From: an uncultured Candidatus Marinamargulisbacteria bacterium
Lineage (GTDB): Bacteria; Margulisbacteria; Riflemargulisbacteria; GWF2-35-9
Reading direction: 5' to 3'
DNA length: 34,357 nucleotides
Assembly (NCBI GenBank): GCA_903897765.1
Contig: CAIUCY010000221.1
Location: 1 to 34,357, forward strand
The notes beneath the pieces were generated by a model. The model saw only the letters and a list, made by a program, of their open reading frames with translations. It made no database searches and was not told the DNA's origin. The position numbers and the translations under genes were made by a program. Positions 1 through 34,357 of the stretch are shown here, piece by piece (position 1 is the stretch's first letter; each line of letters begins with the position of its first letter).

Positions 1-94
1 CACTCATTATTTCTCAAAGAAAGGAGGTGAGCATGGTCAGGTTATAAATGATTTACCCGATGCCATTACGGTCAGGTTTTTAAATGATTTGACA
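1..94. mobile_element. Probable end of an IS21-type insertion sequence (partial)
   Basis: A ~20 bp motif (GGTCAGGTTataaatgattt) is present at 35-54 and again, nearly identical, at 70-90, followed by TGACA ending at 94. Tandem terminal repeats of about this length ending in CA are a known feature of IS21-family ends, and a multicopy element would explain why the contig stops here. No transposase is visible because the window starts inside the element. Family assignment is inference; only the paired repeat is seen directly. Confidence 0.35.
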
Positions 95-248
95 CGAAAT
101 GAAGAAACGTTCAAGCGGAAGTTTGTTGCCGCGGACCCGTCTTCGCCTTTCAGGCTTCGCCGAGGCAAGCTGGACTCTCCGGTTCGAGCCCTTCATATTC
201 ATATAAGGTTCCATTAGAAAAGAAAGGTAACGTTTTAGGGAGTTTCGT

Positions 249-334
249 TGGTGCCGCGGACTGGACTCGAACCAGCACATCTGTAAGGACACCAGCACCT
301 CAAGCTGGCGTGTCTACCATTCCACCACCGCGGC
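249..334 (-). tRNA. tRNA-Leu (anticodon GAG)
   Basis: Read on the minus strand, the gene begins GCCGCGG at 334 and ends CCGCGGC-A-CCA at 249, giving a perfect 7 bp acceptor stem and an encoded CCA tail. The anticodon stem-loop CCAGC-TTGAGGT-GCTGG places GAG at positions 34-36. A long variable arm (around TGTCCTTACAGATG) makes it a class II tRNA, as expected for leucine, and the T-arm carries GGTTCGAGTCC. Length is 86 nt including CCA. Confidence 0.95.
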
Positions 335-366
335 ACGTTATCGGTGTTCGGTCAGTATATCAAACT

Positions 367-1044
367 TTATTTTGATGAACAATAAGCCACAACGGTGAAT
401 TCGCCCTTCAGCGTCGAGGCCTCGATCTGGTCGGCAACCTCGGAAGCGATGCCCCGCCAACTCGTTTCATAGTTTTTGGTCAGCTCTTTGACGACAAAAA
501 CCAGTAGCTCTGGGTTCGACGTCGCCAACCATCGCAAAGTCTTCACGATACGCATCGGTGACTCATAAAACGCAATCGGATGTTGGCCTGAATCTAGAAG
601 GGCAAGCGCCTGTTTTCGGTCTTTGGTCTTGGTCGGCCAGAACCCAAGGAATGAGAACTGGTTCAGCGGAAACCCCGACATCACCAGCGCCATCACAAAG
701 GCAGTCGGCCCAGGGATGGCTTCTACCTTCAGCCCCAGCTCATGAAAGAGATTCACCACCCGATATCCGGGATCGGCGATGAGCGGCATCCCCGCTTCGC
801 TAATGAGCGCGATCCGAAGATCTTTGGTTTGCAGTTCTTTTCGGAGTTCATCGACCCGTTTTTGTTCGTTGTAATTAAAATAAGACCGGAGCGGCTTCCC
901 GATCGACAGGCTCGACAGCAATCGCCCCGCGGTTCGGGTGTCCTCACAGAGAACAAAATCACAGGATTTTAGCGCCTCGATCGTCCTCGCAGGGATATCA
1001 AGCGGATTGCCAATACTGATGCCACATAGAATTAATGAAGACAT
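367..1044 (-). CDS. rsmI: 16S rRNA (cytidine1402-2'-O)-methyltransferase RsmI
   Basis: SAM-dependent tetrapyrrole-methylase-fold enzyme that 2'-O-methylates C1402 in the 16S rRNA decoding centre. Visible family motifs are the N-terminal GNPLDIPARTIEAL, CEDTR (~34-38), the glycine-rich SEAGMPLIADPGY (~83-95), GPTAFVMALVMSGFP (~110-124) and FYESPMRI (~160). At 225 residues it contains the whole catalytic domain but lacks the C-terminal extension of the usual ~275-290 residue proteins; several phyla have this short form. The first ATG directly precedes the conserved N-terminus. It is followed downstream by tRNA-Leu on the same strand. Confidence 0.93.
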   Translation of the reverse strand: MSSLILCGISIGNPLDIPARTIEALKSCDFVLCEDTRTAGRLLSSLSIGKPLRSYFNYNEQKRVDELRKELQTKDLRIALISEAGMPLIADPGYRVVNLFHELGLKVEAIPGPTAFVMALVMSGFPLNQFSFLGFWPTKTKDRKQALALLDSGQHPIAFYESPMRIVKTLRWLATSNPELLVFVVKELTKNYETSWRGIASEVADQIEASTLKGEFTVVAYCSSK

Positions 1045-1057
1045 GTTGTTAATAAAA

Positions 1058-1172
1058 ACAAGGCAGTCGGGAGAATGAGTGCAAGGCGTAATGGAGTGAG
1101 TCCCGTAGGCGTACTTTTGGTACGTCGAGGAGTGAACGACAGCGACAACACAGCAATCGTTTTTCCGACAAC
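1058..1172. repeat. Palindrome-centred intergenic repeat
   Basis: The core CGTAC-TTTTG-GTACG (about 1108-1124) is a perfect short hairpin. The outer arms, GTCGGGAGAA near 1066 and TTTTTCCGAC near 1162, are imperfect inverted repeats of each other. This arrangement, a GTAC palindrome inside a longer dyad of ~115 bp, resembles dispersed intergenic repeats seen in several bacterial groups. There is no coding potential; it separates rsmI from the bactofilin gene. Only one copy is in the window, so its repeated nature is inferred. Confidence 0.35.
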
Positions 1173-1176
1173 TTGT

Positions 1177-1554
1177 TCAAGCTTTAGCGACTTTGGCGGG
1201 TGAAATCAGATCCATATTCACATTGCCCTCGAAGGTCGCGCCTTCGTCGATGGTCAATTTTTTACCTCGAATGTCACCCGTGATTTTGCCCGTCGACAGG
1301 ATGTCGATGCTTTCGACCACGTCGATATCACCCTCAACTTCGCCAGCAACCACCACACGCATGGCATGAATATTTCCTTTAACCACACTCTTAAAGCCGA
1401 CAAATACCGTCCCCTGCGAATTGATCTCACCGGAGTAGCCCCCCTCAAGGCGAATAGAACCTCCCGCGTGTATGACCCCCGTCAAAAGCGAGTCTATCCC
1501 GACGATGGTCTGTATCGTTTCGTCGATCTTATAGTTGGGCTTAATCAGTTTCAT
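1177..1554 (-). CDS. Bactofilin family cytoskeletal protein
   Basis: Small polymer-forming protein of the bactofilin (DUF583) family, which forms cytoplasmic, often membrane-associated, nucleotide-free filaments that organise cell-wall synthesis, stalks or motility machinery. The 125-residue sequence is almost entirely right-handed beta-helix rungs with regularly spaced Gly/Val (TVFVGFKSVVKGNIHAMRV, VVAGEVEGDIDVVESIDIL, STGKITGDIRGKKLTIDEG), from ~22 to ~115, flanked by short disordered tails as is normal. The length is typical. The start is the ATG lying 8 nt after a consensus -10 box, so the transcript is probably leaderless. The partners cannot be told from the context. Confidence 0.93.
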   Translation of the reverse strand: MKLIKPNYKIDETIQTIVGIDSLLTGVIHAGGSIRLEGGYSGEINSQGTVFVGFKSVVKGNIHAMRVVVAGEVEGDIDVVESIDILSTGKITGDIRGKKLTIDEGATFEGNVNMDLISPAKVAKA

Positions 1555-1562
1555 CGGAGGAT

Positions 1563-1568
1563 ATTATA
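1563..1568 (-). promoter_or_regulatory. -10 box of the bactofilin gene, leaderless type
   Basis: A perfect TATAAT on the minus strand ends 8 nt before the ATG at 1554. Transcription would begin at or next to the A of the start codon, leaving no room for a ribosome-binding site. The -35 region is weak. Confidence 0.55.
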
Positions 1569-1638
1569 TACTAAGACTTAATTTTTTCGTAAAACAATTT
1601 TTGTCTTAGTTATGCTGAACTGTTGGTCGAAGCATACC

Positions 1639-1676
1639 CTTATTTTGTCTTTGATACAAAGCAAGGAAAAATGAAG
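1639..1676. repeat. Degenerate copy of the TTTGTcttgatACAAA intergenic repeat
   Basis: TTTTGTCTTTGATACAAAGCAAGGAAAAATGAAG here is a diverged version of the hairpin repeat at 21124-21158 (TTACTTTGT, cttgat, ACAAAGTAA, then GCAAAAATCAAG). It lies in the intergenic space between the bactofilin and brnT genes, which otherwise shows no coding signal. Confidence 0.45.
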
Positions 1677-1802
1677 TGTTCATCTGCTTTTTACGGGGAA
1701 ATTTGCGGTCACACTTTGTTGCCACAAACGATGAACTTTTTCCAATGTATGTTTCTACCGAATTTACCTTTAATGCTTCATTTCTTTTATAAATAATATT
1801 GG

Positions 1803-1808
1803 TATAAT
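1803..1808 (+). promoter_or_regulatory. -10 box of the brnT-brnA-aroE-gspE transcript, leaderless type
   Basis: TATAAT ends 8 nt before the ATG of brnT (1817). No Shine-Dalgarno sequence lies between them, so the mRNA is probably leaderless. No good -35 hexamer is seen (best TTTCTT with a 16 bp spacer), as would suit a promoter under autoregulation or with an activator. Confidence 0.5.
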
Positions 1809-1816
1809 TATCGTAC

Positions 1817-2092
1817 ATGTTTCATGAATTTGAGTATGATGAAGGCAAGAACCGTCTAAACAGGGAAAAGCATGGCATTGATTTTATTTCGTGCCAACAA
1901 CTTTGGCGTTCACCCCACGTCATCTTCCCTGCACAGCATGGATTTGAGAATCGATTTGCCATAATTGGGATATTAGGAACAAAATACTACACCTGTATAT
2001 TTTGTTATAGAGGGAATTCCGTTCGGATTATCAGTTGCAGGCGATCCAGAAATAAGGAGGTTAGTCTATATGTCGACAATAAAACAACCTAG
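1817..2092 (+). CDS. brnT: BrnT family toxin (first copy)
   Basis: Type II toxin, a RelE-fold ribonuclease that inhibits translation when free of its BrnA antitoxin. The 91-residue sequence shows the BrnT hallmarks: FEYDEGKNRLNREKHGIDF (the WDxxKxxxNxxKHGxxF pattern, ~5-23), an ENRFAIIG strand and the C-terminal VRIISCRRSRNKE (RxISAR-like, ~70-82) carrying conserved basic residues. It overlaps brnA by 23 bp. Length is normal and the family core is intact, so activity is plausible. A second, divergent BrnT lies at 14932-15219. Confidence 0.9.
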   Translation: MFHEFEYDEGKNRLNREKHGIDFISCQQLWRSPHVIFPAQHGFENRFAIIGILGTKYYTCIFCYRGNSVRIISCRRSRNKEVSLYVDNKTT

Positions 2093-2285
2093 CAATGTTA
2101 ATGAATTTGATGAATATTTTGAAGATCATGATATTGCGGATCTTCTTGATACAAAAAATCGACGCATCAATGTTGATATGCCGGCAACGTTTCTTTTCCA
2201 GCTTGATCAAAAGGCTAAAGCGCTTGGCGTATCTAGGCAGTCTTTAGTTAAGCTTTGGTTGGCTGAAAAATTAAATATAGTATGA
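2070..2285 (+). CDS. brnA: BrnA-type antitoxin (ribbon-helix-helix)
   Basis: Antitoxin partner of the preceding BrnT, 71 residues. The N-terminal half is acidic and probably wraps the toxin (FDEYFEDHDIADLL); the C-terminal half is a ribbon-helix-helix DNA-binding domain (RRINVDMPATFLFQLDQKA, then ALGVSRQSLVKLWLAEKL), normally used to repress its own promoter. The start at 2070 overlaps brnT. Its stop overlaps the aroE start by ATGA (2282-2285), so the pair sits upstream of, and is translationally coupled to, a housekeeping gene. Confidence 0.85.
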   Translation: MSTIKQPSNVNEFDEYFEDHDIADLLDTKNRRINVDMPATFLFQLDQKAKALGVSRQSLVKLWLAEKLNIV

Positions 2286-3112
2286 CAATACACCCCTATG
2301 CCGTCATCGGTTGGCCGCTTGGCTACTCATTGTCCCCCCTTCTTCATAACGCTTTTTTTAAAAAAGAGGGCATCGACGCAACCTACACCTCCGTGCCCCT
2401 CACGCTTGATGAGCTTGGACCGTGGGTAAACGCGAAAGCCTTTTCTGGGTTTAATGTGACGGTTCCTCACAAAGAGAACATACTCCCCTTTCTGGACGAA
2501 CTCTCTGACAGTGCTAGCGCCATCGGGGCGATCAACACGGTCAAAAATGTGAACGGGCATCTCCGTGCGACCAACACCGACTCCCCTGGGTTTACGCTGA
2601 TGCTAAAGGAAGACCTTGGCCTTTCAATGAAGGGGCTTAATATCCTTCTACTCGGTGCCGGCGGTGCCTCTCGGGCCATTACCTACTCAGCCGGTCTTGA
2701 AGGCGCAAGCTGTATTCATGTGTTTGACACAGATACCAGCAAAAGTGAGTCACTCAAGTCTCACTTCGCGTCACTCCCGATCGAGTTAATTCCTTCTATT
2801 GGCAGGTTAAGCGGAACGCTTCCCCTTGTCGATCTTGTCATTAACGCCACCCCCGTTGGCATGGAAGCCACAGTCGATATCAGTATTCTTTCCGCCGACG
2901 ACCTTGCCCAGTTAAAACCCACCACCCCCGTCGTGGACATCATTTATGTCCCTGCGGAAACCAAGCTCCTTCGACTGGCCAGAGAGCGAGGCTTGCCGAC
3001 CTGTAACGGACTTGGGATGCTTGCCGCTCAAGGCATACTCGCCGAAGAATTTTGGTTTGGGAAACGCCTTGATTACGCCACGGCCAAAGACCTCCTTTCG
3101 AAAAATGTCTGA
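2282..3112 (+). CDS. aroE: Shikimate dehydrogenase (NADP+)
   Basis: Reduces 3-dehydroshikimate to shikimate with NADPH in the chorismate/aromatic amino acid pathway; cytosolic. The 276-residue protein has the complete family layout: the substrate domain with SLSPLLHNAFF (~16-26) and GFNVTVPHKENILPF (~57-71; catalytic Lys in PHK), NTDSPGF (~97), the Rossmann loop LLGAGGASRA (~122-131), VINATPVGM (~180) and CNGLGMLAAQG (~240). Normal length, nothing missing. The ATG overlaps the stop of the brnA antitoxin, and the reading frame overlaps the next gene by 8 bp, so expression depends on the upstream TA promoter unless an internal one exists. Confidence 0.96.
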   Translation: MTIHPYAVIGWPLGYSLSPLLHNAFFKKEGIDATYTSVPLTLDELGPWVNAKAFSGFNVTVPHKENILPFLDELSDSASAIGAINTVKNVNGHLRATNTDSPGFTLMLKEDLGLSMKGLNILLLGAGGASRAITYSAGLEGASCIHVFDTDTSKSESLKSHFASLPIELIPSIGRLSGTLPLVDLVINATPVGMEATVDISILSADDLAQLKPTTPVVDIIYVPAETKLLRLARERGLPTCNGLGMLAAQGILAEEFWFGKRLDYATAKDLLSKNV

Positions 3113-4031
3113 TTTCAACCCTGTGTATACGGCCAATTGGCTTATCGAAGAAGCCCTTCAAAAAGGCGCAAGTGACATTCACCTTCACCTCGATGCCGAG
3201 CAAGGACATTTATCGTTTCGGATCGATGGGGACTTACTGCCCATTACCTCTTGGGATAAAGCTGATTTCTTTCTGCTTGTTAACCGCATCAAAGTCCTCT
3301 TTCAACTGGGCACCGGACAACAAACCCAACCTCAGGACGGGCGGCTCGTTTGGGGCGAAGGCGAACAGAAACGAGACTTTCGCATCTCGTTGATCCCAAC
3401 CCTTCACGGTGAAAGTCTCGTCATTCGCATCCTCGCTACAAGGCAACAGATCCCCACGCTTCAAGAACTCGGAATGCCGGACACCCTTATTGAAAACGTC
3501 GAAGACCTGCTTCGATCCAAAGAAGGGCTTATTCTTGCCACCGGTCCGACGGGTAGCGGCAAAACGACCACACTTTACTCGCTTTTACTGCGACTCCAAG
3601 CCCTTCGCCCCCACCTTCATATCGTCTCGATCGAAGACCCCGTTGAAGTCGAATTGCAGGGGCTGACCCAAACCCAAATCCATGAGTCACTCGGGTTGAC
3701 CTTCCCCACATTACTTCGCTCCATTCTTCGCCATGACCCTGATGTGATATTATTGGGCGAGATCCGTGATGAAGAAACGGCCGCCATTGCTGTCCGCGCC
3801 GCCATGACCGGACATCTCGTCCTTGCCAGTCTACATAGCCTCGATAATGACAACGCTATTTCACGCTTTATTGAACTAGGGGTTGCCCCGCTTCTCTTTG
3901 CAGATGCATTGTTGCTCATCATCAATCAACGGCTTCACAAACGACCGGACACGGCTGGTCGACAGGGCGACTTTACTTGGCTTATGCCTGATGATAATAA
4001 GCGCGCCGAAATTAAGCGATTAGGACGTTAA
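3105..4031 (+). CDS. Short GspE/PilB/PilT-type secretion/pilus ATPase
   Basis: Hexameric ATPase of the type II secretion/type IV pilus superfamily, which drives pilin polymerisation or retraction at the inner membrane. The ATG at 3105 gives 308 residues and overlaps aroE by 8 bp; upstream in-frame codons lie inside aroE and are ignored. Visible: the N2-type domain (ASDIHLHLD, FRIDGDL), Walker A GPTGSGKTTTLYS (~145-157), the Asp box SIEDPVE, Walker B PDVILLGEIRDEETA, and the His box GHLVLASLHSLD. It lacks the N1 domain and the tetracysteine zinc motif of GspE/PilB, and ends ~25 residues after NQRL, shorter than PilT. The 3' end abuts a repeat, so the C-terminus may have been trimmed. Confidence 0.88.
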   Translation: MSDFNPVYTANWLIEEALQKGASDIHLHLDAEQGHLSFRIDGDLLPITSWDKADFFLLVNRIKVLFQLGTGQQTQPQDGRLVWGEGEQKRDFRISLIPTLHGESLVIRILATRQQIPTLQELGMPDTLIENVEDLLRSKEGLILATGPTGSGKTTTLYSLLLRLQALRPHLHIVSIEDPVEVELQGLTQTQIHESLGLTFPTLLRSILRHDPDVILLGEIRDEETAAIAVRAAMTGHLVLASLHSLDNDNAISRFIELGVAPLLFADALLLIINQRLHKRPDTAGRQGDFTWLMPDDNKRAEIKRLGR

Positions 4032-4038
4032 TTACCGA

Positions 4039-4155
4039 CCCACGATTTTGGCTAATCAAAGAGGACGGGGCTGGGGTCACTGAGGTGTCTGGGGTCACTG
4101 AGCGAAGTCGAAGTGCCGCCCCACCACTGCGCAATTGGCGATCTCATCCATGCGT
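4039..4155. repeat. Direct repeat copy A (fliJ-tail-like), left border of TA island
   Basis: From 4039, CCACGATTTTGGCTAATC and the following ~25 bases are identical to 5513 onward. After a 21 bp local expansion (GGGGTCACTG duplicated), the similarity continues through the 3' end of fliJ. Translated on the minus strand this copy reads DEIANCAVVGRHFDFA, against DEIANRAVVVGRHFDFA in real fliJ. It is thus a diverged duplicate of the last ~17 fliJ codons plus its downstream flank, placed right after the gspE stop. Confidence 0.8.
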
Positions 4156-4179
4156 TTTCATAAAACACCCAGCTTATTT

Positions 4180-4200
4180 TGTAGCTACATGTGGTACAAT
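4180..4200 (+). promoter_or_regulatory. Operator-like palindrome and -10 box of the RelB/ParE-like module
   Basis: TGTAGCTACA (4180-4189) is a perfect 10 bp palindrome, followed closely by TACAAT (4195-4200) as a likely -10. The antitoxin start is 28 nt further on and has a Shine-Dalgarno sequence (AAGGTG, 4214-4219). A palindrome at this place fits autorepression by a ribbon-helix-helix antitoxin. Confidence 0.45.
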
Positions 4201-4228
4201 GTAAACACAAAGGCAAGGTGATTACCAA

Positions 4229-4498
4229 ATGAAAACGGACATTATCCGAACGCGAATAGACGATGATATAAAAAAATCCTTCGATTCGATCATGCACCGG
4301 AAAGGGCTAACCGCCAGTAAAGTATTAAGAAACTTTATTATTGATTATATCGAACGTGAAAATATAAGCGAAAGAAGAGATCAAGAAACCGTTGAGGCTC
4401 TTGAACAAGTTAAACTCGGAAGTGTTGTCGATGGAGATGTCGTTATGAGTTGGCTAAAAACGTGGGGAACAGACGGCGAGAAAAAGCGATCCCTATGA
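4229..4498 (+). CDS. RelB/DinJ-type antitoxin
   Basis: 89-residue antitoxin. Residues ~5-42 form a ribbon-helix-helix domain of the RelB/DinJ kind (IRTRIDDDIKKSFDSIMHRK, GLTASKVLRNFIIDYIE); the rest is a charged toxin-binding tail. The ATG follows AAGGTG at good spacing. It should neutralise the ParE/RelE-type toxin that follows and repress the operon through the palindrome upstream. The stop overlaps the toxin start (ATGA, 4495-4498), the usual coupling in type II modules. The module sits between repeat copies A and B. Confidence 0.83.
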   Translation: MKTDIIRTRIDDDIKKSFDSIMHRKGLTASKVLRNFIIDYIERENISERRDQETVEALEQVKLGSVVDGDVVMSWLKTWGTDGEKKRSL

Positions 4499-4767
4499 TC
4501 CTTAACTATTCCAAAGAATCGGTTTTAGATTTAATTCGTTTAAGAGAGTTTATCGCTATGGATAACCCTGAAAATGCAAAAAAAGTTGCGTCTAAAATAA
4601 TCCAAAGCATTGAGGCCATCACAAATAATCCCTCGATAGGCAAAAGGCTTAGCCATTACGACAATGACGTTCGAGAGTTAAACTTAGACCGGTATGTATT
4701 CAGGTACTTAATTGAACAAAACATCATCACGATTTTAAGAATTTGGCACGGCAAAGAGTCAAAATAA
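4495..4767 (+). CDS. ParE/RelE superfamily toxin
   Basis: Type II toxin of the RelE/ParE fold. An in-frame codon exists upstream at 4450, but the ATG at 4495 overlapping the antitoxin stop yields a normal 91-residue toxin starting MILNYSKESVLDLIRLREFI. Family features: the N-terminal helix pair with ENAKKVASKIIQSIEAI, NPSIGKRL, then the beta strands VRELNLDRYVFRYLIEQN and ITILRIWHGKE (~75-88), the standard RelE/ParE C-terminal strand. ParE members poison gyrase and RelE members cleave mRNA on the ribosome; the sequence alone does not decide which. Confidence 0.85.
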   Translation: MILNYSKESVLDLIRLREFIAMDNPENAKKVASKIIQSIEAITNNPSIGKRLSHYDNDVRELNLDRYVFRYLIEQNIITILRIWHGKESK

Positions 4768-4769
4768 CT

Positions 4770-4808
4770 ACCGCCCCACCACCATTCAACGATTTTGGCT
4801 AATCAAAG
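4770..4808. repeat. Direct repeat copy B, junction between the two TA modules
   Basis: Contains CCGCCCCACCACCA (also at 5570-5583, in the fliJ tail) followed, after a short TTCAA linker, by CGATTTTGGCTAATCAAAG, the 19 bp core shared with copies A and C. The parts that in copies A and C lie ~60 bp apart are here directly joined in the opposite order, as expected at the junction of two tandem cassettes. It overlaps the stop of the HEPN gene. Confidence 0.7.
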
Positions 4809-5188
4809 GTTTCAAGCGTTAGGTTCAAGCCTCGCATTATTTCATCGAATGCTTTCTCTGCAACCGATACATCATCGTCTTTCAGTATTTCTGACTGGGG
4901 ATACCGAAGATCTTTGTGAAACTGGCTAAGTGTAATGACCGCATTATCTAGCCCCTCATAACACGCATTCCTATCAACAAGAATGCGGTAAAGTCGTTTT
5001 AAATCATGAATAAACGGAAAAGTGCCCTTACTTTCAATAATTTTCCCCTTCAAATACTTCTCTATGGCTTGATGAAAATGGTAGATAATAATATCAGAGT
5101 AGCCCTTCTCTCTTATTAGCAGATTTGCGGTTTCCGCATCATGTTTTGCAATTTCATACCAATAATCGGGTGTTTGGTCGTTTAGCAT
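4799..5188 (-). CDS. HEPN domain protein of a HEPN/MNT toxin-antitoxin pair
   Basis: 129-residue all-helical HEPN-domain protein (PF05168-like). Visible: DYWYEIAKHDAETANLLIRE (~8-27), IIIYHFHQAIEKYLKGKII (~35-53) and FPFIHDLKRLYRIL (~59-72). HEPN proteins paired with minimal nucleotidyltransferases act as RNase toxins or as the partner that the MNT modifies. It follows the MNT gene with a 7 bp overlap. Catalytic competence cannot be judged: the canonical Rx4-6H motif is not obvious. The stop codon lies in the CGATTTTGGCTAATC repeat, so the last residues come from the repeat. Confidence 0.85.
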   Translation of the reverse strand: MLNDQTPDYWYEIAKHDAETANLLIREKGYSDIIIYHFHQAIEKYLKGKIIESKGTFPFIHDLKRLYRILVDRNACYEGLDNAVITLSQFHKDLRYPQSEILKDDDVSVAEKAFDEIMRGLNLTLETFD

Positions 5189-5493
5189 GCAATTTGCTTT
5201 CCTTTAGTAAGTATTTCCGAGAAAATTCGCCATTGTTGTCGCAGCTTCAGAGCAAACTCATCTTCCGAATAGAACAAAATATCCACTGAATAATCTTTTG
5301 ACATTAACGCCTTTTCTAAATTTAGCGTTTCCTCCCGCTTATCTTTTACTTTATCTTTTAAAACAAGAATATCAATATCGCTATCCTCATGGGGAGTTCC
5401 CTCGGCATAGCTTCCAAATAAATACATTCGGCTTGGATTGCTGACACGTTTTATAATATCGAAAATGGAATCAAGTTGAAACTGTTCTAGCAT
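5182..5493 (-). CDS. Minimal nucleotidyltransferase (MNT) antitoxin
   Basis: 103-residue pol-beta-fold nucleotidyltransferase. The signature YLFGSYAEGTPHEDSDIDIL (~24-43) carries GS and the first two metal-binding aspartates (DxD), and VDILFYSED (~74-82) supplies the third acidic residue, so the active site looks complete. In HEPN/MNT systems this enzyme neutralises the HEPN toxin, in studied cases by adding AMP to it. The ATG at 5493 lies only 6 nt after a TATAAT box, so the transcript should be leaderless. Downstream the HEPN gene overlaps by 7 bp. Confidence 0.88.
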   Translation of the reverse strand: MLEQFQLDSIFDIIKRVSNPSRMYLFGSYAEGTPHEDSDIDILVLKDKVKDKREETLNLEKALMSKDYSVDILFYSEDEFALKLRQQWRIFSEILTKGKQIAC

Positions 5494-5499
5494 GGTTTA

Positions 5500-5505
5500 A
5501 TTATA
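5500..5505 (-). promoter_or_regulatory. -10 box of the MNT-HEPN module, leaderless type
   Basis: TATAAT on the minus strand ends 6 nt before the MNT start codon. Upstream, TTAGCC inside repeat copy C sits 18 bp away as a possible -35, so the repeat may supply part of the promoter. The segment TAGCCAAA-N15-TATAAT recurs with the same spacing upstream of the ABC ATPase gene at 17848-17876. Confidence 0.5.
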
Positions 5506-5510
5506 TAACC

Positions 5511-5605
5511 ACCCCACGATTTTGGCTAATCAAAGAGGACGGGGCTGGGGTCAAGCGAAGTCGAAGTGCCGCCCCACCACCACTGCCCGATTAGCGATCT
5601 CGTCC
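5511..5605. repeat. Direct repeat copy C, overlapping the native fliJ 3' end
   Basis: CCACGATTTTGGCTAATC and the following ~25 bases match copy A exactly; the similarity then runs through the fliJ stop codon and its last ~17 codons. Because fliJ is intact here, this is the likely parental copy and copies A and B are derived. Copies A to C bracket both toxin-antitoxin modules. Confidence 0.8.
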
Positions 5606-6003
5606 ATGGTCTTGCGTTCATCAATGAGCGTTTCGTATTGATATTGATCCCATTTTCGTTCCTTGAGGCGTTCCAGCGTTCGGATGGACTTTCGATTCTC
5701 AAGGATCTCAAGGCGCTTCTTTTCGATCTTAGTCTCATACTCTGCGATGAGTATCTTTTGATGATAAATTTGCCCCCGTGTTTCCGAGAGATGATGGTCT
5801 AATTGAATACGGTCCGCGACAAGAAAGGAGGTTTGCGTCCGTTGCTTTTCGTACTCATCGCTTAACTTTTTCTCAAAATAGAATTTCACATGGTCATGTT
5901 GATTTCGCTTAAATATTAGTCGGCTCATCTCTTGCCGAAGTAATTCCTCTCGCTTTTCTCGCAAGGTCAGGACCCGTTGAAGACTGTAGACGAACTTTTT
6001 CAT
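5551..6003 (-). CDS. fliJ: Flagellar FliJ protein
   Basis: 150-residue coiled-coil protein that sits in the centre of the FliI hexamer in the flagellar type III export apparatus, escorting chaperones and coupling ATPase activity to the export gate. The sequence is a continuous amphipathic coiled coil typical of the family (FVYSLQRVLTLREKREELLR, later KKRLEILENRKSIRTLERLK, then DQYQYETLIDERKTMDEIA). The length is right. The ATG overlaps the fliI stop (TGATG). The 3' end is shared with the direct repeats that bracket the toxin-antitoxin island downstream, yet the frame is intact. Confidence 0.9.
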   Translation of the reverse strand: MKKFVYSLQRVLTLREKREELLRQEMSRLIFKRNQHDHVKFYFEKKLSDEYEKQRTQTSFLVADRIQLDHHLSETRGQIYHQKILIAEYETKIEKKRLEILENRKSIRTLERLKERKWDQYQYETLIDERKTMDEIANRAVVVGRHFDFA

Positions 6004-7316
6004 CAGCGAAACATCCGCGTAATTTGATCAACGACATCTTCAAACGGCGGCGCTTCATCGATGGACTGCCGTAAAAAGGAAAGGATCGGGTCGACCATCT
6101 TTTTGGCTCGGTCGATCTTCGGGTTACTCCCGTCGACATAGGCACCAATGTTGATGAGATCTTCGGCATCTCGATAGGTCGCGAGTAGTTCACGAAGTGC
6201 ATAATTCGCCTGCATATGCTCTTTTGATACAACCTCCGGCATAACACGACTAATACTGTTGAGGACATCCACCGCGGGCCATATATTCTTCGCAGCGATC
6301 TTTCGATCAAGCACCACATGGCCATCGAGAATACTTCGGGCCGTATCGGCAATAGGTTCATTCATATCATCCGAATCGACCAAGACGGTGTAAATACCGG
6401 TAATACTTCCCACGTCGCTGTTGCCCGCTCGTTCCATCAATTGAGGCATCAAGGCAAAGACGGATGGGGGATAGCCCTTCGTTGTGGGTGGCTCTCCAAT
6501 GGTCAAACCGATCTCACGCTGCGCCATGGAGAAACGGGTCACCGAGTCCATCATCAAAAGAACATTTTTCCCTTGGTCTCGGAAATATTCAGCCATCGCC
6601 GTTGCGGTAAACGCTGCTTTGACACGGATAAGCGCGGGTTGGTCGGACGTGGCCACGATGACCACGGACTTTTTGAGCCCCTCAACTCCGAGGGATTCTT
6701 CGATGAACTCCTTAACCTCTCGACCCCGCTCACCGATCAAGGCGATAACATTGATATCTGCTTCTGTGTTTCTGGCCACCATCCCAAGTAAGGTGGACTT
6801 GCCCACCCCTGACCCCGAGAATATCCCAATTCGTTGCCCCTTGCCCACCGTCAGACATCCATCCAGAGCTTTGACCCCTACGCTGAGGTGTTGCTTAATA
6901 CGCGTTCGTTTAAGCGGACTGGGCGGGCTAGCATATATCGACATAAATCGATCGGGAATGATCGGCGGCTGGTCATCCATCGGGTCACCTAACCCCGAGA
7001 AAACACGTCCCAAACAAGACTGCGAGACGCCAATTTTGAGGCTATCTCCGGTAGATTCAACAATATCGCCCGAACTTATACCCGCCATATCCCCTAGGGG
7101 CATCAATAAAACACGGTCATCCCGAAACCCGACGATCTCGGCAAGAATGGAATTCTTTTTATATCGGCTATACACCCGACAGATCTCCCCCACGGGCACC
7201 CGTGGCCCCGTAGCCCCGATAACTAGCCCCGTTACATCCACAATGCGACCTTGGGGGATCAAAGTTCGACACTGCTTAACTTTGGCGAAGTAGGGTTTTA
7301 AGTTAAGCCGGTTCAT
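6003..7316 (-). CDS. fliI: Flagellar export ATPase FliI
   Basis: F1-beta-like ATPase of the flagellar type III secretion apparatus. The 437-residue protein has the N-terminal barrel (~20-90), Walker A FSGSGVGKSTLLG (~165-177), IALIGERGREVKEF, Walker B VLLMMDSVTRFSMAQREIGL with the family signature, PPTTKGYPPSVF and a complete C-terminal region ending in the FDD-like EDVVDQITRMFR. It overlaps fliH by 14 bp upstream and fliJ by 1 bp downstream, as part of the flg/fli operon on the minus strand. Nothing is missing. Confidence 0.97.
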   Translation of the reverse strand: MNRLNLKPYFAKVKQCRTLIPQGRIVDVTGLVIGATGPRVPVGEICRVYSRYKKNSILAEIVGFRDDRVLLMPLGDMAGISSGDIVESTGDSLKIGVSQSCLGRVFSGLGDPMDDQPPIIPDRFMSIYASPPSPLKRTRIKQHLSVGVKALDGCLTVGKGQRIGIFSGSGVGKSTLLGMVARNTEADINVIALIGERGREVKEFIEESLGVEGLKKSVVIVATSDQPALIRVKAAFTATAMAEYFRDQGKNVLLMMDSVTRFSMAQREIGLTIGEPPTTKGYPPSVFALMPQLMERAGNSDVGSITGIYTVLVDSDDMNEPIADTARSILDGHVVLDRKIAAKNIWPAVDVLNSISRVMPEVVSKEHMQANYALRELLATYRDAEDLINIGAYVDGSNPKIDRAKKMVDPILSFLRQSIDEAPPFEDVVDQITRMFR

Positions 7317-8010
7317 TCACGAGAGATTGATAGAGTTTGGCCATTTGGGTTTCGATCCGAGCGTCTAACATCCCCGAATCCATATCAAAAATAACCCCGC
7401 CTCGAGGGATACTTGCATTTGACTCGGCCTCAAAGATCTTAACCGAGCCCAACGTTTGCTTAAGTTCGGGAAGGTGTTTATGGATGAGCGTCAGATCGTC
7501 TGGATTCACTTGTAGGGTCAGTCGTTGATTTTCGCTTGTTTCTTTCAGAATGGCTTTAATAAAACCGACGATGAGGTCTGGATGGGTCGCGAGTTCTTGT
7601 TGCACCAACTTCTCCGCGATCACCAAGGAAAGTTTCACCATTTCTGCTTCGGCAGACTCTGCCCATGATTCTTTCTGCTGGATCAAGTCCAATTTAACCG
7701 CCTCAATAAGATCTAACATATCCGCGAACGCTTGATAAACCGATTCTTTTCCAGCCTTGATACCCTCCTGCCGGGCCTGTTCTTTAATGGCCGCGATGTC
7801 GATCAAAGCTTGTGCGCGATCCGCCTCCATCTGTATCGTGTAGTCTGACTCGATCCGATCTCGGTCTTTTAATAGTTGACCGGCAACGGACTCAGCCTGT
7901 TTTAAAAGGGCAATGACCTTATCTTCGCGATAGAAGGTCGTCAGCAAAGGAGCCACTTTAGGCAGATTTTGAGCAACCATATCTTCAACTTTAATAATAC
8001 GGGTCATCAT
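7303..8010 (-). CDS. fliH: Flagellar assembly protein FliH
   Basis: Peripheral stalk-like regulator that dimerises, binds FliI and docks it to the C-ring. The 235-residue protein has the expected layout: a long alpha-helical segment (~25-110; LKQAESVAGQLLKDRDRIES, AIKEQARQEGIKAGKES) and a C-terminal domain similar to the V-ATPase E/F-type delta subunit (SLVIAEKLVQQELATHPDL, LTLQVNPDDLTLI, GGVIFDMDSGMLDARIETQM). It begins immediately after the fliG stop (TAAATGATG), so ATG 8010 or 8007 are equivalent choices. Position between fliG and fliI supports the call. Confidence 0.93.
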   Translation of the reverse strand: MMTRIIKVEDMVAQNLPKVAPLLTTFYREDKVIALLKQAESVAGQLLKDRDRIESDYTIQMEADRAQALIDIAAIKEQARQEGIKAGKESVYQAFADMLDLIEAVKLDLIQQKESWAESAEAEMVKLSLVIAEKLVQQELATHPDLIVGFIKAILKETSENQRLTLQVNPDDLTLIHKHLPELKQTLGSVKIFEAESNASIPRGGVIFDMDSGMLDARIETQMAKLYQSLVNEPA

Positions 8011-9015
8011 TTAAACGAATTCTTCCATTTCACCTGCACGGGCAAGTTGGATCACGCCGGCATCCTCAAGATTACGAATAATATGAACAATGCGTTGTTG
8101 GGTCTCCTCAACTTGTGACATTCTGACCGGACCTTGATAGTTCATTTCCTCTTTCAAGGTATCCACCGCTCGATCAGATAGGTTCTTAAATACTTTTTCC
8201 TTGAGGGGTTCGCTCGCTGTTTTGAGCGCGATAGGCAAGTCTTTCATGTCAATATCTTGCATGATGCGCTGAATGGTTCTATCATCTATTTTCAAGATAT
8301 CTTCAAATACGAACATCATTTGCTTTATCTTGCTGGCAAGCGGTTCATCTATCCCAACGAGATAGTCCATGATCTTCTTTTCTGTCGCTCGATCAACGCG
8401 ATTGATCACATCGACCAATGCCTTAACCCCACCAGAACTAGAAAAATCTTGAACGATATACGCCGCCATCTTATCTTGAAGCACCTTTTCAACCTGCTGG
8501 ATAATATCGGGTGGGGTCTGATCCATGATAGCAATGCGACGCGCCACCTCAGGTTGTATCTCTTCGGGTAAGGACGAAAGGATATTGCCGGCCATAAGGG
8601 GTTCAAGGTGTGCCAAGATCAGCGCAATCGTTTGGGGTTGTTCGTCATGGATAAACCTTACAATATGGGTTGCATCGGCTTTTTCCAAAAACTCAAACGG
8701 TGCCAGTTGGATATTTTTCGACAAATTGGCAATAATTTTCACGGCCTTATCTTTACCCAGAGCTTGCTCCAACACTTCTTGAGCATATTTAACCCCACCC
8801 CGAGAAATATAGCTCTGAGCCTTACTATCATAGTAAAACTCTTCAATGATCGAATCTTGTTCCTTTGGGGATACCTTCGAAATTCTGGCCAATTCCATGG
8901 TCAGATCAGAGACTTCATCTTCATTTAACCTCTTAAATAATTGAACGGTAGAATCTCGACCCAATGCAAGAAGGAGAAGGGCTGCTTTTCGTTTTCCAGA
9001 AATTCGTTCTACCAT
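8011..9015 (-). CDS. fliG: Flagellar motor switch protein FliG
   Basis: C-ring protein that binds FliF with its N-domain and takes torque from the stator with its C-domain. The 334 residues contain all three domains: N (GKRKAALLLLALG, ~7-19), M (DEQPQTIALILAHL, the EHPQR-type motif, ~128-141, here DEQPQ) and C (MMFVFEDILKIDDRTIQRIM, ~233-252, with the charged torque helix). Normal length; ATG at 9015, 3 nt after the fliF stop. Useful as an internal reference for the divergent FliG-like domain encoded at 31151-32869. Confidence 0.97.
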   Translation of the reverse strand: MVERISGKRKAALLLLALGRDSTVQLFKRLNEDEVSDLTMELARISKVSPKEQDSIIEEFYYDSKAQSYISRGGVKYAQEVLEQALGKDKAVKIIANLSKNIQLAPFEFLEKADATHIVRFIHDEQPQTIALILAHLEPLMAGNILSSLPEEIQPEVARRIAIMDQTPPDIIQQVEKVLQDKMAAYIVQDFSSSGGVKALVDVINRVDRATEKKIMDYLVGIDEPLASKIKQMMFVFEDILKIDDRTIQRIMQDIDMKDLPIALKTASEPLKEKVFKNLSDRAVDTLKEEMNYQGPVRMSQVEETQQRIVHIIRNLEDAGVIQLARAGEMEEFV

Positions 9016-9017
9016 CG

Positions 9018-10571
9018 CTAGTCTTCAGACAACCATCGACGAAGGATCTTGGCAAAGACCTCAGGGTCGGTGTGCGCCATATCAATAATAGAGTTCTTCA
9101 TCGCCTGTTTCTTTTGATCATCAGCACTCAATTCAGCATCTTCTAGGGGAATAATGGGAAGAGGGACTTCTCGCGTCGTACCGGCCACTTGATTAACCCC
9201 CCAAGCACCTCCTGATGCAGAGATGGTCGACAAACGACGAAGTTGACGGCGCGCATAAAACACGGTCAGGATCAATAATAAGACCAACCCAACATTTTTA
9301 AAGGTCATCAAGATGGTCTCGTTTTGTTTCATAGACTTCATTTCTTTGGTATCTTTTTCAAGCGAAGTTTTGTCAAAGGGGAACGTCGACAGGGTCAAAA
9401 TATCGCCGCGATTTTTATCAAGCCCTGAGGCAGATGAGATCGCATCCATCAGGTTTTGCTTCTCATCATCTTTAAGTTTCCGATCCAAGATAACGGCGAT
9501 CGATAGCTTTTGAATGGCTCCGGGGGATTTTGTAAAATGTTCAACCCGTTTTGAAAGTTCAAAGTTCCGTGTTTCATCCGTTTTTGAATAATTTGAGTTT
9601 TGCGCGCTATTTTGTCCAGCAGGGATATTCAGATTGGCTGGAGGTGGCGAGTTGTTTCCCTTGTAGCCTTCTTCGACAGCACGTTCACTTCTCACATTTT
9701 GGACATCGGAAGGCAAATAGGTTTCGCTGTCAGAATTCAGCCGATCAAAATTCATGGCCACATTCACCCGAACCACACACGATTTGGCCCCAAAAACATT
9801 CGTTAACATACTTTCGATCTGGAATTGGATCATTTTTTCCACTTTTCGCTGAACCTCAACTTGGGTCATACTCAACCCCGCTTGCATCCCTTCCTCTTCC
9901 GAGTAAGCATACAGCACATTCCCATGTGTATCGACGATCGACACATTCTTTGCGGTCAACCCTTTGACCGAGCTAGCCATGAGGTGGACCAGTCCGTTAA
10001 CCTGTCCATCCGTTAAGGGCTGTGATCCGGCCAGATCAACAACCAACGAGGCTGAAGCCCCATCCTTGTTGTCTTCAGCAAATAACGAATCTTCAGGGAT
10101 CACAATATGAACACGGGCAGCATGGATCTCTTTAATGGTCATGACCGTCCTTGCCAGCTCGGCCTCCATCGCTCGCTGATAATTAACTTTTTGAGTAAAC
10201 TCGGTCGTACCCAATTTAAATTGATCGAAAAGCTCAAATCCCACGGTGCTCACCTTTGGCAATCCCTCGGAAGCCAAGGATACCCGCGTTCCTCGAACAT
10301 TTTTTGCTGGAACAAGGATCGTTGTTCCATCTGCGCCCAATTTATAGGGTATATTTTTTTCCGCTAATTTTTTAACAACATCCCCCGCGTCTTGAGCACT
10401 CAGCCCCGCATAGAGAGTTTGATAGTCTGGTCGAGACCCCCAGATCGAAAGAGCGAACAACGACACAAAAATAACGATACCTAAAAGGACCAACGTCATC
10501 CGTTGCGCAATACTCAAGTCTTTTATGACCGTAACGATCTGTTCGAAAATAACCCTAAAAAAAGCTGGCAT
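9018..10571 (-). CDS. fliF: Flagellar MS-ring protein FliF
   Basis: Forms the MS ring in the inner membrane, the base of the rotor. The 517-residue protein has an N-terminal transmembrane helix (TLVLLGIVIFVSLFALSIW, ~27-45), ring-building domains RBM1-2 (QTLYAGLSAQDAGDVVKKL, ARVHIVIPEDSLF), the RBM3/collar region with a low-complexity loop (~300-330) and KLSIAVILDRKL, a second transmembrane helix (KNVGLVLLLILTVFYARRQL, ~440) and a short cytoplasmic tail ending HTDPEVFAKILRRWLSED that binds FliG. Three bases separate it from flgC, where fliE is often found; fliE is absent here. Confidence 0.97.
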   Translation of the reverse strand: MPAFFRVIFEQIVTVIKDLSIAQRMTLVLLGIVIFVSLFALSIWGSRPDYQTLYAGLSAQDAGDVVKKLAEKNIPYKLGADGTTILVPAKNVRGTRVSLASEGLPKVSTVGFELFDQFKLGTTEFTQKVNYQRAMEAELARTVMTIKEIHAARVHIVIPEDSLFAEDNKDGASASLVVDLAGSQPLTDGQVNGLVHLMASSVKGLTAKNVSIVDTHGNVLYAYSEEEGMQAGLSMTQVEVQRKVEKMIQFQIESMLTNVFGAKSCVVRVNVAMNFDRLNSDSETYLPSDVQNVRSERAVEEGYKGNNSPPPANLNIPAGQNSAQNSNYSKTDETRNFELSKRVEHFTKSPGAIQKLSIAVILDRKLKDDEKQNLMDAISSASGLDKNRGDILTLSTFPFDKTSLEKDTKEMKSMKQNETILMTFKNVGLVLLLILTVFYARRQLRRLSTISASGGAWGVNQVAGTTREVPLPIIPLEDAELSADDQKKQAMKNSIIDMAHTDPEVFAKILRRWLSED

Positions 10572-10574
10572 GAA

Positions 10575-11000
10575 CTATGCCCCTATCTGAAGAGCTTTAG
10601 ACGCCATAGATTTTGAGGTGTTGTAAGCCGCGACATTGGCTTCATAAGCCCTGGTCGCATCGAGCATATTCACCATTTCTAAGGACACATTGATATTGGG
10701 TTTCTTTACATACCCGTTTGCATCGGCGAGTGGGTGTGTCGGATCATAATCCATACGAGGCGCACTGCTGTCACGGGCAATGCTTGCCACATAGACAACA
10801 TCTTGCATTTGTTGACCTAATATTTGTTCAAACGTTCCCATTTGTTTATTCGCGATCACGGGGATCTTGCGTCGATACGGCCCCCCCTCCTCGGTCTGAA
10901 GCGTATTTACATTCGCTAAATTCTCGGAAATAAGGTCCATGATCTGACGAGATACACTCATCCCACTGCCAGAAATGATCGATGAATTAAAGAACCCCAT
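10575..11000 (-). CDS. flgC: Flagellar proximal rod protein FlgC
   Basis: 141-residue rod subunit exported by the flagellar type III system, stacking on FlgB. The N-terminus SGMSVSRQIMDLISENLANV matches the conserved rod/hook motif (NLAN), followed by TEEGGPYRRKIPV, the central GYVKKPNINVSLEMVNMLDA and the C-terminal RAYEANVAAYNTSKSMA, all FlgC signatures. Length is normal. It follows flgB by 4 bp and precedes fliF. Confidence 0.96.
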   Translation of the reverse strand: MGFFNSSIISGSGMSVSRQIMDLISENLANVNTLQTEEGGPYRRKIPVIANKQMGTFEQILGQQMQDVVYVASIARDSSAPRMDYDPTHPLADANGYVKKPNINVSLEMVNMLDATRAYEANVAAYNTSKSMASKALQIGA

Positions 11001-11004
11001 GAGC

Positions 11005-11406
11005 TTAGCTCACCCTCTCTGAAATGACCGTTCGTAGCGCTCTGAATTTCTTGTTTAGCACCGTAGCCAAGGTGCTGTAGTATACACTGTTGTTCGACAT
11101 GTTGACGACCTCTTTATCCAAATCAACGTTGTTTCCATCAGACTTTATATCGGTGTCATTGGGCTGATTTGTGAACATGGCGCGATCAAACGATTCTTGG
11201 TCAAATGACAGATGATTTTTATCGGTCATGTAGGCAGGGATCGTTCCTTTCATCTGTGCAGAAAGAACCCCTCGAAAGTCAACATCGCGTCGACGATATC
11301 CGGGTGTTGAATTATTGGCAATATTATTGGCGATCAAGTCATGGCGAAAAGAAGAGAGGCTTAATCCCTTACGAAGAACATCAAAACTATCGTCCAACAA
11401 ATCCAT
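11005..11406 (-). CDS. flgB: Flagellar proximal rod protein FlgB
   Basis: 133 residues starting MDLLDDSFDVLRKGLSLSSF, followed by the rod signature RHDLIANNIANNSTPGYRRR and C-terminal VNMSNNSVYYSTLATVLNKK. The ATG at 11406 is preferred over one 30 bp upstream because it matches the family N-terminus and because it lies exactly 6 nt after the -10 box of a near-consensus promoter, which overlaps the upstream candidate. First gene of the flgB-flgC-fliF-fliG-fliH-fliI-fliJ operon, predicted to be translated from a leaderless mRNA. Confidence 0.95.
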   Translation of the reverse strand: MDLLDDSFDVLRKGLSLSSFRHDLIANNIANNSTPGYRRRDVDFRGVLSAQMKGTIPAYMTDKNHLSFDQESFDRAMFTNQPNDTDIKSDGNNVDLDKEVVNMSNNSVYYSTLATVLNKKFRALRTVISERVS

Positions 11407-11412
11407 ATTTGA

Positions 11413-11441
11413 ATAATAGCAATGCCCCCTAGTCATGTCAA
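11413..11441 (-). promoter_or_regulatory. Sigma-70 promoter of the flagellar operon, leaderless
   Basis: On the minus strand: TTGACA (11441-11436), a 17 bp spacer, TATTAT (11418-11413), then 6 nt to the flgB ATG. This is a near-perfect housekeeping promoter with consensus spacing and no recognisable sigma-54 or sigma-28 element, so the early rod/MS-ring genes appear to be under vegetative control. Confidence 0.75.
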
Positions 11442-11462
11442 TTTGAACGACATTTTTTGTGC

Positions 11463-11468
11463 TATAAT
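11463..11468 (+). promoter_or_regulatory. -10 box of the MerR-type gene, leaderless type
   Basis: TATAAT ends 8 nt before the ATG at 11477. It is divergent from the flgB promoter: its -35 region would overlap the flgB -35 (11436-11441), so the two promoters probably compete or are co-regulated. No good -35 is seen at 16-18 bp. Confidence 0.55.
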
Positions 11469-11476
11469 CGCCTCAC

Positions 11477-12151
11477 ATGACCGTATACTCTAGTAAGCAA
11501 GTTTGTGCGCTCAGCGAATGCACCCATCGGCAACTTCAGTACTGGGAAATAAAGGGGTACCTCTCGCCTCGACTTGGCCCCCGAAATGTTCGTGAATACA
11601 GCCCGAATGACATCAAGATCATTCAACGCATCATCGAATATAAAAAATCAGGCAAATCGTTGGGCGAAGCCTTTGTCACCAGTGATCTAGAAATAACGCA
11701 AACCAATCCACACATTCAGTCCCTCATGTCCAAGGCCATGCCGCTTGAGGTTGAATGGCTTGAAAAGAGCCAAGCACTCCTTCGAGTTCTCGGAGACATC
11801 CATACGCTTGAAGCATCCATCCCCCAATATCCCTATTCCATCTACGAGTCCGACAAGCTTGAAACGCTCAAATCACTTCAGCAGAAAGCCCTCCACCTTA
11901 AAGAGCAAAAAGATGACATCTTTCATCAGCTTCAGTCCTTGCTCGTTGAACAGCCTTCCTTTAAAGAAATACCCGAGGATGGACCGGTCACGCCCTTGCC
12001 TGTACAAGTCTACTCCATCGATCAGCTTGTTATTATGTGGTTAAGACGCCATGGAAACCATGATAATGCCGCAGAGATCCGCTCTATTATGACAAAACGA
12101 CTCCAAAAAGGAGAATCCATCGAGGCCCTTATCAAAGAGCTTCAAGTCTAG
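11477..12151 (+). CDS. MerR-type winged-helix transcriptional regulator
   Basis: 224 residues. Residues ~4-55 form a MerR-type HTH with wing (YSSKQVCALSECTHRQLQYW, EIKGYLSPRLGPRNVREYSP, NDIKIIQRIIEYKKSGKSL). The remainder is mostly helical, with a probable coiled-coil dimerisation segment (~110-155) and a C-terminal block MWLRRHGNHDNAAEIRSIMT. No cysteine cluster or known ligand domain is seen, so the effector is unknown. It is divergent from the flagellar operon with overlapping promoter regions, making flgB and its own gene the obvious candidate targets. Its 3' end overlaps the convergent flgN-like gene by 4 bp. Confidence 0.82.
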   Translation: MTVYSSKQVCALSECTHRQLQYWEIKGYLSPRLGPRNVREYSPNDIKIIQRIIEYKKSGKSLGEAFVTSDLEITQTNPHIQSLMSKAMPLEVEWLEKSQALLRVLGDIHTLEASIPQYPYSIYESDKLETLKSLQQKALHLKEQKDDIFHQLQSLLVEQPSFKEIPEDGPVTPLPVQVYSIDQLVIMWLRRHGNHDNAAEIRSIMTKRLQKGESIEALIKELQV

Positions 12152-12654
12152 CCTGCGGAATCAAATTGAGGGGGAATGGCCGGCAGATCCATCGAAGAAT
12201 GGACGCCATGAAATTTTCGTTTTGAGCCATACTTATCATTTATTTGACGTTCGTGGCCGATCTGCTGAAGTCGTTCTTTGATTATTTCCATATGCTCCTT
12301 GATTCGATTGGTAAGCTCTTGCTCTGCTTTAGAGATCCGAGTGATCAGATCGATGATATTGAGGTCGATGGTTTTGATCTGCTCCACCATCGAGGGATTT
12401 ATATTCACGAGTTTTCCTTGACTCGATAATAGGCCAATCTCGCGCCGTAAAGGACCCAGTTCTTTTTCGATCTGCTGGATATGGTCCATCATTTGACTCT
12501 TTTCGGCCATCATCTCGTTTAATAGTTCAGGTTGGTTTATTTGGGGTAATAGCTGATGGACTTGTCCTTCTAAGCTGATCATAAACTTCTCATAGACACG
12601 CTGTTCTTGTAGTTGAAGCCGCTCAAGCTCTTTGAGTTTATCGAGGGTCATCAT
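12148..12654 (-). CDS. FlgN-like coiled-coil protein (putative flagellar export chaperone)
   Basis: 168-residue helical protein with an N-terminal region similar in pattern to FlgN (LDKLKELERLQLQEQRVYEK, then LNEMMAEKSQMMDHIQQIEK; FlgN proteins carry a comparable EKxxLLxxIxxLE stretch) and a second coil (~95-130). FlgN chaperones the hook-filament junction proteins FlgK and FlgL. The last ~35 residues are disordered. The first ATG of an ATGATGA overlap with ykgJ is used. The call rests on helical pattern and flagellar surroundings rather than on a diagnostic motif. Confidence 0.5.
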   Translation of the reverse strand: MMTLDKLKELERLQLQEQRVYEKFMISLEGQVHQLLPQINQPELLNEMMAEKSQMMDHIQQIEKELGPLRREIGLLSSQGKLVNINPSMVEQIKTIDLNIIDLITRISKAEQELTNRIKEHMEIIKERLQQIGHERQINDKYGSKRKFHGVHSSMDLPAIPPQFDSAG

Positions 12655-13346
12655 AGATAATCCCCAAAGCCGATCTGCTTCAAGGCATCCCGATCTAACA
12701 TGATCAGCGCAATATCACGTAAACGCTCATTTTCTGATGCAAGAATAGCCGACACGATCGGAGATTGTTGATCTTCGGTAAGGGACTGAGTACTTGGACA
12801 AGCGGGGTCCCACGTGATCCAATGAGAGTGGAAATCAAAATCAAACGGATACCGTCGACACGCCTCGGGTCGAACCTTGTAGGCCCTACATCGATTGGCC
12901 TCATCTAAAAAGACGCAGAGTTTGTCAACCTTTTGAAGCGAAGGCATATACGAGGTCTCATTCATTTTCTCGTTCATCATGACATTGACCGCGCTAAAGA
13001 CATCGGGGTTTCGTTCCAACAAGTATTGATCGAGAATAGCCGAAAACCCTTTATAGGTTCCGACAATGGAATCGGCCAACCCCGCATCCACCAAGCGAGC
13101 CACATCTTTTAAGGTGAGCAGGATCTTGCCTTCGAGTCGGGCACAACAATTCGATTCACACGTTTCGCAGTTGGGAGAGCGTTTAGCTTCGCTAATAAAG
13201 CCCTGAACCTGTCGTCGGGTAAGGGGTTTGAAGTTATCGAGAATAGCTTTAGGGTAGCCCCCAGCCTCAACGCCCTCTTTAACAACAGACAGAACATCCT
13301 TCCAGAGGAACTCCAGTTTTTGACTAAGCGTAAGCACGTTAGTCAT
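12651..13346 (-). CDS. YkgJ-family cysteine-cluster protein
   Basis: Putative zinc- or iron-binding protein with the YkgJ/UPF0153-type cysteine cluster: CETCESNCC (~59-67), CVFLDEANRCRAYKVRPEAC (~144-163) and DPACP (~180-184). These Cx2Cx3CC and Cx8CRxYxxRPxxC patterns are typical; the FliB flagellin lysine methylase carries a related cluster, but this protein is shorter and a methylase role is not supported. 231 residues from the ATG at 13346, which directly follows secG. Helical regions outside the cluster are of unknown role. Cotranscribed with secG and the flgN-like gene. Confidence 0.8.
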   Translation of the reverse strand: MTNVLTLSQKLEFLWKDVLSVVKEGVEAGGYPKAILDNFKPLTRRQVQGFISEAKRSPNCETCESNCCARLEGKILLTLKDVARLVDAGLADSIVGTYKGFSAILDQYLLERNPDVFSAVNVMMNEKMNETSYMPSLQKVDKLCVFLDEANRCRAYKVRPEACRRYPFDFDFHSHWITWDPACPSTQSLTEDQQSPIVSAILASENERLRDIALIMLDRDALKQIGFGDYL

Positions 13347-13352
13347 CAATTA

Positions 13353-13571
13353 TTAGTGGACAATGCCAAGAAACAACGAACTAAGCAAAAAGATGCCAGC
13401 CGCAATACCTGTCAACCGATTTAGGCCTTCTTCAAGACCTTTATGGCTGGCAAACATCCGTGCTTGAACACCGATCGAGCCTAGACCTTCACCCTTTGCG
13501 GCATGAAGTAATACGAACACGATCAAACTGAGCGCAGACGTCATTTGGATCAACAATAAGAGAATCTTCAC
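13353..13571 (-). CDS. secG: Protein translocase subunit SecG
   Basis: 72-residue accessory subunit of the SecYEG channel in the inner membrane. It has two transmembrane helices (MTSALSLIVFVLLHAA, ~10-25, and TGIAAGIFLLSSLFLGIV, ~54-71) separated by the characteristic cytoplasmic loop KGEGLGSIG. It starts at GTG 13571, preceded by a strong AAGGAGG at 6 nt. It heads a minus-strand operon with the YkgJ and FlgN-like genes. Confidence 0.93.
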   Translation of the reverse strand: MKILLLLIQMTSALSLIVFVLLHAAKGEGLGSIGVQARMFASHKGLEEGLNRLTGIAAGIFLLSSLFLGIVH

Positions 13572-13602
13572 CCTTGCCTCCTTATTGGATATACCCTATC
13601 AT

Positions 13603-13621
13603 ACTCTGGGCTTGCCAGAGT
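13603..13621. promoter_or_regulatory. Inverted repeat in the secG / HAD-IB divergent region
   Basis: ACTCTGG-GCTTG-CCAGAGT is a perfect 7 bp inverted repeat with a 5 nt centre, located between two divergent genes. It could be an operator for either gene or a short hairpin; there is no T-run, so a terminator is unlikely. Confidence 0.4.
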
Positions 13622-13654
13622 GACAACACTTAGTTGCGTGCATGGCTTGTAGGA

Positions 13655-14356
13655 ATGCCCCAAGGAGGCTCTGCCCTGAAGAAAGCCGTTTTCATCGACA
13701 TCGATCATACGCTCATTCGTGGGACTGCCATCAACCTGCTTGTTTCTTACGCTTTTAAGCGAGGGCTTGTACCTGTTTCCCTCCTTATTCGTGCACTCTT
13801 TTGGTATCTTCAATACAAGTTCAACATTATCAAGGACTTTCGTCATATCATCGATAAAACAGACACCTTGATCGGGACGCTGTTCAGCAAAATGACCGCC
13901 GATGAACTGCTCGCTGTTTTCGCTGATTGCTTTGAACAACGTATCAAACCACGCATCTACCCTGATTCATTGACCTTCCTTAACTCGTTTCGAAAAGAAG
14001 GCTTTGCTGTCTACTTTGTTTCCTCCACCTTAGAACCTTTGGCAAAGCTGATTCGTGACCACTATGGATTCGGTCAAGTCATCGCCTCTAAGCTAGAGAT
14101 CAAAAACAACCACTTCACAGGACGCATTGAGGGCAAGATTTGTTATGGCCCAGAGAAATGCCGACAAATTAGAGCCGTGGCCAAAAAAGATGGCATTAGC
14201 CTCGTCGATAGTTTTGCTTTTTCCGATCATATCTCCGATACGCCGATGCTAGAAATGGTCGGGCACCCTGTGGTCATCAATCCGTCTAAGTCGCTTCGTA
14301 AATTGGCGCTTGCCAAGAAATGGGATATCCGAAAGTTGCGGTTAAAACCGAGGTAG
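13655..14356 (+). CDS. HAD-superfamily subfamily IB phosphatase
   Basis: Phosphoserine-phosphatase-like hydrolase (subfamily IB; substrates include phosphoserine, lysophosphatidic acid and polyprenyl phosphates). Motif I is FIDIDHTLIRG (nucleophile and acid Asp, ~10-20), motif II VSSTLEP, then the IB pattern KLEIKNNHFTGRIEGKICYG typical of SerB/CicA-like members, and motif III/IV FSDHISDTPML. Motif IV reads SDxxSD instead of the usual GDSxxD. The ATG at 13655 has no spaced Shine-Dalgarno; a strong AAGGAGG (13663-13669) sits 6 nt before CTG 13676, which would give an N-terminus (M)KKAVFIDIDHT. The true start may therefore be CTG. Confidence 0.88.
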   Translation: MPQGGSALKKAVFIDIDHTLIRGTAINLLVSYAFKRGLVPVSLLIRALFWYLQYKFNIIKDFRHIIDKTDTLIGTLFSKMTADELLAVFADCFEQRIKPRIYPDSLTFLNSFRKEGFAVYFVSSTLEPLAKLIRDHYGFGQVIASKLEIKNNHFTGRIEGKICYGPEKCRQIRAVAKKDGISLVDSFAFSDHISDTPMLEMVGHPVVINPSKSLRKLALAKKWDIRKLRLKPR

Positions 14357-14475
14357 GGGGTCAACTATTCTGATCGTATGTATCAGCTCGCTTCTTTCCT
14401 TTTGGCTTGATCCAAAACCGATCAAAGAGTGAGGGACTTATCGCCGTCCCTCCTCTTTGCATCTCCTCCCGCTAG

Positions 14476-14609
14476 TCCATCGAGAAGGCTTACGTCGTTG
14501 TCCTTGGAAAAACCCAAAAAAGCCCTCGGGAACAGGGTTCTTTTTCGGGTTTTCTATAGGTCAATCTCGTTTCCCGCCAAAGGCGGACAGGCGATCATTC
14601 TCGATGGAC
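14476..14609. repeat. MITE-like element with 12 bp terminal inverted repeats
   Basis: GTCCATCGAGAA (14476-14487) and TTCTCGATGGAC (14598-14609) are perfect inverted repeats enclosing 110 bp. Inside is a long imperfect hairpin (AAAACCCAAAAAAGCCCT against AGGGTTCTTTTTCGGGTTTT, ~14513-14557). A related element with the same end TCATTCTCGATGGAC and a similar internal A/T hairpin lies at 21160-21321. There is no coding sequence. This is the main content of the 343 bp gap after the HAD gene. Confidence 0.6.
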
Positions 14610-14699
14610 AAAAACAAAATGGCTGTGTTCGTTTGCCCCCCCCTCTTTTATAAAGAGGGGCTAGGGGGGATTTCAGGAGAGGGTCGGGGCGAGGTCGGG
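14598..14699. repeat. Left ~100 bp direct repeat flanking the second BrnTA module
   Basis: Starts TTCTCGATGGACAAAAAC, continues TGGCTGTGTTCGTTTG, then the hairpin CCCCTCTTT-ATAA-AGAGGGG, then CTAGGGGGGATTTC and ends GAGGTCGG. The same order of blocks, ~90% identical by eye, recurs at 15268-15368. The two copies enclose only the BrnT/BrnA pair. Confidence 0.8.
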
Positions 14700-14951
14700 C
14701 TATTTATCTCGCTTGATGCCTTGGCTGAGCAAATATTTGATATACGCCTGATAGGGAATATCGTTATTTGTTGAAAAAGCCTTGATCTGATTTAACAGGT
14801 TAGTAGGCAAGCGGATACTCACCACTTTTGTCGGGCCTTCTTCTGGTAAACGAATGTTCAAATCTGCCAAACCTAAGGGTTTTGAGGCGTCAATAAACGT
14901 GGTTGTATCCATTTGATCATAGTCGTTTATTTCAACTTCTTTTGTTCTCAT
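14700..14951 (-). CDS. CopG/BrnA-like antitoxin (second module)
   Basis: 83-residue antitoxin with a C-terminal ribbon-helix-helix domain (KVVSIRLPTNLLNQIKAFST, then NDIPYQAYIKYLLSQGI, ~42-80) and an acidic N-terminal half. It overlaps the upstream BrnT by 20 bp, the same gene order and overlap style as the first module. The sequence differs strongly from the antitoxin at 2070-2285, so the two modules should not cross-neutralise readily. The stop codon lies at the edge of the left direct repeat. Confidence 0.85.
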   Translation of the reverse strand: MRTKEVEINDYDQMDTTTFIDASKPLGLADLNIRLPEEGPTKVVSIRLPTNLLNQIKAFSTNNDIPYQAYIKYLLSQGIKRDK

Positions 14952-15219
14952 ATAATCCCCTCTCCTTCTTTGATGCTGTTCTTGCTGAAATGATTCGTAC
15001 TTTTTTCTCTCGAAGTGTAAACGCCACCATCAGAATATGATGATATTTGCTTAATCCATAAAGAACAAATCGCTGCTCACCTCTGGAATGTTGGATATCT
15101 CTAAATATAACAAGATCAGGATCAAAAAAAACACTTTCGGCTTCTAAAGAAGAAATACCATGTTTTATCTCGTTCTTCTGAACATTCCATTGATCCCAGT
15201 CAAAGTGAAGTGTTTCCAT
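14932..15219 (-). CDS. brnT: BrnT family toxin (second copy)
   Basis: 95-residue BrnT toxin: FDWDQWNVQKNEIKHGISSL (~5-24, the WDxxKNxxKHG signature), AESVFFDPDLVIF, EQRFVLYGLSKYHHILMVAF (~48-67) and KVRIISARTASKKERGLYEN (~73-92), a better match to the canonical RIISARxAxxxER motif than the first copy. The ATG at 15219 is 8 nt after a plausible -10 of a TTGACA promoter. Predicted ribonuclease, silenced by the following antitoxin gene. Confidence 0.9.
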   Translation of the reverse strand: METLHFDWDQWNVQKNEIKHGISSLEAESVFFDPDLVIFRDIQHSRGEQRFVLYGLSKYHHILMVAFTLREKKVRIISARTASKKERGLYENKRS

Positions 15220-15227
15220 TAAACACT

Positions 15228-15257
15228 ATTTTGCGACAAAGCATATTGTAATGTCAA
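15228..15257 (-). promoter_or_regulatory. Promoter of the second BrnTA module, leaderless type
   Basis: Minus strand: TTGACA (15257-15252), an 18 bp spacer, CAAAAT (15233-15228) as a weak -10, then 8 nt to the brnT ATG. The -35 is perfect and the spacing acceptable, so the mRNA again starts at or next to the start codon. Confidence 0.5.
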
Positions 15258-15267
15258 GCGCTACATG

Positions 15268-15368
15268 TTCTCGATGGACAAAAACAAAAATGGCTGTGTT
15301 CGTTTGATCCCCCTCTTTTGTAAAGAGGGGCTAGGGGAGATTTCCTGCGAGGGTTGGGGTGAGGTCGG
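15268..15368. repeat. Right ~100 bp direct repeat flanking the second BrnTA module
   Basis: TTCTCGATGGACAAAAAC, TGGCTGTGTTCGTTTG, the hairpin CCCCTCTTT-TGTA-AAGAGGGG, CTAGGGGAGATTTC and GAGGTCGG recur here in the same order and orientation as at 14598-14699. Differences are single bases and a 1-2 nt indel. Confidence 0.8.
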
Positions 15369-15388
15369 TCGGGAAGCGATCAGAAAGG

Positions 15389-16090
15389 TTAAAGTTTCAA
15401 CTTCTTCATCTTGTAACCGATCATGCGTTCGGTAATGCCAAGCTGCTTCGCGGCGGTTATCTTGACCCCACCAACGCGTTTAAGCATTTCCTTGATCAGT
15501 TGCTTTTCAACTTTATCCAGAGCTTGCGGCATTTTGATGGTCTCTGGCATAAAGGCCGGATGAACAACCAAGTAGTCTGTTGGCACAACGGGGGGGGCAA
15601 CGGGCGTCGGGATAGGCGTTATAATGGGCGACACCTTTTCCGGTTCAACCTCAGATATTGACTCGGCTACCTTAAGCTTTGCAACCAGATCAAGCTGATG
15701 ACTAAGATAGGCTTTGAATAACTTAATAAAAATGGACAACTGTCTCGTTTTCTTAAAATGCCGATGAAGTTTGGGAATGACAATGCGAACATATCGATCG
15801 GGGTTGCCGCCCATCCGAATTCGTAAAAAGAGATCCGAGATCGTCAGGCTGCCCAGTGATGTGTTTTCTGATACCGCCGCCACTTGGCCCTGATCGGTCC
15901 GAACCACAAAGTGATCCCAAGATAAACGAGTGGCATCAAAATCCAGATCGCTTTCGCTGATCAGACTTATATGGCTAAGTTGATATCGTGCGTAGAGATA
16001 GCTGGCCAATTTGTCGACGAATTCTTTCTCGTCCACATAGAGGGGCAAGGCATAAAGCTTCAAAATATCTTTTAGAATTTTCTTGCTCAT
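15389..16090 (-). CDS. Fis-type HTH regulator without an AAA+ domain
   Basis: 233 residues from the ATG at 16090 (a GTG 24 bp upstream is possible; AGGGGG precedes the ATG closely). The C-terminal ~40 residues are a Fis/HTH_8 domain as found at the end of NtrC/NifA-type activators (VEKQLIKEMLKRVGGVKITA, then AKQLGITERMIGYKMKKLKL). The N-terminal ~115 residues form an alpha/beta domain, possibly GAF-like, that I cannot assign, and a Pro-rich linker (PIITPIPTPVAPPVVP) separates the two. The sigma-54-interacting AAA+ module that normally lies between such domains is absent, so it cannot remodel sigma-54 polymerase. It lies 46 bp downstream of the btuC-like gene on the same strand. Confidence 0.75.
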   Translation of the reverse strand: MSKKILKDILKLYALPLYVDEKEFVDKLASYLYARYQLSHISLISESDLDFDATRLSWDHFVVRTDQGQVAAVSENTSLGSLTISDLFLRIRMGGNPDRYVRIVIPKLHRHFKKTRQLSIFIKLFKAYLSHQLDLVAKLKVAESISEVEPEKVSPIITPIPTPVAPPVVPTDYLVVHPAFMPETIKMPQALDKVEKQLIKEMLKRVGGVKITAAKQLGITERMIGYKMKKLKL

Positions 16091-16136
16091 ACCCCCTATT
16101 GTAAACAGGGACACCTCAATCCGTCAAAGGAGAGGC

Positions 16137-17075
16137 CTAACGAAGTCGCCGCGATAGTATCCATCCAAATACGATCGACCCTAATAAAGCGAGCAATATC
16201 CCTGCCGGCATCTCAAGGGGATACATCAATCGCCGAGCCAATAGATCGGCCAGTGTTAAGAGAACCCCGCCCAGCAACAGGCTTTGCAGACCAAGCCCCC
16301 GATGATTGGGGCCGCGCCAAGCTCGAAGCGCTTGGGGCACCAATACTCCGATAAACCCGATCGGCCCTACATACGCCACCACCATAGCCACCGCAATGCT
16401 TACCCCAAGGAGCGATCGAGAACGTTCTTTCGCTACATCGACCCCTTTGCTCTTTGCCCATGTGTCCCCTAGACTCAAGATATCAAAGGTTTTCCCTTTA
16501 ATGATAAACAGGGTTGCCAAGAGTGTGGCCAGTCCAGCAAAGATCATCGTGGGGACCCAACTAATATTTTGTATACTGCCCACCACCCAATGCATCCACT
16601 GCAACACATCAGCCCGATCAAGTTGGAATTGAAGAAACAGGACAAGGCTTATTAGCGCAGTGTTCTGGGCCGTCCCAAGCAAGACCAGTTGTCCGGGATC
16701 CATCAACCGCCATCGTGCGGCCAATTTCAACAGTCCCCATGTGCTGATCAAGGCGGCAACAATGGCCCCTGCCCCCTGATAGTCCGATAAGCCCAGAACG
16801 ATCATCAACACAGCACCTAAGGATGCGGCACTCGATACCCCCAAGGTATAAGGTGAAGCCAGTTCATTACTAAGCGTGGATTGAAAAACGACCCCCGCTC
16901 CCGCCAAAACCGCCCCCGCCCCAAACGCCATCAAAACACGGGGTAAGCGATACGCCCAAAACACCGCTCCCTCGACTTTTCCTATACTAAGAGCGAGAAG
17001 TCCTGCCGCTATCGACAGCAGGATCAGCCCTACTAGTACCCATTGATCGCGTTTATACCAGTAGGGTTCGGCCAT
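16137..17075 (-). CDS. btuC: FecCD-family ABC permease, probably BtuC (cobalamin import)
   Basis: 312-residue inner-membrane permease of the vitamin B12/iron-siderophore importer family, about nine to ten hydrophobic helices. Family signatures: YRLPRVLMAFGAGAVLAGAG, VFQSTLSNELASPYTLGVSS (~46-80), LSLGDTWAKSKGVD, and VGPIGFIGVLVPQALRAWRG with the HRGL motif that follows. The ATG at 17075 overlaps the ATPase stop and is preferred over upstream codons inside that gene. Substrate choice of cobalamin over iron chelates rests on the riboswitch-controlled btuB/btuF at 28487-30999, which lack their own permease and ATPase in this window. Confidence 0.85.
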   Translation of the reverse strand: MAEPYWYKRDQWVLVGLILLSIAAGLLALSIGKVEGAVFWAYRLPRVLMAFGAGAVLAGAGVVFQSTLSNELASPYTLGVSSAASLGAVLMIVLGLSDYQGAGAIVAALISTWGLLKLAARWRLMDPGQLVLLGTAQNTALISLVLFLQFQLDRADVLQWMHWVVGSIQNISWVPTMIFAGLATLLATLFIIKGKTFDILSLGDTWAKSKGVDVAKERSRSLLGVSIAVAMVVAYVGPIGFIGVLVPQALRAWRGPNHRGLGLQSLLLGGVLLTLADLLARRLMYPLEMPAGILLALLGSIVFGWILSRRLR

Positions 17076-17856
17076 TCCAAGCGATCCTTTCGAACGAACG
17101 ATCAAATATCGTGTCCATATACGGCAACCCCTTTGACAATGAACCCTGATAATGGACTTGTCCGTCTTTTATCATGAGTACTTTCGCCTGATCATAAAGC
17201 ACTGAACCATAAAAAGGCGTTAAGTCATGAGCCACAATGACCAATGTTCGATGATGGTCGTGCCATTCGGTATACAAGAGTTTGACCAGCCGATCATGCT
17301 GGCCGGGGTCCATCCAAGTAAAGGGTTCATCTAACCACCATAAAGGCGAATTCTGAACCGCAATGCTGGCCATAACCACACGTTGCCATTGCCCCCCACT
17401 CAAGGTGGTTATGGGTTGATCCTTGATCGATCCAAGATCATATCGGATGATCACCTCCGTCGTGTCCACATTTATTGCCCCTAGGCATTGGGACAAGATC
17501 TCCCTAACCGTAAAGGGTAGATCCGGCTTCGTTTGTTGAAGCGCTATCCCCACATTTTCAACCCGATTTCTGAGTGACATATGTTGAATGGATCGGCCTC
17601 GAATATGGATATCCCCTTGGATCAGATTGGCCTCATTCAGAAGCACTTTTGAAAGGGTTGATTTGCCGGCCCCATTAGGCCCCAGAACGATCCATACGTC
17701 CTGTTCGTTAATGTCCCAAGATAGAGCCGAAATAAGGGGTTTACCGTATCCGATCGTTGCACAATTAAAAGAAAGAAGAGGAATTTTACTAGAAAGCCCC
17801 CGTTCGTACAGGGGGGGGGGGAATCGGGAGCTTTCTAACTGAAAGTTATTATACAC
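17053..17856 (-). CDS. btuD: ABC transporter ATPase, probably BtuD; start uncertain
   Basis: Nucleotide-binding subunit for the adjacent FecCD permease. Walker A LGPNGAGKSTLSKV, Q-loop ALQQTKPDLPF, signature LSGGQWQRVVMAS, Walker B LWWLDEPF and the switch HDLTPF are all present; the lid region is normal. The 5' end is odd. The recognisable domain begins near 17784 (IPLLSFNCATIGYGKPLI), but no ATG, GTG or TTG lies in frame between there and GTG 17856, and the intervening ~50 bp are a G/C hairpin with an 11-base homopolymer. Either translation runs through that repeat from GTG 17856, or it starts at a non-standard codon (ATT 17784), or the run length is wrong in the assembly. Confidence 0.85.
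   Translation of the reverse strand: MYNNFQLESSRFPPPLYERGLSSKIPLLSFNCATIGYGKPLISALSWDINEQDVWIVLGPNGAGKSTLSKVLLNEANLIQGDIHIRGRSIQHMSLRNRVENVGIALQQTKPDLPFTVREILSQCLGAINVDTTEVIIRYDLGSIKDQPITTLSGGQWQRVVMASIAVQNSPLWWLDEPFTWMDPGQHDRLVKLLYTEWHDHHRTLVIVAHDLTPFYGSVLYDQAKVLMIKDGQVHYQGSLSKGLPYMDTIFDRSFERIAWNGRTLLV
17791..17836. repeat. Hairpin with an 11-base G-run at the btuD 5' end
   Basis: AGAAAGC (17791-17797) and GCTTTCT (17830-17836) pair, extended inside by CCCCG against CGGGAG; the loop contains eleven consecutive G (17811-17821). On the minus strand it lies just after a TATAAT (17848-17853). It resembles the CCCC/GGGG hairpin repeats at 14640 and 15310. Confidence 0.6.
17848..17853 (-). promoter_or_regulatory. 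Possible -10 box upstream of btuD
   Basis: TATAAT on the minus strand, with TAGCCAAA starting 23 bp upstream, the same arrangement as at the MNT promoter (5500-5528). If used, transcription starts near 17841 and the hairpin at 17791-17836 becomes the mRNA 5' leader, which would exclude GTG 17856 as the start. Confidence 0.4.
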
Positions 17857-17893
17857 CCACCTGATCACTTTGGCTATGGGGAACTCGATATTA

Positions 17894-18286
17894 TTATCCG
17901 ATATTTTTATCGGCTTCGTCGTAAAGCTTGCTGTAAAAGTGATGCAGGATGTCATAAATGTCCGCGCGCGCAAAATTATCTTGCAGGTGCAATTGCTCGC
18001 TCACGCCTTCTTCAGAATAGGACGCGCAAAAGGGGGGCTGATCCTTCATTTCTAAGGAGTCGAGAATGTCTTCGATGTCTTTTTCTGGAAGCGCATTATT
18101 TATTTTACTCAGGGTTTTCTTTATCTTCTTCTTAAATTCTGACTTTGTTTTGACATTCTTAAAGAAAAGATTATAGATCACCTCTGATGTTGCCGCATTT
18201 GTCGTAGGCGCTGCTTTAGACGACATCGCGTTATACACGGCTTGATTAATGAGCTGATTAAGATTGGGGCCCTGAATACTAACCAT
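17894..18286 (-). CDS. Hypothetical protein, 130 residues
   Basis: Not recognised. Soluble, mostly helical, with a basic middle segment (KTKSEFKKKIKKTLSKINNA, ~47-66) and an acidic C-terminal half (PEKDIEDILDSLEM, ADIYDILHHFYSKLYDEADK). No signal peptide or membrane segment. The ATG at 18286 is preceded by AAGGA at 5 nt, supporting a real gene. It is divergent from the thymidylate-kinase operon and lies upstream of btuD on the same strand, overlapping only the spurious 5' extension of that frame. Confidence 0.6.
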   Translation of the reverse strand: MVSIQGPNLNQLINQAVYNAMSSKAAPTTNAATSEVIYNLFFKNVKTKSEFKKKIKKTLSKINNALPEKDIEDILDSLEMKDQPPFCASYSEEGVSEQLHLQDNFARADIYDILHHFYSKLYDEADKNIG

Positions 18287-18307
18287 AGTTGTCCTTCATC
18301 GTCGACG

Positions 18308-18336
18308 TTGACTCGCCCTATTTTATCCTCTAGTAT
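18308..18336 (+). promoter_or_regulatory. Sigma-70 promoter of the tmk-like operon, leaderless
   Basis: TTGACT (18308-18313), a 17 bp spacer and TAGTAT (18331-18336), then 7 nt to the ATG at 18344. Transcription should begin at the start codon. TATAAC at 18334-18339 is an alternative -10 with a longer spacer and leads to the same conclusion. Confidence 0.6.
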
Positions 18337-18343
18337 AACAACC

Positions 18344-19075
18344 ATGATTATTCGTCGCAAGGCTAAACCCAATACCGAGGCGGTAGAGGCAGCACTTCTC
18401 GACCCAAGTCGCAACCTTCATTCCCCACATCCCTATAAAGGCGTCCTTATCGCCGTTGAGGGAACAGACGGGTCGGGGAAGTCTACTCAATTGCGTTTGG
18501 CCAAGAAATGGCTTGAATCTGAGGGTTATGGAACCGTCCTCACCGAATGGAATTCCTCACCCCTTGTTTCTCAGATCATTAAAAAAGGTAAACGAAAAGG
18601 CATTCTTAATAACACCACCTTCAGTCTATTACACGCGACCGATTTTGCTGACCGTCTCAACAAGATCATCATTCCCGCTCTCAAGAATGGTCAGATCGTT
18701 CTCGCTGATCGTTACATTTTTACCGCCCTTGCTCGAGACGTTGCCCGTCAATGTGACCGTGAATGGGTGCGCAACCTTTACGCCTTCAGCCTCAAGCCAG
18801 ACGGAGTTTTTTACTTCAAGGTTCCTGTTGAGGTTAGCCTCGAACGCATTTCCACCACTCGAGAACCGAGTTATTACGAAGCCGGCATGGACATGAAGCT
18901 TTCTAGCGATATTAATAAGAGTTACCTCAAGTTTCAAAGTTTGGTCATTGCAGAGTATGACGAAATGGTTTCCGAATTTGGCTTTGATGTCATCGATGGA
19001 ACGTTGCCCATCCCTGTTCAACAGAAACAATTTCGAGACAAGATATTGCCGTTGGTCAAACGGAGGCTTGCATGA
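18344..19075 (+). CDS. tmk: Thymidylate kinase-like protein (first of a tandem pair)
   Basis: P-loop nucleoside monophosphate kinase of the dTMP kinase family. 243 residues from the ATG at 18344, chosen because it follows the promoter directly and upstream codons run into the divergent gene. An N-terminal extension (~1-32) precedes VLIAVEGTDGSGKSTQLRLA (Walker A). The acceptor-binding/catalytic DRYIFTALARDVAR is intact, and LHATDFADRL and YYEAGMDM are seen. The usual RxPGGT loop is replaced by TEWNSSPLV, the mark of a divergent Tmk subfamily, so the substrate may differ from dTMP. Overlaps the second copy by ATGA. Confidence 0.85.
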   Translation: MIIRRKAKPNTEAVEAALLDPSRNLHSPHPYKGVLIAVEGTDGSGKSTQLRLAKKWLESEGYGTVLTEWNSSPLVSQIIKKGKRKGILNNTTFSLLHATDFADRLNKIIIPALKNGQIVLADRYIFTALARDVARQCDREWVRNLYAFSLKPDGVFYFKVPVEVSLERISTTREPSYYEAGMDMKLSSDINKSYLKFQSLVIAEYDEMVSEFGFDVIDGTLPIPVQQKQFRDKILPLVKRRLA

Positions 19076-19722
19076 AACAAAACATTTACCCAGGCAAATT
19101 GATCGTAGCAGAAGGGCTTGATGGTAGCGGCAAGTCCACGTGCTTTAATCTGCTTAAAAACTGGCTTGAGATCAAAGGGCATGGTGTTCAGGTATTGAAA
19201 CGAAAGCAATCCATGCTTGTCGCCGAAACCATTAATCAAGCTAAAGTCGACCACACTCTTGTTCCTATCACCTACAGCCTAATTCATGCTGCGGATTTTA
19301 GCGACTTAATGCATCGTCAAATTATTCCGGCTTTGAAGGCTGGCTTTATCGTATTGTTCAACAAGTATGTCTACACCTCCATCGCCAAGGATTATTTGCG
19401 AGGACAAAACAAAGACTGGGTCGAGACGTTATACGATTTTGCGATCAAACCAGATCTGGTGTTCTATTTTAAACTACCCCTTGAAATGGCCTTGGAGCGC
19501 CTCACTCAAGAAGAAAAAGAAAAAGATTACTATGATAGCGGAATGGATATCGGCTTTGGCCCCAACAATGTTCAATCTCTGCGCAATTTTCAAACCAAAC
19601 TGGGTGAGCAATACGATCTTCTCGCTCGACTTAATCAGTTCACCATCATCGACGCCAGTAAGCCCATGCAACATCAACTTACCCAAATGAAGCGCATCCT
19701 CGAAACGCTTTTGGATGCCTAA
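19072..19722 (+). CDS. Thymidylate kinase-like paralogue lacking the DR motif
   Basis: 216-residue homologue of the preceding protein, colinear over its whole length. Walker A is kept (LIVAEGLDGSGKSTCFNLLK, ~10-29), as are LIHAADFSDL and YYDSGMDIGF. The catalytic/base-binding DRY motif of the Tmk family is NKY here (LFNKYVYTSIAKDYLRG, ~98-114), so both the conserved Asp and Arg are lost. It may be a pseudo-kinase subunit forming a heteromer with the first copy, or have changed substrate. Overlaps its neighbours by 4 and 8 bp. Confidence 0.8.
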   Translation: MKQNIYPGKLIVAEGLDGSGKSTCFNLLKNWLEIKGHGVQVLKRKQSMLVAETINQAKVDHTLVPITYSLIHAADFSDLMHRQIIPALKAGFIVLFNKYVYTSIAKDYLRGQNKDWVETLYDFAIKPDLVFYFKLPLEMALERLTQEEKEKDYYDSGMDIGFGPNNVQSLRNFQTKLGEQYDLLARLNQFTIIDASKPMQHQLTQMKRILETLLDA

Positions 19723-20341
19723 CACCCATTTCCCCCCGAAAGGGTTCAGCCCCCTGCCCTATCAAGAGGCTGTTAATGCCGCACTCGTTTGTACAAAATG
19801 TGGCCTTCACGCCACCCGAAACAAGGTCGTCTTTTCCGATGGCCCCGTTCCTTGTGATATTTTATGTATCGGCGAAGCACCCGGAGCCGATGAGGATGCC
19901 CAAGGCATTCCCTTTGTTGGACGTGCAGGGAAATTATTAACACAAATGCTCCTTAGCATTGGACTGAAACGTCCCGATGATGTTTACATTTGCAATACCC
20001 TTAAGTGTCGCCCACCAGGGAACCGTACCCCAGAACCCAAAGAAATTCTGGTCTGCCTCCCGTTTCTTGTCAGCCAAGTTGATGCCGTTCGTCCCAAGAT
20101 CATCGTTTTACTCGGTTCTCCCGCCATGAAAACCATACTCAACCCCTCTGAAGGGATAACACGCATTCGCGGTCAGTGGTACAATCTAAACGTTAGCTAC
20201 CAAACGCAACCGGTTCGAGTGATGACGATTTTTCATCCTTCCTATCTGTTGCGAAACCCGTCGTCAAAAGAGGGGTCACCAAAATGGCTAACTTGGCAAG
20301 ACTTAAAAGCCATTCGAAAGGAGCTCGAAACCCTGCGATGA
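19715..20341 (+). CDS. Uracil-DNA glycosylase, family 4-type (iron-sulfur)
   Basis: Removes uracil from DNA in base-excision repair. 208 residues with the family-4 layout: Cys pair CTKCGL (~26-31) for the [4Fe-4S] cluster, the active-site motif IGEAPGADEDAQGIPFVG (~51-68), CNTLKCRPPGNRTP (~92-105), a further Cys (CLPFL, ~114) and motif HPSYLLRNP (~175-183). The normal length of the family is ~190-220. The ATG overlaps the end of the second kinase gene by 8 bp and the stop overlaps the next gene by ATGA. Pairing a uracil glycosylase with Tmk-like kinases is consistent with a dTTP/dUTP housekeeping theme. Confidence 0.92.
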   Translation: MPNTHFPPKGFSPLPYQEAVNAALVCTKCGLHATRNKVVFSDGPVPCDILCIGEAPGADEDAQGIPFVGRAGKLLTQMLLSIGLKRPDDVYICNTLKCRPPGNRTPEPKEILVCLPFLVSQVDAVRPKIIVLLGSPAMKTILNPSEGITRIRGQWYNLNVSYQTQPVRVMTIFHPSYLLRNPSSKEGSPKWLTWQDLKAIRKELETLR

Positions 20342-21114
20342 AACGATTTATGGTTTCCATCATACAATTTGATGTGACGGCAGACCCTTACGCCAATATC
20401 ACCCATCTTGAGAGGCTCTTTGCCGTTGCGGGTGGGCGCCGTTCCCGCTTTGTCGTCCTTCCTGAGCTATTTGGGGTTGGGTTCAATTATGATCTTTACT
20501 CCGAAATGTCCGATCACAATATGGAGATGCTAAAATATCTTCAAGGCGTGGCTCGTAAATATGGCTTTTACCTTATTGCGGGCTCGGTCGCCTTCAAAAC
20601 AGGAACCCAAAATGATCAATACCATAACCGATCGTATCTCATCTCCCCCGAGGGTGGCGTCATGGGGCATTATGACAAGATGCATATTTTCTTCCAAAAC
20701 CAAGAAGATCAGTATTTCATCCCAGGCACAAAAGCCCCTGTTTTCCGCACCTCGTACGCACCGATCGGCATCCAGATCTGCTTTGATATTCGATTCCCCG
20801 AAACCATTCGAGAAATGGTTCGGCAAGGGATGAAGGTTCTCTTTGTGCCCGCCCAATTCCCCCATCCCCGCAAAGAACATTGGATCAATCTGCTCAAGAC
20901 CCGTGCGATCGAAAACCAAATTTATGTTATTGGCGCCAATCGCATCGGCAGTGTCAACGAAGATGTCAGTTATTTTGGACATTCTGTCATTATTGATCCT
21001 TACGGCGATACCCTCGCCAACGGCTATGAGAAAGAAAGTGTCATCTCGGAATATGTGGATATGGACTTCTTAGAAGCCTATCGCAAGAGTTTTCCGGTAC
21101 TGAAATGGTTGTAA
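20338..21114 (+). CDS. Carbon-nitrogen hydrolase (nitrilase superfamily amidase)
   Basis: 258-residue nitrilase-fold amidohydrolase. The ATG at 20338 overlaps the glycosylase stop (ATGA) and is preceded by AAGGAG; an upstream in-frame codon lies inside the previous gene. The catalytic triad is visible: Glu in LPELFGVGFN (~43-52), Lys in YDKMHIFF (~112-119), Cys in GIQICFDIRFPE (~145-156). The pattern VSIIQFDVTADPYANITHLE at the N-terminus matches the omega-amidase/YafV/NIT2-like branch, which hydrolyses alpha-ketoglutaramate or related amides, but substrate cannot be assigned. Last gene of the four-gene operon. Confidence 0.9.
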   Translation: MKRFMVSIIQFDVTADPYANITHLERLFAVAGGRRSRFVVLPELFGVGFNYDLYSEMSDHNMEMLKYLQGVARKYGFYLIAGSVAFKTGTQNDQYHNRSYLISPEGGVMGHYDKMHIFFQNQEDQYFIPGTKAPVFRTSYAPIGIQICFDIRFPETIREMVRQGMKVLFVPAQFPHPRKEHWINLLKTRAIENQIYVIGANRIGSVNEDVSYFGHSVIIDPYGDTLANGYEKESVISEYVDMDFLEAYRKSFPVLKWL

Positions 21115-21123
21115 TTGCTTCTC

Positions 21124-21158
21124 TTACTTTGTCTTGATACAAAGTAAGCAAAAATCAA
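21124..21158. repeat. TTACTTTGT-cttgat-ACAAAGTAA hairpin repeat
   Basis: A perfect 9 bp inverted repeat with loop CTTGAT, followed by GCAAAAATCAAG, which can pair alternatively with CTTGAT in the loop. It lies right after the amidohydrolase stop and could help end that transcript. A degenerate copy is at 1639-1676. Confidence 0.6.
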
Positions 21159-21159
21159 G

Positions 21160-21321
21160 TCATCGCAAAGGCTCGGCTCGCTTCGCATGAAGAAAAAGAA
21201 AAAAGCACCTCTAAACAGGGTTGCTTTTTCCATTTTCTATGCTCAATGTCGCCTCAAACAATTTGCGATGACGGGGAATATTGGATGGGGTTCGTTTCAA
21301 GGGGCAGTCGATCATTCTCGA
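21160..21321. repeat. MITE-like intergenic element related to 14476-14609
   Basis: Contains an A/T-rich imperfect hairpin (GAAAAAGAAAAAAGCACCT against AGGGTTGCTTTTTCC, 21190-21232), then TCTATGCTCAATGTCGCC (compare TCTATAGGTCAATCTCG at 14561-14577), and ends GATCATTCTCGATGGAC as at 14603. A further dyad, CATCGCAAA (21162) against TTTGCGATG (21261), encloses the hairpin. No coding potential. Confidence 0.5.
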
Positions 21322-21378
21322 TGGACGGGAATACAGGGGGCGCAGCCCATTCATTGGGAACGGCAGAAATATGTCGCC

Positions 21379-21403
21379 ATTTTGGAGTTTTAGATTCCAA
21401 AAT
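21379..21403 (-). terminator. Hairpin after the ATPase_2 gene, part of the CCATTTTGGAG repeat
   Basis: ATTTTGGA (21379-21386) and TCCAAAAT (21396-21403) form a perfect 8 bp stem, 4 nt past the stop codon of the gene at 21408-22526. It may serve as a terminator, although no T-run follows on the minus strand. The same CGCCATTTTGGAGT motif recurs on the other side of the gene at 22624-22686. Confidence 0.45.
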
Positions 21404-21407
21404 AGAA

Positions 21408-22526
21408 CTAGCGATAGAGCCTCAAATACGTTTCAAGTAGCGGATCATTGATTCGATAGACCTTGTTGTATTTCTCGATATGTCCCGCATCAATTAATAT
21501 TTTAAACGTTGTCGCAACGGTCTTATTATTCATTTTTAGTTCAGCCAAATATTCAACCGAATTAAATTGTCGCAACTGTCCTCGTTTTGCAATGGAGGCC
21601 ATGATAATTTGCTCTTTAAGCGAATGATACCCTAGCAGCTCCTCGTATTGAGTTTGGCGAGTTTCTATAATCCTCGTAATGGTGTGGTTGACCATCTCCT
21701 GCTCGATCTCGACATTCTCATAATTCTCCATTATTTCGGCACAAACCAGATTAATCGACTCGGGAACTCTGTGCATATTGTCTTGCAGCGTTTTTGATAC
21801 TTCAAAGCCAAGGCGAATCCCTTTCGCAGCCAATCGCTCATTGATATAAGTATGATAGATTTCATAGTCGATGGGCGAGAAACTAACGGGGGTTCCCCAT
21901 TGATAAAAGGGCTCTCTTGGTTTTAAGAATATTTCGCTTAATAGATGACTCTTTGAGCCCATAACAATGACGGGGGAATCGATATCTTGTAGAAAAGATC
22001 GAATGATTCCTTGCTCAGATTTTAACTTTACAATATCTTGAAACTCATCAAAAACCATAAGAAGATCCTTTTTTTGGGATATATTTTTTAAGACGCGAAA
22101 TAGGTCATCCATGCTTTGTGAGTTTCTTATGTCAATCGATTTTAAGCTGAGACTTGCCGCCCCCGTAACAGGATCAAAGCTGACTTCGGGGCGCATATGG
22201 GATACAAATTTCTTAATTTCATTGGTCCATTTTTTAAGGGGGATTTCGGCCATGGCATGTTCAAGCGCCGCTTTTAATCTCAAGGTGAGCGATTCATTAT
22301 CGGTAACATTAAACAAATCAACAAAGAAGATAAATGCCTGTTTGTGCGTTTGACTAAATTGCTTCATGATTACATTTTTCACTAGCGATGTTTTGCCATA
22401 ATTCCTTGGGCCATAGATCACGACATTATTCCCGTTATTAATATTTCGAAGAATGGCGTCTCGTTCTTTTGAAAGATTACAGATATTTTCTTCATCTACT
22501 AGCTTACCCACAACAAACTTCTTCAT
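21408..22526 (-). CDS. Solitary ATPase_2-family AAA+ ATPase with C-terminal winged helix
   Basis: 372-residue STAND/archaeal-type ATPase (PF01637, COG1672). Walker A is VIYGPRNYGKTSLVKNV (~34-50), Walker B LLMVFDEFQDI (~155-165), sensor-1 VIVMGSKSHLL (~180-190); the C-terminal ~90 residues resemble a winged helix (LKEQIIMASIAKRGQLRQFN, VEYLAELKMNNKTVATTFKI). The ATG at 22526 is preceded by GAGGG at good spacing; codons upstream lie in the operator region. Such genes are typically lineage-specific, multicopy and mobile, of unknown function. Here it sits between similar hairpin repeats and behind three 14 bp operator-like repeats, so autoregulation is plausible. Confidence 0.88.
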   Translation of the reverse strand: MKKFVVGKLVDEENICNLSKERDAILRNINNGNNVVIYGPRNYGKTSLVKNVIMKQFSQTHKQAFIFFVDLFNVTDNESLTLRLKAALEHAMAEIPLKKWTNEIKKFVSHMRPEVSFDPVTGAASLSLKSIDIRNSQSMDDLFRVLKNISQKKDLLMVFDEFQDIVKLKSEQGIIRSFLQDIDSPVIVMGSKSHLLSEIFLKPREPFYQWGTPVSFSPIDYEIYHTYINERLAAKGIRLGFEVSKTLQDNMHRVPESINLVCAEIMENYENVEIEQEMVNHTITRIIETRQTQYEELLGYHSLKEQIIMASIAKRGQLRQFNSVEYLAELKMNNKTVATTFKILIDAGHIEKYNKVYRINDPLLETYLRLYR

Positions 22527-22545
22527 TGAATTACCCTCAACCTTC

Positions 22546-22593
22546 ATTGTAGTTTTTCTACAATACAATTATTACAATACCATCGCTACAATG
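22546..22593 (-). promoter_or_regulatory. Array of ATTGTA operator-like repeats upstream of the ATPase_2 gene
   Basis: On the minus strand ATTGTAG (22592-22586), ATTGTAA (22578-22572) and ATTGTAG (22564-22558) recur with a period of exactly 14 bp; an inverted copy CTACAAT (22552-22546) follows after 5 A, giving a perfect 7 bp dyad. The last unit lies 20 bp before the ATG. The array also contains TATTGT/TACAAT hexamers usable as -10 boxes on either strand. Confidence 0.6.
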
Positions 22594-22623
22594 TCAACTA
22601 TTCATAACGTTTATCAATGTGGA

Positions 22624-22686
22624 CGCCATTTTGGAGTCGTCAACTCCATTATCGCCGCCGTTTTGGAGTTTTCGATTCCAAAACGG
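22624..22686. repeat. Two CGCC(A/G)TTTTGGAG hairpin repeats
   Basis: Unit 1 has CGCCATTTTGGAGT with the stem GGAGT-CGTCA-ACTCC (22633-22647). Unit 2 has CCGTTTTGGA (22658-22667) and TCCAAAACGG (22677-22686), a perfect 10 bp stem followed by TTTT. Both resemble the unit at 21375-21403, so the ATPase_2 gene is bracketed by the same repeat family. Confidence 0.65.
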
Positions 22687-22754
22687 TTTTGCTTGCATAA
22701 TCCTATTTATGGCCTATGATTAAAGGGAATATCTAATAAAGGAGCCTATACTAA

Positions 22755-22952
22755 ATGGGATCAAAGCATGAGTTAAATAATGACGCCCACGATCAACCCG
22801 ATGTAGGCATACCTAAGGAAGATATTGACGCATCCTCTACTTATATAAAACCTTATATTTCAGTAGATAAACATGGTGAGAAGGGTAAATTATTTGAAGA
22901 GCTCTTTTATGATGATCGATACAAAAAGAATAAAGGACGTAATTATCATTAA
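22755..22952 (+). CDS. Small hypothetical protein, 65 residues
   Basis: Not recognised. Hydrophilic, no signal peptide or membrane segment; acidic first half (NNDAHDQPDVGIPKEDIDAS) and a Lys-rich end (DRYKKNKGRNYH). AAAGGAG (22739-22745) lies 9 nt before the ATG, which supports translation. First of four plus-strand orphan genes up to 24550. Confidence 0.5.
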   Translation: MGSKHELNNDAHDQPDVGIPKEDIDASSTYIKPYISVDKHGEKGKLFEELFYDDRYKKNKGRNYH

Positions 22953-23061
22953 AGAATAAACATGAAACTGTTTGTTTGGGGCAAAACATTCCTGATCGTC
23001 TTTTTTGGAACTATTCGCCGATGAAAACTGTTTATTCATTAGAAAGTTGGAGGTGGTTTGT

Positions 23062-23670
23062 ATGAATATAAAACGCATGGTGAGTTTATTCATCATACTG
23101 TCTTGTGGATGGATTTTTGCTGGAGTGGCTGTCGATGTTGGGATCGCGGTTCCTGTAACAACCGTATCACAAAAGACCTATCCTTATACTCAACAACAAG
23201 AAGAGCTTCTTCTTCAGATCCAACAACTTGATGTCGAGATAAAAAAACTTGAACAAGACAGGGACACTACCGAAGCGGACATTGATCAGTTCTACTTAGA
23301 GAATAAATATGATGAAACCAGTCAACGTTTTTCTAAAGAGTATAATAAAGTCCGGTTCATGGAAAACAAAATTGCAGCGTTAAAACGACAAATTGAAGGG
23401 GATGCTTTGCAGCGTATCGATCTGCAAAAACAATGGGAGGCCATAAAACCCGACGATCGGCCCATAGTCGACCATGTAGTGTTCATTGAAACCCATTATG
23501 CCCTATCCCCCTTTAACCTTATTCTTTCTGATGGTTTTCTGCTTCATCGGGGCGCCCATTACCGATATCGCTACCAAGAACCAAGGGGACGTCGGGGTTC
23601 ACCTGTGAGAGTGGCTCCTAGCAAAAGTGATCGTCTTCAAAATCTCAAAGATCGCCAGTTACGGCAATAA
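23062..23670 (+). CDS. Exported coiled-coil protein of unknown function
   Basis: 202 residues from the ATG at 23062, which is preceded by GGAGGTGG at 6 nt and starts a clear Sec signal peptide (MNIKRMVSLFIILSCGWIFA, cleavage near residue 20). Residues ~42-130 form a long coiled coil (EELLLQIQQLDVEIKKLEQD, then FMENKIAALKRQIEG). The C-terminal ~70 residues are Tyr/Arg-rich (RGAHYRYRYQEPRGRRGS) and basic, possibly binding nucleic acid or an envelope polymer. Periplasmic or surface location is inferred; no family is recognised. The next gene starts 1 nt after the stop. Confidence 0.65.
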   Translation: MNIKRMVSLFIILSCGWIFAGVAVDVGIAVPVTTVSQKTYPYTQQQEELLLQIQQLDVEIKKLEQDRDTTEADIDQFYLENKYDETSQRFSKEYNKVRFMENKIAALKRQIEGDALQRIDLQKQWEAIKPDDRPIVDHVVFIETHYALSPFNLILSDGFLLHRGAHYRYRYQEPRGRRGSPVRVAPSKSDRLQNLKDRQLRQ

Positions 23671-23671
23671 A

Positions 23672-23983
23672 ATGACAAAAAATACATCGCAACATATACT
23701 AAGCTCCTCTGCAAATTTACTCGGCTTTTGTTTGATTGTTTTAACATCCTTAAAAGTTACGAAATTGAACGAAGTGACTCAAATGGATGAGCTTACAGGC
23801 ATTACGTCAATATTTCTTTCTGTGGCCTGCTTATTGTCATTTTTATCCATTCGCTTTGAGAATCGAAAGTTCGCCATAAATTTCGAGAAAATTGCAGATC
23901 TCTTTTTTGTTCTTTCATTATTTCTTATCTTAATTGTATCGGCGTATATCGCTTTTTCAATTAATTTTCTGATTAGAAGTTAA
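23672..23983 (+). CDS. Small membrane protein of unknown function
   Basis: 103 residues from the ATG at 23672 just after the preceding stop. Three hydrophobic segments: SANLLGFCLIVLTSL (~13-27), ITSIFLSVACLLSFLSI (~44-60) and LFFVLSLFLILIVSAYIAFS (~76-95), so a polytopic inner-membrane protein. The short spacing suggests translation coupled to the exported coiled-coil protein. No family recognised; A/T-rich composition relative to the flagellar operon may reflect acquisition. Confidence 0.55.
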   Translation: MTKNTSQHILSSSANLLGFCLIVLTSLKVTKLNEVTQMDELTGITSIFLSVACLLSFLSIRFENRKFAINFEKIADLFFVLSLFLILIVSAYIAFSINFLIRS

Positions 23984-24067
23984 CATCCCAGAAAATAAAG
24001 CACCTTTTCAATCAAAATTATTTGCAGTAAACTACTGGATTAGTAAATAACTGAATAGGAGTTCCCC

Positions 24068-24550
24068 ATGAAAATCCCAACCGAGCTAAAACACAAACCT
24101 GTTATTGTTTCCGAAGACTATGATCTGATCGATGGACGGAGTGCGAACGCCAGCGACGCCAAAGGGTTATCTCTGGGTCTAGCCCAATGGAATGACCGTG
24201 GCAATCTCGAGATCTCCGCCAAGGTTTGGCGTCATACTGGTGATAAGTGGTCTCGCCAATCCGAGGAAATGCCCCTCCATCGTGCCCTTGATCTGGCCAT
24301 TTTAATCTGCAAGTCAAAGCTCTTCTTTAAAGAACGTTACCATAAGCATGAGAAGGACTATGCCACCTATCCCCTGATCGAGCGTATCGGACTTCAAGGT
24401 GGTGCGATGAATGTTGCCATTTGCGAGGAAAACGAACATATTCAAAAGGATCTTGATCTCTTTGAAGCCTGCCTTCAAAAGGATGACGAGGTCATTAGTG
24501 AACGACTTAATGTCCTTTATCGTCTGATAACGGAACTAAAACAAGGCTAA
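24068..24550 (+). CDS. Conserved hypothetical protein (resembles DUF6530)
   Basis: 160-residue soluble protein. The sequence, with LKHKPVIVSEDYDLIDGRSA, DAKGLSLGLAQWNDRGNLEI, SAKVWRHTGDKWSRQSEEMP and LHRALDLAILICKSK, looks like a well conserved domain and recalls DUF6530 entries; I cannot verify the assignment. No catalytic motif is evident. TAGGAG is 7 nt before the ATG. It is monocistronic and convergent with the secretin gene, 3 bp away. Confidence 0.65.
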   Translation: MKIPTELKHKPVIVSEDYDLIDGRSANASDAKGLSLGLAQWNDRGNLEISAKVWRHTGDKWSRQSEEMPLHRALDLAILICKSKLFFKERYHKHEKDYATYPLIERIGLQGGAMNVAICEENEHIQKDLDLFEACLQKDDEVISERLNVLYRLITELKQG

Positions 24551-24553
24551 CGA

Positions 24554-25495
24554 TCATTTCTTCACTACAGGGGTCAACATAAAGACCACTTCACTGGATT
24601 CTTGTTCGGAGGTATTCATGTCAAACACACCCCCAATGTTGGGTAGTTCCCCTAAAAGAGGAACGCTTTGATGATTCTTGCGATCTTGTTGCTGACTTAG
24701 TCCACCAAGGATAAGGGTGTCGCCGCTCTTTATTTCACCTTCGAGCATGACCTCCCGACTACTTAAAATGGGGTAGTCACCTGCGGGGGTTGCCTTCCAT
24801 TGTTTTATATTACTAATAGTCGCTTGGATTTGGGCATGAATGACATTTCCCTCTAGGACGATCCCTTTCAATTTCAGATCGATCCCTGTATCTAAATATT
24901 GCAATTGCCACCCCGTCTTAGTGGCCGTTTCAACCGGAACCGTGTAGGGAACTCGATCACCGATCTGAATATGGGCCTCTTGACCTTCTACACTGGTAAC
25001 ATGCGGGCTAGCTTTGAGATTGGCTACGCCTGAATTCACAAGGATGTTCAATTGATCCATAAGGTGAACCATACCCTGCTCTCTGGTTGTTTTCCACTGA
25101 TTAAAAAAACTCTGCCAATCAATGCCAAGCTGCTCGATACCTTGGCGACTCACCTCAACAATGGCAATACTATATTCGATAGTTTGAGGGGCAACGTCCA
25201 CTTGTGATATCCATAACTCAATCCGATCAAGTATGGATCGATCACCCTCAATATAGACGACTCGAGATCCTGGAGGTCGAACCGCCCGAACTAAGGGTGA
25301 AACCTGAGTAACCAGTGTGACCCAATCCAAGTCGAGTCGATGATTCAGGGTAACGATTCGACTTTGAACCCGAGACGTCCCAATCACAGATGTTGCTTGT
25401 CTACCAACAGGCGCCGTTGGCGTCGGGAAGGTAAAGATCGCTTGGCTGCCTGCCCAACTCAGAGACATGATCAAACAAAAGATAAGTGTTCTCAT
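24554..25495 (-). CDS. Short secretin (type II/IV pilus or competence type)
   Basis: Outer-membrane channel protein of the GspD/PilQ family, 313 residues against the usual 500-700. A signal peptide (~1-20, LIFCLIMSLSWAGSQA) is followed by one N1-like domain (RVVYIEGDRSILDRIELWIS) and the secretin core: IVEVSRQGIEQLGIDW, ANLKASPHVTSVEGQEAHIQ, IGDRVPY, VMLEGEIKSGDTLILGGL and VPLLGELPNIGGVFDMNTSE, ending VVFMLTPVV, all diagnostic. It lacks the N0 domain and extra N repeats. The ATG at 25495 overlaps the preceding stop (ATGA). Last gene of the comM operon. Confidence 0.9.
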   Translation of the reverse strand: MRTLIFCLIMSLSWAGSQAIFTFPTPTAPVGRQATSVIGTSRVQSRIVTLNHRLDLDWVTLVTQVSPLVRAVRPPGSRVVYIEGDRSILDRIELWISQVDVAPQTIEYSIAIVEVSRQGIEQLGIDWQSFFNQWKTTREQGMVHLMDQLNILVNSGVANLKASPHVTSVEGQEAHIQIGDRVPYTVPVETATKTGWQLQYLDTGIDLKLKGIVLEGNVIHAQIQATISNIKQWKATPAGDYPILSSREVMLEGEIKSGDTLILGGLSQQQDRKNHQSVPLLGELPNIGGVFDMNTSEQESSEVVFMLTPVVKK

Positions 25496-25770
25496 TTCCA
25501 AACCACCTCCGCAAACGGTGGCTCAACGCGAATACTCAATGGGACCTTGTTCATCGTACGAAGAACTCTGAGCAGGCCTGACAACGATTCGGGGGTCACG
25601 TTGAGGCACTCCCAGCTCCCTTGATGGTCGACCCAATCAGGTGGGATAGAAGCCGGAGTTTGCTTTATTGGCGGCACCAAGACGATAGAGGGCTCTAATA
25701 GGAAACCAATGGAGACAAACACTCCCGAGATCAAAAACCAGAGAACAGCGTTCAATCCTTGATCAACCAT
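25492..25770 (-). CDS. Small single-pass membrane protein (PilO/PilP-like position)
   Basis: 92 residues with one N-terminal transmembrane segment (AVLWFLISGVFVSIGFLL, ~8-25) and a periplasmic remainder containing SIVLVPPIKQTPAS and a short alpha/beta region (LSGLLRVLRTMNKVPLSIRV). Its place between a PilN/GspL-like gene and a secretin is that of PilO/PilP or GspM, but it is too short for a full PilO and no signature is seen. Overlaps both neighbours (19 and 4 bp), so it is cotranslated with them. Confidence 0.6.
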   Translation of the reverse strand: MVDQGLNAVLWFLISGVFVSIGFLLEPSIVLVPPIKQTPASIPPDWVDHQGSWECLNVTPESLSGLLRVLRTMNKVPLSIRVEPPFAEVVWK

Positions 25771-26306
25771 GTTCCGCCTCCTTTGATATGCGACATACCT
25801 TCTTGCGTTTCAACCACGGGAAGGGTCACCTTCCAACTCGATGAGAGTTTTTGTGTTTGCTCAGAAGCCCCCATGATGTCTACCGACCAACCCATGGGTG
25901 TCACCTCGATCTTTCGAATATAAATGGAGAGCCGAAGAATATCGCTCAAAGCCTTGTTCATTTTTAGTGAACGTACGTATATTTTTGATTTATCAAGTTT
26001 GGATTTAATGGCATTGCGTTCTAATCGTTGATGTTGTTGTTTTTGTAGAACACGTTCCTGACAAAGCAAAAACATTGCTGCGATTATAATGATGGCGATG
26101 ACTTTCTTTTGTCGGATGGATAACTTTATGTTTGTCTTCGGCGAACCCATGGTTACCAAAAAGGATTGATTGTCTGCACGTACATATTCATAAGCAGGAA
26201 CCTGTTTATATCGACTTTGCATAAGCAACTCAATAAGTGGCCTTGGGTTCACATCCAAGGGACATGCTATGGTAAACGATTCTTTAGCGGACAAAGGGGG
26301 TATCAT
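25752..26306 (-). CDS. PilN/GspL-like inner-membrane assembly protein
   Basis: 184 residues from the ATG at 26306, which lies 23 bp inside the comM frame. A cytoplasmic N-terminal ~75 residues (FTIACPLDVNPRPLIELLMQ) are followed by one transmembrane helix (KVIAIIIIAAMFLLC, ~80-95), a coiled coil (QKQQHQRLERNAIKSKLDKS) and a periplasmic ferredoxin-like region (LSDILRLSIYIRKIEVTPMG, then WSVDIMGAS), the topology of PilN or the C-terminal part of GspL. The call is from topology, position and that pattern; sequence similarity is weak. Confidence 0.6.
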   Translation of the reverse strand: MIPPLSAKESFTIACPLDVNPRPLIELLMQSRYKQVPAYEYVRADNQSFLVTMGSPKTNIKLSIRQKKVIAIIIIAAMFLLCQERVLQKQQHQRLERNAIKSKLDKSKIYVRSLKMNKALSDILRLSIYIRKIEVTPMGWSVDIMGASEQTQKLSSSWKVTLPVVETQEGMSHIKGGGTWLIKD

Positions 26307-27813
26307 GGTAGCGGTTTCGGTATTGCAACGCTTCAAGAAGATGAGCAACCTCAATGTGCGAAGATTCAGACAGATCCGCAATCGTTCGAGCCACACGGAT
26401 CATTTTGTGAAGCTGTCTAGCGCTGAGTCGAAGCGAAGGGGTTCGGCTAATGATCTCTTTATAGAGGCTGGGTGAGCGGTCTATTTCTTTTTGTATATCT
26501 ACAGACTCCATACGCGCATTTTGAATCGTCTGTTTTCGATGAATATGTTGAAAGCGAGATACTCTCCCCACTCTTTCCCCTATAGCCTGACTGGGTTCGC
26601 CATCGGGCAAACGAAACAATTCTTTTTCAGGCACCGGCCGAAGCGTAAGGACCATGTCAAAACGATCAAGTAAGGGGCCTGATAGCTTTAAATTATATCG
26701 TTGCCGATTCACTAAGGTGCAGCGACAAGGGATACTGGGATGCCCATCATATCCGCAAGGACATGGGTTTGCACTCGCGACCAACATAAACTGTGACGGA
26801 TACGTGATCGTTTGTTGTGCACGCGCGATATGCACAAGCCCTTCCTCCATAGGTTGTCGAAGCGATTCTAAAACGAGTCGATTAAACTCTGGCAGCTCAT
26901 CTAAAAAGAGGACACCTCTATGAGCTAAACTTATTTCACCCGGGCGACTAAACGCAGAGCCTCCTATCAACCCAGCATAACTCGTTGTATGGTGTGGGGA
27001 TCGAAACGGTCGTTCATGCCAATGCCCATCCCGATCGGATATTTTCCCGGCCACACTGTAAATCTTGGCCGTTTCCATCATTTCGCTATCACTTAAGGGG
27101 GTAAGAATACTCCCTATGCGACTCGCTAACATGCTTTTCCCACAACCAGGGGGACCTATAAAAAGGATATTGTGTCCCCCTGCGGCGGCGACTTCGATGG
27201 CACGTTTGGCAAGGACTTGACCTCGCACATCTTGAAAATCTACATGGGAAATGTTGGGGGTTGAGGCAGGTCGCCAAGAGGATACCGCCCCTACCACATC
27301 GGGCTTCATGAGTTTATCGATCGCGTCAGATAACGATGTGACGGCGATAATTGGCAAACCTTGAACCATGGTCGCCTCATGCTCGTTCTTTGAGGGGAGG
27401 ATCAACGCCTTCACCCCTGACTCTTTAGCAAGCATCGCCATTAACAGCACGCCAGAAACGGGTTTCACATCCCCACCCAAGCCAAGTTCCCCAACGATCA
27501 TAAAGCCATCTAGATTTGGAAAATCAGCCTGACCCGTTGATTGTAGCAACGCGATCGCCATCGGCAGATCGTAAAGGGTTCCATTTTTTCGGATATCCGC
27601 TGGCGCAAGGTTGATCGTAAAAAATTGATTCATGGGGAGTTCAAACCCAGAATTCTTGACCGCCGCTAGCACACGATCTCGGCTTTCACGGATCGCTGCA
27701 TCGGGAAGGCCAACAATGCTGAGACCCGGCAAGCCACGTCGACTATCCACCTCAACATCGATGCGTTTTGCTTCAAATCCACCTAAGGTCGCACTTTGAA
27801 TTTGCGTCAACAT
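26284..27813 (-). CDS. comM: ComM/YifB-family AAA+ ATPase (Mg chelatase-like)
   Basis: 509-residue hexameric helicase of the YifB/ComM family; ComM promotes branch migration during natural transformation. N-terminal Lon-protease-like domain (ATLGGFEAKRIDVEVDSRRG, GLPGLSIVGLPDAAIRESRD), Walker A FIGPPGCGKSMLASRI (~217-232), Walker B GVLFLDELPEF (~292-302), the zinc-binding NPCPCGYDGHPSIPCRC (~355-371) and the C-terminal Mg_chelatase_C helices (RVARTIADLSESSHIEVAHL). Normal length. It leads an operon with PilN-like, small membrane and secretin genes, which supports a DNA-uptake role. A dyad overlaps the ribosome-binding region. Confidence 0.93.
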   Translation of the reverse strand: MLTQIQSATLGGFEAKRIDVEVDSRRGLPGLSIVGLPDAAIRESRDRVLAAVKNSGFELPMNQFFTINLAPADIRKNGTLYDLPMAIALLQSTGQADFPNLDGFMIVGELGLGGDVKPVSGVLLMAMLAKESGVKALILPSKNEHEATMVQGLPIIAVTSLSDAIDKLMKPDVVGAVSSWRPASTPNISHVDFQDVRGQVLAKRAIEVAAAGGHNILFIGPPGCGKSMLASRIGSILTPLSDSEMMETAKIYSVAGKISDRDGHWHERPFRSPHHTTSYAGLIGGSAFSRPGEISLAHRGVLFLDELPEFNRLVLESLRQPMEEGLVHIARAQQTITYPSQFMLVASANPCPCGYDGHPSIPCRCTLVNRQRYNLKLSGPLLDRFDMVLTLRPVPEKELFRLPDGEPSQAIGERVGRVSRFQHIHRKQTIQNARMESVDIQKEIDRSPSLYKEIISRTPSLRLSARQLHKMIRVARTIADLSESSHIEVAHLLEALQYRNRYHDTPFVR

Positions 27814-27814
27814 T

Positions 27815-27868
27815 TAACGTCATCCTCCGAAATATTTATTTTGTTTGCGTTAATATTATGACGTTAAA
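27815..27868 (-). promoter_or_regulatory. 10 bp dyad able to mask the comM translation start
   Basis: On the minus strand TTAACGTCAT (27868-27859) pairs perfectly with ATGACGTTAA (27824-27815). The second arm occupies the space between the comM Shine-Dalgarno GGAGG and its ATG, with a ~34 nt A/T-rich loop in between. In RNA this would place the ribosome-binding site in or next to a stem; as DNA it could be an operator. Confidence 0.45.
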
Positions 27869-27906
27869 AAAGAGGGCACGTCAATAGGTTAATTTTGGGA
27901 AGGGGG

Positions 27907-28482
27907 TTACGCTTTGAGTTTTTTTATGAGCCAAGCCATGTTCTGTCCTAGCTTTGTGATGGTTTGAACGCCTTCTTCATCGCTAGCAACCTCACCGGGC
28001 AACCGCCCTCTGGCAATATTCCAGTAGCTTGATCCCACAATGATCATTTCACCGATCATAAAAAAATTATTGATGGTATTAAAAACCGTAAGTCCGCCTT
28101 CTCGCCTGACGGCGACGATGCCAGCGCCAACTTTTTGACGAAGATGGTTGTTGTTGGCACGCGCCACCATCCCTGCCCGCTCGATCAAGGCCTTCATCCC
28201 AACAGAGACATCCGCAAAATAGGTTGGAGAAGCAAGAATAATACCATCGGCCGTGATCATCTTGGTGATATGGCTATTCATGTCATCATTGGCGACCGCA
28301 CAACGGTGGTCTTTATTATCAAAGCATTTATAACAAGCGGTACACCCCAGAAAGGGCTTCACCCCAAGGTCAACCTGTTCGGTCTTGATACCCTCACGCT
28401 CTAACTCTGTAAAGCATCGGCGTATCAACCAATCGGTGTTTCCAGATTTACGTACAGATCCATTAAAAGCAACAACGTTCAT
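27907..28482 (-). CDS. Iron-sulfur flavoprotein / NADPH-dependent FMN reductase family
   Basis: 191-residue flavodoxin-fold protein. N-terminal FMN-binding loop FNGSVRKSGNTDWLIRRC (~5-22), the compact cysteine motif CTACYKCFDNKDHRC (~47-61, Cx2Cx2Cx7C, as in Isf iron-sulfur flavoproteins that hold a [4Fe-4S] cluster) and LASPTYFADVSVGMKALIER (~82-101), the second flavin-binding loop. It starts 4 nt after btuF and so belongs to the cobalamin-riboswitch operon, suggesting electron delivery to a corrinoid, for example Co(II) to Co(I) reduction; that role is inference. Confidence 0.88.
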   Translation of the reverse strand: MNVVAFNGSVRKSGNTDWLIRRCFTELEREGIKTEQVDLGVKPFLGCTACYKCFDNKDHRCAVANDDMNSHITKMITADGIILASPTYFADVSVGMKALIERAGMVARANNNHLRQKVGAGIVAVRREGGLTVFNTINNFFMIGEMIIVGSSYWNIARGRLPGEVASDEEGVQTITKLGQNMAWLIKKLKA

Positions 28483-28486
28483 GTTT

Positions 28487-29233
28487 TTATTTTACAACCA
28501 CAGATCGAAAAGCGGCAAGGATTAGATCATATCGCGGTCCAGGACGCTTCATGACCTCTTTTGAAAGAAATATGATCTTTGTTTGGGATGGCCAAAGTCC
28601 TTTATACCAGCCCAAGTGGCCGGCTTCAAGAACAAGGATATTGTCTGGCGAGAATACCGATAGTCCCTCTCGTCCTATCATCGGATATCGCTGAGTCCCT
28701 TTAAACACCGACGAAAAGCCTGCCGCTGCTAACATCGGACTATAGAAAGTCTCTCGCCCCAACACATAGGCCGCTTCGATTCGACCATTACGAACAACTT
28801 GCTCGAGTATCACGAGGACTGACCGTGTTGGAGAAGAAGAGGGTTGCAAAGGAAGCGCATGCCGGTTTAGCCACAGTGAGGCCATTCTCTCTTCCCCTAA
28901 AATACTGCCCAAGCGTTTGACCATATCCCTTATACCAACGATCGACTCCGCATCAAAGGTCTCCACCTTCAGATGATGTTGCCGACAAAAAGCGATCAAC
29001 GGTGCATGGGTTCTCAACAGCAAGACCCGATCGGGCTTTAGTGAAAGGAGTTGCTCCTCATTGACATCGTTATACCCCCCGACCTTTGGCAGTTTTTTGG
29101 CTGCGTCAGGATAGTCACAATACCGCGTCACCCCCACCAACTGTGATTGGCCACCGAGGAGGAATACCGTCTCGGTGATGCTAGGCGCCAGCGAGACGAG
29201 TCGCGCCGGAAAGGCGAGACCTGCAAGAAGCAC
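28487..29233 (-). CDS. btuF: Cobalamin ABC transporter substrate-binding protein BtuF
   Basis: Periplasmic class III binding protein: LVSLAPSITETVFLLGGQSQ, LVGVTRYCDYP, LPKVGGYNDVNEEQLLSLKP and DRVLLLRTHAP are characteristic of BtuF/FecB-like proteins; a complete C-lobe follows (PMLAAAGFSSVFKG, SPDNILVLEAGH). GTG 29233 is the first normal start but would give a signal peptide without its basic N-region. Reading from ATT 29257, which overlaps the btuB stop, gives LKRITTLVLLAGLAFPA, a proper Sec signal, so a non-standard start is likely. Works with BtuB and the BtuCD at 16137-17856. Confidence 0.9.
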   Translation of the reverse strand: MLLAGLAFPARLVSLAPSITETVFLLGGQSQLVGVTRYCDYPDAAKKLPKVGGYNDVNEEQLLSLKPDRVLLLRTHAPLIAFCRQHHLKVETFDAESIVGIRDMVKRLGSILGEERMASLWLNRHALPLQPSSSPTRSVLVILEQVVRNGRIEAAYVLGRETFYSPMLAAAGFSSVFKGTQRYPMIGREGLSVFSPDNILVLEAGHLGWYKGLWPSQTKIIFLSKEVMKRPGPRYDLILAAFRSVVVK

Positions 29234-29250
29234 AAGAGTAGTGATTCGTT

Positions 29251-30999
29251 TTAGAATGATATGCTGACCTTTATTCCACCCGTTCGTCCCGGCATTACAT
29301 ACCCAGAATATTCCTCGTACGTTTGATTGAACACGTTATGAACAAATAGAGAGTATATGTCTTTGGTGTAATCCATATCCACAACCCAATAACTGGGCAA
29401 TGCGATCGAACCTCCTGTCATCGACAAGCGTTCGGAAACATAATTCGCTCGGATCGACAGACTTCCCGACAACCCACCCATGTTTAGCGCCATATTTACT
29501 TTCGTTTTGGCTCTATTTTGTAGCCAAGCCCCTGTTTTCTCGTCACTGGCATCTAACATTTGTGTCCAGTTGAGATTGTACAGAATGGCCTCCCCAACGC
29601 TACCAAACCACTCGGTTTCCATACCACTTAACCGTGCACGGCCGACATTGTTCGGCGAGGATGAAGACCAGTCGGCCGAGGAACCCCATTCGATGAGATC
29701 ATTCACTTTCTTTTCAAAATAGGACGTTCGAAAGCTTCCTATTGAAGTTCTCATGGTTAGTTCGAGATCAATATTTCGGGCAGTTTCTGGTCGAAGGTTG
29801 GGGTTCCCCACACTTCCGTAACTATCCTGACAATAAAGATCCGCTAATGAAGGGGCTCGAAAAGAGGTGCCATAGGACATTTTTAATGAACAATCTCCAC
29901 CCAACAAAAAAGCTTGGCTGAACTTATAGGTATCCGCCGTTCCAAAACGGGAGTGTTGATCTTGCCTGACGCCCATATTCATTTTCCACCACGGACTGAA
30001 TGACCAATCATCATTGATATACGCCGCATCATTTTGAAGGGAATGGTTCTGACTAAGAATACTATCGTTCGGGATCATTTGTTCCGTTTCTAGCCCCAAG
30101 ATGATCGCATGATCCACAAGTCTAAATTCTTTCGTTCCACCTAGGGTATTTGACCATCCCTTTGAGTCCGACACAGCCCCACTTATCGCCGTTCGTTCAT
30201 CACACTTTGTTGTAAAATACAGGCGCCCTCCCGAACGATCATTATCCCCTATCTGGGTCTCTAGACAGTACCCTTGATCTTTCTGTTCGGAGGCCGAATA
30301 CAGGCCCGCAGGATTCCCTCGTTGATCTGAGTAGGCTGACCCCGCCACCCTCACTTTATAATCATGCAGCAACACCTCGTTATACTCTATGGCCAAAATA
30401 TCATTATTAAAATATCCCACAGGGAGGTAGCCATCATATCGGCCATGAAGCAAACTCAACTGAACGTTTGACGCCACTGTTCCCTGCGAATACGCTAAAG
30501 AAAGGTTTTGATTTCCATATGAACCGAGCTCTAAACTCAGTTTATTCTGGCCCAGCGTTCTTGACGAGACAATGTTGATCACCCCACCCACCGCATCAGC
30601 ACCATAAACAGCCGACATGCCGCCACGATAGAGTTGAATTTCCTGAACCTGCTCAAGGTTGATATTGTTCAGGTCAACGGTTCCATAAACGGCATTCTTC
30701 ATGGGAATACCATCCCGAAGGATCAGCGTTTGGTTTGAATTAGCCCCTTGAAGGGAAAGGGCATTCACGCCTCCTTTTCCTCCATATCGATTGGCCTGCA
30801 CGCCAGGCTCACCTTGCAAGATATCGCCGATCGAAAAGTCTTTGTATCGATGAACATCTTCTTCAGAGATCAGCGTGCTATTGGGATAGGTTGAGAGAAA
30901 TCGAGACGCAGTCACTACAAAGTTCAGATTCGTACTCATCGGCACCGCCAACACAAAACCCAGACATAAACAACTGATAACAATACGGGGGAAAAACAT
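29251..30999 (-). CDS. btuB: TonB-dependent outer-membrane receptor BtuB
   Basis: 582-residue cobalamin receptor of the outer membrane. Signal peptide (~1-20), a TonB-box-like NFVVTASRF (~26-34), plug domain (YKDFSIGDILQGEPGVQANR, LSLQGANSNQTLILRDGIPM, VQEIQLYRGGMSAVYGADAV, GGVINIV) and a 22-strand barrel with alternating aromatic residues ending in FNQTYEEYSGYVMPGRTGGI and a terminal Phe. The plug matches BtuB best (small, RDGIPM). GGAGGTGG precedes the ATG at 4 nt and the riboswitch lies directly upstream. Confidence 0.93.
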   Translation of the reverse strand: MFFPRIVISCLCLGFVLAVPMSTNLNFVVTASRFLSTYPNSTLISEEDVHRYKDFSIGDILQGEPGVQANRYGGKGGVNALSLQGANSNQTLILRDGIPMKNAVYGTVDLNNINLEQVQEIQLYRGGMSAVYGADAVGGVINIVSSRTLGQNKLSLELGSYGNQNLSLAYSQGTVASNVQLSLLHGRYDGYLPVGYFNNDILAIEYNEVLLHDYKVRVAGSAYSDQRGNPAGLYSASEQKDQGYCLETQIGDNDRSGGRLYFTTKCDERTAISGAVSDSKGWSNTLGGTKEFRLVDHAIILGLETEQMIPNDSILSQNHSLQNDAAYINDDWSFSPWWKMNMGVRQDQHSRFGTADTYKFSQAFLLGGDCSLKMSYGTSFRAPSLADLYCQDSYGSVGNPNLRPETARNIDLELTMRTSIGSFRTSYFEKKVNDLIEWGSSADWSSSSPNNVGRARLSGMETEWFGSVGEAILYNLNWTQMLDASDEKTGAWLQNRAKTKVNMALNMGGLSGSLSIRANYVSERLSMTGGSIALPSYWVVDMDYTKDIYSLFVHNVFNQTYEEYSGYVMPGRTGGIKVSISF

Positions 31000-31011
31000 C
31001 CTGCCACCTCC

Positions 31012-31145
31012 ACGAGCGATTACGTTAAAGGCGTTCCGACTTTTCCCCTCACTTGTCTGCCTTAGGCAGGAGGCGAATTCACGGTTGCGGGCCAGCGCGG
31101 GGTTTTCACCCGACTTTCCCTTTAACCATCACATTATGGCGTGGA
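31012..31145 (-). ncRNA. Cobalamin riboswitch
   Basis: Minus strand: GGTTAAAGGGAA (31132 downward), GTCGGGTGAAAACCCCGCGC, TGGCCCGCAACCGTGA, a variable GCCTCCTGCC/GGCAG hairpin, AGTGAGGGG, AAGTCGGAACGCC and CCTTTAACG closing on TTAAAGG. The B12-box-like GGCCCGCAACxGTGA, GGGAA and AGTCGGA elements are diagnostic. The aptamer ends just before the btuB Shine-Dalgarno, so translational repression on cobalamin binding is likely; no strong terminator stem with a T-run is seen. Confidence 0.92.
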
Positions 31146-31150
31146 AACGA

Positions 31151-32869
31151 TTATTTGAAAAGCGAATCAATATCATCTTGTTCCATTCTCGTCTCGTCGA
31201 CTCCGAATTCTTTCTGAACAAGATTGATCCGTCCCATTTTCTTTAATACTTTGGCTACTTTTACCACAACCCCTTTGGCATTATCGATCTCAACGGGCGC
31301 ATAGGAATCTTTTCTAAGCTCAATAACTTCGTTTACCATCGCGACCAATCCTTCGGCCAAGCCCATCAACTTTTGTTCTCGATCAGATTCGTCCATATTG
31401 ATCAAAATTAATGCTAGAATATCAGGATCTAGCTCCATAAACACTTTAAGCAACTCTTCTTGTGGAAGGGCAATGACATCCTCAAAAAGAACGATCATAT
31501 CACGAAGCTCAAAAAGCACATCTGGATATTTTTCATGAAGCGCCATAGTGATCTCAGATTTTTTATCAGCTGGGAATCGATCTATTAAGGGAAGCACAGC
31601 ATGCTTACCCCCAATTAAACAGGCGACTTTATCTTTATACAGCTTCTCAAGTTCATAGATTTCCGAAACCGGATGCTCAACCTCGTAGGTAAGAAAGGGG
31701 ATGATCTCTGTTTGTTCTTCTGTTGTAAATCGAGAAAAGATAACCGCACTCATATGTGTCGGGAGGTATGAAATAATAATAGCGACCCTCTGCCAAAACA
31801 AAGCCTGGTCAGCGTCATCGGGTTGGGGTTTGTCTCTTTCAAGCAAATAGGCTAATTTAATGATATTGTTATCCGTTACGAAATCAAAGTAGTCCCGAAT
31901 GGCATTGCTTTCCTTAAAAGTGAGTTCGTCTGATCCTAAACCACCCGCACCCATTAACCCCAACCCTCCAACCAAATCAACGTCGGAACCTCCCACTCCT
32001 CCACCTTGTTTGGAGTCGCCGCCTGATTTATTTACTGAGGCGTCCCCCGCTGCCACCCCTACACTACTTGCTATATTGGTTGCTGAACCGGAGAGCCGAA
32101 ACAGCGCAAACGCAATGCCTCCCATCATTAATATCAATAACGAACCCAAGGCAATGGTGATAATCTCTTTTACGCCAACCTTGCCTGATGAATTAGTCAT
32201 TAACTGTCCAATAAATTCCTTCCCCGATTTGATCTCGCTTTTGATAAACCCTATCGACTTTTCGCTTTCTTTGGCGCTGAGTTCTTGTTGTTGAAGATTG
32301 GTTTGGAGTATAGCGTTAAATTTGTCATCCGAGCTTTTTTGGGTATTGGTGTTGCTATCGATCATGGCCCTGATCAACTGCATTTCAGCTGATTCGCCCC
32401 CACTATTGGAGAACTTTTCTCTCGACACCTTGATCGTGCTGTCTTTATATTGGTCGAAATCCAATATCGACTTTATTTTATCTAAAACGGCTTTTTCACT
32501 AACCCCCGTCGAATTGATCCAAACATTAACTTCATAGTGGCTAAAGACATAGGCGTTCTGAATATTTGCTTTCGATATCTGCTTTATGGGAACCCCTGGC
32601 AAGAATAGGGTTTGGATCTTTTGAGCATTAGCCATATTAACTTTCACTCGAACCTTCAGCGAGATCATAACTTGGTTGGGACCGAAGATCCTGTCGATAA
32701 GACTCTGTGCATCTTTTTCTTTTATTTGTTGATAAGTCAGGATCTCTGCGCCCGAATTAAATTCTAGTTCAACGGGTTTAATGTTAATTGAACTCGTCGG
32801 TTCTGTCGCCAACGACGCATTCACAGTGAAACTGAGGCATATAAAGAAGAGAAGTAGTAGGTTTTTCAT
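31151..32869 (-). CDS. FliF-RBM3/FliG-like hybrid membrane protein (novel rotor-switch-like)
   Basis: 572 residues in five parts. Signal peptide ~1-21. Periplasmic domain ~55-153 matches FliF RBM3: LIDRIFGPNQVMISLKVRVK and VNVWINSTGVSEKAVLDKIK against FliF LTNVFGAKSCVVRVNVAMNF and IAVILDRKLKDDEKQNLMDA. One transmembrane helix (IITIALGSLLILMMGGIAF, ~235-256). Gly-rich linker ~262-315. FliG middle plus C-like domain ~322-550: DKPQ...VAIIISYLP, EKYPDVLFELRDMIVLFEDV against FliG DEPLASKIKQMMFVFEDI. The torque-helix DDRTIQR is replaced by PQEELLK. The extreme C-terminus MEQDDIDSLF resembles the FliM CheY-binding peptide. FliG N-domain and RBM1-2 are absent. Topology equals a FliF-FliG fusion. The ATG overlaps the SLH-TPR stop (TGATG). 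No description of this architecture is known to me. Confidence 0.72.
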   Translation of the reverse strand: MKNLLLLFFICLSFTVNASLATEPTSSINIKPVELEFNSGAEILTYQQIKEKDAQSLIDRIFGPNQVMISLKVRVKVNMANAQKIQTLFLPGVPIKQISKANIQNAYVFSHYEVNVWINSTGVSEKAVLDKIKSILDFDQYKDSTIKVSREKFSNSGGESAEMQLIRAMIDSNTNTQKSSDDKFNAILQTNLQQQELSAKESEKSIGFIKSEIKSGKEFIGQLMTNSSGKVGVKEIITIALGSLLILMMGGIAFALFRLSGSATNIASSVGVAAGDASVNKSGGDSKQGGGVGGSDVDLVGGLGLMGAGGLGSDELTFKESNAIRDYFDFVTDNNIIKLAYLLERDKPQPDDADQALFWQRVAIIISYLPTHMSAVIFSRFTTEEQTEIIPFLTYEVEHPVSEIYELEKLYKDKVACLIGGKHAVLPLIDRFPADKKSEITMALHEKYPDVLFELRDMIVLFEDVIALPQEELLKVFMELDPDILALILINMDESDREQKLMGLAEGLVAMVNEVIELRKDSYAPVEIDNAKGVVVKVAKVLKKMGRINLVQKEFGVDETRMEQDDIDSLFK

Positions 32870-33834
32870 CAGAGCATATCTAAAAAATATTTTATTTCTT
32901 CATTATTCGGTTGATAGCGCAGCACCAGTTCCCAATACTTCCTTGCTTTTGTATAATCTTGCAGCATATAGAAGGATGATCCTTTTAAGGAAAGGGCCCC
33001 AATGTTTTTATTATCTTCTTTTAAAATGAGGTTACATTCATCTATTGCTTGCCAGAACTGAAAGTCATAAAACGCAAGAAGGGCTTTATTCAATCTCTTT
33101 GTTAACACATCGAGGCTTTCATTAGATACGTCTTCGTTTGATTTTTGATAGGCGATATCTCGCGTTGTGGCGATCTCCCAAAACATCATCTCACATTGAA
33201 GGTTTCGTTTGCGATACGCGGTTAATTCAAGTCGATCAAGCGATTGAGCGCCTCCAATAATATAGTCACTGATCGCGGAACCAATAATTTGTTGTTCTTT
33301 TATAGTGGCGCTACTTTTTTGAGCAGCAACTCTGGCCGAGATCGCTGGGTTTTTTATAAGAACGGCAATTAGCTTTTCTCTCGTTACATAACTTTTATCA
33401 TTCACATTGTCACTAAAATTAATTGCCGGAAATATCTTTTTAAGTATGTCTACCGCATCCGACATTTGAAGAATATTTTGATAGTTCTTGTCGCCCGATT
33501 CTATGTACTTATTTTCTACCCCTGTCTGAATAAATGGAAAAACCTTCATCTCAGGGAGTACGTCTTTGAAGTAGGGTTGATTGATAGATCCATTCGGGGT
33601 TATATTTCCTAACCACATGGCTATCACCATAACTTGAAGACCATTTAGGTTTGCATCTGGTTGGAAAGTATTGTCTACAAAAGCAGGCATAAATCCATTC
33701 GCCATAAAAAACTGTGCCTCATTATAGTATTGATAGTTCGGACTAATATCTGTCGCTTCGAGTGCCAACGACAGGGATTGGCATAACATGATAAAGGCAC
33801 AGATAAAGAATATTTTTATTTGTTTATTGAACAA
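32869..33834 (-). CDS. Exported SLH-like / TPR protein
   Basis: 321 residues starting at TTG 33834 with GAGG 8 nt upstream; N-terminal signal peptide (IKIFFICAFIMLCQSLSLAL, ~6-25). Residues ~35-165 look like S-layer-homology units (AQFFMANGFMPAF, LNGLQVMVIAMWLG, YFKDVLPEMKVFPFIQTGVE, LQMSDAVDILKKIFPAI, YVTREKLIAVLI). A helical middle leads to TPR repeats at ~250-321 (LLAFYDFQFWQAIDECNLIL, GALSLKGSSFYMLQDYTKAR, YWELVLRYQPNNEEIKYFLD). Probably periplasmic or cell-wall-facing, so it could anchor or scaffold the periplasmic RBM3-like part of the hybrid protein that it overlaps. A TATACT (33897-33892) upstream is a possible -10. Confidence 0.72.
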   Translation of the reverse strand: MFNKQIKIFFICAFIMLCQSLSLALEATDISPNYQYYNEAQFFMANGFMPAFVDNTFQPDANLNGLQVMVIAMWLGNITPNGSINQPYFKDVLPEMKVFPFIQTGVENKYIESGDKNYQNILQMSDAVDILKKIFPAINFSDNVNDKSYVTREKLIAVLIKNPAISARVAAQKSSATIKEQQIIGSAISDYIIGGAQSLDRLELTAYRKRNLQCEMMFWEIATTRDIAYQKSNEDVSNESLDVLTKRLNKALLAFYDFQFWQAIDECNLILKEDNKNIGALSLKGSSFYMLQDYTKARKYWELVLRYQPNNEEIKYFLDML

Positions 33835-33927
33835 TCCCTTACCCTCAAGTTGCTAAAGAACAATAGGGAGCTTCGCCCCTTCTGCTAGAATAGTATAGCG
33901 AGACTTTATATTCAATATAATTAGGGA

Positions 33928-34100
33928 TTATCGTTCTAAGATTTTTTTTGTTCAAGCATACGAGATTCATCGAAAGGTTTAACAATAAAATTTATAGCAC
34001 CCTCGTCAGCCTCACAGACTTAATATCCAGCCGCCACCTAGATCTGGGTTAAACGCATGCGAAGAAATGCAGTATCGTCGACAACGAGCACCTTAACCAT
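33928..34100 (-). pseudogene. Decayed CheY-like receiver (second of a tandem pair)
   Basis: The frame opens MVKVLVVDDTAFLRMRLTQI, the start of a CheY-type receiver with the acidic DD pair, then meets TAG, continues VAAGY, TAA, VCEADEG and jumps straight to GAINFIVKPFDESRMLEQ, the C-terminal part with the conserved Lys (VKP). The middle ~60 residues including the phosphorylated Asp are gone. An 8-A run near the end is one base short of restoring the ending KKILER. The start overlaps the preceding stop (TAATG). Gene decay and poor consensus at a contig end are both possible. Confidence 0.75.
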
Positions 34101-34289
34101 TAATCTAGGGATACTACTTTTGCGATAGTACTGAGAAGGGATTTTTCTTCATAGGGTTTAATTAAAAAATTTTTAGCGCCGAATTCTAACGCTTTCATAA
34201 TGGTCTCTTGCTGAGAAAAACTGCTTAACATAACCACTTTAGCTTTCTTATCTATTTTCATGATCTCCTGTAATGCTTCGAGTCCGTTC
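34100..34289 (-). CDS. CheY-like response regulator receiver, C-terminal fragment
   Basis: The last 62 residues of a receiver domain: NGLEALQEIMKIDKKAKVVM, LSSFSQQETIMKALEFGAKN, FLIKPYEEKSLLSTIAKVVS. The conserved Ser/Thr (MLSSFS), GAKNFLIKPY with the Lys and the alpha-5 region are visible; the phosphorylated Asp and the N-terminus lie beyond the contig end. The true sequence stops at 34289; the apparent N-terminal residues TGVRVCSSDL upstream are translated adapter. First gene visible of an operon continuing into the decayed receiver. Confidence 0.88.
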
Positions 34290-34357
34290 AGATCGGAAGA
34301 GCACACGCGAACTCCAGTCACGGTTGGACATCTCGTATGCCGTCTTCTGCTTGAAAA
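34290..34357. other. Illumina TruSeq adapter left on the contig end
   Basis: AGATCGGAAGAGCACACG, then GAACTCCAGTCAC, an 8-base index-like GGTTGGAC, then ATCTCGTATGCCGTCTTC and TGCTTG followed by AAAA: the 3' read-through adapter in order, with a 2-base deletion after CACACG. Not biological sequence; it should be trimmed. Confidence 0.97.

Follow-up and report, generated by a model that had tools for sequence, protein, structure and literature searches.

Why should a bacterium that has intact flagellar fliF and fliG genes also encode a single protein that seems to join a part of each? The question is raised by P0001, encoded in a stretch of 34,357 nucleotides (the whole of the DNA analysed here, called the window) from a Ca. 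Marinamargulisbacteria assembly that comprises 250 contigs, totals 2.16 Mb and is 82% complete. A first-pass annotation had read the protein as one chain made of a signal peptide, the RBM3 domain of FliF, a transmembrane helix, a Gly-rich linker and the middle and C-terminal (M+C) domains of FliG, without RBM1-2 and without the FliG N-domain, and this reading is upheld by sequence, profile and fold comparison (Table 1). The canonical genes, said there to be intact at 8011-10571, are indeed found in the same window (fliG at 8011-9015, fliF at 9018-10571), and a second FliF is also encoded in the genome.

The hybrid reading frame and its domain make-up are real. An orthologue with 80% identity is present on CAIWAN010000068, a sister contig from an independent assembly. 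The fusion can therefore not be put down to faulty assembly, and a chimaera as the origin of P0001 is ruled out by its orthologues. Hydropathy gives one transmembrane helix after the signal peptide, and the start of the hybrid gene is overlapped by the stop of the TPR gene upstream. Both CheY-like receivers of this neighbourhood are whole in the sister genome; in the window, the second one, at about 33937-34099, is apparently broken (119 aa when whole), which could be decay or an assembly error, and the contig end at 34290-34357 looks like an Illumina P7/index adapter that was not trimmed off.

Table 1. Features of the hybrid locus, in positions of the window
Feature	Position	Strand	Evidence or remark
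FliF-RBM3/FliG hybrid (P0001), 572 aa	31151..32869	minus	ORF, no internal stop
Predicted signal peptide, residues 1-22	32804..32869	minus	hydropathy; sequence VNASLA
RBM3/beta-collar-like domain, about residues 40-154	32408..32752	minus	model: helix-strand-strand-helix-strand
Transmembrane helix, about residues 239-257, FliF TM2 equivalent	32099..32155	minus	model, hhalign, hydropathy
Gly-rich disordered linker, about residues 275-320	31910..32047	minus	sequence; pLDDT < 50 at 265-323
FliG middle + C-terminal region, residues 326-550	31220..31894	minus	Pfam, PDB, family profile, Foldseek
Torque-helix equivalent, residues 504-519, helix still conserved	31313..31360	minus	
Secreted TPR protein gene, 321 aa	32869..33834	minus	weak TPR matches; directly upstream of hybrid
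CheY-like receiver gene, cut by contig end	34100..34357	minus	neighbourhood member, role unproven

The FliG part is the stronger of the two halves in sequence comparison, by which its identity as FliG M+C is secure. P0001 matches Pfam FliG_C at 3e-8, above the curated cut-off, and the PDB FliG structures 3ajc and 1lkv at about 2e-8 and 9e-8, and a profile of the hybrid family reaches 6.6e-40 against 1lkv. FliG_C is matched by all 34 hybrid family members, and the predicted fold of an orthologue (L049) resembles FliG at 3e-9 in Foldseek. The curated score of the FliG equivalog model TIGR00207 is not reached (34 bits for P0001, 226.7 required). No FliG_N match was obtained for P0001 with Pfam; 3 of the 34 relatives match this domain weakly (best 5.8e-6), in the one that was mapped inside the FliG-M region. 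The first-pass annotation would have been refuted by a merely generic MgtE_N or helical match for this part, which is not what was found: MgtE_N (0.0027) and DUF3826 (0.012) both fall below FliG in strength and were dismissed.

For the FliF part, the lack of any RBM3 match would likewise have counted against the annotation, and a match is obtained at the level of the family. P0001 alone finds nothing FliF-like in Pfam. The FliF domain PF08345 is detected in 9 of the 34 family members (best 3.3e-5), the family profile matches PDB FliF 8z5s at 2.7e-4 over the RBM3-to-TM2 region, and hhalign of the hybrids with the FliFs of the phylum gives 97.2% and 2.8e-11 over RBM3 and TM2. This alignment stops after TM2 and the FliF tail is not seen, the FliG-binding helix not having been sought separately. 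In Foldseek comparison with the FliF RBM3/collar structure 6sd1, the L049 orthologue scores 7.8e-7 and P0001 about 1.6e-2. FliF RBM1-2 (PF01514) was not found in P0001, and the only PF01514 matches of the genome are its two true FliFs. The RBM3/collar and TM2 assignment is therefore secure for the family and weak for P0001 alone. Since the predicted models are of modest confidence (mean pLDDT 71 and 76, pTM 0.36 and 0.40), only their domain folds were used, and not the arrangement of the domains.

The hybrid is bridged to the flagellum by relatives in which the two halves are still separate. Split clusters in G003, G002 and G032 encode an RBM3-type FliF-like protein, a FliG, MotA, MotB and two TPR proteins, with a FliM-like protein in addition in G003 (weak, 4e-4) and G032; G000 and G001 have the same split rotor genes with no MotAB adjoining. 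The split FliF-like proteins match PF08345 (4e-10 in G003, 3e-11 in G032, 5e-12 on contig C241 of G000), lack PF01514 in these same three, and align to FliF through its C-terminal FliG-binding helix, and the FliGs keep N, M and C domains. A tree built on the FliG part places flagellar FliGs, split FliGs and hybrids each in a group of their own. Retention of both FliG_N and the FliF docking helix in the split forms supports the earlier suggestion that the covalent link of the hybrid takes the place of this docking. At the loci of split clusters (L083, L084, L086, L036 and L087), MotAB is present in three of the five and no T3SS genes are seen beside them.

The first-pass annotation had suggested looking for the same architecture in related genomes, and a profile search of the phylum found it in 29 of 74 Margulisbacteria genomes, after exclusion of weak matches in G054 and G065 that look like FliFs. 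Each genome of the window's class carries several such loci, most of them with dedicated MotAB, which agrees with the proposal of an extra system. MotA lies on the hybrid's contig within 4.6 kb in 23 of the 29 genomes (29 loci, 20 of them within 1.1 kb), most commonly in the order TPR-hybrid-MotA-MotB; the other six have no MotA near the hybrid. Across the 74 genomes, 28 have both hybrid and MotA, 1 the hybrid only, 13 MotA only and 32 neither (Fisher p 2e-9, kinship not corrected for), and the sole hybrid genome without MotA is 55% complete. Flagellin was detected only in the eight genomes of the window's class, and 21 of the 29 hybrid genomes are thus without detectable flagellin. Adjoining stator genes together with a mostly undetectable flagellin suggest that a flagellar motor has been re-used in a non-flagellar machine.

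No MotA is found near the window's own hybrid, the contig ending just upstream. On contig C34 of the same genome there is a MotA with 74% identity to the one that adjoins the G003 orthologue; the C34 MotAB pair, unlinked and assigned by similarity, is accordingly the most likely stator of P0001. With the exception of that of L085, the MotAs linked to hybrids fall on a single branch (97/92), separate from flagellar MotA. The linked MotA has its highest scores with the flagellar MotA/PomA/MotP models, those with TolQ/ExbB being far lower. A further MotAB pair, at L098 7635-9254 (G000:C193), has no rotor gene near.

How would such a stator meet the FliG-like part? The residues DDRTIQR, whose loss the first-pass annotation had taken as loss of the torque helix, are not the torque helix; the actual torque residues are found at a later point in the C domain, and they too are lost. 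At the positions of E. coli K264, R281, D288, D289 and R297, true FliGs of the phylum have K, R, E, E and R, and the hybrids mostly V/I, G/S, Q/E, an aromatic residue or V, and S/T (in P0001, G507, E514 and V515 are equivalent to R281, D288 and D289). The tested hybrids keep none or one of the torque charges, except L085 with three. The helix itself is of above-average conservation, with Q or E at position 288 in 34 of 34. Among the linked MotAs, R90 and E98 occur together only in L085, E98 alone in L044 and K90 in a few; P173 and P222 are kept in all, as is D32 of MotB in all readable, correctly started sequences (two were not scored, one unreadable owing to X and one a flagellar MotB with a misplaced start). 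At L084 and L085, charges are kept on both sides. The charge counts of rotor and stator correlate (Spearman 0.88), and the trees mirror each other (r 0.84), but on the tree there is only one independent pair; both figures suffer from this single-lineage weakness and reflect shared history, not proof of repeated coevolution. A rebuilt contact would agree with this co-loss but is not proven by it. Of the earlier doubt about ordinary stator interaction, then, one part stands, in that the charge-charge contact is gone; on the other hand, the linked MotA has likewise lost its charges, so that an altered contact is more probable than the absence of any.

Probably, P0001 serves as the rotor subunit in a non-flagellar envelope machine powered by MotAB. 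A ring in the inner membrane would be assembled from many copies, with one membrane helix per chain and the RBM3/collar domains in the periplasm. The FliG M+C domains would form a cytoplasmic torque ring, held by their own chain instead of by docking of FliG-N on the FliF tail, and a dedicated MotA5MotB2 stator would press on it through a contact, itself inferred, rebuilt without the usual charge pairs. Ion-driven torque would in this way reach the periplasm and might there be handed on by the TPR partner, rotation being an inference as well; the output may be to move the giant surface proteins whose genes lie next to some copies. The support lacks experiment and a model of the complex, and ring formation, MotAB contact, rotation and output are all inferred. 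Giant proteins adjoin rotor genes at L034 (2420-10177, 2,585 aa), L037 (13235-18022, 1,595 aa) and L047 (11151-20000, 2,950 aa) and carry Ig-like/FlgD_ig or Kelch domains; such surface-type proteins are possible loads. The fuller statement, of a rotary machine made from flagellar rotor and stator without export apparatus or filament, with several paralogous forms in one genome and an uncharged contact, is left evenly balanced by the evidence.

The loss of contact charges can also be read as a sign that the ring does not turn, and that a wall-anchored FliG-like platform docks or gates MotAB or passes on small strokes, like ExbBD and TolQR. This is unlikely, and nevertheless a real rival. The chief doubt about rotation comes from G007, in which SLH domains are fused to the rotor chain (4.8e-6 and 5e-5); if they bind the cell wall, they would tether the ring to it and so speak against free rotation, and MotB carries a wall-binding domain of its own. 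However, only these TPR-fused forms have clear SLH domains, those in L039 being weak. The torque helix is still conserved, and the linked MotA is nearest to the flagellar models and not to TolQ/ExbB.

A link to type III secretion is also to be considered. FliF and FlhA are found in nearly all Margulisbacteria genomes, including most of those with a hybrid, so that independence of the hybrid from the flagellar-type T3SS is not proven. Outside the canonical flagellum, the FliG beside that FliF is an N-domain only, without torque domain, and rod, P-ring and export genes accompany this flagellin-less T3SS. Hybrid and MotAB might then be a detached motor of this T3SS, set as an outer ring round its basal body and turning it, a reading that these genes make conceivable and that we consider improbable: more than 30 genomes have neither MotA nor hybrid and nearly all of them have the T3SS, the hybrid loci examined are apart from T3SS genes, G003 carries only two FlhA/FliF sets but four loci with a hybrid plus a split one, and in G058 a hybrid is present with neither FliF nor FlhA found (this genome is only 74% complete). 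At L035 (G000:C47), L107 and L108, the phylum-wide T3SS is seen with FliF, FlhA, FlgI, FlgA, FliE and a FliG N-domain only, and without flagellin; in the more than 30 genomes without any MotA, it would represent a motorless basal body. A decaying flagellar relic without motor role, to which the lost torque charges and divergent sequence could point, is hardly credible, as many families within the phylum retain the TPR-hybrid(-MotA-MotB) arrangement with intact frames, a conserved helix and invariant ion-path residues.

A rotor driven by MotAB outside the flagellum, as favoured here, has partial likenesses among known systems. It shares with the flagellar FliF-FliG rotor and its stator the RBM3/collar and TM2, FliG M+C and the MotA/MotB channel residues, and differs in being one chain with no RBM1-2, FliG_N or visible FliF tail, in having mostly lost the torque charges on both sides, and in the absence of T3SS genes from the clusters examined. 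SpoIIIAG, a sporulation ring protein, is another case of a FliF-like ring-building domain outside the flagellum (Foldseek 5e-3), but no FliG part was matched in it and, to our knowledge, no link to MotAB exists. Nor do we know of a FliG-type rotor partner for ExbBD, TolQR, GldLM or ZorAB of Zorya. These are 5:2 ion motors of MotA/MotB type that serve non-flagellar purposes (PMC9389320, PMC12505986). Against Zorya models, MotB matches ZorB, MotA gives only 6e-4 or nothing, which is no convincing ZorA match, and hybrid and TPR protein give none, so that Zorya defence finds little support in a comparison that did not extend to effector genes among the neighbours. SprA of T9SS gliding was found in none of eight genomes, without a positive-control genome. 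FliF and FliG joined on one chain, with rings that assemble, are known from man-made fusions in the flagellated Vibrio (PMC11481574) and Salmonella (PMC6079021). No report of a protein like P0001 was found in the open-access literature.

In a survey of 2025, 11% of non-motile species had rotor proteins but no filament genes, and it was suggested that rotor parts might have another job (PMC12199754). With the hybrid family, specific genes can be put to this question, for a FliG-type ring that has stators of its own in genomes without detectable flagellin. It is also a natural test of how far torque depends on charge pairs between FliG and MotA, and its split intermediates could help to establish the sequence of steps by which the flagellar motor evolved.

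Follow-up and report, generated by a model that had tools for sequence, protein, structure and literature searches.

A FliM-like putative CheY-docking peptide at the C-terminus of a FliF/FliG hybrid protein from Marinamargulisbacteria

The window analyzed here, a stretch of 34,357 nucleotides from an uncultured Marinamargulisbacteria bacterium, encodes a hybrid protein of 572 amino acids (31151-32869, minus strand) in which FliF-like and FliG-like parts are combined and which ends with a short peptide, EQDDIDSLF (residues 563-571; 31157-31183, minus strand). As judged from its sequence, this tail is probably a docking peptide for a phospho-CheY-type receiver, situated on the FliG-like part of an inner-membrane hybrid that would belong to a non-flagellar, MotA/MotB-powered envelope machine.

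Results

The hybrid gene runs from a signal peptide or transmembrane (TM) segment to the CheY-docking-type tail, and the encoded chain closes with MEQDDIDSLFK (...GVDETRMEQDDIDSLFK; ...QKEFGVDETRMEQDDIDSLFK). The core EQDDIDSLF, a putative CheY-docking motif of the FliM/CheZ type, begins 13 residues past the point at which the Pfam match to FliG_C ends. As this match spans residues 444-550, the peptide belongs to an extension of approximately 20 residues beyond the FliG fold. No such C-terminal extension is present in the canonical FliG of the window (8011-9015) when the two are aligned. The FliM-like core peptide, which the initial annotation had placed at the C-terminus of the hybrid between 31151 and 31200, is hereby confirmed, its position falling inside this range. 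The linker that connects FliG_C with the peptide (VQKEFGVDETRM; 31184-31219, minus strand) is conserved at F555 and G556 and variable at most of its other positions.

Every one of the eight related genomes that form the orthologue class (G000-G007) contains an orthologous hybrid, with two hybrids each in G003 and G007, and the tail is kept in all ten of them, which settles positively the question of its conservation among homologues that had been raised with the initial annotation. The ten tails are EQDDIDSLFK (found twice), AQDDVDALFK, NQDEIDALFKNM, EQNEIDQLFEGFN, DDKKIDELFQV, SQLEIDKLFEDDN, DQQEIDKLFDDN, SQEDIDNLI and SQEDIDAFI, from which a conserved pattern Q--(I/V)D-L(F/I) with varying positions in between emerges. 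In a column-wise comparison of the orthologues, Q564, I567, D568, L570 and F571 are held with pairwise identities of 0.64-1.0, and positions 565, 569 and 572 are variable (0.11-0.16). The mean identity of the orthologue columns amounts to 0.39 for the linker versus 0.54 for the motif. The tail is retained even in orthologues of as little as approximately 25% identity. A scan of genome contigs yielded the sister species (L021, an uncultured Marinamargulisbacteria MAG with 80% identity) as its sole match, and this MAG is the nearest named record of the clade; in the sister genome, G001, the hybrid neighbourhood is locus L024. Between the window and this species, the last 12 codons exhibit five synonymous and no non-synonymous differences.

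Peptides of the same kind are found at the N-termini of two flagellar proteins from the window's own genome, namely SQDEINALL in FliM (which begins with MSSILSQDEINALL) and QNEIDTLL in FliN (which begins with MSGDISIDQNEIDTLL), the latter being identified via FliMN_C in a gene run that resembles fliL-fliN-fliO-fliP. In a set of 729 distinct ORFs, only hybrids have the strict pattern at most 25 residues from the C-terminus, and only FliM and FliN have it at most 20 residues from the N-terminus. As this background includes loci that were retrieved by the pattern itself, the resulting bias runs against, and not toward, the exclusiveness found. A profile made from FliM and FliN N-termini alone placed hybrids on ranks 1-6, and on eight of the top nine, of the 729 C-termini; the only other protein among these nine was a G004 protein of 223 amino acids with an acidic tail and without a Pfam match. 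According to this sequence profile, the hybrid thus has a CheY-binding-type peptide at a free terminus, which is a trait of FliM. On the DNA level, the pattern Qx(DE)(IV)(DN)xL(LF) yielded five matches in the window's own genome versus none for a reversed control, the latter not being zero in every relative. Its protein-terminal matches in the genome are FliM, FliN and the hybrid, and the other matches that were inspected are internal or out of frame. As terminal matches of the pattern are confined to FliM, FliN and hybrids, a chance match was rejected as the origin of the tail. The acidic G004 protein (L118:3322-3993), which ends with EMSNDDIEALLNAQLS, is itself a possible CheZ-like ligand of CheY.

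Domain matches and hydropathy together give the order of the hybrid as periplasmic FliF C-terminal-like domain, TM segment, Gly-rich linker, FliG_M, FliG_C and tail. The FliG_C domain (31220-31540, minus strand) matches Pfam PF01706 with E=3e-8. The preceding FliG_M-like (ARM) part (residues 328-443; 31541-31888, minus strand) exhibits a weak match to PF14841 (E=0.001) and aligns with solved FliG from F328 onward. Compared with solved structures, the profile of the hybrid's family finds the M and C domains of FliG with E=3e-41 and FliF (6scn) with E=0.005. FliG_C is present in all 29 family members and FliG_M in 25 of them; the FliF C-terminal domain PF08345 (YscJ_FliF_C) is matched by six members, which do not include the window hybrid, and the FliF homology of the latter derives from its family and not from its own sequence. 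Its periplasmic domain, a putative counterpart of the FliF C-terminal (RBM3/beta-collar) domain, covers approximately residues 38-150 (32420-32758, minus strand) and includes an LPGxP loop; P91 and G92 are invariant. The hydropathy profile reveals a signal or TM segment at the N-terminus and a single further TM segment at residues 239-257 (32099-32155, minus strand; peak of 2.38 at residue 239). A Pfam scan of the window hybrid and its family yielded no match to FliM with its CheC-like middle domain, to the SpoA domain that forms the C-terminus of FliM, or to PF01514 (YscJ_FliF N-terminal, RBM1/2). In the same scan FliG_N, by which FliG binds the tail of FliF, was absent from the hybrid, with a weak match in two family members, and its place is taken by the TM segment and the FliF-like domain of the same chain. 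The hybrid did not match the CheZ domain of Pfam, which carries the catalytic Gln, either. As there is no FliM domain in the hybrid, the term "FliM-like" chosen in the initial annotation is apt for the peptide, but not for the protein as a whole.

In the torque helix of the window hybrid and of most orthologues, R281, D288 and D289 of E. coli FliG are replaced by G, E and V, respectively. R281 and D289 of E. coli FliG have been reported to contact MotA (PMC12505986). With both residues replaced, stator coupling of the hybrid, if there is any, should be unlike that of E. coli. The idea that the hybrid is a part of the flagellum was rejected, as canonical FliF, FliG, FliM and FliN are encoded in the same genome, with the gene of FliF (9018-10571) lying next to that of FliG in the window. 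A third set of such proteins, consisting of a FliF C-terminal protein, a divergent FliG with an N domain and a weakly FliM-like protein, is located beside the flagellum (L023:8789-11255; G000:C241), and an equivalent set is found in the sister genome (L103:9617-12125).

Directly upstream of the hybrid lies the gene of a secreted SLH/TPR partner (32869-33834, minus strand), which has TPR matches and for which SLH is seen in the L035 fusion; partner and hybrid form a single chain in three relatives (L029, L035 and L036). Further upstream lie a decayed CheY gene (CheY-1; 33928-34100, minus strand), which is interrupted by in-frame stops and has lost approximately 170 bp internally, as revealed by alignment with its intact counterpart (L024:12403-12762), and the 3' part of a second receiver gene (CheY-2; 34100-34289, minus strand; PF00072, E=1.5e-10), which ends at the contig end and has a full-length orthologue in the sister genome (L024:12763-13164). 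The initial annotation had described the hybrid as encoded just downstream of CheY-like genes. This holds for the sister genome with its two intact tandem CheYs at the corresponding site, whereas the window itself offers one decayed gene and one contig-end fragment. Positions 34290-34357 are an Illumina P7 adapter with index that was assembled onto the contig end. The ORF 34100-34357 takes its first residues from this adapter.

Tandem CheY genes upstream, beside hybrid and SLH/TPR gene, occur in G001 and G003. G005 contains a single run of genes for MotA, MotB, two CheYs, SLH/TPR, a coiled coil, an outer-membrane protein and a surface protein, and G006 exhibits the same run with one CheY. For three of the eight genomes (G002, G004 and G007) CheY is unlinked to the hybrid in the contig stretches examined. 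MotA/MotB genes adjoin the hybrid in G003 (both loci) and G004 (at L028, L031 and L029 among the loci), adjoin SLH/TPR and CheY genes at L098 and L100, and lie on other contigs in G000 and G001, beside an outer-membrane protein, a surface protein and a coiled coil. The best solved matches of this MotA are the flagellar stators PomA/MotA (E of approximately 1e-35), and MotB consists of plug and OmpA peptidoglycan-binding domains. A FliM/FliN partner gene is not encoded beside the hybrid. Aligned with E. coli CheY, the linked receivers retain the Asp pocket, the phosphoacceptor D57, T/S87, an aromatic residue at 106 (Phe in the hybrid-linked CheYs) and K109. The CheY tree is too poorly resolved to unite the CheYs linked to hybrids in a single clade.

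The tail is absent from other hybrids, namely from tailless paralogues and from those of other Margulisbacteria. The initial annotation had held that same-domain homologues without a conserved tail would speak against its proposal; such homologues were found only outside the orthologue group, and nearly all of them have no CheY or CheA in their operon or genome. In other Margulisbacteria, tailless operons have the order TPR, hybrid, MotA and MotB (L013, L018, L038, L039 and L041), and the respective organisms have no strong match to CheA or canonical FliM. Strong CheA matches are restricted to G000-G007, which also contain nearly all CheYs that are closely similar to the linked ones. Within the tailed class, the second, tailless paralogue has an adjoining CheY in G007 only (L037 8287-8691). 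In a tree of the FliG part all tailed hybrids fall into one clade (support 97/94), requiring one change. The tail arose once, in a clade with strong CheA and close CheYs. As this gain is one evolutionary event, the correlation between tail and signalling carries no more weight than that. At several loci (L022:34-2344; L025, L030, L032 and L040) the tailless second paralogue precedes a free FliG_M/C protein and, after this, a secreted protein of approximately 2,500 amino acids, and some loci of this group also include MotA/MotB.

Discussion

The tail of the hybrid shares with the N-terminal peptide of FliM a short Q-x-(D/E)-(I/L)-(D/N)-x-L-L core at a free protein end. Unlike the FliM peptide, it is located C-terminally, on a FliF/FliG hybrid without a FliM domain, and the last residue of its core is usually Phe. 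As the tail is C-terminal, the C-terminal peptide of CheZ is the closer positional precedent: by position, which is the only respect in which the two were compared, both stand at the extreme C-terminus after a linker, although the protein that carries the tail does not contain a CheZ domain. We assume that the two peptides are also alike in sequence, with the core of the tail being presumably nearer to that of FliM (Q--ID-L) than to that of CheZ.

In the flagellum, CheY grips the N-terminal helix of FliM via its alpha4-beta5-alpha5 face, and this binding reshapes FliG, of which FliG_C is the part that moves upon switching (PMC11528121). By analogy, CheA might phosphorylate the CheYs of the hybrid system, and CheY-P might then bind the tail via the same alpha4-beta5-alpha5 face. 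With MotA pentamers acting on FliG_C domains that are arranged in a ring or row, CheY-P tethered straight to FliG_C could alter the engagement of the latter with MotA; the bound receiver would shift either the orientation of FliG_C or the engagement of the stator, and the machine would reverse or stop without FliM. That receiver binding would switch the machine had been suggested in the initial annotation, and this suggestion is supported in part, namely by the conserved tail, the matching peptides of FliM and FliN, the retained phosphorylation and switch residues of the linked CheYs and the shared occurrence of tail, CheA and close CheYs.

It is also conceivable, albeit unlikely, that the tail docks CheY for localization, as a phosphate sink or for recruitment of a phosphatase in the manner of CheZ, and not for switching a motor. 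The placement of the tail after a short linker at the C-terminus is that of the CheZ peptide, which binds the same face of CheY as FliM does (PMC3774744), one of two tandem receivers may serve as a sink, and the FliM/FliN partner that a switch would call for is missing from the genes beside the hybrid. Nevertheless, it is FliG_C, the very domain that moves when the flagellum switches (PMC11528121), that carries the tail, and the Pfam scan revealed no CheZ match in the hybrid.

Slightly less probable still is a tail that docks a different partner, such as a SpoA/FliN-like protein, a coiled-coil protein or the hybrid itself, with the likeness to FliM being convergent. Such a partner is conceivable, as short amphipathic helices of acidic character often serve as ligands and as CheY and hybrid are not neighbours in three of the eight genomes. 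However, the conserved positions of the tail are those of FliM, the pattern was seen at the termini of FliM, FliN and hybrids only, and the tail occurs only in the lineage that has CheA and close CheYs. The overlap of the gene end with an RNA element offers another explanation for the conserved tail, as an Rfam cobalamin riboswitch (31024-31158, minus strand) extends over the hybrid's stop codon and final residues. That conservation stems from this RNA, or from shared ancestry without any function, is very improbable: the codons of the motif (31160-31183) are not part of the riboswitch, the residues stay the same despite changes at synonymous sites, and the tail persists in G003-G007, where the downstream genes differ. 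With the motif codons upstream of the riboswitch and synonymous sites varying, conservation driven by the riboswitch was rejected. The riboswitch itself (RF00174) precedes two genes, which encode a TonB receptor (29251-30999) and, at 28487-29233, a periplasmic binding protein.

A phospho-CheY-type docking tail thus remains our preferred reading, and it can tentatively be extended to the entire system, although we consider this larger picture slightly less probable than not. Beside a normal flagellum, Marinamargulisbacteria might possess a second, filament-less and chemotaxis-controlled motor with a one-chain FliF/FliG rotor or track, its own MotA/MotB and a phospho-CheY switch on the C-terminus of the rotor, which would move giant surface proteins and might descend from the tailless FliF/FliG-MotA-MotB machine of other Margulisbacteria. 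If this is true, a motor based on FliG would exist apart from the flagellum, and the torque protein would receive the chemotaxis signal without the detour via FliM. The attachment of CheY control and of the FliF/FliG/MotAB module to different machines would then become testable, with the tailless Margulisbacteria relatives as a natural before-and-after comparison for the gain of a chemotaxis switch via a peptide of approximately 10 residues.

With flagellar FliG and FliF the hybrid shares its FliG_M and FliG_C homology and, in part of the family, the FliF C-terminal domain. It differs from them in being one natural chain without FliG_N and without RBM1/RBM2, encoded apart from the canonical pair. 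Laboratory fusions of FliF and FliG join M-ring and switch protein into a single polypeptide and can still form rings (PMC11481574). In contrast to these fusions of flagellar proteins, the hybrid is a fusion of natural origin and reduced length, is encoded elsewhere than in the flagellar operon and has a stator and receivers of its own. The gliding motors AglRQS and GldLM are of the MotA/MotB class with 5:2 stoichiometry, are tied to envelope and surface proteins and serve adhesin movement (PMC9389320). In the hybrid system, MotA/MotB-class motor genes are likewise linked with those of envelope and surface proteins. A FliG-like rotor is not described for AglRQS and GldLM in PMC9389320, whereas a flagellar-type MotA goes with a FliG hybrid here. 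Publications on FliG or motility of Margulisbacteria, or on FliG-like gliding proteins, that describe this system were not found in the open-access literature.

The linkage of SLH/TPR, outer-membrane and giant surface proteins suggests movement at the cell surface as the output; the linked giant surface proteins may be displaced by gliding or in a comparable way. Gliding in particular is a guess, to which we would give somewhat less than an even chance. A search for SprA_N, which represents the SprA translocon of T9SS/GldLM gliding systems, yielded no match in 51 genomes, with the control being equally silent. Several long coiled-coil proteins adjoin the system (L028:4157-9976, L031:4724-7477, L098:3550-6804 and L095:6987-8951); they share an N-terminal N-P-D-(I/V) motif, and one of them matches DivIVA.
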